In this document: positions 1-64,000 of the stretch, piece by piece
Position numbering within the stretch: position 1 is the stretch's first letter
Layout of the letters: the number at the start of each line of letters is the position of its first letter
Made by a program: the position numbers and the translations under genes
The notes under the pieces: model-generated
What the model was told of the DNA's origin: nothing
Databases searched by the model: none
Seen by the model: the letters and a program-made list of their open reading frames with translations, nothing else
NCBI RefSeq assembly: GCF_022201045.2
Contig: NC_068563.1
Span: forward strand, 558,001 to 622,000
Source of the DNA: Citrus sinensis
Taxonomy: Eukaryota > Streptophyta > Magnoliopsida > Sapindales > Rutaceae
Length of the DNA: 64,000 bases
Reading direction: 5' to 3'

Positions 1-525
1 TACTTTTATGAAATATTATTTATAGTAATTAAAGTTAATCATTATTATTTATTAATGTAAGTGTTACTGTTACTCTCCAAACTAACATATGACTCATGGG
101 TTCATTGTGGAAGTTTAGTATTTTTTTTCAATTTGAATTAAGGTAATATTTGTTTTTTTTAAATGTGAGTGGAGTGGACGTTCTTTTAGATGAAATTTAG
201 ACGAATTTCATAAAAATTGATATAAATTAATTTTAATAATAATATAATTTATAAATATTAGTTATAATTTTATATAATATGAGTTGTACTCGGAAATAAT
301 AATATCATATAATAAAAAAAAAAATTAGCTGCGTTTAACCGATATATTGACGTATGTTTAAATTAATTTAAAAAAGAAAGTAAATAAAAATTCGGCATTT
401 TTTTTTTTAATCTTTGTAACCTAAACGCCGAAACTGACTTGAGCAATTTCCTTTTCCTCGACGAAATCGAACCCGCAAACACTTTCTGATTATTGAAATC
501 TCGATCGATCAATAATTGATCGAAG
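1..525. other. AT-rich 5' flank of the CCDC124-like gene
   Basis: No gene is visible. The stretch is AT-rich with several T and A runs. The last 100 bases or so are more mixed in composition and are probably the 5' UTR of the next gene. No TATA box stands out. Confidence 0.5.
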
Positions 526-2331
526 ATGCCGAAGAAGATGGGAGTGAACAGCAAAGCCGAGGAGGCGCGTGCTCGCAAGAGCGCAACGGAATCGGAACGA
601 AAGGAGCGCGAGGCGAGGGAGAAGGAGGAACAGTACTGGCGCGAAGCCGAGGGAGCAAAGTCACGCGCCGCGAAGAAACGCGAGGAGGAAGCCGAGAAGC
701 GAGCCGAAGCCGCCGCGAAGAAAGCGGAGGCGCGGCGCCTGGCGGAGTTGGAGGAGAAAGAGCTCGAAAAGGCTATGAAAAAGCCGGACAAGAAAGCGAA
801 CAGGGTTTCGATTCCGGTACCGAAGGTGACGGAGGCTGATCTGCGGAAGAGGCGCGAGCAGGAGCAGGCGGAGTTGGGGAAGAAGGCGGAGGAGGCGAAA
901 AAGAAGCACAGCAGGACGGCGGAGGAGGAGGAGTATGAGCGGATGGTTTTGGTGACGAATACGAATCGTGATGAGTCGATTATCGAGGCCAGGAGCGTTG
1001 AGGAGGCTTTAGATAAGATGAAGGTGGCGGATAACTTGCCGGTCGATAGGCATCCAGAACGACGGCTGAAGGCGTCCTTTAAGGTGGGTACTATAAAAAA
1101 ATTGTTTTTTTTTAAGTCTTGATTTGTTAATTATTTATGAGCTAGCTTTTAGTTGCATTAGGAAAATGTTATAGGTTATTGTTTGATGATATTCATTCCA
1201 AACGAAAAATGTGAACAAATATATTAAACTCTGTTGGAAGGTTCAGTTGTTTAGTTTAAATGAATTCGTAAGCTGCAAATTTTAAATCCATGTGGCCTGT
1301 AATCCTTGCAATTAGAAGATTAGCAACAATATAGTTTATGTTACAAGCTATGGCTTAACTACACAATGCCTAGTTTTTACATTTGGAAGGAACATGGATC
1401 ATTATTGCAGTACAAGTAGGTTGAAATTAAAGGGTGGTGTCACAGGACGGGGATGGATATGAATACTTCTTGAACAGATAATATATATTAGTTTTGCCCT
1501 TTTAGTTTAGGATGATAATGCAAGCCAAGTGTAGGAATTTGAATTTGGCACCTCAAATAAAATTTGCCAAGACTTACCTTATTCTGGAACTAGCGTGCTG
1601 CATAGCTGACATAGCCGTTCACTATCCCTTTGGGATATACTTCTTTGTTCTGGTTTTATTTGATATGTTTACTCATTTTTTCAGTTTTCCCCACTTTCTT
1701 CGTATAATCTCCCAGGAAGCTTTCATTTTTGTGACCACTTTTAGTTTGCCAATTTTCTGATGAATATTTGGGGTCAATCTCTGAAAAACCAAAATCCTGA
1801 ACTATATTTTCTTAACTGTTTATATAGTGTCCTCTTATTGTTTTCATCCAGTTACAACATAGTGACCAAGAAATCTCATTTTTGTTTTGATTTTGTGCCT
1901 ATGAACTTGTACAGGCTTTTGAAGAAGCTGAGCTCCCCAGGCTGAAGGAAGAGAAACCAGGTCTTACTCACAATCAATACAAGGACATGATATGGAAGCT
2001 TTGGAAGAAATCTCCAGACAATCCTCTCAATCAGGTTAGTCTCAGACCTTGGAACCATATTTTTGGCACTGTTGATAGATGTTGGTTTGGTACTATTTTA
2101 TAACTTGATATCATAAGTAATTCGTTAATGTAATAGTAGTTTGTAAACCTAGACCCTCTGTTGGCTCCTCTATTGCTCTGCTGTGTCAACCATCTAGGCC
2201 TTTGGGTTGATATGTCTAGTTGTGTTGATGTCGTAACTAAACTATTTATTTGCTGTTCATTAGTACATGTTTCCAAATCTGAGGTGGGCTTATCATGATT
2301 TTTTTTCCCTCCTGTGCAGATTACGGAGTGA
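526..2331 (+). CDS. CCDC124/Lso2-like coiled-coil ribosome-associated protein
   Basis: Three exons read 526-1083, 1915-2034 and 2320-2331, all phase 0 with GT-AG borders, giving 229 residues that end in ITE and a stop. The start is the ATG in MPKKMGVNSK, the usual start of this family. Residues about 8-140 are a highly charged Lys/Glu/Arg/Ala helix predicted to be coiled coil. The conserved C-terminal part holds RPHR-like 'DRHPERRLKASF' and then LTHNQYKDMIWKLWKKSPDNPLNQ-type sequence, the hallmark of CCDC124. In yeast and animals the family (Lso2/CCDC124) binds the ribosome in stress and recovery; the plant role is inferred from that. The very short last exon of 12 bases is easy to miss. The GC-rich first exon stands out against its AT-rich surroundings. 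Confidence 0.88.
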
Positions 2332-4161
2332 GCATCCTACATTGCATTGTTTGGATCTTCAAGGTGGTGTATCAGGCGAGTTCTCTGTGGGGCACATTGT
2401 TGAGGAATGTTCAATTTCATCTGCAGTGGATCATTTTGTACCGTAGAGACGCGGTTATTGCATGTGAGGTGCCCGGTTAAACGGAATAAAATCAGAGTCA
2501 ATTAACATTGGTCTCTAGTCATAAGTAATCTATTTAAGTCTCTTATTATTGTTACATGTATGTGGTAGATTCCTGCCCCCTTCCCCTCGCAACAAAGTTA
2601 AATTAATAAATCACTAATGTATATGCACATAAGTACGTTCTGTTATATGTGAATACTATTTTGCTTTGTTTATAACATTGAATTGTTAGCTTGGTAGTTC
2701 ACATTCTCTACACATAGGAATTGGTAAGACTTGGCTTCATGTGGACGGTGAGCCTCCCATGGCCTGCTACTTACATTAGTTGAGACAATGGCCTTTGGTG
2801 AAGTTCGTAGGGAATGTTGTCACGCGGAATTTTTGGCCTAAAATGTTGTTACCCTAAAGGAGGGAGTGATTGGAGAATTCCTGCTTCGGTAGAATTTTTT
2901 TAACTTGGTCATTTTGTTTTCTGTAGTGAAACTTTGAAGTGATAGCTGCAGCTACCTAATCTTCTAAGGCTTTAAGTCAGTTTTCCAGATTTTGATGTCT
3001 TATGACTAGCTTTTGTGAAGAAGGCATTGCATCATAGCTCTCTAGGAAGCCATTAGTTCTGTAGGTAGAAACACTATCTATCTCCACTCGTCATTTCTGT
3101 CATTTCTGTAATTACTGGACCCCGGAATTATAGTTGTGATGTATATCATTTTTATTAGTATGACCATTTTGAAATGCTTGTGCACCTTTATTATAGAGCA
3201 AACTCTGCGATTTTATTGTCTATCTCAGCTGCGGACATCAAAGTGCTTTGCCATCTCTAAAAAATGGATGGTGTTTGTTTCATCAGAAAATATGATTCTG
3301 GCAGATCTTACTGCCCTGCAATTCAAAATACAACAATTTAAATGTGATTCAAGTGGTTTCTGACTTTCTATTTGCTGAACTTTTATTTTAATGTGCCATT
3401 CAGTGAAATTTGGACTCTAACGTTAACTTGAGTTGTACTTATTTTTAAAGATTTCGTGTCATATGTGCTTTATAATAGCATATAGTTGAGATTTAGTTAT
3501 TTATATATATATATATATATATTTATTTAAAACCGTCAATCAGAAGATAAAAGCAGAATGATACGTTGGTAAATGCCAGCAGCTTAATCGAACAATCTAT
3601 TTCATAGGTAGGCCAAAAGAATCCACTCGCAAAGTGGACAAAAAGCAAAAGTGGGTTGTGGCTTCATTCTTAGTTCTGTCTTAAATTGTTAGATTTGTGC
3701 TCTAGATGCTGGTGAAATTGAAATTGAAGAAAGAAAATTCTCAATATGCAGCCATGCCTATATGTTCCTTAATGTTGTGACGTGGTTATTAATAAGCAAA
3801 CGACGTTAGGTGCAATATGTGTGATTCTCATTGACGCCCTGCCCAACCAAATGTGAAAAAGCCATTTTAACTTTTTCGTAATGAAAGATGCGAAGCACAT
3901 GGGGAATTTAGACTTAATTACCACTACGAAGAATTGGAGTGCTCTAAATGTATTATTAAATTTTCGTCATTCTTGTTAATGAAGCAGGAAATGGAAAATT
4001 CCCTTGCTGTTATATCAATAGTCCATTTCTCCTCAATAAGTGCACCCCCACCAGCTATCTCCTATAAGATCAACCACCAGGTTGCTGTTTGTTGAACATC
4101 AATAATAGATACAATCACGACAAAGCAAAAGTCACTATTCCCAATTAATGAATTGGATGCA
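2332..4161. other. 3' UTR of CCDC124-like gene and gene-free spacer
   Basis: No coding sequence can be supported. The first few hundred bases are probably 3' UTR. A short TA run lies near 3503-3522. An untranslated or short first exon of the downstream kinase gene could lie here but cannot be fixed from sequence. Confidence 0.4.
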
Positions 4162-4257
4162 ATGTTCTCCTTTTCTTGGTTCAAAATTTATGGCAGTCCG
4201 AATGTCAGATGGATATATTGTTTGTTCCTGAAACTAAAAAATGTGACATTGTTTATG

Positions 4258-6370
4258 ATGGTTGGGAAGTTAAGCATTGAGAAGAATTTCTTTTCAGTTT
4301 TGAGAACCAGAACATTGAAGAAAAGAACAGTCATTTTTGGTCTCAAATCTGATCACTACAGTAGAGAGATCCTTCTGCAGTTGCTCACTGTTATTGCGAA
4401 GCCGGGGGATAATGTGTTAGCAGTTCATGTTGAAGAACAGAATGATACTCTTGATCTCAACACTTTTCATATCCATGAAGATTTATGCAAGTCCAAGAAG
4501 GTATCAGTAAAATGAAAATAAAATGGCATTAGAAAAGATTGGGATAATTTGTCTGATTTTCTTTTTTAACCATGGCAGGTGGATTTTCTTGTTAAAGTCT
4601 GTATTGGAGATTCTTACATTACTGAGCTATCAAACCAAGTACGCATTAGCTATGCGACAATTCTTGCACTTGGATGCAGCCTTTCAGGGTATTCAACATT
4701 TTAAAATGATAACCAAAGCTTTTTGTCTTCTTTGTATGCGCCTATCTCTGATGTGAATTAGGATTATGTTATGCAGGCTTAAAGATTCAGAAGTACTTAC
4801 AAGATGTCTTAGGGCGTTGCCTCCAGCTTGTACCATTCTTGTAATGGATAATCTGGGAAGAATCCTAGTCCAGAGACAGGGAACTTCGCAACAAGGATCT
4901 ACAAATGTGCTACTTAAATCTTCACTTTCTTCTTCATCGAAATACCCTGCATTTGGGCAACCAGCAACAACCCGGCAACTACAGAAGTCGCTGACTGCAC
5001 CATCTTCCTCAACTTCATCAACGACAAGACAAGAAAGTAATGTTGGAGTATGCATTGCTCAGGAGACTGTGCAGGTTCCAGAATCCATAAAAAGGAAAAT
5101 ATTTGAGAAACTGGCAGTCTTAGAAGCTGAGGGATCCAGTAGACGTTTCACATCACAAGAACTCTGTCATCTTACTCATAATTTCAGCCCCAAGATGCTG
5201 ATAGGACAAGGAGGGAACAGTAAGGTCTATCGCACCAACCATGTGGGCGGTCAGGTAGCAGCAGTAAAAGTCCTCAAATGTACGAACTGGTCAGAAGAGG
5301 AAGTTCTCCGAGAAGTAGAGCTGTTATCGAGTATAAAACACGAGAACATAGTTCGGATAATTGGATACTGTCATAGCAAGGAAATGTATGCAATTGTGTA
5401 CAATTTACTAAATGGAAGCCTGAAGCAATATCTGAAACAACTCAAGTGGAATGAGAGAATGGATGTTGCAATTGGTGTGGCAAAGGCACTTGAGTACCTT
5501 CATCATACCTGTGATCCTCCAATCATTCATAGAGATGTGAAGTCGTCCAACATTCTACTCTCTGAGAATTTCCATCATCCACAGGTAAGTTTTAGCACAA
5601 CTTGCATTCAAATAATTGCATATTTTGATGCTTGGGCTAATGGAAGACAGTTTCATTCTCGTGGCACTGGCATGTATCTGGATTTTTATATCTTAGCTCT
5701 CAGATTTTGGAGCAGCAATGGTACATCACCAGTCTCATCAAGTTTCAGAAAATGTAAAGCCAGTAAATGTTGTGGGGACTTTCGGATACTTAGCTCCAGA
5801 GTACATGATGTATGGAAAGGTTGATGAGAAGATTGATGTGTACTCCTACGGAGTTGTGCTGCTGGAACTTATCACAGGGAAAGAGGCGATTCAAACAAAC
5901 AAGGCAAATCGTGAAAGCTTAGTACTTTGGGTAATATGAGAAATCACTTGACTCGCTTATAGCTTTTATACTGCATTGAAGTGTCTATATTTGAAAGGTT
6001 TAAGAATATGTGCCTAGTATTATGTTCTTGCAGGCAAGGTCTTTGCTCAGCAGTGGCCTATGTGAACGTCTAATTGATCCTCAGTTGAATGAAGAATACA
6101 ACAGGGAAGAAATAGAAATTGTGATGTGTGCAGCACGGCTATGCCTCTTGCATTCGTCTTCTCGGAGGCCAACAATGAAGACGGTGAACTTTCTTTTCCT
6201 GATGTGATGAATAATGAGCTCATACTTTTTAAAGCCATAAAATTTAATGTTTTCTGTTTGAGCAGCTATTGAAGTTATTCCAGGAGCCAGACTACTGGCT
6301 AAAGATGAAAAGGGAGAAAGAAGAGCTCCTTAATGAAAGGAGATCAAACGGACCCGCGGAAACATTGTGA
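4258..6370 (+). CDS. Receptor-like cytoplasmic kinase with N-terminal USP-like domain
   Basis: Exons are 4258?-4500, 4579-4688, 4777-5584, 5697-5930, 6034-6183 and 6266-6370; every internal junction keeps frame. The N-terminal 120 residues ([21 protein letters not shown], then GDNVLAVHV) form a universal-stress-protein-like alpha/beta domain. A Ser/Thr-rich linker follows, then a protein kinase domain: glycine loop [14 protein letters not shown] lysine in AAVKVL, HRD in [13 protein letters not shown] in LSDFGAA and APE in YLAPEY, all present, so it looks catalytically competent. This layout fits RLCK class VI kinases. There is no signal peptide or membrane segment, so it should be cytosolic. 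The start is uncertain. In-frame ATGs exist at 4162, 4255 and 4258, but a pyrimidine-rich TTTTCAG ending at 4297 could be an acceptor for a missed upstream exon. Function in signalling is inferred from the family. Confidence 0.85.
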
Positions 6371-6892
6371 TAAGTCTGGCTTTAGTAGTATCTAGACATT
6401 TCTCTTTCAACTAGACCTAGTTTGTCATATGTCTCCTGTTACATGTTATTTTTCAATTTTTTACAAAGACGGTCAAGATCAGATCAAATTGTCTCCTATC
6501 GTCTTTCCCATAAGGCATCATGCGTCAAAATAAAGGTGACATGAAACCCTTTCTCTCCGGTATCATGTATGTAAGCAAATAAATATTCTCAGTTTATACT
6601 AGCTGACTTTGATGCGGCTTTGTCAGTGTATTCTCACAAATTTGTACAAAAGCCTATTTTCTGTTTTAATATGTGACAAGGTATGCAGGTAACACTTTTT
6701 TAGTGCAGGATTTAATACCACAGTGGCATGATTAAAGAAACAGAAATTCCCCAGGACTGCGAATCAAGGTTAAGCTTTAACGACATTCAACTGTGTCATT
6801 GAGTTGGCATATTATTCTTGTACAAGCATATCATGAATGTATTTCTACAATTCACTTGTTTGTCGTACTCGCAATGATTTTATTTCATTGGT
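6371..6892. other. Convergent intergenic region (kinase / GDSL lipase)
   Basis: The two neighbouring genes converge here, so the 522 bases should hold both 3' UTRs. No coding sequence or repeat was recognised. Confidence 0.4.
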
Positions 6893-7895
6893 CTAAGCTG
6901 CTGCCAACTGCGCAAAGTTAATAGGGGAAACAAATCTTGGTTCACCACCGTAGAGGGTCACAGCGGCTAGATTCGAAGCAGCCTGTGTAGGGTGGAACAA
7001 ATCCCAGAACAAGTTTTGGTTTCTGTTCGAACAAAGATTTGCTTTTGGATCACAAATTGATTGTGCATTGAACCTCCCAGCTCCACAGCACGCAGTTTGC
7101 ACATCCGTAAAATCTGAGAAATCAAACAAAAGTTAATTTGAGGAATTTGTCAAAACAAAATGAAAACCTGTAACAACAATATAAATTATGAGTCAAGAAA
7201 CTTACTGAATAGAAAAGGGTTGTTTAAAACATTTATAGTCATTTCAAATGTGTTTCCAAGTGAATACTTCATGTCCTTGTATTCTGAACTGAGCTTGCAC
7301 AAGAGAGATTCAATTGATGCGTGAAAAGCTCTTGCGTACTCATTCAATATCTCCAAACAACCGCCTGTACTATTGTAAATCCTTTGTGATGGGCAGCATC
7401 CAATTGGTGGAACACTAATGATTCCAAATTTCCTTGCCCCAAGATTGAGTAGTGCCTGAATTATATAACACAAGTTTAGTTCCAAGTGCAAGCGTACATA
7501 CAACTTTTGTTTTTGTGACTTCAATGTGATGATGATCAGAAGAAATCTTACCTTCAGGTGCTTCTCATAAGCAAGTCCTAAAGTTGAAATGAACGTTTCT
7601 TTTGGCATGGTACTACCAGAATGGTAGTATTCAAAAATATCATTGCTAGCGGTGCTGATGAAGACCAAAGACTTTGAGAGAAATTTCTTGGCTTCTGATT
7701 TACCTAAAGCAGCCATGAGATGACCATGGACTGCTTTAAATTGCTTTCTCTGCTCCGTCAATGGGATGACATTCGTCAGGTTGCTATGTAAGTCATCAGT
7801 TGGAACTCTCTCTGCTCCGAACTTCATCATTGTTGGCTGAAAATCAGATCAGTAGATAAAATGGGTCTTAATCAATGAGAGAGTTCTCCAAAGAT

Positions 7896-7939
<44 letters not shown>

Positions 7940-8446
7940 CACACTACTAGTAAGATATATTTACCATTCTTTGTCCGGTTAAATCAAGAAGGCCTGAGCC
8001 TCCAGAGGCGAAGCTTATACCCCTGAAACTATGCTTCTTGACACCAGCTGAACTTTTTATTAGAGAAAGAAAAGGTGGTGGACTTCTCTTGTGTCCCAGT
8101 AGCTTGGCTGAACAAGAAAACATACTTAATGCGATATTGTGCCAGTAGTGAACTTTACACTGTGATTAATATGACACATTAATTTACAGTGAAAACTATA
8201 CTAACCAAGAAAATCAGCACTGTTTAGGCCATTGCTGAACCTTCCAGTGGGTCTTGCGTGAGGAAAATCTATGCCATTGTGAGGAAAATTGGCTCTGAAT
8301 TTGCTGTGAGGCAAGAAGTTATTGGTTCCAACATCAGCCGTTGAGTCTCCAAATATGAAAATCGTCGGCACCTCTGCACTTGCTGAGATGAGAACCATCA
8401 TAGTCATGGCCATGGCCATGGCAAAAAGAACCAACTTCTCTGCCAT
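6893..8446 (-). CDS. GDSL-type esterase/lipase
   Basis: Five exons on the minus strand: 8446-8206, 8107-7965, 7836-7552, 7455-7206 and 7113-6893, in frame throughout, giving 379 residues, a normal length for plant GDSL lipases. The start MAEKLVLFAMAMAM opens a signal peptide to about residue 24, so the protein is probably secreted. Block I is FIFGDSTADVG with the catalytic Ser. Block II contains ISFASGGSGLLD. Block III ends in ASND rather than the usual GxND, and block V is LFWDLFHPT with the catalytic Asp and His. The enzyme should hydrolyse an ester or lipid in the apoplast or wall; the substrate cannot be told from sequence. Intron 2 carries a long AC dinucleotide repeat. Confidence 0.92.
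7898..7935. repeat. (AC)n microsatellite in a GDSL lipase intron
   Basis: A run of about 18 to 19 AC units lies inside intron 2 of the GDSL lipase gene, just upstream (in gene direction) of exon 3. It is likely polymorphic in length. Confidence 0.95.
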
Positions 8447-8513
8447 GAGAAATAGACTAGTGAATCTATTCCTTTCTCCCTTTTTCTACATTAAAGCACT
8501 TGAGATGTTCAAC

Positions 8514-8523
8514 TATTTATATA
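8514..8523 (-). promoter_or_regulatory. TATA box of the GDSL lipase gene
   Basis: The minus strand reads TATATAAATA about 70 bases upstream of the ATG, a standard plant TATA position for a short 5' UTR. A TAAA-type simple repeat lies directly upstream. Confidence 0.6.
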
Positions 8524-9107
8524 CAAAATATAAATAAATAAATAAATAAAAGATCTGTAAAGGTACAAACAGATGACGATAAGTTGGTAAATTTCCAGCG
8601 AGCACATAGCACACAAATTTTACAAAAACAAAGTGTGAAGAAACCAATTAATTTGAAGAATTTTTTACATTATAATGACTCAAAGGTGCTGCCGTCTGTG
8701 AATGACTTATTACCAAGTTCTTAGCTGTTTGGTCTGATTCTTGAATTCTGGTAGCAACAAGCAATAAAATCCACAGTTCGTATGATAGAAACAAAGAGTC
8801 TCGTCCGTTCACATACATTTTCTTACAATTCTTTATTGAATCAATGCTTCAGTGAACGAAGTTAATGGGGGTAAAAGAAGACAATTAGAGATGACAGAAA
8901 GATGAATTTAGAACCGTTCCTTGCTTTTCTTTTACAGTAGAAAAGCAAATTTATAATAAATTTACTATGAACAAAATAATTGCTACACTTTGATTATTAC
9001 AAACCAAAAATACAAATTTTGCTAAAAAAGAATAGGACATCAAGCTGGGGTCATGTCATACGTAATTGTAAATGTAAATTCAACATCTCGTTCTTTAGCA
9101 GATTCTC
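8524..9107. other. Spacer between GDSL lipase and SKS oxidase genes
   Basis: Upstream region of the GDSL gene and 3' flank of the SKS gene; both are on the minus strand. No further gene or repeat was recognised, apart from a short TAAA repeat at about 8530-8550. Confidence 0.4.
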
Positions 9108-11560
9108 TTATAGAGATCTTGTGTGTTTGCCTTTGGCCCTGCCGCAGAGAAGAGCATTCTTCGGAATCGGATACTCATCCCTGATTGATTCAACAGGTGA
9201 ATAAACTCTCAAATAAAATTGTTGTCCGAGATATTGCCGTGCCCAAAACTCACTCCTGACGTTCCACATTCCCACATTATCAAGTGCTACATAAATAGCA
9301 GTCCATGACTTGGGATATACCTGTAACACACCAAAACAAGTATTTATTTTCTGCAACATTTCAGGTGATTAGCATTATGCAACAAAATTTCCTTAAGCAA
9401 ACATCTAACCTGAGTTGTGCAACGTGAGACGGCATCTCTCAAATTGTACTCATTACGACTGGCCGGTGTCCACACTCCACCATTCATTCTGCAATCCAAA
9501 AATATTCCAAGATTAGTTCACAAGCACATTAATATTTTTCAGTTCAGTATGCGTGCGGATTCATTCTTACCCGACTACCCAGAAGTTGTATCCATCAATG
9601 TGCCAGCTCTGTACAATATTTTCATGATTTTGGAACACAATTTCAATAAAGCCTCTGAAGTCAGCACCCATAACTGATGTGTCAAGGTAAATGTTACCAC
9701 CGGTTGGCTGATCCTGGATGCTACCGACGCGAAAAACACCTCCAATTTTGAAGTAATCTGCTAGCTTCAGGGGAGTGTCAGCTGGGATGAAAGACACACT
9801 GTTAACTGCATATCTCTGCTTGCCATTGACTTGACCAGCTGAACTTTCTAGCTTGATAGTTCTTGAAATGTTAATAAGACCATAGTGGTATGATCCTTGT
9901 GGGTTTGGTCTTGGTCCACTTGCTGTCAAATTAGTCCTGTAATGTGACCGAAAATAATCACACTTGGGATTATATAAATAAAAATATTTTCGATTAAAAA
10001 AAAAAAACACGCTCGAATTACCTAATTGAACGGGCCTGGTTAAGAGACCAATCAATTTGGGTGGTGGGCCCCCCGGGAACTGGGCCGGAGACTGGGCGGG
10101 CCGGGTTACTGTAGTGGAGGGTGCCAGCGCTGGTTAGGACTTTGTTGGTGAACCGGGTCGAGACTGCAATGTAGAAATCCTGTGGGGGCTGGTCCATGGT
10201 AACAAGCACAGAGTAGGACTGACCCACGTGAACATCAAGGGATGAATAAGTGGTTTGGATGGTGTGGGTTCCTTCAACTTCAACAAGCTTCATCTTGTGG
10301 CCTTGAATGCGAAAATTGAGCGAATGTTGCAGGCCCACATTTGATATCCTGAACCTGTAGGTTTTTCCTGAAATGTCCCCAAAAAAGAAATATTATAAAA
10401 AAAGAAAAAAGAAGAAAAGAAATGATTCAATTCAATGTAGCCACTAGCCAATTTAACATGCTCACAAGCAATATATGATTTGAAATTTACCTTGCTCAAC
10501 TGTGAAAGATGCACCATTGGATCCATGACCATTGATCAAAATGCCATCAGGGGAAGGCAGCCTGTGGCCTCTATCCAGAACAGCCTTCAATTTCTGTACC
10601 AAGAACATTAGATCTGTTAGGATCTTTTGCACGTGGGGGAATTGAACTTAAGACTATAGTTGTGATATAATGTTAGAGGCTAACAATAGTATCAAAGACA
10701 AGTGAAAAAATTGTTTCACTTACATTGTGATTGGCCTTGTACCAATCACCAATAAGAACAGTGAAATCTCCAGCAGGTTCAGGGAATGGAACAGGAATCA
10801 AGGGCCTGCTGAGAATCCTGATGCCTCCAAAGCCACCAGCTGCCTTTTGAAAGCCAACAGATGGGAAGTAAAAATAGCTTCCGATTTGATCTTTCACTTG
10901 TAAAATGTAAGTGAAATTTTTTCCTGGAGGAATTGGACAGGTGGTACCGTACACTCCATCTTCATATGAATTTCTCCTCTGCTGCACGCCATTCCTGATT
11001 CAATTTGCCAATCACAATGCAAAGTTTTAGCCATATTAACCAAAAAAAAAAAATTACGAAAAGTACTATGACTGTTTGATAGGAAACATAAGAGTGTTGA
11101 TTAAGATCTTTTAGGGGGTGGACGTATGTATTCGAACCGGTAACTCTCAAATAAAAAATCGTCAACTCCAATGCATGGATTATTCAAAGTTCAAAGATCA
11201 CAGAAATGCTAACCAGGAGATGAGGAAAGGCTCTGGTAAGCTGTTATGAACATTGATGATTAGATTGTCATTGGTGACAGAATAAATATCAGGCCCTGGA
11301 AACTGTCCATTAATAAGAATACCCTGGAAACAAAAATGCAAATCCTGTTCAATAATTTTTCAGATCAAAAACATCCAAAATATGATCAAAACTTTCAAAT
11401 TTTTACAAACCTGTTGGCGAACTCCAAGTGGGTATATGTCACCATAAGTTACATTCCATGTGAAAAACCTGTAAGGACTTTCAGCCCTGGCAACAATGGC
11501 GAACATTGCCAAAAAATAGACAACACATAGCTGCCAAATCAAAGCACTTTTTGGCAACAT
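9108..11560 (-). CDS. SKS-type multicopper-oxidase-like protein (L-ascorbate oxidase homolog)
   Basis: Eight exons on the minus strand: 11560-11411, 11323-11214, 10994-10724, 10593-10491, 10367-10022, 9936-9571, 9488-9410 and 9320-9108, all in frame, giving 545 residues. The start MLPKSALIW is the first ATG and opens a signal peptide ending near ARAE. Three cupredoxin domains follow (first: ESPYRFFTWNVTYGDIYPLG, second: GKTYRFRISNVGLQHSLNF, third: NIVQSWHIDGYNFWVVG). The copper ligands are gone: HWHG is replaced by SWNG, the third-domain HxxH by WHIDGYN, and the HCHxxxH cluster by WNVRSEFWARQYLG. That is typical of SKU5-similar proteins and pollen Bp10/NTP303-like proteins, so oxidase activity is not expected. 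A role in wall growth or pollen tubes is inferred. No GPI signal is evident at the C-terminus (KGKHTRSL). Confidence 0.93.
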
Positions 11561-11660
11561 TTTGGAAAGAAACCGAATCAAGAAGTAAAGAGTTTGTGTA
11601 AATGAATGACCAAGGAATGAATGACCAAGGGAAGGTTATAGAAAGCACACACTTAAATAT

Positions 11661-13673
11661 GGTTAGTGGTAACTGAAAGATGACATGTATTTAAAGAACA
11701 TTTCAAGGAGGGAAGCTTATAAAGAAGTAGAAGCCAAGCCAACCCAAAAGTGCTTCCTGTCACATTACCAAATACAAAATGCTTAGTGGGGCAGCAATAA
11801 AAGCGGTGCTGGGCCTGTCTAATATTAGGATTTTGCAGCCAATGGGTGTCCTCCACGTAAGCAAAATTTGGGTTTTAATGACCTTGTAAGCAGCTTAATA
11901 AGACCGCGTTTGCTTGCTTTCACATGCACAGTACATATTGAGATGCAGGTGTGTGCCCGTGATTTCTGACGCGACACACGGTATTTACATGTGCCCATTT
12001 TCTCGCTCAACTAACACGCCACGCCACCTTTTGGAGGATCCGCACTCGGGGCAATGGCCATGATCAACGGTGGAGATTGATTCATTTGTTAAGACCCACT
12101 TGGAATCAAGGGTTATAAGTGATGATTGACTGTTGATATAATTTTACGCGGAAACTATGATGGTAATGTGGAAAGTTCCTGAAATTGCATTTGCTGATTG
12201 CAGATTGCCTGGCGACAGGGGAATGACAGTGAATAAATTAATGGAATTTTTGTTGATTAAGATGCTGCTTTATCGTGTTAATTAAAATTAAATAAATGAC
12301 TCATTTTATATTATTGTTCTGCATTCACATTCGTGCCAAAGTTGATTTAATTTATAAATGGGACTTGCAGTTATTCTATTTTATGGACTGACTTTTCTTT
12401 TGTATAGAAGTTTACAATATCTGTATATTCTTTGCTATAAATTCCATGCATGGGAAAAAAAAAATTAAAAAAGACAAAAGGGTTAGTCAATATTCCAGTA
12501 AGCCACAGCTGGTTGAGGCCAATCATCAGTCAAATATATTGTGCTTTCTTAATTTTCAAAATACATTCGGTTTGGAGCTGTATGAAAGTGCTTTCTGTGA
12601 GTAGCTTCCCGGAAAGTGTTTTTTGTTTTACTTATGAAGCTTGAAGAAGCGTCTCATCAATAGATTTTATAATTAATAATAATAATTTAAAAAAAAAAAA
12701 AGAAAATCAAGTATTATTCTTTGATTGCAATCCCTTTTTCTTATAACTCTATCCTCGCAATTGTAAGGGCATGAGTTCGAGACTTCACAATGTATTTATA
12801 GGTTTAATTTCCTTCATTAATTTGAGTATCAATATAGTAATCTCATAAAAGATGAATGCTAATTTGAGTAATAGTCTCGTATAATTTTTTTTTTTTAAAT
12901 CTTTTCCCCCACTTTAAATCTATTTAGCCTAAATATAACAAAATGAACAAATCAATGTATAAATTTGGTTATCTTATAATGTCTAACTTGCAAGGATGAT
13001 GATGTACTCGTTGATTTTAACTTATCTTGTGATGATATAGATTTAATGCTTTTCGTGTTGTAAAAAACATCCACATATATTGATGGTGGAGAACTTGGAA
13101 TGTAATGTGCTAATCAATTCTATAAGGACACGGCTAACCCATTTTTTTTTATTGTTGTTAAATCATTTCAAAAATGGTTTCTTTTCATTAACTTATTGTT
13201 GATAATGACCTTATTACCAATAATTTTAATACACAGAGAAGTTTTTAATGTCATTAACAATCGACCGCACGTACATGGTAGTGAATGATGATCGATTCAA
13301 ACAGTAGCATCAATATTTTTTTTTTTCAAAATTTTGAACTTATTAATTAGTCATTTTCTGAATTCTTACTATTTTTAAGTATAATATGTTTGCTTGCTTA
13401 TACTTCTTGGCTGTAAACATTCTATTCATAACAAGCTTTTAATTATTTGAGGTGGATGAGGTCCACAATCCATATGTTACTCCACAAATATAAATAGGTG
13501 GTGGCCTTGCAACGATTAGGCTATTAGACGCAAATGATGACCCAAAACAAAACTTAATTAAAAGTCTCAACTTGAAGGACAGCAGCGCACTCTCCCAAAA
13601 ATGAATTTTTACGTAGTGGATAATTATAAACTATTCTAATAAAATTGTCTCTGTTTCTATTCTTTTCAAAACT
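11661..13673. other. Gene-free spacer upstream of the SKS gene
   Basis: The first few hundred bases should hold the promoter of the minus-strand SKS gene. The rest is AT-rich without a supported gene. Around 12,740-12,840 there is a faint tRNA-promoter-like GAGTTCGAGACTTC, too weak to call a SINE. Confidence 0.4.
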
Positions 13674-14015
13674 TATATATATAGTAGTTTTTTTTTTTGT
13701 TTGGGATCTTAAAATGTAGGAAAAGTTTAAAAAAAATTTAAAATCGTGGGATTTTAAAAATTTAAAATTAAAAGTTCTTAAACTACACAATTTATACATT
13801 TTTTTTTAGATTTTTCCACACTTTAAAATTTTAAATTAGAACATTTTTATATATTAGTAGTTTTCCAATCCAAGATCTTAAAGTATGAGAAAAATCTGAA
13901 AAAGCTCTAAAATCATAAGATTTTAAAAGTTTAAAACTACAAGCGCTTGAACAACATATTTATGTGTTTTTCCAAATTTTTCCGCACTTTAAAATTTCAT
14001 ATCATAATATATATG
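13674..14015. repeat. Two tandem copies of a ~170-bp palindromic (MITE-like) unit
   Basis: Copy one spans about 13,674-13,845 and copy two about 13,846-14,015. Each starts with a TAGTAGTTTT...GATCTTAAA arm, has a centre around ATTTTAAAA/GATTTTAAAA and ends with a TTTTTCC...CACTTTAAAATTT arm that is the reverse complement of the start. Each unit can therefore fold on itself. No clear target duplication was found. Confidence 0.6.
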
Positions 14016-14951
14016 TGTGCGTGTAGTTTTATTGTTGGTGCATGGTTTAGATAGCGTACATTTGTTGGTGGCAGCATAACGCCACAAGCAATGGATTGGT
14101 GTCCAACAAGATTAGACAATATTTCAATGGTTTTCTTTTATTACTTGTTAGTTTTCTATGTTCATTAGAATATTTAAGTTAGAGTATACCTTTGTGAGTT
14201 GTCTATTTTTTAAGCGATATGAAAAAAATGAGAAAAAAAGAAAATGCATTCTTTTATTTTATTTTATTTTATGTCTGCGAGTTACTACTTAGTAGGGGCG
14301 GATAATACATTTGATAAAATCAAAATAACTAAATAAAATTTAAAGAATTGAGCTTTTTACACATGGGACAGACTAAAACTTTTCAAAATCAATTAGAGTA
14401 TCTTCATAGTTTCAAAACTTACTGTTACAAAATTCAAAGAAAATAAGATCTTTTTTTGTTTCTTTTTTAAATTACCCTTTCAACTTTTCCATAGGACGTG
14501 CCCCAACTGGTGTTAGACGGAATCTGTCATGATAGTAGTGAAAATAACAGATTTCACAGAAAACATGAGGGAGATTACCAAAATTTCCCCATTTACATTA
14601 TAGAAATAGATTACAGGCCCCAACTTTAGTTTCTCACACTGCAGTCGCACATTTCTAGCCACAAAAATAAATAAAAAAAGACTATTCTATGTATAACGTT
14701 ACGTGGACAAAACAAAACATAATCCAGACGGACCAGAACTAGAAGATTGCGTTTCTTATCCACTAACAAAACACACACACACTGTCTTTCCCTGTCTTCA
14801 GATTACACACAACTTGAACTCGCCATTGATGTCAAATACTAAACGCTGAAAACTCACTCCATACGCAAAAATATGTGCATGATCATATGATATGAACAAG
14901 TAAACCCTAGTACCCAGTTCAGCTCGACTCAATCCGACATTGGTAATTAAT

Positions 14952-16121
14952 ATGGGGGACTCTCTCTTACTAAACCAATCACTCGCCCGCCTCAAACTCC
15001 TTCCCAAAATCCCACCTCCCGCTTCTCAATTTCTTCACATCAAACCGCCACAACCCCACGGTAAGCTCCACTCCACTGCTTCTTTTGCCATCCAAAACCA
15101 ACAGCAGACGCAGTACGGCACAACAGATCAAAACGACGACGAATCATACGGCGAAGTCAGCAAGATCATCGGCAGCAGAGCCCTCGAGGATGCCACCGGC
15201 ATGGAGTACCTAATCGAATGGAAAGACGGCCACGCCCCCTCCTGGGTCCCACAGGACTACATTGCCAAAGACGTCGTTGCCGAATACGAGTCTCCCTGGT
15301 GGACTGCCGCCAAGAAAGCCGACGATGCCGCGTTGAAGGAAATCATCGAAGCCGGCGACGGGCGCGACGTCGACGCCGTCGACAACGACGGACGGACTGC
15401 CCTGCTGTTCGTGTCCGGGCTCGGGTCTGAGGCTTGCGTCAGGGTTTTGGCGGAAGCTGGGACCGATTTGAACCACAGGGATAGCGGAGGCGGGTTAACG
15501 GCGCTGCATATGGCGGCTGGGTACGTTAAGCCCGGTGTGGCGAAGCTCTTGCTCGAACTGGGAGCCGATGCTGACGTGGAGGACGACAGAGGGTTAACGC
15601 CGTTAGCTTTGGCCAAGGAGATCTTGCGCGTTACGCCTAAAGGGAACCCAATGCAATTCGCGAGGAGGCTGGGGCTGGAAGCCGTGATTAGGAACTTAGA
15701 GGAGGCGGTATTCGAGTACGCTGAGGTGCAGGAGATTCTGGAGAAGAGAGGGAAGGGTGATCAACTGGAGTATTTGGTCAAATGGAGGGACGGCGGCGAT
15801 AACGAGTGGGTCAAAGTAGGCTTCATTGCTGAGGATTTGGTGACCGATTATGAGGCTGGCCTGGAATACGCAGTGGCGGAGGGTGTGCTTGGGAAGAGAA
15901 TGGGGGACGATGGGAAGAGAGAGTTTTTGGTTAAGTGGACGGATATTGATGAGGCCACCTGGGAGCCCGAGGAGAACGTTGATCCTGATTTGATCAAGGA
16001 GTTTGAGGATAGTCAAAGTGACGGTGCGGTCCTTTTAAATGAGAATCACATCGGGGATGCAGTTGGGGCCCGGGCCCAATTAAGTGAAGGCGATGCAGCC
16101 CCTGAGTCCGCTAGAGTTTAG
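14952..16121 (+). CDS. CPSRP43: Chloroplast signal recognition particle 43 kDa protein (cpSRP43)
   Basis: A single-exon gene of 389 residues starting at [11 protein letters not shown]; Arabidopsis cpSRP43 (CAO) is of similar length and also intronless in coding sequence. The first 55 or so residues are a Ser/Pro/Gln-rich transit peptide. Chromodomain 1 lies at about 67-115 ([14 protein letters not shown] ... [11 protein letters not shown]), four ankyrin repeats at about 118-258 ([40 protein letters not shown]), chromodomain 2 at about 263-310 ([14 protein letters not shown]) and chromodomain 3 at about 315-365 ([20 protein letters not shown]). With cpSRP54 it carries light-harvesting chlorophyll a/b proteins through the stroma to the Alb3 translocase. 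Coding GC is much higher than in the flanks. The order of domains is complete and no break is visible. Confidence 0.97.
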
Positions 16122-16653
16122 GTGTTTGGAAGCGATTACTCGTAGTGGCTTGATTGTTATTTTCTATATTTATGAAAGCAAATTATAACTTTTTTTATTC
16201 TTCAAAATTTTGCTTTCATAATTTTGGGAAGACTCAAGCTCTCCACCTCATGGAGGTAGGTGGTGTCGACCAACTCAACTCAATTGAATTATTGACGAAA
16301 AAAAAACTCCAATTCTAATTATACAAGATCAACCAATAAGTTTGCTTAAAAATTGAATTATGAATCGATTTACATTCTATATCTTCAATAGAAACGAAAT
16401 GAATCAATTGCTAAATCATTATTACCAGTTAGGAGATGACATAAATCGAATATTAAGCCTCATAAAATATAAGGGGGAACTTTGAACTCTTTATTTTTTA
16501 AATTTTGAAAAAGAGATGGGTTATCATAGTTCCCTACTATTACCTCTTTTAATTCACACCCCTACTAGGGTAATATTCCCTTAATTTGATTTGAATTAAT
16601 TTTTTTAACTAATTCGAATACTTTGACGAAGACGTGCTCGCCCTGAGGCTAAT
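16122..16653. other. 3' flank of cpSRP43 gene
   Basis: Probable 3' UTR and spacer; AT-rich. Nothing else was recognised before the SINE target duplication at 16,654. Confidence 0.4.
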
Positions 16654-16669
16654 TAATGCATGGTTAGTT

Positions 16670-17021
16670 TTTTTTTTTTTTTGAACTGATTAAGCATTAG
16701 GTTACTGTATTACACAGAGATATATATAACTGCTATGACAGCAAGTCATTACACTGATATTTATAATCAGATATATATTCATGGGACTTATATTATTACA
16801 TTTTTAGTCTATGAAGCACGTGCCGAGCCAAATACCCCTTACGGAAGAGGGATGTCTCTACTCCACTCACATTTCGCAAGGAGAAAGACGTTATAAGTAG
16901 TCTCCACACAATTGTATTTAATTGAGGGAGGTTGAGTCCGTAGAGACTCGAACCATTGCCCTCATAGTCATGCTTAACTTTGAGGGCAATGGTTCACCAC
17001 TGGACTACAAGCCCAAGTGGC
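16670..17021 (-). mobile_element. tRNA-derived SINE, family 1, copy 1 (minus strand)
   Basis: Read on the minus strand it starts GCCACTTGGGCTTG, contains an A-box-like segment, a long inverted pair around ACCATTGCCCTCA, a degenerate B box, and ends in a run of about 16 A after TTAATCAGTTC. Flanking target duplications of 16 bases (TAATGCATGGTTAGTT at 16,654-16,669 and 17,022-17,037) are identical, so the ends are exact and insertion is fairly recent. It is homologous along its length to the copies at 32,084 and 47,675. SINEs make no protein and rely on LINE enzymes. Confidence 0.9.
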
Positions 17022-17511
17022 TAATGCATGGTTAGTTAGACGTGCGTACAGCTACCCCAGCCTGCAGGTATTGACGGCGTCGTGACACCCGTTTCATTAA
17101 AACAATGTGATTTCCCCACATGGCAACAGTATCCCCGCTTTTTACATCCTGATTTGTTTAAACCAAGGTCAATCCGGACATTCCAATATTTTATCCAGTC
17201 AAATATACTGATTGCCAAACCGCTCACTCGCGTTCAAATTCGGTGACCAGAACGCTTCCCTAATCACCGTCCGATCAACTCTCTCCATCCATTCATCCCT
17301 CCCTCGCGCGTACGACTCAGCACAGCGTCAACAACACGCACGAGGCCAAAATGAGAAACTCCCTCCCCTTGTTCGCACTTCGGAGCCTTTATCAGAATTA
17401 ACTGTCACTTCCTTTTTCTCAGCAACGCTTTTGTCTCTCCTTCAGTACGTTACCATTTCGTTCAATTATCATTCACAAAACTTAACAAAACCCAAAACCC
17501 TAATCTTCACA

Positions 17512-19127
17512 ATGCATGCTAAGACTGACTCAGAAGGCACGAGCATTAACGACGCCACGTGGCCACCGCGGTCACCACCTCGCCGGCCGATTTACTACGT
17601 GCAGAGCCCGTCGCACCCCGACGTCGAGAAGATGTCGTACGGGTCGAGCCCCACGGGCTCGCCGGCGCACCACTACTATCACTGCTCTCCCATTCACCAC
17701 TCCCGCGAGTCCTCAACTTCCCGGTTCTCCGCTTCGCTCAAGAACCCCAGAGGCGTATCGGCTTGGAGACACGTGCAGCTTGATCACAAAGACGGCGACG
17801 GCGACGGCGACGACGAAGAAATGGACGGTCGTGATGAGGGCTCTGGCCGTAATGTGAGATTGTACGTGTGTATCGGATTCTTCTTCGTGCTTTTGTTCAC
17901 TGTGTTTTGCTTGATCTTGTGGGGTGCCAGCAAGCCTTACAAGCCTAAAATCATCGTAAAGGTAATTCTCTATATTTTTTTGTTTTCCTGGTTTGCTGAG
18001 TTGATCCGAGTCGAGCCAGCGACTCAGTTTACTGCTTTCATCGAGAAACGAGCCGGCATTAGTTTCTTACCCTCTGGCAGAGGGGTTGTTGATGTGGATG
18101 GACTGCACGCCGTTTTGATTTTCAAAACCCCGCTTTATTAGCCTTTTTGTTTAATTAATTAATTAATTTTATAATTAGTTTAATTAATTTCATTTGAGAT
18201 AATATTATGGTGGGCAGAACATAGTGTTCGAGAATTTTAATGTACAAGCGGGGAGCGACGAGTCAGGGGTGCCAACAGACATGTTATCATTGAACTCAAC
18301 GGTCAAGATCTTATACAGAAACCCCGCTACATTTTTTGCTGTCCACGTCACTTCTACTCCTCTTGAGCTTCACTATTTCCAGCTCAAACTTGCATCTGGA
18401 CAGGTAAATTCCTATGCTAAATCGAAGGTCAAATCGGTCATTTTGGGGCTAAATTTTTCTGGGTTAAAGTTCCAAAAACGTTTTGGGCATGGCAAAGCTT
18501 CGAATGCCATAGCCAATTGGGCTGCTTTTTATTTGAATGCCTGTGAAAAAGACAGCACCCTGGAAAAATGTATTATTGTAGCCTTTTTGGGAAGTGTAAT
18601 TTGGGTCCACAGCACGCAACTGGGTCTTTATCATTTTGGCTTTAAGCTACTTTAGCATCTAGTAGTAGTAGATATTATTAATTATGGTCCTTAAATTTAA
18701 CTTAATTTCTAGTGTTAGGAGTCTTGACCTTGTACCTCTACTTAACGCCTTTGGTACCCATTTTTGGGTTGGTTAAGTTCGTGATCATGGTATAGTAGTT
18801 CTGAATGTAATTTAATTTTGTTTATGATGGATAAATTAGATGAAGAAGTTTAGTCAATCGAGGAAGAGTCAGCGAAATGTAGTAACGGTGGTGCAAGGGT
18901 ATCAAGTGCCACTGTATGGCGGGGTTCCGGTTCTTGCAAGTGCTAAAGGGCACCTTGATAGAGCAGAAGTTCCATTGAACCTGACATTCGTGATGAGGTC
19001 AAGGGCCTACATTTTGGGGAGACTGGTGAAGTCTAAGTTCTATCGGAGGATTAGGTGTTCTGTCACTTTAAGAGGCAATAAACTTGGCAAGCCCCTTAAT
19101 TTGACAAATGCATGTTTTTATCAATGA
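17512..19127 (+). CDS. LEA_2 / NDR1-HIN1-like membrane protein
   Basis: Exons 17,512-17,961, 18,218-18,403 and 18,840-19,127, all phase 0, give 307 residues. The ATG in MHAKTDSEGTS is chosen because this is the conserved start of the family; open frame upstream is 5' UTR. Residues 1-115 are a disordered Pro/Ser/His-rich cytosolic tail with the family signature RRPIYYVQSPSHPDVEKMSY and an Asp/Gly-rich acidic repeat. One membrane segment lies at about 117-138 (LYVCIGFFFVLLFTVFCLIL). The rest is an LEA_2 beta domain (NIVFENFNVQAG ... NSTVKILYRNPATFFAVHV ... LNLTFVMRSRAYILG). It resembles the Arabidopsis At1g45688/At5g42860 group, whose biochemical role is not settled. Confidence 0.92.
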
Positions 19128-19748
19128 ATGAAAGAAGCTCTCCAAATTTTCTGTTGGTTCACTTAATCAGAAGTTTTGATTTATCTTGCATACCAGTACC
19201 AGATGATGGTTCAACTGTAAGTTGCAGATGGAACAGTTGGAGTTGGATTCTCTGCGTTTCGTTGGAAATGTAAATTTCTCTAGATGTATTGATATAGATT
19301 CCAATTCAAAGTTATATTTACCCTTTTGCAGAGGCTTCTTGTTCAAATTTTCTTTCTTTTGAGATTGACATCATGCATTTATGTCTCCTTACGTTTCTTG
19401 CAATACTGGTGTGTGGTATAAGCATCTTCAAAATATATTTACACTCTTGATTTGAAAATGTGATGGGGATCTACTGATTTTAGTTGCTCAGGTGAATTTC
19501 GTTGTTGCTTTGTAAATGTATGCACTTGAGCTTGCATGTGTTTCTTCTTCTCCTTCCATGTTTCTTCATTCTCAAACTTCTGGAAACACTTATTTTATTT
19601 ATGCAAATAGGCAAGACATACGGCTACCGAACTACATGAACTACATGAAGAACTTCTCCGAGTATGGAGTATCATAAATGAACCGAAAAACACTTCAAAC
19701 AAACAACAAAATACCATGTCCTCAAAGCAATTCCTTCTTATGTTTCTT
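19128..19748. other. Convergent spacer (LEA_2 gene / dehydrin)
   Basis: Holds the 3' UTRs of the LEA_2 gene on the plus strand and the dehydrin gene on the minus strand. No other feature was recognised. Confidence 0.4.
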
Positions 19749-20371
19749 TCAATTATCCTTGTGCTTTGCCTTCTCGTCTTCACTGTGATAACCGGGAAGC
19801 TTCTCCTTGATCTTCTCTAATATTCCTTTCTTCTCCTTTTCATCCCCTTCTGCTAAATGCTCATTTGGGCAACACCCAGCACAAGCAGCACCCTCTTCAG
19901 CCTTCTTGTGTTGACCTGGAAGTTTATCCTTGATCTTCTCGAGAAAGCCTTTCTTCTCCTCCAGATGTGTTGCTTCTGCACTCGCTATCTCATCGTTTTT
20001 CTCAACCGCATTTTCTTCCTTTTCACTCGATATTTTCTCTTGGATCTTCTCCTTTAATCCCTTCTTCTTCTTCCTCTTCTTCTCTCCATCTGCTCCCTCT
20101 ATTTCTTCCTCACTTGACTGCAAGTTTGTAAACGACCCTTTTTGTGAGTAAAACATTGGTAGCAAAAACACCATTAACAACTATATCAAGAGCTTACCGA
20201 GCTAGAGTTGCTATGTGCTTGTTGTAGGTTTTCCACAAAAGCAGGCTTCTCTTCCTTTGTCTCAACATCGACCATGGCTGCATCTTGAGATTTCTCTTCA
20301 TTTTTATTCTTCAAGAAATCAAACATTCCGCAACCTTTTGCTTCATTTCCTTGTTGCTGATGATCTGCCAT
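19749..20371 (-). CDS. Acidic FSK-type dehydrin (COR47/ERD14-like)
   Basis: Two exons on the minus strand, 20,371-20,198 and 20,117-19,749, give 180 residues starting [13 protein letters not shown]. An F-segment-like [11 protein letters not shown] lies at about 13-24. The intron splits the Ser tract: exon 1 ends SNSSS and exon 2 begins SSEEEIEG, so the full S-segment forms only after splicing, which is the conserved dehydrin intron position. Two good K-segments follow ([16 protein letters not shown] and [16 protein letters not shown]) and a Lys-rich, degenerate one precedes them ([14 protein letters not shown]). A CAGCC pair near residue 145 is unusual in a dehydrin. Such proteins are disordered, bind membranes through K-segments and protect cells in cold and drought. 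The promoter has a TATA box and a DRE core. Confidence 0.95.
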
Positions 20372-20484
20372 AGCGCTAAAAGCAAAAACAAACAGAATTA
20401 GTAGCAAAGTGGACGAAAACAGACTTTGAACAATGGCTATTGATGATAGGCAACACTTGTGGATTTTACATTGAGACCAAATGG

Positions 20485-20492
20485 TATTTATA
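20485..20492 (-). promoter_or_regulatory. TATA box of the dehydrin gene
   Basis: The minus strand reads CTATAAATACC with the core at these positions, about 115 bases upstream of the dehydrin ATG. Confidence 0.65.
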
Positions 20493-20724
20493 GGAGTAAA
20501 GTTTATAGGCAATGCAAGTAGTAGAAATTGATTACCATTGTTTGCAGATGGAATCATATCACATGCAAGATAAAAAAAAATGAATTATGCTTTGTTGGTG
20601 TTTGTGTTGTGCACGAGTGTTGAAAGAAATGTCCTACAGAAGTTGTGACAATGTAATGAGAAGCTTGCACCGGCCCTGTTATTTGGCCCTCCGAGGAAGA
20701 AAAACGACATGGGCGGTGTACGTA

Positions 20725-20730
20725 GTCGGT
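20725..20730 (-). promoter_or_regulatory. DRE/CRT core (ACCGAC) upstream of the dehydrin gene
   Basis: The minus strand reads GGACCGACTACG, containing the CBF/DREB core RCCGAC about 355 bases upstream of the dehydrin start and 235 bases upstream of its TATA box. Cold or drought induction through CBF factors is an inference from this motif and the gene class. Confidence 0.5.
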
Positions 20731-20865
20731 CCGCACTAATCAAGAGAAGCCAAGTGTTTGCTGATGGGGGCGGAGTTCGAGATCGAAAGTACTTCTATTA
20801 AATTCTTAGTTTAAAATGACAGAGGTTATTTATACTTTGTTCATTGAAGACTTTAAGAAGTTGGC

Positions 20866-21161
20866 ATGTGCATTTGTAAACCCTTATGAGCTAAAATCCT
20901 GACTACATCAACATAACACTCAAAATCGTGCCTAACCAACCAAGTCCAAAGTTAAAGGCCTTAAGCCACCACATTGCAGCATTTTTGCTGGGTTTCTTGA
21001 ATAAATTGTACGTGGATACACAAATGTGAAAGGTAATACAATTTCTCCAGATAAACCTTCCAAGCTTCCAGGAATGGAAATGCCAAAGTGAGAAAGCTAA
21101 TTAGAAAGATAACGAAAACAACCTCGAAGACAAACTTAAGAGATCTTAAGCGAGGATACAC
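20866..21161 (-). pseudogene. 3' fragment of an AAAP amino-acid permease gene
   Basis: The plus strand from about 20,868 (GGCATGTGCATTTGTAAACC) matches the reversed 3' end of the permease genes at 22,018 and 27,903: the Asn-Leu-x-x-Lys-Gly-x-His-Ala end, the WWLN segment over GCCACCACATTGCAGC, and the Phe-Pro-Phe/Leu stretch further in. Several indels and stops destroy any reading frame, and exons 1-3 are absent. It is the outermost relic of the tandem permease array. Confidence 0.7.
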
Positions 21162-22017
21162 CTAGACCTAAAATCAGCAGCTGTTCAGTACGATGCTCCT
21201 CACTCTCTCTTCAAAATCTTTAGTTTTCTGATACACTTCTAAGTTTAATTTGTTGTTAACACACCAAATTTTTGGAAATGTTTTGGATGCTCCTAAACTT
21301 GCCTCTTAACCATCCATTTTTGTTGAGTTCATTTTATTTTATTCTTTATCCAAATAATAAGATAATTGAAGGTTTAAAAAGGAACATAAAATGAGTGAGG
21401 TTGATTTAATTAGAAAAGTATAAATTAATTAAAATGAGTCAGGTTGATTTAATTAGAAAAGTATAAATTAATTTTTTTATTGTGTGTATGGCGACCACCC
21501 AAATTTACGTACAAGCACGTTCAAAATCATTTTTTGTCTCGCATGTCTTATTAAATTAAATAAAGCAAAGATAAAATTATAAATGTGATAAAGCTGATTG
21601 ATGATTTGAAATTATAAAGGGTTCCAAAATCTTTTGAATGCATACTGTCGATTAAATAAGACCTTCTTTATTTTCTTCGAAAGAATTATATAATGACTAT
21701 ATCCAAAGTAAGAATTAAACAATGATGTGCATGTCTATCGGTAATTGAAGTGCTAAATTGTGATTGCAGCTAGATGGTGTTGTCTATAGCCTTTAAATCC
21801 ACACATTAGAACAACATCAGAACTATCCAACCAAGCAAAAACAATGTTAAAAAAAAAAAAAGTGAAAATGACAAAAGAGTCTGTAAATAAGTTGACTTTT
21901 GAAAAGAGGCAGGTCAGGCTCTTTAATTTTCATTCAAAATTAATCTATACTACACGTAGGTGGGTTTAGCAGGCCAGTAATATTGAGTAAATCTGATTTC
22001 TCGCCAAGTATTTGTGA
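21162..22017. other. Spacer inside the permease array
   Basis: AT-rich and without a supported gene. A 35-base segment (AAATGAGT(G/C)AGGTTGATTTAATTAG...) is repeated in tandem at about 21,388-21,470. Confidence 0.4.
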
Positions 22018-24213
22018 TTAAGGGCTAAAAAAGTTGGCATGCACGCCCTTAGTAACCAAATTCCAGAATGTTGCGACCACCAACATAACACTCAAAATTA
22101 TGCCAAAGCAACCAAGACCCAAGTTCAGCCACCACAATGTACCACTTTGGTCAGGTTTCTTGATTAGATTGTACATTAAACAAGGATAAGAAAATTTGAA
22201 AGGCAGTGTCAATCCTCCCATGAAAGGTGCCAAGCTGGGGAAAAATGGAAATGCCACCGATAACAAGGATATCAAACCTGTGAAGAAGAAGCGGTAGGCA
22301 GCGAGAACCCGCCGTGGACACTGTTGCTGCTTCTTGAAAATGTACCGGAATTCCAAACTGTCGAAAGCCGGCATGGCGTAGATTTGAAATTGGCAAAGGC
22401 AGTTTATTATCTGTAGTAAGTATATTGAGCCCATTGCTCCTCTTGAAGTGTCGTGTCCATGAACTTGCGAAAATACACTCAGCAATCCTTCCTTTGCTGT
22501 CACCTGGTGGAATCAGTGATCTATTCACATTATTATCTTTTCGAAAATTCGAGATTTCTAATTTGAAATTACTCAAGAACAAACCCCGATCAGATCAGAT
22601 CAGAAGAGAATCCTGAAAATGAATTAATTACCTTATTTCCATAAGCCCAATATCCTGTTAAAGCGAGCGGAAACGAACACATTCCTATTGTCATATATGA
22701 AATTTTCACCGCTCTCCACATTTTTTGACTGGATGGATTAAATTTGCTTGAAGGTAAGGTGCCTTGTATCTCAAGCACAAGATTATGGCCTCTAAATGCA
22801 AGCACAATAGTACCAATGGCATTCAAGATGCATATTTAGCCATGCCTGATTTTCCCTCCTCTACTCGGCTGTAAGAAACATCATTGGCCCTACCTTTTCT
22901 GATAGTTAGAGCCCAAAGGAGAGTGACATATACAACGGCCGTGACAGTTCCTGTCTTAGAGAACTTTAATACTGAATTCAGGTTGGGCAATAATTGAGAA
23001 ACAACGATAGCTATGCAAATGAACAACAAGCACCATACTACCCCAGGCAATGACTTGGCTTCACACGTGGCGATTCCACCGCACATGATCTTGTATAAAG
23101 TTTCCAAGTCCGCACCTGCTGTGATTATCAGCATTATACATGTTCCTCCCGATAGGTACCACACAGGAAATACACATAGAGATTTCGCCAGCTTCGGCCC
23201 TGTACACATAATAAGTCTCTTTTACTTATAGCTACAAGTCTCCGTTCAACACGTGATACAAGAAGAAAAAGGAATAAAAACGGGAGAGAACAACACTCTG
23301 GTTCATACTTTTTCCTTAATTACTCATTATGCACATCTCCGGCTTCGTAATTTCAATGTTTAAATTTTACTTGAATTTTCCATGTGCAAAATTCTTGGTA
23401 CCTCTAACATACACACGTAACAAGCTTTGGATGGATGAGGGTTTGCTCCAGGAGCTCCAAAGGCTCTCTCATATTAAACACACATTACAAAACACTGATA
23501 ATAGGAGTATAATAGAAAAAAAAAAATAACTAAAAACTGAAAAGTAGATTTTTTGAAACTAGGTTGTACAGGGTAATTAAAAAAAGTGGGGACCTGTGTG
23601 GTAAAAGTGAGAAATGTATATAAAGGATCTCAGCGTCATTCTGCTTTAATTAAAAAAAAAAGAAAGTTTTTGTGCATGAAAAACTTTGAATTGGGTTTTG
23701 GAGATTTGAGGTTTGACAGGGCATTATATATAACTAGACAATGCCGTCTAATCTTGATTAACATTCAGTTGTATTTGCATTTTAAAATATTGTAGAAATG
23801 TCTGTCTCTTTCTATGTACTAACCAAAGGCGGCTTTGGCAACATGCATGTATCTGCTGTAGCGAGTTCCGGGGACTGGTTCTGCGAGATGGACAAGAAGC
23901 CATATCGTGTAAATCTGCCATGCAAATGCTGTCAATAAACATATGATTCCCCACGTCCTGCGACAATTAATAATTGTTCAGAAAATATATTTCAGGCTCT
24001 CTTATGTATATGTATCTTGCATTCATGCATCTGAATTAACTCATAAACTTACCAACCAAGAGTGGCAAATCCAACAGGAAGGAAAAGGGCTTGGATTCCG
24101 ATTCCTGATGTGACAATATGAAAGACTGTAGAAAAAGTATTGCCGTTTCTTGATGCTGTGAGAGGCAACCAATCGTCAAGCGAATTAGGTTGCAGTTTCT
24201 GTACTTCTTGCAT
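22018..24213 (-). pseudogene. LHT-like amino-acid permease with frameshift (array copy 2)
   Basis: Four exons can be matched to the intact neighbour at 27,903: 24,213-24,053, 23,957-23,824, 23,199-22,632 and 22,503-22,018. The start is the ATG of MQEVQKLQPN; the longer open stretch upstream begins with TTG. Conserved Aa_trans sequence is present throughout (WLPLTASRNGNTF, GIGIQALFLPVGFATLGW, YLSGGTCIMLIITAG, AFRGHNLVLEIQGTLPSS, HANFF near the end). Exon 3 is 4 bases shorter than its paralogue (568 versus 572): around 22,826-22,836 the segment that should read AEFGNIFNAIG lacks 4 bases, shifting frame and giving a stop right after AKYAS. Splice sites are all intact, so the break may be recent, allelic or an assembly error. 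If real, the product loses the last five or so membrane helices. Confidence 0.8.
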
Positions 24214-24231
24214 CTCTAATTTTGTCCGCAA

Positions 24232-25526
24232 ATGAATCCTATGAATCCTCTACCGAGCAAAAGAATTTCCTTATTATGAAAGACCGAAATCACTGGCGTT
24301 TTTAGCTCCTTTTGTCCACAAATTCTGAGAAAAAAGATTGAAGCCCTCGCCCCTCTCACATATGCTTAAATGATTTCTTGTGACAAAATGAATCTTGTTA
24401 TTTAATTTAGTTATAGTTACAAGTTAGCTAGGTATTAAAATTAATTTTTAATTATTTTTAAATCAACGACTCTATAATAAATAGCCCGCAATCACTAACA
24501 TGATTGGTATATTTTTCAAACTAAATATATACATGTAATTATATCAATTTAAGTTAATAAAAGGTTTACAAAATAAAAAATAGAAAATGCTTCTTTTATC
24601 AGGTGATGATTTACACGTGATTATTGTAGATTTGTCATAATAATTACTAATTTTTCATTTAACTTTCAAAATAAATAAAAACATTTTGTGTTTCACAGTT
24701 CATACATCTTTAATCCATCTCCATCCATGCACAAACATAAATTAAATAATTTCTCTAAAAGAAATAAATTCATAGATTAATTGACTTGGATTGAGACAAA
24801 ACTTTATGAACAAATAACTATTATATATATCAAATTATACTCAGTTAATTCTAATCGAGCTCCTGTGAAGGAGATCTTCTTCACCGTCCACCTAAGCTAC
24901 GCAGGAAATGTCTAAAGTCAATCCCAAGAATAATGAAGCTTGATAGAATCTTTCTATCTAGATGAAGATAATTTGCATCTTCAAAGACATGTCTATTTTA
25001 CCCAAGTCTTTCTCCGAGACAGTGCCCATATCATTATACCTTCAAAAAAACTTTCTAGTTCACTCAGAAAAGAATGAGCATTGTCTAGTTCCAAAATTTG
25101 ATTTTCAATATCAAAATAGATGGAATAACTGTCCTTCTTAGTTCATAATCAGTCAATCAAGAAATGATTCAACATTCAAAGTCTAAAATTTTGTCTTTTT
25201 CTTTTCCTTTTGCCTCTAGTTGTTGAGAAGTCTTTCTTGAGAGTTTACGAAGTTTCCCGTTTTCTCACGATATTACATGTGAATATCAATAATTTAATAA
25301 ATCAACTCTAGATAAAGAAATAATATTTTTTATTATTTTGATTTGGGGAATGATTTGTCTTTATTTGTTTTTATCTTTTTGTTGACTATTAAATATGACA
25401 GCTGATTAATTAATTTTCCACAAAATGAAAATGACGGAATCCAACTAATATGCATGGCATGACACGCGTGGAAGTGTTTTTTGACTCATGGTCACCTATA
25501 TATAAAATATTATTTATTGTCACCAC
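24232..25526. other. Spacer inside the permease array
   Basis: Upstream region of array copy 2 (minus strand) followed by AT-rich sequence. No supported gene. Confidence 0.4.
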
Positions 25527-25542
25527 ATTATCCGTTTAATTT

Positions 25543-25758
25543 TTTTTTTATATTAATCACGAGGTATCCTGGGGAGGGCCCCAACTGTGGGAGGCACCTT
25601 TAAGCCCGTACCACAACTCAGACTAGAAGTCCCCGCTCGAACCGGGAGGCACAAGTTCTCCCAACAAATGCGACTTTCCTGCGACTCGAACTGGGGAGTA
25701 AACCCAGTCAAGCCACTTAAGGGGACTCCATTGCCAGTGGAGCCAACACTTTATTGGT
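25543..25758 (-). mobile_element. tRNA-derived SINE, family 2 (minus strand)
   Basis: On the minus strand the unit begins ACCAATAAAGTGTTGGCTCC, has an A-box-like TGGCTCCACTGG, a B-box-like CAGTTCGAGTCGC about 50 bases later, a GC-rich body, and ends with an A run. Direct repeats ATTATCCGTTTAATTT flank it (25,527-25,542 and 25,759-25,774), 16 of 16 bases. It shares no body sequence with the family 1 copies. Confidence 0.8.
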
Positions 25759-25774
25759 ATTATCCGTTTAATTT

Positions 25775-26247
25775 CAATTAATGAAAAAGTTGTCCAAAAA
25801 ATTTACCTTAATGAAGTTGAGGTGTGATTGATTAATGGAGTGCATATCATTTTTCGAATTTGATCTCCTTCCATACTGCCAGTTTAGAACTCCATTTGCT
25901 AGCCTCCCGGATAATTTCATTACCTTCGCAAGCAAGATCACGTCCTTCGTTATGAGCTTGTAGTCTTGTACACATGCTTTTAGAGCTACTCAATTAGTTA
26001 TAACACTAGGTGCATTTCTCCAAGGATGTCCTAAAAGTATTTTTGTTTGAACGTTGATACATAATTAACATGATACAATATGTGTTACCATTACTTAATA
26101 CAACAATCTTGATTACATATGGAAGTTTTTTAAAAAAGAGAGACATTGAGGACTACTCGGGCCCCCACCCACCCAATAAAAAAAAAAAGGAACAAAAAAA
26201 AATGGTAAAGGAAGAAATTTTTTCATCTATTTATTTTGTATCGTTTT
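25775..26247. other. Spacer, no gene seen
   Basis: No supported gene or repeat apart from A runs at about 26,175-26,205. Confidence 0.35.
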
Positions 26248-26290
26248 GGCGCCATAGTCGAGTGGTAAGGCAAGGGACTGTCCTTTCATA
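26248..26290 (+). pseudogene. Truncated tRNA-Cys-like 5' fragment
   Basis: GGCGCCATAGTCGAGTGGTAAGG followed by CAAGGGACTG and TCCTTT matches the acceptor, D-arm and anticodon 5' strand of organelle-type tRNA-Cys(GCA), recalled as GGCGACATGGCC(A/G)AGTGGTAAGG...GGGGACTGCAAATCC. The anticodon-loop CAAA is missing and sequence after the anticodon arm is unrelated. It is most likely a plastid-to-nucleus or retroposed scrap. Confidence 0.5.
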
Positions 26291-26302
26291 GATTAATTTT
26301 AG

Positions 26303-27465
26303 GTAGCGTTTATATTTTGGATTGAAGTGGGAATCCTGAGGAGTGAGAATCCTAGGATTGAGAGAGTAAAGTGAGAGTGAGAGTAGATTATTTACTTACA
26401 CTGGAATGGAAATATGGAATGAATATTAGAATTCAATTTATGTGTTTACTTTGTCTTTGCTTGGGAGTGAATAATATCAAATTACAATTTTACTCTTATT
26501 TAAAGAATTGTAGTTTTTAATTACAAAGTTAATAAAAATATATTTGATGAATAAACATTTATTTTATTATATTTCTAAATTTATAATAATTATTAATATT
26601 CTTAATTATGTAAATTAAAAATTATTGATAAGGAAAACATAAATGGAACATTTTTACTATTAACATAGAACAAAAATAATATTTTCTTAGAATAAACTAT
26701 TTATTATTATTAATTATTAATATTAAATAAATATAATACTATTATTTTTAAATAAATATAATATTATTCTTTTTAAATAAATATAATATTATTATTTTTA
26801 AATAAATATAATAATATTATATTTTCAAATAAAGATAGTATATAGTAATATTATTAATTCTCTATTAATATAATAATATTTTATTTTTATTTTATTAAAT
26901 ATAATTATATTAAATTTAATAAAAGGAGGGTAACTATAAAATGAAACATTATTTTATTTTATATAATTATATTAAATTTATTATTACATAAAATAATATT
27001 ATTATTTAGTACAAAATTAATATTTTCTTAGAATAAACTATTTATTATTCTTAATTATTAATAGTAAATAAATATAATATTATTATTTTTAAATAAATAT
27101 AATAATATTATATTTTCAAATAAAGATAGTATATAGTAATATTATTAATTCTCTATTAACAGTATAATATTAGTTTTAAGTAATTTTAACTTAGAATCAA
27201 TGCAAATTATTATTTAGTTAAATATAATAATATTATTTAAATAAATATAATAATTTTTATTTTATTTTATTAAATATAATTATATTAAATTTAATAAAAT
27301 GAGGGTAAAAAAAGAAGAGGTGGGAGTTGATTCCCGCCCCTCATGGGAGCCACTCCAAAAATGGGTGGAGTCCACAGAGTGGGATTCCTAATCCTCCCGT
27401 ACAAGTAAACACGGGAGTGGGAGGAATCCACACTTCTCACTCCCACTCCAAAAAGTAAACACAAC
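26303..27465. mobile_element. Non-autonomous DNA transposon candidate with AT-rich core
   Basis: The left end GTAGCGTTTATATTTTGGA... and the reverse complement of the right end GTTGTGTTTACTTTTTGGAGTGGG form imperfect terminal inverted repeats that continue into GTGGGAATCC/GTGGATTCC-type sequence. The core holds many copies of TTTAAATAAATATAATA(T) and a longer direct repeat (about 26,685-26,925 against 27,025-27,300, sharing TTTTCTTAGAATAAACTATTTATT and GATAGTATATAGTAATATTATT). No transposase. Superfamily and target duplication could not be settled. Confidence 0.5.
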
Positions 27466-27902
27466 ATAATAGTAATCTCTACTGGGAGAAATAAATTAAG
27501 TATACAGTTAACCATAACGATTTATATATATAACATTTTTTTGGTTATTAAAATTACAATATTGAGTTTAGGAGGCGAGTGAAATTCAATAAATCCGATA
27601 AATTGTTTTTGAACAAATACTTTCTATGAATGATAATCTTTAATTTACCCAAAAAATGTGAACATTTCAATTTATCTTTTTTTCATTAAGAAGATTAAAA
27701 AAAAAGAAAGAAAAAATGAAAAACCTTCGATAGCATGTCTTCCATTTGTCCTCATCTTCTAAATAAATAAAAGGTAAATTGAAGTTTTCACAATTTTGAG
27801 TAAATTGAAGTTTGTCATTCTATCTCGAAGATGAAGTGAACTTTAACCTTTTATACATGTCAAATACGTCACTCTATGCATAATTTTCTCTCTAAGAATT
27901 TG
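27466..27902. other. 3' flank of permease copy 3
   Basis: AT-rich; probable 3' UTR of the minus-strand permease in its last part. Nothing else was recognised. Confidence 0.35.
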
Positions 27903-29759
27903 TCATTTAGGCCTAAAGAAGTTGGCATGTAACCCCTTATCAGCCAAGTTCCACGCTGCTGCAACAACTAACATGACACTCAAAATCGTGCCTAAGCAGC
28001 CAAGCCCCACGTTCAGCCACCACATTGCACCGCTTCTGCTTGGTTTTTTTATCAAAATGTACATGAAGCATGGATAAACATATGTCAAAGGCAATGCAAT
28101 TCCTCCTATCAAAGGTGCCAAGCTGCCCAAAAAGGGAAATGCCACTGCTATGAAGAATGTCAAGCCGCCAAAGAAGAGCCGAATGCCTGCACGGACCCAG
28201 CCTGGACACCGTTGCTTCTTCTTGCTGACGTACTGGAATTCCAAGTTGTCGAAAACCGGCATGGCATAGATTTGGAAAGAACTTAGGCTGTTTATCAGAA
28301 CTAGCAGGTATATTGTCCCCATCACATGTTTTGAAGTGTTATGTCCATGAACTTGTGAAAGTGCACTTAGTAATCCTCCGTTTACAGGTACCTGGAATCC
28401 AATAACACACATCGTTATCTTGTTCGAAAATTGATCTATTGCTAAGACAACTTAGATGATGAGAGAATCTTCGAGAACGCTTACCTTATTTCCATAAGCC
28501 CAAAATCCAGTTATAGTAAGTGGAAATAAACACATGGCTATCAGTAGATAAGAAATTATTGTTCCTTTCCACATTGTTTGACAAGATGGATTTCTTCTGC
28601 TTGAAGGCAAGGTGCCTTGTATCTCAAGCACAAGATTATGGCCTCTGAACGCGAGCGCAATTTTCCCAATGGCATTAAAAATATTGCCAAACTCAGCCAT
28701 ATCTGATTTCGACTCTTGTGATGGGCTGTAAGATACCCCATTGGGCCTTCCTTTGTTGATGGAAAGAGCCCAAATGAATGTACAATACGCAACGGCTGTG
28801 ATTGCTCCAACCATTGAGACCTTGGCTACTGAATTCAAGTTGGGCAATATTTGAGCTATAGCAATAGCCATGCATGTGAACACCAAGAACCATTCTACAC
28901 CCGTCAATGACTTGGCTTCACACGTGGATCCACCTCCACACGCGATCTTGTATAAAGTTTCCATGTTCCCTCCTGCTGTGATTATCAGCATCACACAAGT
29001 TCCTCCTGATAGGTACATCACAGGAAATATAGCAAGCAATTTCCCTTGCTTTGGACCTGGACATTTAAAAAAAAAGTCTCGTTAGCGACGACATAATACT
29101 ACTTGCCTACAAACATCATGTGATAAACGCAAAAGAAAAGAAAAGTATAAAATAAGGTGAACAATTTTGAATTGAGATTCTATTTTAAAATGTACTGTGA
29201 TGTCTACAGAGTGTGTCTGTATATACTAACCAAAGGCAACTACAGCGAGATGGAGGTATCGACTGTAGCGAGTTCCAGGGACTGATTCAGCTAGTATGAC
29301 AAGAAGCCATATGGTGTACAGCTGCCATGCAAATGATATCGATAAACATATGACTCCCCATGTCCTGTAACCATTAATTGAAAATCGAATCAGAGAAGAA
29401 TTTATATATTTTCCAGGAACTTGAAACCTGGCAAATTGATAGACTTTGTAAATTACTTACCAACCAAGAGCGGCAAATGCAACAGGAAGTAAAAGGGCTT
29501 GGGATCCGATCCCTGAAGAGATTAGATGAAACACAGCATAAAAGATATTGCCGTTTCTGGATTCTGTGATGGGGAGCCAAGCATCAACCGGATTAAGCTC
29601 CCCGACGACGCGATCGTTTGAGAGACCATTGAAGCCTGTACTCATAGACCTGGATTCAACGGTGATGACTTGCAGTTGCTGATCATCATTTGGGTCTTTA
29701 GTAGCGGTTTGGTGTAGTGGCAACTGGTCAATAAAACTTTCTACTGCCACTTCTCCCAT
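27903..29759 (-). CDS. LHT-like amino-acid permease (AAAP family), array copy 3, intact
   Basis: Four exons, 29,759-29,461, 29,364-29,231, 29,056-28,485 and 28,391-27,903, in frame with GT-AG borders, giving 497 residues. The start is the ATG of MGEVAVESFIDQ. A hydrophilic N-terminus of about 75 residues is followed by an Aa_trans domain with about ten or eleven membrane helices (DAWLPITESRNGN, GIGSQALLLPVAFAALGW, FAWQLYTIWLLVILAESVPG, YLSGGTCVMLIITAGG, FRGHNLVLEIQGTLPSS, SFQIYAMPVFDNLE, AVAFPFLGSLAPLIGG). It is probably a plasma-membrane proton-coupled importer of amino acids; the substrate is not predictable. It lacks the Thr-Pro-rich N-terminus of the 42.5-kb paralogue and has exon 3 in one piece where that gene has an intron. 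Confidence 0.93.
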
Positions 29760-30081
29760 ATCTTACAAGCCTTAGTTCCTTGTTTCTGTCACCGCTAATG
29801 CTGAAACTATTTGTATATAAGACCAGCTTCGTTTGCCCGCAATGGAATCCCCTCTGTCGTTCTGAATCTCCTTCTCCTGACTGAAAGCGATGGAGTTTTT
29901 TTTGTTAGTTTCTTGTCCACAAATTTGGAAAGGAAATTGAAGGCAACCCACCTCTTAAGTACATCATTATAATAAGATTGCCAAATCAAATTTGATGAAT
30001 ACTGATATCATCGCTGATATAAGGCCTGTGACGTATTGTGTAGTGGTATCACGATTGTGAGTCAATCACATACGCATTCAT

Positions 30082-31765
30082 GTGTACACGCGTCACGTAT
30101 GTTGTCATTATTATTATTTTGTTGTCACGCCTTGCCAGACAATGATTAAAAGTAAGAAATTAAAATCAAATTATCTTTTGAAAAAATTGAACTTCTTTTT
30201 AACATTTTATATTTTAATTATAGTTAGGTAATAACCCAAATCAGGCGGTTATTGCAAACCGTTTCTGTTTTTTTTTTTTTTAATTTGACTAATATTGCAT
30301 GTTTAAGATTAAGGGACACGCATGCATGCATATAGTCATTGTCGTTGTAACTTGCTAGGAAATTGCAGGTTCCTATTTGATAGTTTAACTTGGACCGTCC
30401 GATTTTAACTCTCCAAAAGGACTTTTGCTTCACTCCAAAAAATTCAACCACCGAAAGCAGGCAATATTGAAAATTAAGATAGTTTTGGACTTTGAAGTAA
30501 GTCATTCCGGAAAACTCATGGCTGCTCTGTCTGTATACTCTCTATTTATTAAATTGTTGCTGCACATGTATTTATCTACTCTCACTCCATTGATTCACAG
30601 GTTAACGTGTGACACAAACATGATAAAAGGGTGTATAAGACTTTCTTTATGTCATCCACTTAAATTGATAGATTATTTTTTTAAAAAAAAAATTACAATT
30701 ATGAATTAAAAGTCACCACATCTCAAGTTCAAACATTTAATCACGACTTAAAAGTTAATTAAAAAAAAGAAAAAGAAAAAGAAAAAGGTAAAGAGATTGT
30801 GATGATCTCGTGTAAGATTGATCAAACTAAATTTTGGATGTATGAAGTTTCAATAAATTATTTATGAACTAAACTAAAATCTTTTATATCTTTACAAATC
30901 AAAATCCAGATTGTCCAAATTCAAATATAAATTTATTGTAGGATGACAGGAATCACATTAAAATCCTTCCCAACCAATGCCATTCTAATATGCACATATG
31001 ACATGAATCAACATCATTATGGGATACATATGACAATGATCAATGCTATCATAACATTCACAAATGGCAAAACCGTTATGTGCACATAGAAATGGGAAAT
31101 GAATCCCAAAAAATTGTATTGATTATTTACCTTTATATAGATTTGTGTTGTGTATGAATCGGTCCTTTGAGCCATATCAATTAAATTTGATTAAATTATA
31201 CTTTTTTTTTTAAATCTTTCATAGGGCTCAATAAAAATGAGACATACATATATAAGACCGTATGAGGTGATAGTCCTAACCATGATGCTTTGCCATTTGA
31301 TTGAGGGATCCACTGTCTTTTAATAATAAGTTTGGTGGCCTCAAAGTCGGATTTGCATATGATCTCAAAAAAGGAAAAAAAAAAAAGAAAAAAAAAAGAG
31401 AGACCTATTACTCTACTAAGGAAAAGTCGTGGGTGCTCATGAAATTCGTTTTTCATCTATTTTATGTTACGTGTACATTTTAACTAATTATGACAATTTA
31501 TGTACGTCACATATCAAGTAGTGAAATAGAGAGATTGTCAATTTTCTCTCCTCTGTAATCAATATATACCATTTATCATATTGCTATTTTTATAATAACT
31601 AATAACCTCTGTGACAGCATAAATTCATAATATTATCTTTATTTTTAAATACACTTTAATTCATATTTATTATAAAATAAATAAATCATATGAATAGAAA
31701 CTAAATAAAAAAATTAAGTATTAAAAATAAAAAAATATGTTTTGAAGTAAAAAATTAATAATTCT
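30082..31765. repeat. Tandem duplication, unit A (~1.68 kb)
   Basis: Begins near GTGTACACGCGTCACGTA and matches 31,865-34,200 in the same orientation over its whole length. Shared landmarks include CAAATCAGGCGGTTATTGC, CATATAGTCATTGTCGTTG, TGACAGGAATC(A/G)CATTAAAATCC and AATTAAGTATTAAAAATAAA. No gene is visible in it. This copy lacks the MITE and SINE that split unit B. Confidence 0.85.
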
Positions 31766-31948
31766 GTCCTAAATTATTTATTTATATATATAATTAAAAT
31801 CAACTCGCAAAATCAACTGAAATTAGGTTGAGCCCCCACTGGTCATGTGCTCCATCCGTCCCTGGTGTACACACGTCACGTAAGAAATTAAAATCAAATT
31901 ATATTTTGAAAAAATTGAACTTCCTTTTAAGATTTTAAATTTTAATTA

Positions 31949-32618
31949 GGTAGTTGTTAAGTTACATAATCATGTAACTTACATCAACCCAATACTTGTT
32001 ACTACTAACATAAAAACATAAACAACAAAAACTAAATGTGTGATAGTGGTATCAAGTGTTGAGTTAATGTAAGTTACGTGATCGCCACTTGGGCTTGTAG
32101 CCCAGTGGTGAACCATTGCCCTCAAAGTTAAGCATGATTATGAGGGCAATGGTTCGAGTCCCCACGGACTCAACCTCCCTTAATTAAATATAATTGTGTG
32201 GAGACTACTTACAACGTCTTTCTCCCTTGCGAAATGCGAGTGGAGTAGAGACATCCCTCATCCGTGAGGGGTATTTGGCTGGACATGTGCTTCATAGACT
32301 AAAAATGTAATAATGTAAGTCTCATGTATATATATCTGATTGTAAATATCAGTGTAATGACCTCCTGTCATCCCTTGCGAAATGCGAGTGGAGTAGAGAC
32401 ATCCCTCATCCGTGAGGGGTATTTGGCTGGACATGTGCTTCATAGACTAAAAATGTAATAATGTAAGTCTCATGTATATATATCTGATTGTAAATATCAG
32501 TGTAATGACCTGCTGTCATAGCAGTTATATAGATTTCTGTGTAATACAGTAACCTGATGCTTAATCAGTTCAAAAAAAAAAAATGTAAGTTACGTGATCA
32601 TGTAACTTAACAAGCGTC
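31949..32618. mobile_element. Mutator-type MITE carrying a nested SINE
   Basis: Terminal inverted repeats of about 50 bases: the left end reads TTGTTAAGTTACATAATCATG..., and the reverse complement of the right end reads TTGTTAAGTTACATGATCACG.... Within each arm AAGTTACAT and ATGTAACTT pair again as a small hairpin. A 9-bp direct repeat TTTTAATTA lies at 31,940-31,948 and 32,619-32,627, as expected for Mutator-like elements. Without the SINE and its duplication the element is about 154 bases. Unit A of the surrounding duplication is the empty site. Confidence 0.75.
32084..32582 (+). mobile_element. tRNA-derived SINE, family 1, copy 2 (with internal tandem duplication)
   Basis: Starts GCCACTTGGGCTTG, A box TAGCCCAGTGG at 32,098-32,108, B box GGTTCGAGTCC (perfect consensus) at 32,151-32,161, and ends in an A run. 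Target duplications of 17 bases (ATGTAAGTTACGTGATC) lie at 32,067-32,083 and 32,583-32,599. The body segment 32,224-32,371 (148 bases) is repeated directly at 32,372-32,519 with almost no change, making this copy longer than its siblings. It sits inside the right arm of a MITE. Confidence 0.93.
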
Positions 32619-34009
32619 TTTTAATTATAGTTAGATAATAACCCAAATCAGGCGGTTATTGCAAACCGTTTCTGTTTTTAATTAATGAAATGAAAGTTTC
32701 GTTTTCTCTTTTCTTTTTTTAAAATTTGATTAATATTGCATGTTTAAGATTAAGGGACATGCGCGCATGCATATAGTCATTGTCGTTGTAATTTGCTAGG
32801 AAATTGCAGGCTCCTATTTGATAGTCAACTTGGACCGTCCGATTTTAACTCTCCAAAATGACTTTTGTTTCACACCAAAAATTTCAACTACCGAAAGCAG
32901 GCAATATTGAAAATTAAGATAGTTTTGGACTTTGAAGTAAGTCATTACCGAAAATTCATGGCTGCTCTGACTGTATACTCTCTATTTATTAGATTCTCGC
33001 TACACATGTATCCATCTACTCTCACTCCATCATTGATTGATAGGTTAACATGACACCAACATGATAAAAGGGCGTCTAAGACTTTCTTATATCATCCACT
33101 TAAATTAATAGTTTATTTTAAAAAAAAAAATCATAGTCATAAATTAAAAGTCACAGTATCTCAATATCAAATATTTAATCATGACTTAATAGTCAATTAA
33201 AAAAAAAAAGAGATTGTGATAATCTCGTACAAGATCGATCAAACTGAATTTTGAATGTATCAAATTTCAATAAATAATTTATCAACCCAAATAAAAATCT
33301 TTTATATCTTTACAAATCAAAATCCAGATTGTCGAAATTCAAATATAAATTTATTGTAGGGTGACAGGAATCGCATTAAAATCCTTCCCATCCAATGCCA
33401 TTCTAACATGCACATTTCACATATGACATGACTCAACATCGATCATTATAAGATACACATGACAATGATCAATGCTATCATATCATTCACCAATGGCAAA
33501 ACCATTATGTGCACGTAGAAATGGGAAATGAATCCCAAGAAATTGTATTGATTATTTACCTTTATATAGATTTGTGTTGTGTATGAATCGGTCCTTTGAG
33601 CCATATCAAATAAATTTGATCAAGTTATACAATGTTTTTTAAAATCTTTCATAGGGCTCAATAAAAATGAGAAATACATATATAAGATGTGACAGTCCTA
33701 ACCATGATGTTTTGCCATTTGATTGAGGGACCCACTGTTTTCTAATAATAATTTTGGTGGTCTCAACTCTCAAAGTCGGATTTGCATATGATCTCAAAAA
33801 AGAAAAAAAGAAAAAAAGAGACCTATTACTCTACTAAGAAAAAGTCTTGGGTGCTCCTAAAGTTTATTTTTCATTTATTTTATGTTACTTGTATATTTTA
33901 ATTAATTATGACAATTTATGTACATCACACATCAAGCAGTGGATAATTAAGAAACAGAGAGATTATCAATTTTTCCCTTACTGTAATCAATATATACCAT
34001 TGACTCCCT

Positions 34010-34615
34010 TGTTGTTTTTATAATAGTTAATAATCTCCCTAAAAAAAATAAGTTTACAATATTATCATTATTTTCAAATACACTTTTATTCAGATTTATT
34101 ATAGATTAAATAAATCATATGAATAAAAACTAAATAAAAATTAAGTATTAAAAATAAAAAAATATATGTTTTGATGTGAACAAAAAAATTAATAATAATT
34201 TTTTTCTTATAATTTTTTATTTTATAAAAATTTTCTTGTAATAAATTTTTTATAATATTTTAAAATTAAATGTAAAAAGTACAAGAAAAATATTTTACCA
34301 TTTATTTTATAATAATTTTTTATTTATCATTCAAGTTTTCTTATAATAATTTTTATCATCTTATAATAATTTTCTTATATATTTATTATAAGAAAATGTT
34401 TATAAAATAAAAAAAAGTACAAGAAGAATATTTTATTATGAATTTTTCACATCAAAACATATATTTCTTATTTTTAATACTTAATTTATTTTGTTTTAAT
34501 CTCCATTCATGTGATTTATTTAATTTATAATAAATAAGAATAAAAATATATTTAAAAATAAAAATCAGTATTATAAATTTACGCTGTTAGGAGATTATTG
34601 TGCTAATGTAAAAAT
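34010..34615. mobile_element. Foldback (long inverted repeat) element at the end of unit B
   Basis: The arm at about 34,025-34,180 (AATAATCTCC ... ATATATGTTTTGATGTGAAC) is the inverse of about 34,445-34,600 (TTCACATCAAAACATATA ... GGAGATTATT). The loop between them is AT-rich and itself palindromic. Arm length is near 155 bases. Unit A of the tandem duplication carries the left arm too, near 31,600-31,765. Confidence 0.6.
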
Positions 34616-37600
34616 AATAAAAGTACAAATGGTATATATTAATTAAAATAAGAAAAAAATTAGCAATGTCCGTTAAAAGACATTACTTTAGGAGCATCAG
34701 TGATTGGGCCACCTCAGGCCTGCGTTATACAAATTTTTCTGTAGGAAAGATGTTTACGGAAGTCCAGATGGAATGCATAGTTTTGCTTCTAATAAATAAT
34801 AATAGGGAAATAGAAAAGTTACTCCTCTGGCGTTGGTACAGGCCGACAGCCATTGGTAGTTGTGTTTTCTAGAAGTGATTGCTTACTTGGACAACGAATA
34901 ATGTTGGTGCCATTGGACCATATTCATAATATTATAGTAATTTACACAAACATTCTTCCCCAGAAAATTAAGTCGTAAAGTACCACTAAATGGGAACAAG
35001 TGATCGATTGCTATTTCGCCACCATTTTTTTGTTTATCTGAGATTATTTAAGTAAAATTGAGTTCATGTCATAGGTGGGATTATGATCTCTCTTAATCAT
35101 AACATTTCTGGCTTTTGAAGTATCTTTTGACATCACATATATTATTACGTACGAATAATTACTTATTAGCCACGATATACCACAAACTGAGATATTATTT
35201 TATTTTAGTATTGCTGTAAAATCACGATAGAATTCTAGTCAGCTTCAAAACTGCTGCAATTAATTTCTTTAGCTCTTTAGTTATTTTCTCCCACTCACAA
35301 AAGTCTATTTAGTTATTAAGTACGTATGAGTATTTCTATGATTAATTGGTTCCAGAGATACGTACTATTAGAAGTTAATGGAGAAAAAATATAATACACC
35401 TCAGTCGGTCTTATATATCGACAAATGCCGGCTCTCTTTCAACAGAAGTCAGCATTGGATTGGCAAACCACATGATAACACGACAATAATCATGCAAGTT
35501 TCTGCTTTTTGTAGACTAGAATGACATAAAATTTTTAGTGGGCATCCCACTTGTTTAACGTTAATGCATGATACACAATAAGATGACCCTGTATCCTTTC
35601 CAACGGGATGCACGAGATATTTGAATCGTATGCTCTCTCTAGAAGTTTACAAATAAAAAAGTCGAGAGCGATCAACAGAAGCCAAGGCAATATACAAATT
35701 TCTTTTTCCTTGTAAATAAAATATTCATATGGTTTAATTAAAGAAGGAAAAGATATGTACACCATATGAAAGCACTCGCTAGTCCATTTGCAGTACCCTA
35801 GCTAGAAAACGACTCGTATTTGCATAAATACGAGGCGCCTATCAAGACCTTCACTTTCAACTTCCCTAGTCTTTAGCTTTATGTATCACCTTTTATGAGC
35901 AGGAGCAAGCATTATTGACCACATTTGAATGAGACGCGTCAGTAAAGCAGCAGTACGTAGTAAAGCTCATTTGACAGAGTCCATTAATGGTGGCTGCCTT
36001 TAATAAAAGAACTGACAGCAGACTCTTTTTGTGGGTCCACTTATAATACAGCGGTTGTATCTCATACAGCCGCTTTTTATTATTTTATTAATACAACCAA
36101 TAACCGGCCACCGGTACTCTCATTTTAATTGCTTAAAAGAGGCAAATATTAAATGGTAACTATCATATCGCTCCCTCATGTTAGGTAAATATTACGATAA
36201 TCAATCTAAAATTAGAAAACTATCAAAGACCCCCTCAACTTAAAAAAAGAAAATACTACTTTTTCTTTTAATTCATGAAAAAATAGTTAATATATTTAAC
36301 TTATGTACTAATAAAAATATAATTAAGTAAAATTAATAGATTAATATATTTAAACAAAAATAATTATTTTATTTTATTAATATTACGTTATAAATTTAAT
36401 GATATTTTACTTTAAAATGTAACTTAAGTACTAATAAGAATAATATTTTAATATAAAAAATTACAATAAACTATATATTAATTAAAAAATAAATTATATA
36501 TCAATTAAACTATTTTTATATTACTTTATAAATGTAATGATGTTTTGCCTAAAAAACTATCAAAACAACTTTATCAACTTTTAATCACATTAAAATCCAA
36601 GTATCTAAACATATAATAAAAACAATTCATTCCTAAATATTTGGAAGAAATCAATCTCAATATCCCACAAACAACAATACACATATAAGGACTTAAATCC
36701 CTACCTACGAAAATGATTGTAATGTTTATCCAACTATCGAATAATTATTATACCAAACATCATACTCACCCCTCAAATGTTGTTGTTGTTGTTATTATTA
36801 GTGGCTAATATATGTTCTTTGTATACCCTCTAAAAAAAAAATCATATATTAGACAAATATAAAGCATCTAATATTTCATATTTTTAAATAAAACTCACAA
36901 ACAATCTCTTATGCAAATTGATTCATACGAAATTATGTCAAATTAATTACTTTATTTAATTTTTTTTGGTATAGGAATTTTTTTTTGCTAAACATTAATC
37001 AAATTTATAATGGTACATAATATGGATAATTACAAATTGAATGCAACTAATATTGAATAATGTTATATTAAATTATTTTTACAGTTATATACTTTAAGCA
37101 CGACAATTACATTTCTAAATTAAATCAAATTATTTGAGTAACACTACACTCACTTGATGGTTCATGATTTGTATACTGAATAGTGTGCAATGATCACAAA
37201 ATTAGTTCAATCTTACATTTATATCTATATTTTTTAAAATTAAGTTAATTTATAAAACAACTAAAAATATAAAATTATGTAAAAATATTAACAAGCTTAA
37301 ATTTTATATCTATATTTTTTAAATTAAATTAAATTATATTTTTGGTGAAACAATAAGTACTTAGGTTTCATTTAGGTGAGTAAAACTACCGCCAAGATAA
37401 AAAGCAATTTTGTTTTAATACCGCGTACATTTACAATTTTTTAATTTTTTCCCCAAATTTTGATTCAAAATATAAATAACTCTCATTCTTCCAATGTTAG
37501 AAACCCTAGTCGAGAAATTTTTTTTTTATATTTTGAATATTGTTGTTAAAAAATCATAAAAAAAATATGTTGTTAAAATTAGAATATAGTTTTGTGTTAT

Positions 37601-40600
37601 TTTATATTTAAGTTTCAATTTTTTTTGTTCAAAACAATAGATATCTGATCCTGCCTAAGAATTTGGATCATACCTTTGAAATTTGAATATTTTTGTTATT
37701 TTTTTGCAGCCTTTTTTTCTAATTTCATTTGGTTTTTGTATTTTTTTTATGCAGAGACCCATGAAATCTAAATCTCAAATTATTAGCATTTGATTTAGCT
37801 TTTGGAAGCTGTGAATTGATTTAATTTTGTAATAGTTTTATTGATATTAATAGTTTTTAAAGAGTTATTTTCTCACAAGTTTGTAAAAAAATTTCTGAAC
37901 AAAAGTGGTTTTAGGCTCGACTCTTTTTGTAATTTTAACTTTTCAATAAGCCTCACATTAGGTTACTATTGTAAGTAACTGCTTAAGTGATCGAAGTTCT
38001 CATTCTTGTAATGAAACTCTTGATTTGAGTAATTTTTAAGTGCATCGGATAAATTAGTAGGACGTTATAATTTTATTTGTAAATAAATGTCAATAAATTT
38101 ATGAGTAAAAAAGACCATTTGAAAAAGATAAATTAATTAAACATGCAAAATCATATTACTATAATGTTAGATTTTCATCGTACCATATTGTTGGGCATAA
38201 CAAATTTCTGAAAATTATATTGAAGAACTTATTTTATAAATCGAAAATTATATACATATTTAAAAATGAAAAGGAAGAATACTCATGAAAAAAATTAACC
38301 AAAATCAGGAACTAATCTAACCAAAAAAAATAATTTGGTTATTTAACCCAAACAACCGGAATCTTACCAAGTTAGTTGGAATATTAAACGCAAAACCAGT
38401 GGAATAATAGTTGAAACATATAAACCAAAAGGGGAGAAAGAATAACCAAATTTAGAAACTTTTTTAACGAGAAACAAATCTACTTGGAATTTAACCCAAA
38501 ATATTGATATCTAACGAATTTAATAGGAATATTAAGCACAAAACTAGTGAATTGGAAAGTAGAAACAAATGAACCTATTCGTGAGAAAGTTTAACCAAAA
38601 TTAGAGACATGTGAAATTAACTTGAAACATCAACCTAATATATTGATATTTAACCAAAAGTATTGGGACATGATTATTTTACCTTTTTTTTTAACTTTCA
38701 TTTAGATTAAAAATATTTTTCTCACTCAAATATTTTGTAAGTTAAATGTTTATAAATTTCCTTAATTTTTTCATTTTATTTTATTTTTTCTACATTAAAA
38801 ATGATTTTTTTAAAATTATTGAAAGAACAACCAGTAAAATACCGGTTGTTCAAGTCGAAAAAGTAGGCTGTATGTCATACAGCACTGTACTATATGAAGA
38901 CTCTTTCCTCTTTTTGTATATGGAGAGTTCTTTTTCATGGGGGTGATGTGGCTGGTAGCTAGGGAGTGGCGGACCGGGACATTCTTCCAGCTCGGGTCAA
39001 TTATACATTTGTCGTTATTTATTTATTTATTTTTAATGTCAGTGCATACAAAAGATTGAAAACACAAATTAAATATCAAGTGGAGCAACATTAACTTTTT
39101 TTTTTAATTTAATACGCATCTTTAATAAAAGAATAACACCCGTGCAACAAATAAACTTATAATAATTATTAAAAAGTTTTTATGTAATTTTTTATTTTAT
39201 TGATAGAGAAGGTGAAATATATGAATAATTTAATGTACTAAAATTAAAAAAAAAAAGCAAGTATGATTATGAAAGCGATAAAGCATAAAATTATGAAAAT
39301 GCTATTAATAGTCACCATATGGCAATTTGTAACTTCCTAATACTAGTGACTGCGTTATAATATAGCGACATACTTTTTTTTTTTTAACTTACTTAGACTA
39401 AATCATAATATTTTTTACAATAAATCGAGGTAGTAGTATCATTTTAGCTCCTAATGAATTTTGTTTATTCAATAAATATATAATTTAATCATGTTGTAAA
39501 ACGAGTCTCTAATTTTAGTTGAAACTTGGAAAAAAAGAGAGTTGAATTGGGGACATTTTGAAAAAAAAAAAACTATATTATTACATAAAAAAATGACAAA
39601 ATTAAAGGGGTATTTGTTTGTTTCTTCAGGGCCGGGCCGGGCAGTAGGTCCGTGCCCGTCTCTCTGGTTGAGCTGGGGGAGTCCACTCCCATGTTAGTGG
39701 ACTCTGAAAATGTTTCAAATGACACTTCGTGGTGGTAAGATTTCAGCTGATTTATGAGCCACATATAAATTATCACATCTAAAATTTCGAATGCATCTCA
39801 CTACAATATATCTTAAACCTTCAACTGCTGCTGTAATTTCCCTTTTCTTTTTTTTTGGGAAATATTATAGTGTCCTTGTTCTCATGAAAATGATGGTAGC
39901 AATTCAGTTTCTTTCCCTCTAGTTGTTCAATCTTCAGGATCGAAGAGAAAATGATCATATCGTTATTAATATTTGAGAATCATATCATTAGTACTTCAAA
40001 TTAAGTCAATTTGTATATTATAAAAAAATTATGTCTATTTTTTTTTTTTTTTGAAAAAGAACTTAAGAGTTAAGTCAATTTATTAGAATTGTAAGTTCAA
40101 ATGTATCCAAGGATTCTCGAAATTTTATATATGGTTAAAAGTTCTTAGGACATTTTAGTTTCATAAATATTATTATTATTATTATTTTCTTAGTTTCTAA
40201 TATTACGTATATATTACATTAAGACATTGATTGTTCTAAGTAATTAAAGAATTATTTCACAATAATGATAAAGATCCTAAAATTTGGATCTAAATTTATA
40301 TCCCATCTATATAAGTCACTCATTTATTCGTGAATGAATTTTATAACTAATAAACTAATATTATTATATCACACAATAGATGAAATAATACACCATTTAA
40401 AATCCAAATATTGAGATCCTTGTCATTATTCATAATTTCAATCATTTTCTACCTATTCGCTACAATTAATACTAAACGTAAAGAAGTTTCAATTTATGGG
40501 TTCTGGTAAAATTACAAAAATTTTATACAAAGAAGCTAGCAAATCTCAGACATGTAATGTCTGGTGGAATAGTTTTTAAAACTAATATTAAGTCCCCCCC

Positions 40601-40842
40601 TTTTGTAAAGCTTATCGATCGGCCCTTGATTTTTTTGATTTATTTTAGCTTCTCTAATTTTTTCAGTTCCTCTTGGTGGTTTGTATTTTATTTGCAGTTT
40701 AGTCGAGTAGTAATTATTAAAGAAGCGTATTTCATAATACTCAAAGCTAAAAAAATGAAAAATATGGTTTCCTAAAAATTTTAAAAGGTGTTAGAAACTC
40801 TAATCTAACTAAAAACGTGTGTCGGTAGGCCCGACATGAACA
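34616..40842. other. Long AT-rich gene-free region
   Basis: No coding gene can be supported over about 6.2 kb. A few short open stretches (for example near 34,666 and 38,746) lack codon bias or family matches. Small palindromes such as CAGCGGTTGTATCTCATACAGCCGC occur at 36,049-36,073. A possible large non-autonomous element at 36,020-38,906 is described under findings. Confidence 0.5.
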
Positions 40843-41128
40843 AATTATTAATGGAAAAAGGTTGGCCCAAAGAGACAGGAAAAAAAGACACTTTGAGAGA
40901 TGAAGATTTTTTTTCTTTAGTTTCTAAAATTTTTAATGACATTTATAATTGTGTATATTCCGTCTGATTTACAGTATTACGTGATACAGTATGTCTCCCA
41001 ACTCCCACTATTAAAGAGCACTCGAGAGAAAATAAAATTCACAAAATCATGAAACAGTGAAAAAAAAAACATAAAATGATTCTACACAAATTTTTATTTT
41101 TTTAAGAAGTAAGAACCAAACCTATAAA

Positions 41129-41992
41129 CATAGGCGGTTTTAGTACTAGGCGAATTAGGAAGTTGGCTAAAGCTCCGTATTTAGGAAGACCCCAATTTTT
41201 AGGTATCTATTTATTAATTAATATAATTAATTTTTTAAGATTAAAAAAATTATGTTACGTATATATTTTTTTTGTATAGTAAAAAAAACCTAATTTTTAG
41301 GTTTTACCCTATCATTACTCTCATTCATATTTATCTCTCTTATTTGATAATCTTTACCTTAAATATAAGATATATTTTTATGGTATAATAATTATTTTGA
41401 ACGTTACTTCTTTATTTTCTTTTACTATTTCCCAAAAAAAAAAATCAATGTTTTCTCTTTCGAAAAAAAAAACACTTATTAAAATTAGTAAGGTTAGATT
41501 TTTAGAGCTAACTTTTAGTATTCTATTAAAATAGACTTGAAAACTCATTATCTATGAACCGATACACATCGAATCAAAGCTACTTTCAGCAAAAAGTTTG
41601 TGCTCTCTTCTCTTTCTCTACAAAATTCATTGTCATCATCATCTTTATGTCAACTAGTCAATTGACTTAATTCCGGTGCTATCATTCTATTTTTTTTTTA
41701 ATTGTTTATTATTATTGTTCTTATCCTTAAAGAGATGATTTAAAGTTTACAAGAAGATTATGATTGTGGCTGATTAAGTTTTAGAGCATCTTAAGGAGAT
41801 AGAATTTGTGAAAGATAAAGTTAGTTAATATTCATGTGGAAATAAATAGATATCTATCCGACTATTATTATTATTATTATTATTGTTTTTGGATCTTGTT
41901 AAATATTGTTGTAATTTAAGATATTATTAAATATAGTTGAATTTTGAGCTATTTAATGTTCTTGTGAGAGTTGATATTTTAAAGCTGCCCTG
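41129..41992. mobile_element. Non-autonomous hAT-type element (864 bp)
   Basis: Left end CATAGGCGGTTTTAG and reverse-complemented right end CAGGGCAGCTTTAAA are hAT-like. An exact 8-bp target duplication CCTATAAA lies at 41,121-41,128 and 41,993-42,000. No transposase frame. It sits in a duplicated copy of the downstream flank of the permease gene at 42.5 kb; the second copy of that flank shows the empty site around 42,414. Confidence 0.75.
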
Positions 41993-42194
41993 CCTATAAA
42001 TATTAGATACAAAACAAATACTCTGGAATTCCCATCTTTTTGGGATGTAAAATAATTGTCACTTAGGGGATATCAAGAGTTTTATAAAACATCAATAGCA
42101 CTAAAATTATAATGTAATTTTATAATTTCATAAAAGAAAAAGATTAAAAAATAAAAAAAGGGTTTCGAAGCACTAATAAATAAAAACGTATGAA

Positions 42195-42485
42195 TGTAAG
42201 GTTGGGCCAAAAAGAGAGGAAAAGAAGACACTTTGAGAGTGAAGATTCATTTCTTTAGTTTCTAAAATTGTTAATGATCTTTATAATTATGTATATTCCA
42301 TCTGACTTACAGTATTATGTGATACAGTATGCGTCCCAACTCCCACTGTTAAAAATATGAAACGAATCCACACACACTTTTATTCTTATTCTTTAAGAAA
42401 TAAGAACCAAACCTATAAATATTAGATACAAAACAAATGCTCTGGAATTCCCTATCTTTCTGGTACATAAAATGATTGTCACTTC
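42195..42485. repeat. Duplicated 3' flank of the LHT-like 8 gene, inner copy
   Basis: This segment, just downstream of the permease stop codon (minus strand), matches 40,855-41,128 joined to 42,001-42,065. Shared landmarks are GACACTTTGAGAG, CAGTATTA(C/T)GTGATACAGTATG and CTATAAATATTAGATACAAAAC. It is probably part of the gene's 3' UTR. Confidence 0.75.
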
Positions 42486-42516
42486 TAAGATCGACCCTAC
42501 AAATGAATTTGATCAT

Positions 42517-45416
42517 CTACTGAGGATCGAAGAAGCTGACCTTAATTCCAGTGTCAGCGATAACATAAATCCCAGAAGCTGTCACAAGCACACTAAGAAT
42601 GATTCCAAGGACACCAAGTACCCAATTGAGCCACCAAATAGGCCCATATGCCTTCGGTTTCTTAACCTTAAGCCACATGAAACATGGATAAGCTAATGTC
42701 ACAGGCAATGCAATCCCTCCAATCAGACCAGCCAGGCTTCCCAGAAATGGGATTGCCACCGCAATAAAGAACATGAAGAATCCGTAGATAGCCCGGATAA
42801 GCGGCCGGAGCCACCACGGACACGGCTTCTTCTTCCTCCGCACGTACAGTGACTCCAAATCATCAAACATTGGCATCCCATAGATTTGGAATGAGCTTAC
42901 CGCGCTTATAATCACAAACAAACTCGTTAGTCCTAGGATAAACCGCGACGTGTCGGTGGCGTGGAATGCAATCAAGGCCACAAGCATACCCCCGCTTGGT
43001 ATCTGTTAATTTTTTTTCTTAAATAAGATTGCATGTACAATATTGTGTAAAATTGTCAAGGTAAATTTTGGTGAGAATTAGAAAGAAAATTTGTTACCAA
43101 TTGACCGTAAGCCCAATAGCCTCCAATTGCAATAGGGAACAAGCACGTTGCAATAATAAGGTATGCGAATTTGACTCCCTTCCACATGGGCACAGTCGAT
43201 GGATGCTTCTCGCTTGAAGGCATCGTGGCCTGCAGCCAATCAAAGTTTTATTAGAAATTAATTAATTTTTAAGTTCTTCATTCTCTGAAAATGAAGTAAC
43301 ATTTCTAAGTACAAAAAATTCGTTTCAAAAACCTTTAATCTACTTGCGTAAAATAGACGGCAACGAATTGAAAAAAAAAAATGTTAAAAGTTTTTGACTT
43401 ATTTCTCATCATCAGTTACAGACTCTTACAGAAGGTAAATAAATCGTGAAAATTGAAAAAGCCCTCGAATTATATAAATTGTTTAGAAAAAAGTCAAAGG
43501 TCAAAATTTGCAACTGGCAGTATTTTATTGTGTGCGTTTTCTATAGTGAGATTCACACGTCACTTAGTGGGGTACATTTTCTATTTTTCGAAATTCTACT
43601 CGCGCACATTTGATTAGACAAAAATTTTGGACGCTTCTTTTGACTTATGTAGAATAATTCGTTACGTTTGTATTTGATTGTACATTATTACAATCACTTA
43701 TATGAAAGGTATATGTAACAAGAATTTAATGGATATACACCAAATTATTCAAAACTTTTTTTTTTCAATTTATACTTTATATATACAAATTAAAATAGTA
43801 CGGTAATTAAAGTGCGGATATTCACAACTAAGAATTTGATAAAACATTATAGTTAATACGTACTTTAAGTAACCTGATTGTTTATTTTCATAAGATTCCT
43901 CAAAATAATATATAAAATAGGGTCCGGCTACGGTTCAACTGTGATACTGTCCTATAGTTGCATCCAGCCGTTAGATGCACTTAAACGGGTGGGGTCTATT
44001 GACATCCAACGGATGGATGCAACTGTGGCACAGTACCACAGTTGCACCGCATGTTTTCCCTATAAAGTATCTCTGAATTAATCAAGTTCAATAATTTGAA
44101 TTTCCAAGTTGATTAATTAATTTCTAATTAAGAGCAGAAACGAAGGAATTTGTGATTTTACCTGAATTTCAAGTGAAAGGTTGTGGCCTCTGAATGCAAA
44201 AGCAACAATCCCAAGAGCATTAAGAACATCAACAGCCCTAACAATACCTTCTTTGTCTGTTTGAACTGGGTTGTAAGACACACCAGGTAGCCTGCCCTTG
44301 GCAACCGAGACGACCCATATGATGGTACAATATCCGACGGCTGTGATGGCTCCGACGAGCGAGACGCCGGCGATGGAGTTCAAGTTGGGCAGTTGGGATA
44401 GAACAACGGCAGCACAGGTGAAGACCAAGTACCATTCGACTGTCGTGAGTGGCTGCGAAGTGCATGTGGCGCCACACGTGATTTGGTAGAAAGTCTTCAT
44501 TGATGTGCCTCCTACGATGATCAGAGCAACGCATGTTCCCGCTGATAGCTGCAGCAGCGGCAAGAAGGCTAGCCATTTTGCAAGCTTTTCACCTATATAC
44601 ATATTCGATCAAGTGTCATCTATTAAGTTCAAACACTTCAAGAAATTAACTATTTCCAGTTTCCTATTTCAATCAGACAAATATGCGTCCGAAATGTAGA
44701 AACAATTATTAACATAGATTCATCCGAGGGGTATAAATATAACAATACATAAAGCTTTACCGAAAGTTACGCCACAAAGTTGAAGATATCTGCTATAGCG
44801 CATGCCGGTTTCAACATTTTCATGGAGTTGCACCAATATGTATAGAGTATAAAGTTGCCAGATGAATGTCAATGTCAAGAATATAATCCCCCAAGCCCTA
44901 GAATAAAGATTAATTACAACACAAGCTAATTAGAAAGAGAAAGAAAAGTAAATTAAGAAAAATCATTAATCAATTTGATTATTTAATTTACCAGCCAAGA
45001 ATGGGAAAGGCAACAGGAAGAACAAGAGCTTGAATACCAATTCCAGCACAAAGAGTGTGAAACGCAGCGTAGTAAGCGTTTCCATTCCTGGACTCAGTGA
45101 TGGGAAGCCATGCATCTTGAGGGTCAAGCCTCGTTAATTTAAGAGCCTTTCTGATGGGGCTTCCCAAAGGAGTAATAAAACGCGGAGTCCTTATTCTTGG
45201 TGTTAAATTTCTTGGAGTTGCATTTCTAGGTGTTGAAGTTCTTGGGGTTTTGCTGGCCGGTTCTATTTGGTCACCCACGGCGAGCAACGGCGATCGTGAT
45301 AGCGATGGTGAGTGAATCTGTGACGGAGGAGCCGATATTGGCGGCGTCGCCGGCGTTGACGATAGTCTTGGTGTTACAGGATAGGAATAATTACTTGCTT
45401 CATCAGCTTCACTCAT
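42517..45416 (-). CDS. Lysine/histidine transporter-like 8 (AAAP amino-acid permease), array copy 4
   Basis: Five exons, 45,416-44,992, 44,897-44,761, 44,592-44,162, 43,229-43,098 and 43,002-42,517, in frame, giving 536 residues. The start is the ATG of MSEADEASNYSY; further upstream the open frame has no ATG. The N-terminal 110 residues are Ser/Pro rich with a run of T-P-R repeats (ASKTPRTSTPRNATPRN), then FITPLGSPIRKAL and the Aa_trans domain from RLDPQDAWLPITESRNG. This N-terminus is diagnostic of Arabidopsis LHT-like 8 (At1g47670). Repeated TPR and SP motifs look like proline-directed kinase sites in the cytosolic tail (inference). It likely imports amino acids at the plasma membrane. Intron 3 (932 bases, 44,161-43,230) holds a MITE and is absent from the tandem paralogues. 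Confidence 0.93.
43918..44062. mobile_element. Foldback MITE in intron 3 of the LHT-like 8 gene
   Basis: Ends TAGGGTCCGGCTACGGTTCAACTG and, reversed, TAGGGAAAACATGCGGTGCAACTG. The two halves pair over most of their length (GTTGCATCCA(G/T)CCGTT(A/G)GATG). With TA at both borders and 145 bases it looks Stowaway/mariner-like, though the superfamily is a guess. Confidence 0.65.
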
Positions 45417-45486
45417 TTTTGAAACTTTTTTTCCTTTTAATTTTTTTTCAACTCTACCTCTGTATGCTAACAATCCGATATTTGCT

Positions 45487-45488
<2 letters not shown>

Positions 45489-45521
<33 letters not shown>

Positions 45522-45522
45522 G
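45489..45522. repeat. Compound (TG)n(TA)n microsatellite
   Basis: About nine TG units followed by about eight TA units, roughly 75 bases upstream of the LHT-like 8 start codon, probably in the 5' UTR or core promoter. Confidence 0.9.
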
Positions 45523-46017
45523 AATATATCTAGGCCTTAGTTACATGAGAAGTATGTAACGAGAAATAAATTATTAAATGTTGGTCAAGAATTCTGCTGT
45601 TCAATTAATTGCATGTACTGGCCAACCAATTTGGTCTACAGCTTTGGCTAAATCATAATATTTAATTTGGTCAGCATGTACCAACGTAAGTACACATTAA
45701 CCATCAAGTCACTGCCTCAACTTCATTTGGCACAAATTTGACTGGGAATTAATGAAGTCTCCAAATAAAACAAAAAAAAAAATTGAAAATAAATTATAAG
45801 AGTTTTAGATGAAGAATCACATGCAATACAGCTCAAAGACGAACAAATGTGGAAACCCAATTCTGAAGTATTTTTGTCATTGTGAGAATTCTTAGCCGTC
45901 CAAGTGGGTTTTTTTTTTTTCACCACTTCGAGCTATGAAACACGGGGCTCTTAATTTAGAAAAGGGGTAGATTTCTTTCGATTGTTAGTAGAGTAAATTT
46001 TTAAGTTATGTTTGATA

Positions 46018-46169
46018 GGCCGTATTGGGTCTCGATTAATCCGAATTCGGGGTGTAGTCACAAGTTAAAGCTCTTTACCCCTCCCAAATGGCGTGTTTAG
46101 TGGGGATCGAACCTGAGAGTTCTTCTCACAAACTCAGCTTGCGCTGCTAACTGAACCACAACCATTTGG
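46018..46169 (-). mobile_element. tRNA-derived SINE-like element, family 3 (minus strand)
   Basis: On the minus strand it contains TGGTTCAGTTAGCAGCGC (A-box region) and CAGGTTCGATCCCC (B-box region) at tRNA-like spacing, then a body ending GGATTAATCGAGACCCAATACGG that recalls the tails of the Au SINE group. Flanking repeats TATGTTTGATA and TATGTTTAATA (46,007-46,017 and 46,170-46,180) differ at one base. Confidence 0.6.
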
Positions 46170-46180
46170 TATGTTTAATA

Positions 46181-47149
46181 AACTTTTAGACTCTATTATA
46201 ATCTATAAATATATGTATTTAAATTCTTAGTAGACCTCATATTGTAACATATCTGTAGATATTATAATAATTTAATTTCTTTTTGGTTTCTATAGACAAA
46301 GAATCAAAGAAATTTTATAATTTAATATTTGTCATAGAGAATGCTTAGAATGTGGGAAATATTAATTATAAAATATTGAAGAAAGTTATTATCCATAATC
46401 TGTTTTATTGCTAGCTATCATAGTTTTGTCCTTTATATTAACTTCAATTGCTAGATGCTTTCAATAAAAGATATATTACTTCAATGATTTCACATGATGG
46501 ATAGATTAAAAGATACTCTAAATCTCTTTTACATTTTTATATTTCAGGGAAAAATCGCAATAATATAAACTGAAAGATTCCCCTTTGTTTAATTTAATAT
46601 GTATATGGTCTTGAAATAAGAGCCAGAAAATATGAATACAATAAAAAAAAAAAAAGCAAAGGGTTCTTGAGGTTTTTTTTGTTGTTTTTGAGTCAAACCA
46701 AAGTTACAAAGTAATCAATTTTTTAAGTGAATTTTTTATATATATTTTCTTTATCACATTTCTTTATATTTTCTTTTATACAAAGAGTATTGACGAATTC
46801 AAAGAAGTACTGCTATCTATGTGATGAATTCTTTTTGCAAATCCCTTGTTTCCATTCTACCACATATAGCATATATTTTTCATTTATTATAGGTCTAGTT
46901 AATTACACCGGCGGCTTAAGAATGGACAAAATTAGACAACTGCCTAATTAATATACAACTTGTGGAAACATTGGAAAATGTCAATTCTACGGTCAATCTT
47001 TAGTGTGGATTTTTTCCTCTTACAAAACATTAATTATGTACGCATTTGTATTTTGTGAATGAAAACATCACGACAGAAGGAAATAACTAAAATTTACAAC
47101 TTGCTAAATATCTATTATGTAATAATTAATAATCATAGACTTGGGCTTT
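46181..47149. other. Gene-free AT-rich spacer
   Basis: No supported gene or recognised repeat. Confidence 0.4.
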
Positions 47150-47163
47150 TTTTTTTTTGTGTT

Positions 47164-47186
47164 GGGGGGGGGGGGGGGGGGGGGGG
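47164..47186. repeat. Poly-G tract (more than 20 G)
   Basis: An uninterrupted G run after TTTTGTGTTG. The paralogous segment at 51.8 kb has only GTTGGCGCC here, so the run is an expansion or an assembly artefact. Confidence 0.9.
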
Positions 47187-47674
47187 ATTTTGGTGGTTGT
47201 TGAGACTTGAGAGATTGAAACTGTTTGACAAACTTGAGTTGTAATGCTTTTTTTCTCTAGAAATTAATCAAACCAATGGGCTTTAATCAACTTCCCTTTG
47301 AAAATCGAGTTGAGTATCTTTCATCAATATTTTAATCAAGTTCTTGCGTCTCGCTCTCACATGTTTGATTAAATTTCCATGGCAAAATTGTGCAGCCAAA
47401 AACAAGGTTGGTTGATGCGATCTTAGAATTTTTTCGGGAAAAATGATTAAATGAAGCAGCCTCTTCTGTTGTCTTTTATTTTTACGAAAGAGAGTTGCAT
47501 GTAATATTTGAAGGACAACGGCCAACGTTGAAATCAATTACTAATGTTTTTAAACCGCAACATGGAAATCAGCAGAGATGCTTCCTTTCAAACTTTTTTA
47601 ACATTTATTTACCAGCCGCGTGAGCCACATGTTTAATTTATCTTTTTTTTTGCTCTTTTAATCACAAGTTCACA

Positions 47675-48020
47675 GCCACTTGGGCCTGTGGTCCGGTGGT
47701 GAACCATTACCCTTAAAGTTAAGCATGACTATGAGGGCAATGGTTCGAATCCCCACGAACTCAAACTCCCTCAATTAATTATAATTGTATGGAGATTGTT
47801 TATAACGTCTTTCTCCCTTGCGAAATGCGAGTGGAGTCGAGACATCCCTCTCCCTTTAGGAATATTTGGCTGGGCATGTACTTCATAGAATAAAAATGTA
47901 ATAATGTAAGTCCCAGGTATATATCTGATTGTAAATATCAGTGCAATGATATGTTGTCATTTGTAAATATCTCTGTGTAATACAATAACCTGATGCTTAA
48001 TCAGTTTAAAAAAAAAAAAA
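47675..48020 (+). mobile_element. tRNA-derived SINE, family 1, copy 3
   Basis: Starts GCCACTTGGGCCTG, has A-box-like TGGTCCGGTGGTG and B box GGTTCGAATCC (fits GGTTCGANTCC), a body without the duplication seen in copy 2, and an A-rich end. Target duplications AATCACAAGTTCACA (15 bases) lie at 47,660-47,674 and 48,021-48,035. The empty site is visible in the duplicated segment near 52,330. Confidence 0.93.
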
Positions 48021-48172
48021 AATCACAAGTTCACAAGTTGGAACCTTAGTTTAGAAAATGGCTACATTAAATTTTTGCTATACTTTTTCTAATCACAAGT
48101 GGGTGTTTTTAGACCATGACTTGACTACATGAAAATTTATTTTGATTTTTGTTATTTGTAATCTCAACTCTT

Positions 48173-49166
48173 ATGGGGTTGGTTATTTTGGACTATATTG
48201 ACCCACCGTACATATTAGAGCGACTAAAATGGGTAGGCAGATTGTGTTCGTTTCGTGTTTGTTTTATGTCTTATTAAATTTAAGTCAATTTAAGTCAATT
48301 TAAAAATAATTTATTTAATAATCGTGTCAAAATATTGAGATCTAAATCCAACACAAAAAATAAATGGATTACCCAATAATTTGTTTAATATCTACAAATT
48401 TAACAAGTGTCACACACACACACACCCCAAAATATTAAACATTTATAATATTAAAATTTTAATTATATATATATATGTAAATAATATTACACATCAATAT
48501 AATAAAATATACATATATACCAATATTTTACACACTTACACTATTAAAATTCTAAATTTATCTAAAAATTTTATAAATAAAACATTATGTATATATCTAT
48601 CCTTCCAAAAAAAAAAATTGAAAAGCGAGAATTATATCCAATATTTGATTTTTAGTGACAAAAATTTAGAAATTAATTTTTTTAAAAATATAATTATGTC
48701 ATTAGTCTGGTAAAAAAGTCAAGAACTTTAAATCTAACCTGATACAGGAAAAAATCGTGTCGACTCAAATTCAATTCATTTAATAATCATGTCAAATTTG
48801 ACGATCCATACTCATTCATCGGGTAATATGATTTTGTCAAATTTTCTAGCTCTGACACGTATCCGGCATGATGCGGATGCGGATCTAGATCCAACCGAAT
48901 TCGCAAATCCGGATCCGGATTGTTAAGTAAGTGGTTATTGGGAAAAAAAACCAAAAACAAAGCAATTCGCTCGCTGAATCCCTAACACCCGGCTACTATA
49001 ACTGCTGCACCGTCGCCGGAGCTGCTAGATGTTCATGTTCCCGCGCTTGAATGCTGCTCTCACGCCGCCGTTAGTTTCTGTTTGTTGGGAGGGGATAGGC
49101 ATAGACTCTGATAAGAAGAAAGGAGGGAGCTCCGCACGACAATAAAAATCCAGATAAAATTATAAA
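48173..49166. other. Upstream region of the TRF-like gene
   Basis: AT-rich with a small CA repeat near 48,411 and many TATA runs. The last 300 bases are more GC-rich and likely hold the promoter and 5' UTR. A short inverted CGGAT-rich stretch (CGGATGCGGATC ... GGATCCGGAT) lies at 48,865-48,925. Confidence 0.4.
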
Positions 49167-51544
49167 ATGGACGAAGACATCTCACGGTGGGTGATCGAAT
49201 TCCTGCTTCGAAATTCACCGTCCGATCAACTAATCAACAGAATCCTCGCGATTATCCCCATTTCAAACAACAACAATTTCCGTTTAAAGAAAACCCTCCT
49301 CCTCCGTTCTATACAATCCCAACTCTCCTCGGACGGAGACGCTTCGCTCTCCAAAACGATTTTAGAAAATCTGAAAGCAGTCCGAGATTTGGATGAGAAA
49401 GAGGGGATCGCTATCACGAGGTCGATGGAAGCGGCGATTCGGGATGCTGCCGAGAATACTCAAAACGACGACGCCTTGCGCCAAGTGGTTAAAACTTATT
49501 TAGAAGAAGCGTGGGCCAGCATGGGGCCCACTTTTTTAGAATTGGCTGCAGCGGGGGGAAGAGGGAGAGCCCATGTAGAAACCGAAGACAAAGAGAAAGG
49601 CAAAGGTAGCTTTTTTGTATTTAATCTTTCATTTCTTTGTTTTCAAATTTTTGATAAACTCATAGCAGTGTCTGATTCTTTGATTTTGAGGTGAAATTAA
49701 AAAAAATAAAATACACTTCACTTGGACTGCTGCTTGTTATTGATATGGTTTGTTGTTACATCTAAACTAAGCATGCATGCCTTGTTTTAGGAATTCGGAA
49801 GGAAAATGTGCAGCCTAAGCGCAAGCACGTTGCTTCCCATAGACGCGCAAGGGGACCAGTTAGGATTATTGACAGTGAGGACTTGAGCTCAGATGAGCCG
49901 TGTAGTCAATATGATACCTTGCCCACCCCAGAAGTTAATAAAGTTCAAGAAGCACTTAAGTCCAGTTCTTTGGAGTTGCAAGCTATTGTAACGGACCCTC
50001 TTCCTGATGCTTTACGCCAGGCTGAGGCTGTGGTGTCTGGCATGGCCAGAGCAAATCAGATTCCTGAACCTTCTGTGGGGAGGGAGACTAATGTGGATAA
50101 ACCTGTGTTGAATCCATCTGTTGATGCTCATTTGGAACCTCTCCAAGCTAACCAGGGCAATCGTAAAGATGAATCTTGTAGTCATCAGAGTAACGTGCCT
50201 AAATCCAGCTTGATGGAAAGGAATAGTACTGCCCACGCCTATGAGGTGCTTATTTGTTGTTTGTTTTTGTTATCTTCAATTTGTGTGGCTAAGGCTAACA
50301 TATTGTGTCTTACAGATGACGTCTGTAATTTTCCATTATATTTCATAGTGGTTGCTGTCATCTGTTTCCTTTGTCTATTTTACATGACTTAAATTCTTCC
50401 TGCTTGTTAGCACAAGTATGCTGTATATCTGCTTTTTCCTGAAGAGTGTGTTTTTCTACCTTTTTTACCTTGCTTGAGAGATGTAGATCAGTTTTGTTTG
50501 ATTGGCAAAATATGGATAAGTAGATTAAGCAAGTTCAGACAATGAATCTTTCCTGTTTTATTGTTGAACAGCCCTTTTATTTATTTATTATTTTTTAATT
50601 CATATTGACATGGAAATGCTGTAAACTTCTATTTTACAATCTGTTTGGCCCACGAAGTTGTCAAGAATATTATGTTTAATTCTTTGCTTGGATCAATATT
50701 TTTTTAATTTTTTGGTCTATATTATGTCTAAGTGTGTCTATCATCATGGGCTTTTTTTGTAGTGGGATGATTCAATTGATGAAGAGCCATCCAATCAAGG
50801 GAATAGATTTCACTTACCTAGTCCAAAGAGAAAGGCTGTATCACCATTGAAGAATCATGATGTCACCAAACTTGCCAGAAGGAGAAAGAAGAAGAAGTGG
50901 AGTCTTGAGGAAGAAGATGCTTTAAGGAAGGGCGTGGAACAGTATGTGATTCTCTTAAGGAAAACCTTTGAAAAATCTAGACTTCTTACTCATTTGAGTT
51001 TGATATATTCTATTTAACCAAGTGCATTGCACATACATCCCCAGTTGATTCTGTGCATCAGTGTATTTTGTGGGAGTCAGTGAGGTGGGTGGGATTGTGA
51101 TGCCTGTCTTGTCTGCAAACTAAAGAGAAATAGGACTTTTTTAGATCATAGGGAGACTCATTGAAGTTTAGTGCTCTTGCTTCTATGCAAATAGTGGAGC
51201 TAAAAATATTTTGACCAGTTTATTTCTTCTTTTCCCATTCTGATTCTTTTTATTCCCTATGATGAAGGTTTGGTAAAGGAAACTGGAAGCTCATTTTAAA
51301 ATCCAACCCCGGAGCATTTGATGAGAGAACTGAGGTGATTTTGCTGTATACTGATTTGCAGTGGCGTTTATTTACTTTTTTGGGTTGAATTGTACTTTTA
51401 ATTGACGTAAAACCTAACTTTGTTTCAGGTTGATTTGAAGGACAAGTGGAGGAACATGACACGTTATTCTTTTTATTGACGTAAAACTCAACTTTGTTTC
51501 AGGTTGATTTGAAGGACAAGTGGAGGAACGTGATGCGTTATTGA
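49167..51544 (+). CDS. TRF-like single-Myb (telobox) DNA-binding protein with two alternative last exons
   Basis: Exons 49,167-49,605, 49,791-50,245, 50,763-50,941 and 51,268-51,334, then either 51,429-51,479 or 51,503-51,544; frame is kept at all joints. The first option gives 396 residues. The N-terminus MDEDISRWVIEFLLRNSPSDQ is typical of plant TRF-like (TRFL) proteins. The middle is acidic and probably disordered. A Lys/Arg tract (RRRKKKKW) leads into one C-terminal Myb repeat (KKWSLEEEDALRKGVEQFGKGNW ... VDLKDKWRN), whose third helix is the telobox motif that reads plant telomere repeats TTTAGGG. The family binds telomeric DNA in the nucleus; this protein's own role is inferred. The last exon with its acceptor and part of its intron is duplicated in tandem (period 74 bases), ending the protein in NMTRYSFY or NVMRY. 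Confidence 0.88.
51395..51542 (+). repeat. 74-bp tandem duplication of the last exon of the TRF-like gene
   Basis: Two units, about 51,395-51,468 and 51,469-51,542, each with TTGACGTAAAAC, the acceptor AACTTTGTTTCAG and the exon sequence GTTGATTTGAAGGACAAGTG. Exon portions differ at only a few bases (AACATGACACG versus AACGTGATGCG). Confidence 0.95.
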
Positions 51545-51784
51545 TACTTGTAACTAAGGTTTGCTCTTGTGTGCATTATTTGCTTAAATGTATTGTAAAG
51601 CCATCTGTATCTTGATACCACTTTGATGTTTCCTACCCACGATCATACATTTTCCCTGGATTCAGGGTTTTGCGGATTCGTAGAGGAAATGCCATTGTTA
51701 TTATTTTGGGGGAGTTTCCTCTTTATGACTCTTTTAAGCATGTACTATAGCAATGTGATGAATTCAAATATTGACTTTTGACTT

Positions 51785-52462
51785 TTTGTTTTTTTGTTGG
51801 CGCCTTTTCTGTGGTTGTTCAGAGATTGAAAACTGTTTTGTTCGGTTTAAGTGTCTGACAAAACTTGAGTCGTAATGCTTCCCTTCCCCCCCTCCTCTTC
51901 TCTTCCCCACCCAGCCCCAAAGTGATTAACCAAACCAATGAAATTTAATCAATTGCAACAATCCACTTTCATAATTCAGTTCCGTATCTTTCGGAAAATT
52001 TAAGTTCTTGTGTCTCACTCTCTCTCGCTTTTAGCTTTTATTTTTATTTTTATTTTAAATAAACATAAATTGTGCAGCCAAACAAATGGTTGGTGGCTAT
52101 TTTAAAATATCTCGATTTCGAACTTAATTACTAATGAAGCAGCCTCTTTGTTGTCTTTTATGAAAGAAAGCGGCATGTAATATTTGAAGAACAAACATTG
52201 AAATCAATTGGTCAATTTCTGACTGCAAAATGAAATCAACAGATACGCTTCCTTTCAGACCTCATTTTTTATTTACTTACCAGCTGCATAAGCCACGTGT
52301 TTAATTTTTTTCTTTTATTTTACTCACAATTTCAGAAGTGGGTATTCAGTTTAGAAAATGGCTACATCAAATTTTCTTTTTTCTTTTTCTAATCACAAGC
52401 GGGTATTTAATTTAGACCATGACTTGGCTACATGAAAATTTAATTTGATTTTTGTTTTTGTT
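51785..52462. repeat. Flanking segmental duplication, copy B
   Basis: Downstream counterpart of 47,150-48,172, without the SINE and the poly-G tract. Immediately downstream of the TRF-like gene. No coding potential seen. Confidence 0.8.
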
Positions 52463-52649
52463 TTCCCTAAGCATAAGGGTTTACTTTAGACCAGGGCTAC
52501 ATGAAACTTGCATATCCCGACTGGACCGATTGCCATTCCTATTTGTCAGCTGATGTTAAAATGTTTTAACTTTTACAAACGTAATTTACATAGTTCTTTT
52601 ATTTTTTAATCTTTCTCTTTGGCAGTGGAAACTGGATAATGCTTCAGGA

Positions 52650-52990
52650 ACATCCCAGCTGACAAAACTTGGTAGAATTTTTCAATCGATTGACTTTAAT
52701 TATTCAAATCAGTTGGTTTAACAAATCGCAATGTTCTAAATTCTTGCCTCACGATATTTTACCATGATTATAATCAATAGAAAAATAAAAATGGTGCAAT
52801 CAAGAGGTCCTAAACTCTTCACATACACATAATTTTAGCAGCCTCTTTTACTTTTAATGTGCAAGTTACTGCAATTAACCTCGAAGAATTTTAAAGAGCA
52901 ACGACTGAAACCAAATAGTCAATTTTCTAACAGAAAAAGATTTCATCAGCATGCAATCTTGGTTTATTCTTTCCAAATTTGTCATCTATA
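52650..52990. repeat. Probable third, diverged copy of the flanking segment
   Basis: Shares GCAGCCTCTTT, GTGCA(A/G)(T/C)CAA, an AAATTCTTG...CTCAC stretch and AATAGTCAATTTTCTAACAG with copy B in the same order, but with many differences. Confidence 0.45.
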
Positions 52991-53690
52991 ATTTTTTTGC
53001 TAATTAGGAATTTTATGAAAAGGAAAACAAGCATTAATTTATGTTGCTGGCTACCTTCGGTCTAAACTTATTTTATATTTATCTACCATATGAAAAATCA
53101 TATTCATACGATTTGTATAATTGTATTTGGTAGAGAACATAATCTTTTAATTAAAGGAGATTATATAATAATTAAAGATTGGTTGCTTCGGTATAAGCTT
53201 TTTGTTGATTAATAAATAATTTTCTTGTAAATTAGTCCTCAAGGATGGGAAAGCGATCTTTCGCATTTAAAATATCGATAATGATTCGAATGAGTTTCAA
53301 ACAAAGATGTTTGAATTTGCAACTCCCTCAACATTCACACTTTTCTCTTTTTCTTTTTTCTTTTTTCTTTTTAATTCACTTATTTTAGATTTTTATTGCT
53401 AATTGTATATAGGATGGAAAAAAAGTGCTATATGGGGTGTTTCCAATTAATTAATTAATTAATGGGGAAAAAGTTTAGATCACAAAAAAGTTGATAAAAT
53501 TTTTTTTTCTATGAAATTAATTGAAGTATAATAATTTGTGTGGACCATTTACAAGATTTTCGTGATCATCTGATGATCAACTCAACAACTGCAAGCCAAT
53601 AACTGCTGGCTATTAGTGTGATCATGATGAAAATCATTATGAGATAATGAGCATTTAGTAATAGCTATAGAATTAAGCAAAGCTTCCTTC
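52991..53690. other. Gene-free spacer
   Basis: AT-rich; no gene or repeat recognised. Confidence 0.35.
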
Positions 53691-53715
53691 AAGTTTCTAT
53701 CAACACATCCTCGAG

Positions 53716-54023
53716 TCAAAGTCTCAAAGAGACTGCATACTTAATGAACATTGCATCAAATGGTAATGTGATTGGTTCATTGCTTGGCAAGCCAAATTCT
53801 TCTTCAGACATATTCAAGAGTTCTTGAAATATTTAGTTGTTAAGGTGTGGAATGGAGAACACCAACTGGCTTTGATCAGCTGTGTAAACAACAAAATGAC
53901 CCTTTTCCGCTACTGATGAATTGTTGAATCTTGAAAATGAAATTTTTTTTCCTCTTTGAGGGTAGCTAGTCTTTGCCATTTTTCTTTTCCTCTTTGATGA
54001 ACTTTCTTGGAGATGATCATCAT
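53716..54023 (-). pseudogene. Dead SAUR (small auxin-up RNA) gene
   Basis: On the minus strand MMIISKKVHQRGKEKWQRLA begins a SAUR-like protein with the core VAEKGHFVVYTADQ, SIPHLNN and MSEEEFGLPSNEPITLPFDAMF. A TAA follows SIPHLNN in the middle of the domain, and the C-terminal part hits another stop after YAVSLRL. The basic N-terminus is also altered compared with the KLIKMAKKWQ of its neighbours. A TATA box remains upstream. It is a close relative of the SAUR at 56,164. Confidence 0.85.
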
Positions 54024-54089
54024 GTTGTGTTAGGAGATTTAGTTCTTCAAGAGTCTGAGTTGAGCAGAAAGCAATGCAATGCCGTTGGC

Positions 54090-54097
54090 TTTATATA
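54090..54097 (-). promoter_or_regulatory. TATA box upstream of the dead SAUR gene
   Basis: The minus strand reads TATATAAAGCC about 67 bases upstream of the pseudogene ATG. Confidence 0.5.
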
Positions 54098-54990
54098 ACT
54101 AAAATTCTTTTGCATGTAGGGTTCTATTTGTAAGGCTTCTTGGGTGCATATTCACGTGCTGATTGGGAGACTAAAGGCGTCGCCGGCCATGAGTTTTTGA
54201 ATCTTCATTGCTTGGTGAGTCTATGAGAGCCACAAAATTGAGACAAGCCTGATCTGATCAACCGGCTATTTCATTAACGAGTGTCATGTAGAACTACTTC
54301 CATTTGGCAAGGGAAAATGATTTGGCATAGATTCATTATAGACTGTTGGCCCCAAGCCCCCGACATGTTCCGAGTGAACTCCCAAACAAGAGTTGCATAT
54401 AGGTTCAAATTATTTTAAAGAGTTTATTTCTTGCAAGTCACCGTTTGGACAGCAGAATCTGCTGATTCAAGTGATATGGATCACGCAATTCTATTAGCTT
54501 TCTGTCTCTTAACCAACCAGAAAGTAAAAGCTAGAGGGCAAAAGTGATTGATGATTAGGCGTATGAACTTGTTGGTCATTTGCTTCCAAGGTCAAGTATG
54601 GGACAAGTTTATGTATAGGGCAATGCCATATGTATGCTCATTAATCTTCACGACTTTTAGCACATGTTTTGTTTATTGGTCCGTTCTGTAGACATCAGGA
54701 GTTGTTATTCCCTCTGATGTTTGCAAAAATATTGGACCCATCGCAATGTGAGGCTATTTGCAAATTCCATGGATATTCTCTGGGTATGTTCCATTTTGAT
54801 TTGTTGACTTTCCAGTAGAACCTAACGTGTCATGGCGCTGAGTTCCAAACAACATCACATGATTTTGCATCTAATGTGACTTATCATAAGAAAAGCTGCA
54901 TGTGATGGAAAAATCTTCAGCCATTAGAGTATCTAACAAGCACATTTCTGGTTATTTGATTACTCAGGCAAAGAAGCTTTCTTCAACAGC
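54098..54990. other. Divergent spacer between dead SAUR and SAUR (+)
   Basis: Should hold the promoter of the plus-strand SAUR. No convincing TATA box lies within 100 bases of its ATG. Confidence 0.35.
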
Positions 54991-55371
54991 ATGCTCAGTG
55001 CCAAGAAGCTCATGAAAATGGCAACAAAGTGGCAGAGGCAGCTGAAATTGGAAGAAAAAAGAACTCTGTTACAGCGTTCAAAAAGTTTTATCAATTCAAA
55101 CACCTCACCAGCAGTGGCTGACAAGGATCATTTTGTTGCGTGCACTATGGATAATAGGCGTTTAGTGATTCCAGTTCCGTATCTTTACAGTGACATCTTC
55201 AGAGAACTCTTGAGAATGTCCGAGGAGGAGTTTGGGTTGCCGAAAGATGGCCTTATAATGTTCCCATGTGATTCTTTCTTCCTGGAGTATGTTGTAAGTA
55301 CCTCTTGCAGGTCGTTGTCATCATCTTTACATCAAGGGCTGTGGAACAAGCATGTACTTGTTTCTAATTGA
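54991..55371 (+). CDS. SAUR-like auxin-responsive protein
   Basis: Intronless, 126 residues, starting MLSAKKLMKMATKWQRQ, the standard SAUR start in this subgroup. The core includes VADKDHFVACTMDNRRLVIPVPYLYSDIFRELL, then MSEEEFGLPKDGLIMFPCD and FLEYVVS. The usual KGHF(V/A)VY is DHFVACT here, a deviation in the conserved core. After the VVS position the C-terminus (TSCRSLSSSLHQGLW) differs from SAURs that continue LIQRG. SAURs are small, short-lived proteins that promote cell expansion, often by inhibiting PP2C.D phosphatases; this role is inherited from the family. It is the only plus-strand member in the cluster. Confidence 0.88.
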   Translation: MLSAKKLMKMATKWQRQLKLEEKRTLLQRSKSFINSNTSPAVADKDHFVACTMDNRRLVIPVPYLYSDIFRELLRMSEEEFGLPKDGLIMFPCDSFFLEYVVSTSCRSLSSSLHQGLWNKHVLVSN

Positions 55372-56163
55372 ATAATTGTCCAAAATTACATTTTTGAGAT
55401 TGTACAGAAGGTTTTTGGGATAAATAAGAAGTTTCAATATCTTTGTACTACTTTTTGTAAATAATTAATATGGTAAATTTGATTATAAGTAACATACTAA
55501 CATCAATAAAAGAAGCAATCTCATGTGACATGTTGCGAAGGAGGTCCAACTTCTCTGGCAAAATAACTACGTCCAAAGCAATCTCATTCATTACAGCCTT
55601 TTCCGAATGATTTTTTCTTCTCAACGAATCATGTCCACATAAAAGAGCTCCCGCATATAAATGAAGAATCTGCTAACTCTGGCATGATAGAGTTTGCAGA
55701 GACCTGTCGTTTGTTCACTTTAGGGTCATTATATTTCACTTATTTTTGAACCAAATGGTGTAGTTTAATATTTTTTACTGCTAGAAAAAAATACAAACTT
55801 GATATGATGACATGAAACCATATACAATAGTATCATATCTACTTCCTTTGTTTCTAATTCCAAGGATTTTCTTTTGTTTCCTGTGCCACGATCTTGTTGA
55901 CCTATGTATGTTTTCACCTTTATGAAGGCATATATGAATAGAAATATGTCTTTTCTTCTGGATTTGCTGAAATTTTTCAGATTGCTTGATTTATTTTAGC
56001 TTGCCTTTTCTTTTTTGTTAGATACTGGTAACAAAAAGGCCTTCATAATCTTAACTATTTAGATTTAGCAGAAACCGGACGAATTTGAGAAAATCTCCGT
56101 GTATGTTCATTAAGATTAACAACTATCAAGCTATAACTTTGTATTACAAAAAGTAAATTTGCT
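55372..56163. other. Convergent spacer between two SAUR genes
   Basis: 3' flanks of the plus-strand and minus-strand SAURs. No other feature recognised. Confidence 0.4.
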
Positions 56164-56607
56164 TTAAAAGCTGCAAATGAATGAATGTTGGTTGCTATGC
56201 TCCTGATGGATGAACGAAGATGGTAAACAGCGAGTAGTAGTTAAGGACATTAGCAATGCCTTCTCTACATCTTTTGCTGCACCTCTCTGTATCAAAGAGA
56301 CTACATACTCCATGAAAACTGCATCACATGGCAACGTGATAGGTCCACAGCTTGGCAGTCCAAATTCATCTTCTGCCATTTTAAAGAGCTCTCTGATGAC
56401 ATTGTTTTTAAGATATACCAAAGGAATAACAAAGCGTTTCTCATCGGTAGCGTACACAACAAAGTGACCCTTCTCACACACAGATGATGTGCTGCAGCTC
56501 TCTGCATCGACAGGCCCTGTTGCTGGGAATGAGATTCTTTTCTGCTTGCTAGCGGCCAGTTTCTGCCATTTCTTTGCCATTTTGATTAGCTTCTTTGGAC
56601 TAATCAT
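56164..56607 (-). CDS. SAUR-like auxin-responsive protein
   Basis: Intronless, 147 residues from MISPKKLIKMAKKWQKLAASKQ. The SAUR core is complete: CEKGHFVVYATDEKRFVIPLVYLKNNVIRELF, KMAEDEFGLPSCGPITLPCDAVFMEYVVSLIQRG, then KDVEKALLMSL and a short tail. The start agrees with the dead copy at 53.7-54.0 kb and with the plus-strand copy. Upstream on the minus strand a TATA box (56,722-56,730) and a TGTCTC auxin-response core (56,742-56,747) sit close together, which supports auxin-driven transcription by inference. No oddity in the frame. Confidence 0.93.
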   Translation of the reverse strand: MISPKKLIKMAKKWQKLAASKQKRISFPATGPVDAESCSTSSVCEKGHFVVYATDEKRFVIPLVYLKNNVIRELFKMAEDEFGLPSCGPITLPCDAVFMEYVVSLIQRGAAKDVEKALLMSLTTTRCLPSSFIHQEHSNQHSFICSF

Positions 56608-56721
56608 GTTGTTTCTTGTTTATTAGAAAGAAGATCCGGAGGCAAATGAGAGAAAGGACTACTGGATCTTGAAACTCTAAAATCCTGTGCTTGTTGGATA
56701 GAATGCTAAGGAAATGGGTTT

Positions 56722-56747
56722 GTTATATAGTCATAAATCTAGAGACA
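56722..56747 (-). promoter_or_regulatory. TATA box and TGTCTC auxin-response element of the SAUR gene
   Basis: The minus strand has TGTCTC at 56,747-56,742 and CTATATAAC at 56,730-56,722, about 115 bases upstream of the ATG. TGTCTC is the classical ARF-binding core first defined in SAUR and GH3 promoters. Confidence 0.55.
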
Positions 56748-57029
56748 GTCCCATTAATGTTGCGTCCCGTGTGCAGGGACATAAGGGAGGCAAAACCAAA
56801 TGATAGGAGGTCATGAATGGCTATCAAGGTGGAGCCTTCCATTGAACTATTTCACTCTATTCCTGCCTGCTGGTTTGATGGCATTCTGTCCCAACACTGC
56901 CAGTGGCTAAAAGTCTCAGACATTGTCAACCTACTTCATCATGTCAGCTATAACTGACTAATAAGTATGCAATGAAATTCATCTTTGTGATGTTGCACTA
57001 CAAATTTCATTTGGTTAAGCAATTTTTGT
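56748..57029. other. Upstream region of the minus-strand SAUR
   Basis: No gene or repeat recognised. Confidence 0.35.
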
Positions 57030-57960
57030 TAATGTGTGTAATACCCCACACCCTTATAAATAAAGAGAGAGAGAGAGAAAAAAAAAATTGTTGTCATTGA
57101 TTGATTTGTATGAATGATTTCAATGTTTCACATTTTTGCTCTTGTTGCATAGTTGACCTTCAAGTTATTGATTTGCTTATATGTAAGTGTATGATTTTAT
57201 TTGTGTTGATGCGATATTCTGGTTACTCTTTCTACCATGACCAGGATCTCTGCTCGATCAACTCGACCACGATCAGGATCTCTCCTTGTATGCTTTCTTC
57301 TCCAAAAATTCCTGCGAACACAGAAACAAGTCAGAGCACGCCGGTTGTTTTCCCAGCGTAAACCCTCCGACGCTCAAGTCAGATATGAAGATTTTCTGTC
57401 CCTGGGAACGTTAGCCACTAATCTTATGGCTTTTCTTTAGTCTCAGTTCTTTTGAGCTTTCTTTATCTCTGTTATCATGTCAAAAATTCTAACCCTTTTA
57501 CCTTCGTTGGCTACCTTTTTATAGGCCTCTCCCGAACTCAGGCCTTCCCTCCATTCGCGCCCGTTATCCTCCCACCTCTCGAAAGTGGATGTTCCACTTC
57601 TGTAATCGTGGGTGGTTGTATGGCCTTCGTGCCTTGATTCGCGGGTTGGAGAGCACGTCTCGCCAACTGTCGTTGACTGGGTCTCCTTGACTCAAGCCTT
57701 AGCTGGAATGGCTTTATGCTTCTAACAGAGGATCGACCTCGCGGATGGTGCATTCGTGGACGAGCAGAATATTCCTGCTCCTGCTCCCTTGCTGCCAGAT
57801 TCTTATAATATATACTTGCTCGCGAGACCCTGCTACCAGATGTCTGCTCATCACAGCTGGTCTTCGCCGAAGTACACTCTGTTACCAGGTATCTGCTCGT
57901 CACGGCTGGTCTCGTCAAAGTATATCCCCCAAACAATCTGTATTTTGAAAGAAATACATA
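57030..57960. repeat. Unassigned repeat-like stretch with LTR-like character
   Basis: Composition is more GC-rich and even than its surroundings. Segments such as CCTCCGACGCTCAAGTCAG and CTTTTTATAGGCCTC resemble promoter parts of plant gypsy LTRs (memory-based impression). A unit of about 50 bases containing TACCAG(A/G)T(G/A)TCTGCTC is repeated at about 57,829 and 57,878. Family and ends are not settled. Confidence 0.35.
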
Positions 57961-57984
57961 TTGAGCTTGTTTGTATGTATATAC

Positions 57985-58853
57985 TTGATGACCAATAGGA
58001 TAATGCCACCTAGAAATAATATCGGTCAAACTTTACCACATGAGAGTGATGGAGTGACTCGTAGGGTAGCCGGCTCTCGGACTAGGGGTGGTTTGCAGAA
58101 GGAATTTGGAATGAAGTTAAGGTTCAGCACTGCCTTTCATCCTCAGACCGATGAAGTTGGTGAAAGGAAACTACTAAGACCAGAACTAGTTCAGATTACT
58201 GCCTACAAAATTAAGTTGATACGAGAGCATCTTCATACAGCTCAAAGTAGGCATAAGAGTTATGCTGATCGACGAAGACGTGATTTAGAGTTCCAAGTAG
58301 GGGATTATGTTTTTCTTGAAAGTATCACATTGGAAAGGAGTTTTTCGTTTTAGAAAAAGAGGTAAACTTAGCCCTCGATTTATTGGGCCTTTTGAGATTC
58401 TGGAGAAAATTGGCATAGTGGCATATCGAGTGGTTTTACCGTCGAGCCTTTTAAGACTTCACGATGTGTTTCACGTGTCGGTGTTAAGGAAGTACATCAC
58501 TGATCCTTCTTATAACTTGGATTACCAACCTATCCAGATCTCGAACGATATGTAGTACGAGGAGCAACTGTTGGAGATTCTGGATAGGAATGAACAAGTG
58601 TTAAGAAAAAGAGTTATACATTTAGTAAAAGTTCATTAGGCGAATCATTCTATGGAAGAAGCTACTTGGGAATTAGAGGCAAAGATTAAGGAGAAGTACC
58701 CTAAACTTTTTGAGGAATAAGGTGAGTTTCTAAATTTCGAGGACGAAATTTCTCTTAAGGAGGAGAGAAGTTGTAAAGTCTAAAATTTGTTTCATTTCTT
58801 TCATGTATGTATTTCTTAATAGAGTATTTTATACTTATTATATGTAAGTGAAT
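57985..58853 (+). mobile_element. Ty3/gypsy fossil fragment, left arm of an inverted pair
   Basis: Plus-strand pieces of gypsy gag start, integrase C-terminal region (QVGDYVFLE-type and RFIGPFEIL-type sequence), and the beginning of a long terminal repeat. Broken, with several lesions. It is mirrored by 58,888-60,788; the two arms meet tail to tail around a spacer of about 34 bases, with a near-perfect 36-base match next to the centre. Old, judging by the amount of damage. Confidence 0.75.
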
Positions 58854-58887
58854 ATAAAAAAATCAAAATAAAAAAGACACTTTAATC

Positions 58888-60788
58888 ATTCACTTACATA
58901 TAATAAGTATAAAATACTCTATTATGAAATAAAGGGGTGGGCAAAATCGGGTTTGGGTAAATCCGATTGAGTTTCGGGTTGTTCGGGTTGGGCAAATATT
59001 AATTCGAATATAACCCTTTCTTACAACCCGACCTGATCCAATCCGATATATATTCAGGTCGATTCGGGTTGGGTCAAAAAATCAGTTTGAACTTGGGTAG
59101 AATCAGGTTAAGGTTAACGGATCGGATTGAGTTCGGGTTATTTCGGGTCTAATCGAGTCGGGTGAAAGCTTCAAAATTAACCATAGCTAATTATATACCA
59201 TGAAATGAAAGCTTCAAAATCAAAAGTCACAAAGGGCAAAAACTTAGGTCGGGTACTCGGATTGGAGGCTTGGCCTTAGAGTAGTAGATCACGGATGGGT
59301 TTTCGGTAGCAGATCGGTGGCAGTCGGTAGTAGATGGGCGGACGTGCAGCGGCATATCGCAAACGGTTGGACGCGCAACAACAAATCATGGGGACTGGTC
59401 AAAGTTCGGAGAGACAACAACATATCATGGCACTGGAGGTGGAGCGTGTGTGGCCTCTGTTGGCGATGGCCATTAGGAGTCAGCAGATCGCGGCACTGGT
59501 GTGTGTGTGTCTTGTGAGTTTTGTACTTTTGTTTGTGTGCTGTGAATTTATTCTGCTGTTAGTGTGATTTGTGTGTGTGTGGTGTGCATGCGTTTAGGTT
59601 TAGGTTTAGTTTTTTTTTTAAGCAACCCGATCGGGTATAACTCGGCCCGATCACAACCCGATCGGTTTACAATTTTTCATTCGATCAGGTTATATTCGCA
59701 ATCTGATCCAATCCGAACCTAAAATTTTTCGGGTCGATTCGGGTTGGATTGGGTCGGGTCGGGTATTTTGCCCACCCCTAATGAAATACATACATGAAAG
59801 AAATGAAACAAATTTTAGGCTTTACAACTTCTCCCTTTCTTAAGAGAAATTTTGTCCTCGAAATTTAGAAACTCATCTTATTCCTTAAAAAGTTGAGGGT
59901 ACTTCTCCTTAATCTCTGCCTCTCGCTCCTAAGTAGCTTCTTCCATAGAATGATTCGCCCAACGAACTTTCAATAAAGGTATAACTCTTTTTCTTAACAC
60001 TTGTTCCTTCCTGTCCAGAATCTCCAACAGTTGCTCCTTGTATGACATATCGTTCGAGATTTGGATATGTTGGTAATCCAAGATATGATAAGGATTAGCA
60101 ATGTACTTCCTTAACACCAACACATGAAACACATCGTGAAGTCTTAGAAGGCTCAGCAGTAAAGCCACTCGATATGCCACTGTGCTAATTTTCTTCAGAA
60201 CCTTAAAAGGCCCAATAAATCGAGGGCTAAGTTTACCTCTTTTTCCAAAACGAAAAACTCTTTTCCAAGGTGATACTTTCAAGAAAACACAATCCCCTAC
60301 TTAGAACTCTAAATCACGTCTTCGTCCATCAACATAACTCTTTTGCCTACTTTGAGCTGTACGGAGATACTCTCGCATCAACTTAATTTTGTCGGCAGTA
60401 ATCTGAACTAGTTCTGATCCCAATAGTTTTCTTTCACTAACTTTATCCCAGCAAATAGGTGATCTACACTTCCGTCCGTATAAAGCTTCAAAAGGCGCCA
60501 TGCCTATGCTGGAGTGGAAGCTGTTATTGTAAGCAAACTCCACTAAGGGCAAATGTTCCTCCCAGTTAGCTCCCAAGTCCAACACACAAGCTCGTAGCAT
60601 GTCCTCAAGAGTTTTGATAGTCCATCAGTTTGGGGATGAAAGGCAGTGCTGAACCTTAATTTCGTTTCGAATTCTTTCTGCAAACCACCCCTAGTCCGAG
60701 AGCTAGCTACCCTACGAGTCACTCCATCACTCTCATGTGGTAGAGTTCGACCGATATTATTTCTAGGTGACATTATACTATTGGTCAT
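58888..60788 (-). mobile_element. Ty3/gypsy fossil fragment, right arm of an inverted pair (split by a hAT-type element)
   Basis: Minus-strand counterpart of 57,985-58,853. It shows the same order of parts, gag start to integrase C-terminus to LTR start, with a fuller integrase region. Broken, with a few lesions. A hAT-type element sits at 58,932-59,780 inside it, and a copia LTR begins at 60,789 where the homology to the left arm stops. Confidence 0.75.
58932..59780. mobile_element. Non-autonomous hAT-type element with GGGTTCGGG-type subterminal repeats (849 bp)
   Basis: Terminal inverted repeats: left AAGGGGTGGGCAAAATCGGG, right (reversed) TAGGGGTGGGCAAAATACCCG. An exact 8-bp target duplication ATGAAATA lies at 58,924-58,931 and 59,781-59,788. 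Both ends are packed with CGGGTTGGG/TCGGGTT repeats, in opposite orientation at the two ends. No transposase. The left gypsy arm shows the uninterrupted sequence. Confidence 0.8.
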
Positions 60789-63425
60789 TGTTGCAAGATA
60801 TTAATTCAAACCAGAGGAAATTGTACCAAAAATAGAGTTATTAGAATTGATCTAATTTCCTAGAATAGCTGCGTGTATAGTTGTCAATTAGCTAGGATAC
60901 TTTCCTCAATTAGCTAGGATAGTTTCCTAAATTAGCTCATTGTAAAGCTATATATTTGTACTATTGTATTCTGATCAAAATAGAGAAATACAAGTTATTC
61001 ACCAATATGGTATCAGAGCAGGAATTCTTTCAATTCCTGAAAACCTTATTGCTCTTCTGCCCTTTCTCTTACCTGCAGAAAACCTAGCCGTTCTCCTACT
61101 TTCTTTTCTACCCTAAAATCAGTCATACCTCTTCATCATGTCCGACGTTGTTTCTGAGTCTGCAAACACCCTTCAACATACCCAGAATGCTTCTACAAGC
61201 CTGGCAACACCTACTGCTGCACAGCCTAAAACCCAGGCTTCAACCACGGAATCTCACTCCATTCAGATCACTACCATTAAACTGAATGGAGAAAATTTCC
61301 TGCGTTGGTCTCAATCTGTGCGCATGTATATCCGTGGTCGAGGCAAGATCAGGTATTTGACTGGAGAAACAAAGGAGCCTGCGGCTGATGATGCAACCTT
61401 TCCAACATGGGATGCTGAGAACTCGATGGTAATGACTTGGTTGGTGAACTCTATGGAGGAGGACATAAGCTCCAACTATATGTGTTATCACACGGCCAAG
61501 GAGCTTTGGGACAACATTAACCAAATGTATTATGACTTGGGAAATCAATCTCAAGTATACGAGTTAACTCTTAAACTCGGAGAAATCCGCCAAGGTGAGG
61601 ATACTGTCACTAAGTATTTTAATTCCTTGAAACGATTTTGGCAAGATTTAGACCTATTTAATGATTATGAGTGGAAATCTTCTGAAGATTGTAAACACTT
61701 TAAGAAAACAGTGGAGGATAACCGAATTTTCAAATTTCTCATTGGTCTTAACGTGGAGTTTGATGAAGTTAGAGGCAGGATTATTGGGAGGCAGCCGCTT
61801 CCCTCTATTGGAGAAGTGTTTTCTGAGGTACGCCGTGAGGAGAGTCGGCATCTTGTTATGCTTGGAAAAAGGAATCTCGTTAACACTATTGAAAACTCAG
61901 CCCTTGCTGCTAGTATTAATGCTGGCCGAACTGCTACAAAGAAACATGATGAAAAGTCTCGCATTTGGTGTGATCACTGCAATAAGCCACGGCATACACG
62001 AGAGACTTGCTGGAAGATCCACGGAAAACCAGCAAATTGGAAGGGTTCTCATGAAGGCAGATTCACTCGTACTCCTGCTGCACATGAGGTCGAGTCTGTC
62101 CCCTTTAACAAAGAGTAGATGGATCACCTTCTGAAGCTGCTGAAATCTAACTCAGGATCATTAAGTATACCTAATGCTGCCATTGCTCAAGCAGGTAGTA
62201 AATTAAATGTTCTCTCTTGTCATTTACCTATTTCTCATACTCCTTGGATTATAGATTCAGGAGCCTCTGATCACATGACAAGTTTTTCTCATTTATTTCA
62301 TACTTACACCCCTTGTTCTGGTCATATAAAAGTTCGTATAGCAAATGGTTCATATTCCCCTATAGCTGGCAACGGTTTGATAAATCTATCTAAAACCATA
62401 TCTCTTAAAAATGTTCTCCATGTTCTTAAACTTACCTGTAATCTGCTATCAGTTAGTAAATTATCTAGAGACTCTAACTGTCGTGTTATTTTTTTCAAAT
62501 ACCACTGTGTCTTTCAGGAACAGAACTCGGGGAAGATGATTGGCAATGCTAAATTGATAGATGGTCTCTACTATTTTGAAGATGAAGAATCTAAGAATAA
62601 AGAAGCTCAAGGCTTTAGTAGTATTAGTTCTACTCAAGTTAAGGATCAAATTATGCTTTGGCACTATAGGCTAGGGCATCATAGTTTTCCTTATCTTAAA
62701 AAATTATTTCCTAGTTTATTTAAAGGTTTGAATTGTTCTGAATTCCATTGTGAAAACTGCATTTTATCAAAAAGTCATAGAACTATCTATCCTTCAAGGC
62801 CTTATCAAGCCTCAAAGCCTTTTTATTTAATCCATAGTGATATTTGGGGTCCTTCAAAAATTAATACTTCTTCAGGGAAAAAATGGTTTGTGACTTTTAT
62901 TGATGATCATACTCGCCTATGCTGGGTTTATTTGATGAAGGAAAAATTTGAGGTTCAGAACTTATTTGAAATATTTTACTTGATGATTGAAAACAACTTT
63001 CAAACTAAAATTGGAATTATTCATACCGATAATGGAACTGAATATTTTAAGCAAAATCTTAGAACTTTTTTTGCAGAAAAAGGTATTCACCATCAAACTA
63101 CTTGTGTTGATACACCTCAGCAAAATGGTATTGCTGAGCGTAAAAATAAACACTTACTTGAAGTTTCTCGTGCTATTATGTTTTCTATGAATGTTCCTCA
63201 ATATCTTTGGGGCGAAGCGGTTTTAACTGCATCCTATCTAATTAACAGGATACCCACCTGCGTTCTAAACTACATTACACCACTTGACTGTTTTAAAAAA
63301 TATTTTCCAGAATCACGAATTCACTCTAATCTTCCTCTGAAAATTTTTGGATGTACAGCTTATGTTCATATACCTAATAAAAACCAGTCTAAACTAGATC
63401 CAAGGGCTGAAAAATGTATTTTTAT
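60789..63425 (+). mobile_element. Ty1/copia retrotransposon, 5' part, interrupted by a second copia element
   Basis: A 5' LTR of about 215 bases (60,789 to about 61,004) precedes the primer-binding site TGGTATCAGAGC at 61,008, complementary to initiator tRNA-Met. Then come a gag region (about 61.1-62.1 kb; DUF4219/UBN2-type capsid and a CCHC-type zinc knuckle around CDHCNKPRHTRETC), a protease with the DSGASDHM active site (about 62.26 kb), the GAG-pre-integrase zinc region (about 62.66-62.78 kb) and the integrase core (to about 63.4 kb). Reverse transcriptase and the 3' LTR are not in the window. Long readable stretches suggest a moderately young copy, but it is disabled by the insertion at 63,426 and shows about one further break. 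Confidence 0.88.
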
Positions 63426-64000
63426 TGTGTTGTGGAATTCCTTCAAGATCCACTCTAATTAATCAAATAACCTAAGCTTATAGAACCCAAATGATTCAAG
63501 ATCAACAATCTTTAATTAAGAAAGCTAACCAGATCAAACACAAGAAATAACCAGAGAACAACAAGAAGAAGATGAACCAGAAACAATGAACACAATATAA
63601 CGTGGTTCAGTACCAAAGTAACTACATCCACGACCAAATAAACCCCTCTGGGCTTGAAGCTTTTATTGAACAAAGTGTTTACAATGAGAGTATTGATGAC
63701 AAAGATTAAATCTCTCCTACAGAGAATTTTCTATCTCTCATCCTAGGCTTCTCAAAATCGTGACTTCAACTCTCTGTTGATCAGCCCTGAGCCTATGTAT
63801 ATATAGCTCTGTTGTCTAGCTGTTAGCAGTAACGAATTAACTAACTCTGGCCCCACATATAAGCTGACTCAGCACGCCACTTAGTCACATAACAGAATTA
63901 ACTAATCAGGCTTCACAAATCTCCACCTTAGTTGATTCTGTACCAGCTTCACCCAGACCTGGTTTAGATAGTTAATATGCTTGACTTACAAGCTTGTAAC
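63426..64000 (-). mobile_element. Second Ty1/copia element, 3' LTR and start of its body (continues past the window)
   Basis: On the minus strand a polypurine tract (AAGGTGGAGATT, about 63,918-63,930) borders an LTR that begins TGTGAAGCC at 63,917 and ends in ACA at about 63,426, close to 490 bases. The body lies to the right, outside the window. It is inserted inside the integrase region of the element at 60,789-63,425. Whether it is whole cannot be seen. Confidence 0.75.

Follow-up and report, generated by a model that had tools for sequence, protein, structure and literature searches.

What becomes of a gene when its last coding exon is duplicated in place, together with the acceptor that defines it? 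The question is raised by a gene of Citrus sinensis that lies in a 64,000-nucleotide stretch of assembly GCF_022201045.2 (contig NC_068563.1, here C8, positions 558001-622000; this stretch is the window, and all positions without a contig name are counted within it). The gene carries a short tandem duplication that would offer one donor two alternative acceptors, each leading to a complete C-terminus, and the reading argued for here, which is judged moderately probable, is that both acceptors are used and that they yield similar Myb proteins.

Gene structure and predicted protein

The gene is predicted from the sequence to consist of five exons on the forward strand, with a reading frame that is open throughout and introns that all begin with GT and end with AG (Table 1). 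Two parts of this model can be set beside a paralog on contig C7, described below: exon 1 shares 74% identity with it across residues 1-43, and the letters of the exon 2 acceptor are those found in the aligned paralog. Joining exon 4 to each of the two predicted last exons gives a protein of 396 amino acids ending in NMTRYSFY (end a) or one of 393 amino acids ending in NVMRY (end b). The predicted protein possesses a single Myb domain at its extreme C-terminus, where the Pfam profile PF00249 matches residues 341-390 of the spliced prediction with 40.8 bits for one end and 41.3 bits for the other, both above the curated cut-off of 24.4. In a PDB search with the domain that carries end a, the best of 43 sequences at E<=0.1 were the Myb domains of TRF2 and TRF1, with alignments that reach to three residues or fewer from the protein end. 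Elsewhere in the window, open frames on the minus strand at 44117-45536 look like those of a membrane transporter with several exons, of the amino-acid permease type, and a run of 23 consecutive G residues stands in AT-rich surroundings at 47164-47186.

Table 1. Predicted features of the gene and of its duplicated 3' end (window positions)
Feature	Position	Strand	Basis and remarks
Exon 1, coding part	49167..49605	+	Begins ATGGACGAAGAC; predicted model and ORF
Exon 2	49791..50245	+	Predicted model; acceptor TTGTTTTAG, donor GAG|GTGCTT
Exon 3, start of Myb domain (RRRKKKKWSLEEEDALRKGVEQ)	50763..50941	+	Predicted model; Pfam PF00249
Exon 4, middle of Myb domain	51268..51334	+	Predicted model; donor GAG|GTGATT
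Duplication copy 1 (74 bp): intron end, acceptor, exon 5a core	51395..51468	+	TRF program, repeat list, alignment
Upstream acceptor AACTTTGTTTCAG	51416..51428	+	Identical to downstream acceptor
Exon 5a, coding part	51429..51479	+	Predicted model; VDLKDKWRNMTRYSFY, then stop TGA
TTATT at copy junction	51464..51468	+	Likely breakpoint microhomology; also at exon end 51538-51542 and at the matching C7 intron position
Duplication copy 2 (74 bp): intron end, acceptor, exon 5b	51469..51542	+	TRF program, repeat list, alignment
Downstream acceptor AACTTTGTTTCAG	51490..51502	+	Identical to upstream acceptor
Exon 5b, coding part	51503..51544	+	Predicted model; VDLKDKWRNVMRY, then stop TGA
Candidate 3' UTR intron, 107 nt, speculative	51559..51665	+	AAG|GTTTGC ... 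GATTCAG|GG; GT/AG inventory

The 74-bp duplication

A first-pass annotation of the sequence had proposed that the last exon, its acceptor and flanking intron sequence are repeated in tandem with a 74-bp period, and both the repeat finder TRF and self-BLAST agree with it. TRF reports an array at 51395-51542 (period 74, 2.0 copies, 91% matches, 0% indels, score 254), and when positions 44000-56000 are compared with themselves the copies align over 74 bases at 91.9% identity (E 5.5e-25), well beyond chance. The copies stand head-to-tail in exact register, without an indel, and differ at six sites (copy 1 positions 51400, 51414, 51415, 51456, 51460 and 51461). Each contains AACTTTGTTTCAG followed by GTTGATTTGAAGGACAAGTGGAGGAAC, which encodes VDLKDKWRN, and the predicted exon 4 (51268-51334) joins GTTGAT in frame either at 51429 or at 51503. 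Translation of the model bears out the annotated claim that both acceptors are intact and that both exons continue exon 4 in frame to the two ends given above, and the further claim that the upstream exon has a tail newly made from duplicated intron sequence is likewise right.

The coding differences between the copies number three, and each alters an amino acid. Relative to the Met-Met of the paralog, which has a single last exon, end a has Met-Thr and end b has Val-Met, and end a also gains SFY; the change of Met to Thr in copy 1 comprises two changes in one codon, and copy 2 has changed Met to Val.

Duplications of such a period are not rare in the window, because the TRF program finds three arrays with a period of at least 40 bp in these 64 kb (43 bp at 21387, 148 bp at 32223 and 74 bp at 51395), each of about two copies with 91-99% matches. 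What is notable about the 74-bp array is that it takes in an acceptor as well as a coding exon. The 148-bp duplication (32223-32519), with copies 99% alike, has a unit that by eye resembles ~47810-47960 and is apparently a dispersed repeat. Direct repeats also flank the gene, with 47385-47672 and 48023-48159 on one side and 52067-52334 and 52324-52461 on the other (73% and 85% identity), and a genome search with 51800-52470 gave four matches among the best candidates scored, all in the neighbourhood of the gene.

A decayed paralog and the order of events

When the whole genome (299.7 Mb, 11 contigs) was searched with the duplicated region, one other place was found, C7:20533059-20533147, with 86% identity over window positions 51464-51553, a match that spans copy 2 plus the 3' flank of copy 2. 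Further pieces of the gene lie at C7 from C7:20516150 on, with in-frame stops and frameshifts, and ~12 kb separates two parts of exon 3. To judge from these lesions, the C7 locus is a decayed, split paralog of the window gene; it has a single terminal exon, ending in NMMHY. Similar repeats, seen by eye, flank the part of the paralog with exons 3 to 5 (~1671-1760 and 4690-4770 of L031), and are probably transposable-element sequence that split it. A more broken fragment of the family, matching portions of exons 1 and 2 of the window gene, lies on the minus strand at C9:24182500-24185000 (L043 899-1247).

Identity to the window gene is ~70-86% for the C7 pieces, as against 92% between copy 1 and copy 2. 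Over the 73 gap-free sites of the unit, nine differences from C7 are common to both copies, four are found in copy 1 only and two in copy 2 only; polarised in this way, 51400, 51414, 51460 and 51461 changed in copy 1, and the other two of the six sites in copy 2. Copy 1 and copy 2 are thus most closely related to one another, and their origin by duplication is therefore read as younger than the split from C7, an order of events to be taken with care because one same-genome paralog supplies it and because gene conversion between the copies could feign youth. On the same comparison a single copy is most likely ancestral. The annotated view that the downstream exon keeps the original 3' flank is likewise supported, the paralog matching copy 2 together with its flank.

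The paralog also helps to place the breakpoints. At the intron position concerned, TTATTCTTT is found in C7 and in copy 2 and TTGTACTTT in copy 1, and TTATT closes the exon in each of the three, so that a 5-nt TTATT repeat was probably present at both ancestral breakpoints. An intact predicted five-exon gene for a C-terminal single-Myb protein would then have gained the 74-bp head-to-tail duplication through slippage or template switching between the TTATT in intron 4 and the one that closes the last exon. The duplication doubled the acceptor along with the intron signals ahead of it, and with them the final coding exon. Searches of non-plant collections for relatives outside this genome gave 11 pattern matches in viral contigs and 60 in prokaryote genome contigs, none of which was confirmed.

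Probable choice between two acceptors

Following such a duplication, one donor would face a pair of alternative 3' splice sites that have identical cores and lie 74 nt from each other. Splicing to the acceptor at 51428 would give a protein ending in MTRYSFY, with copy b staying in the 3' UTR, and splicing to the acceptor at 51502 would give one ending in VMRY. The first-pass annotation had called these ends mutually exclusive, which holds for the protein but not for the RNA, where exon 5b would stay in the 3' UTR whenever the upstream acceptor was chosen; because that choice keeps both copies, the event would be one of alternative 3' splice sites and not of mutually exclusive exons. Some use of each acceptor is probable, and the upstream one, owing to its shorter predicted intron (94 nt, against 168 nt for the downstream acceptor), is probably chosen no less often than the other. 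The choice is probably near-neutral for DNA binding, and DNA recognition should hardly differ because VDLKDKWRN is common to both ends. Two possible C-termini of a TRF-like Myb protein are indeed encoded, but they differ little.

A branch-site-like TTGAC lies 23 nt from each acceptor, the one in copy 2 sharing letters with the exon 5a stop codon. The copies also differ in CTAAC (copy 1) versus CTCAAC or TCAAC (copy 2), but as a branch site this element was rejected, as it lies less than 15 nt from the acceptor and the shared TTGAC is better placed in both copies. Within intron 4 the AG at 51361 was discarded as an acceptor, since the intron would be 27 nt. Introns of 57, 40 and 22 nt are taken to be too short for plants, and those are the lengths that would result if exon 5a were spliced onward into 5b from the GT at 51446, 51463 and 51481; a donor-like GT at 51496 would leave 7 nt only. 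The longest run without a difference between the copies is 40 nt and takes in the acceptor and VDLKDKWRN, with P ~0.05 if the six differences fall randomly. As evidence of selection for both copies the run was set aside, P being ~0.05 at best and the lower figure of 0.007 belonging to a stretch chosen post hoc.

How the duplicated end is in fact processed admits of other answers. If the upstream acceptor alone were used, exon 5b would be a fossil in the 3' UTR and the protein would merely have gained the tail SFY, an outcome that is unlikely but deserves to be taken seriously: its intron is shorter (94 versus 168 nt), and its acceptor is met first and has an intact core. The downstream acceptor and exon core have nevertheless stayed unchanged over 40 identical nucleotides, though this is a weak argument at P ~0.05, and copy b retains the second Met that is seen in C7 and in two C6 paralogs (the C9 paralog has Cys). 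The converse possibility, that copy 1 is dead and is removed within a 168-nt intron ending at the downstream acceptor, is quite improbable. The ancestral 3' end does belong to copy b, and four of the six differences, polarised against C7, arose in copy 1 as against two in copy 2, but four versus two is no significant excess, copy 1 has no visible loss of a splice signal, and nothing explains why an identical, nearer acceptor would be skipped. That the duplication is an assembly artefact or a mixture of two alleles is scarcely credible. Duplicates made by assemblers are normally identical, yet the copies differ at six of 74 sites; and the 81 differences per kb between them are far above the allelic differences of sweet orange, put at ~15 SNPs per kb in PMC13222484.

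Two more elaborate outcomes also arise from the arrangement of the sites. The last exon starts with GT, so each acceptor reads CAG|GT, and a new 74-nt GT...AG stretch extends over 51429-51502. There is a slim chance of two-step splicing (recursive, with a zero-length exon), in which the upstream acceptor would be used first and 51429-51502 then removed to give the b form. Were this so, a single tandem duplication would have furnished a plant gene with a young recursive splice site, and the sequence of the two steps would govern the proportions of the protein ends or, given a 3' UTR intron, mRNA stability. Similarly slim is the chance of a decay switch, a special case of the use of both acceptors, in which acceptor choice would set the mRNA level and not the type of protein. 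By the usual rule, decay requires a stop more than 50-55 nt before a junction, and the signals AAG|GTTTGC and GATTCAG|GG of the candidate 3' UTR intron are suitably placed, such that only the upstream choice would be a decay target because its stop lies 79 nt before the 3' UTR junction, against 14 nt (safe) for the downstream choice. Judged by the consensus donor, however, AAG|GTTTGC is far off, and the similarity to C7 stops too early for the putative intron to be compared.

Telomere binding and family membership

Recognition-helix motifs of the VDLKDKWRN type define the telobox. This TRF/telobox-type motif is encoded in both predicted last exons, and the nearest solved relatives are TRF1 and TRF2; the annotated telobox domain is sound to that extent, but a telomeric function is doubtful because there is no room for a Myb extension. 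Between WRN and the stop lie seven residues (end a) or four (end b). In the whole genome, LKDKWRN[MIVL] written as a DNA pattern has six matches, two in this gene, one on C7, two on C6 and one on C9, and the C6, C6 and C9 matches, in genomic DNA read unspliced, meet a stop 12, 5 and 9 residues past WRN; termination soon after WRN is ordinary among the relatives because these matches also stop 5-12 residues on.

According to PMC4924339, a review, the Myb domain of TRFL proteins alone is insufficient for telomeric DNA and the Myb extension is needed, and TRFL family 2, which is without the extension, shows no specific telomeric DNA binding in vitro; the extension is about 30 residues long in PMC4700174. 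Neither predicted end has the extension of ~30 residues that sets apart TRFL family 1, the telomeric DNA binders, and both have the C-terminal Myb domain without extension of TRFL family 2 and AID. A flat denial of telomere binding would be unsafe because rice OsAID1, of the AID family with its C-terminal Myb domain, was recovered in a telomeric-repeat pull-down (PMC4924339). On balance, the predicted sequence leaves the telomere reading of the window protein weakened, and for telomere biology the gene is probably of little weight because its protein is without the extension with which telomeric DNA binding is associated.

Comparison with known systems

The duplication is a modest variation on a known type, and no title on this gene or its duplication stood among the matches listed for exon duplication, acceptors, intron gain, TRFL/AID and citrus with TRFL. 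The citrus gene illustrates cleanly, with a paralog of its own genome to order the events, how a short tandem duplication can double an acceptor and a terminal coding exon with the frame kept. If both acceptors are used, as preferred here, the gene would also provide a natural matched pair, with 74-bp surroundings that differ at six sites only.

The closest precedent is the potato RdRp gene PGSC0003DMG402000361, for which PMC4974935 describes a tandem duplication across an intron-exon boundary with 106 RNA-seq junction reads. In both plant genes, the one in potato and the one in the window, an intron end and the beginning of the following exon have been copied head-to-tail, and the parent intron supplied the new acceptor along with its pyrimidine tract and putative branch site; the potato copies differ at ten nucleotides and the window copies at six. 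In potato the upstream copy of the exon held a cryptic donor, which led to a new intron and the gain of an exon, whereas in the window gene the exon is terminal and carries the stop, and the outcome would be a choice of acceptor. PMC2891723 also treats intron gain by duplication, in Drosophila. At the level of the protein, the likeness is to TRFL family 2 and AID, which are also without a Myb extension. Mutually exclusive exons of animals, such as those of Dscam, are alternative exons born by tandem duplication, like the window exons, but the window copies are not separately bounded internal exons, and the upstream choice would retain both.
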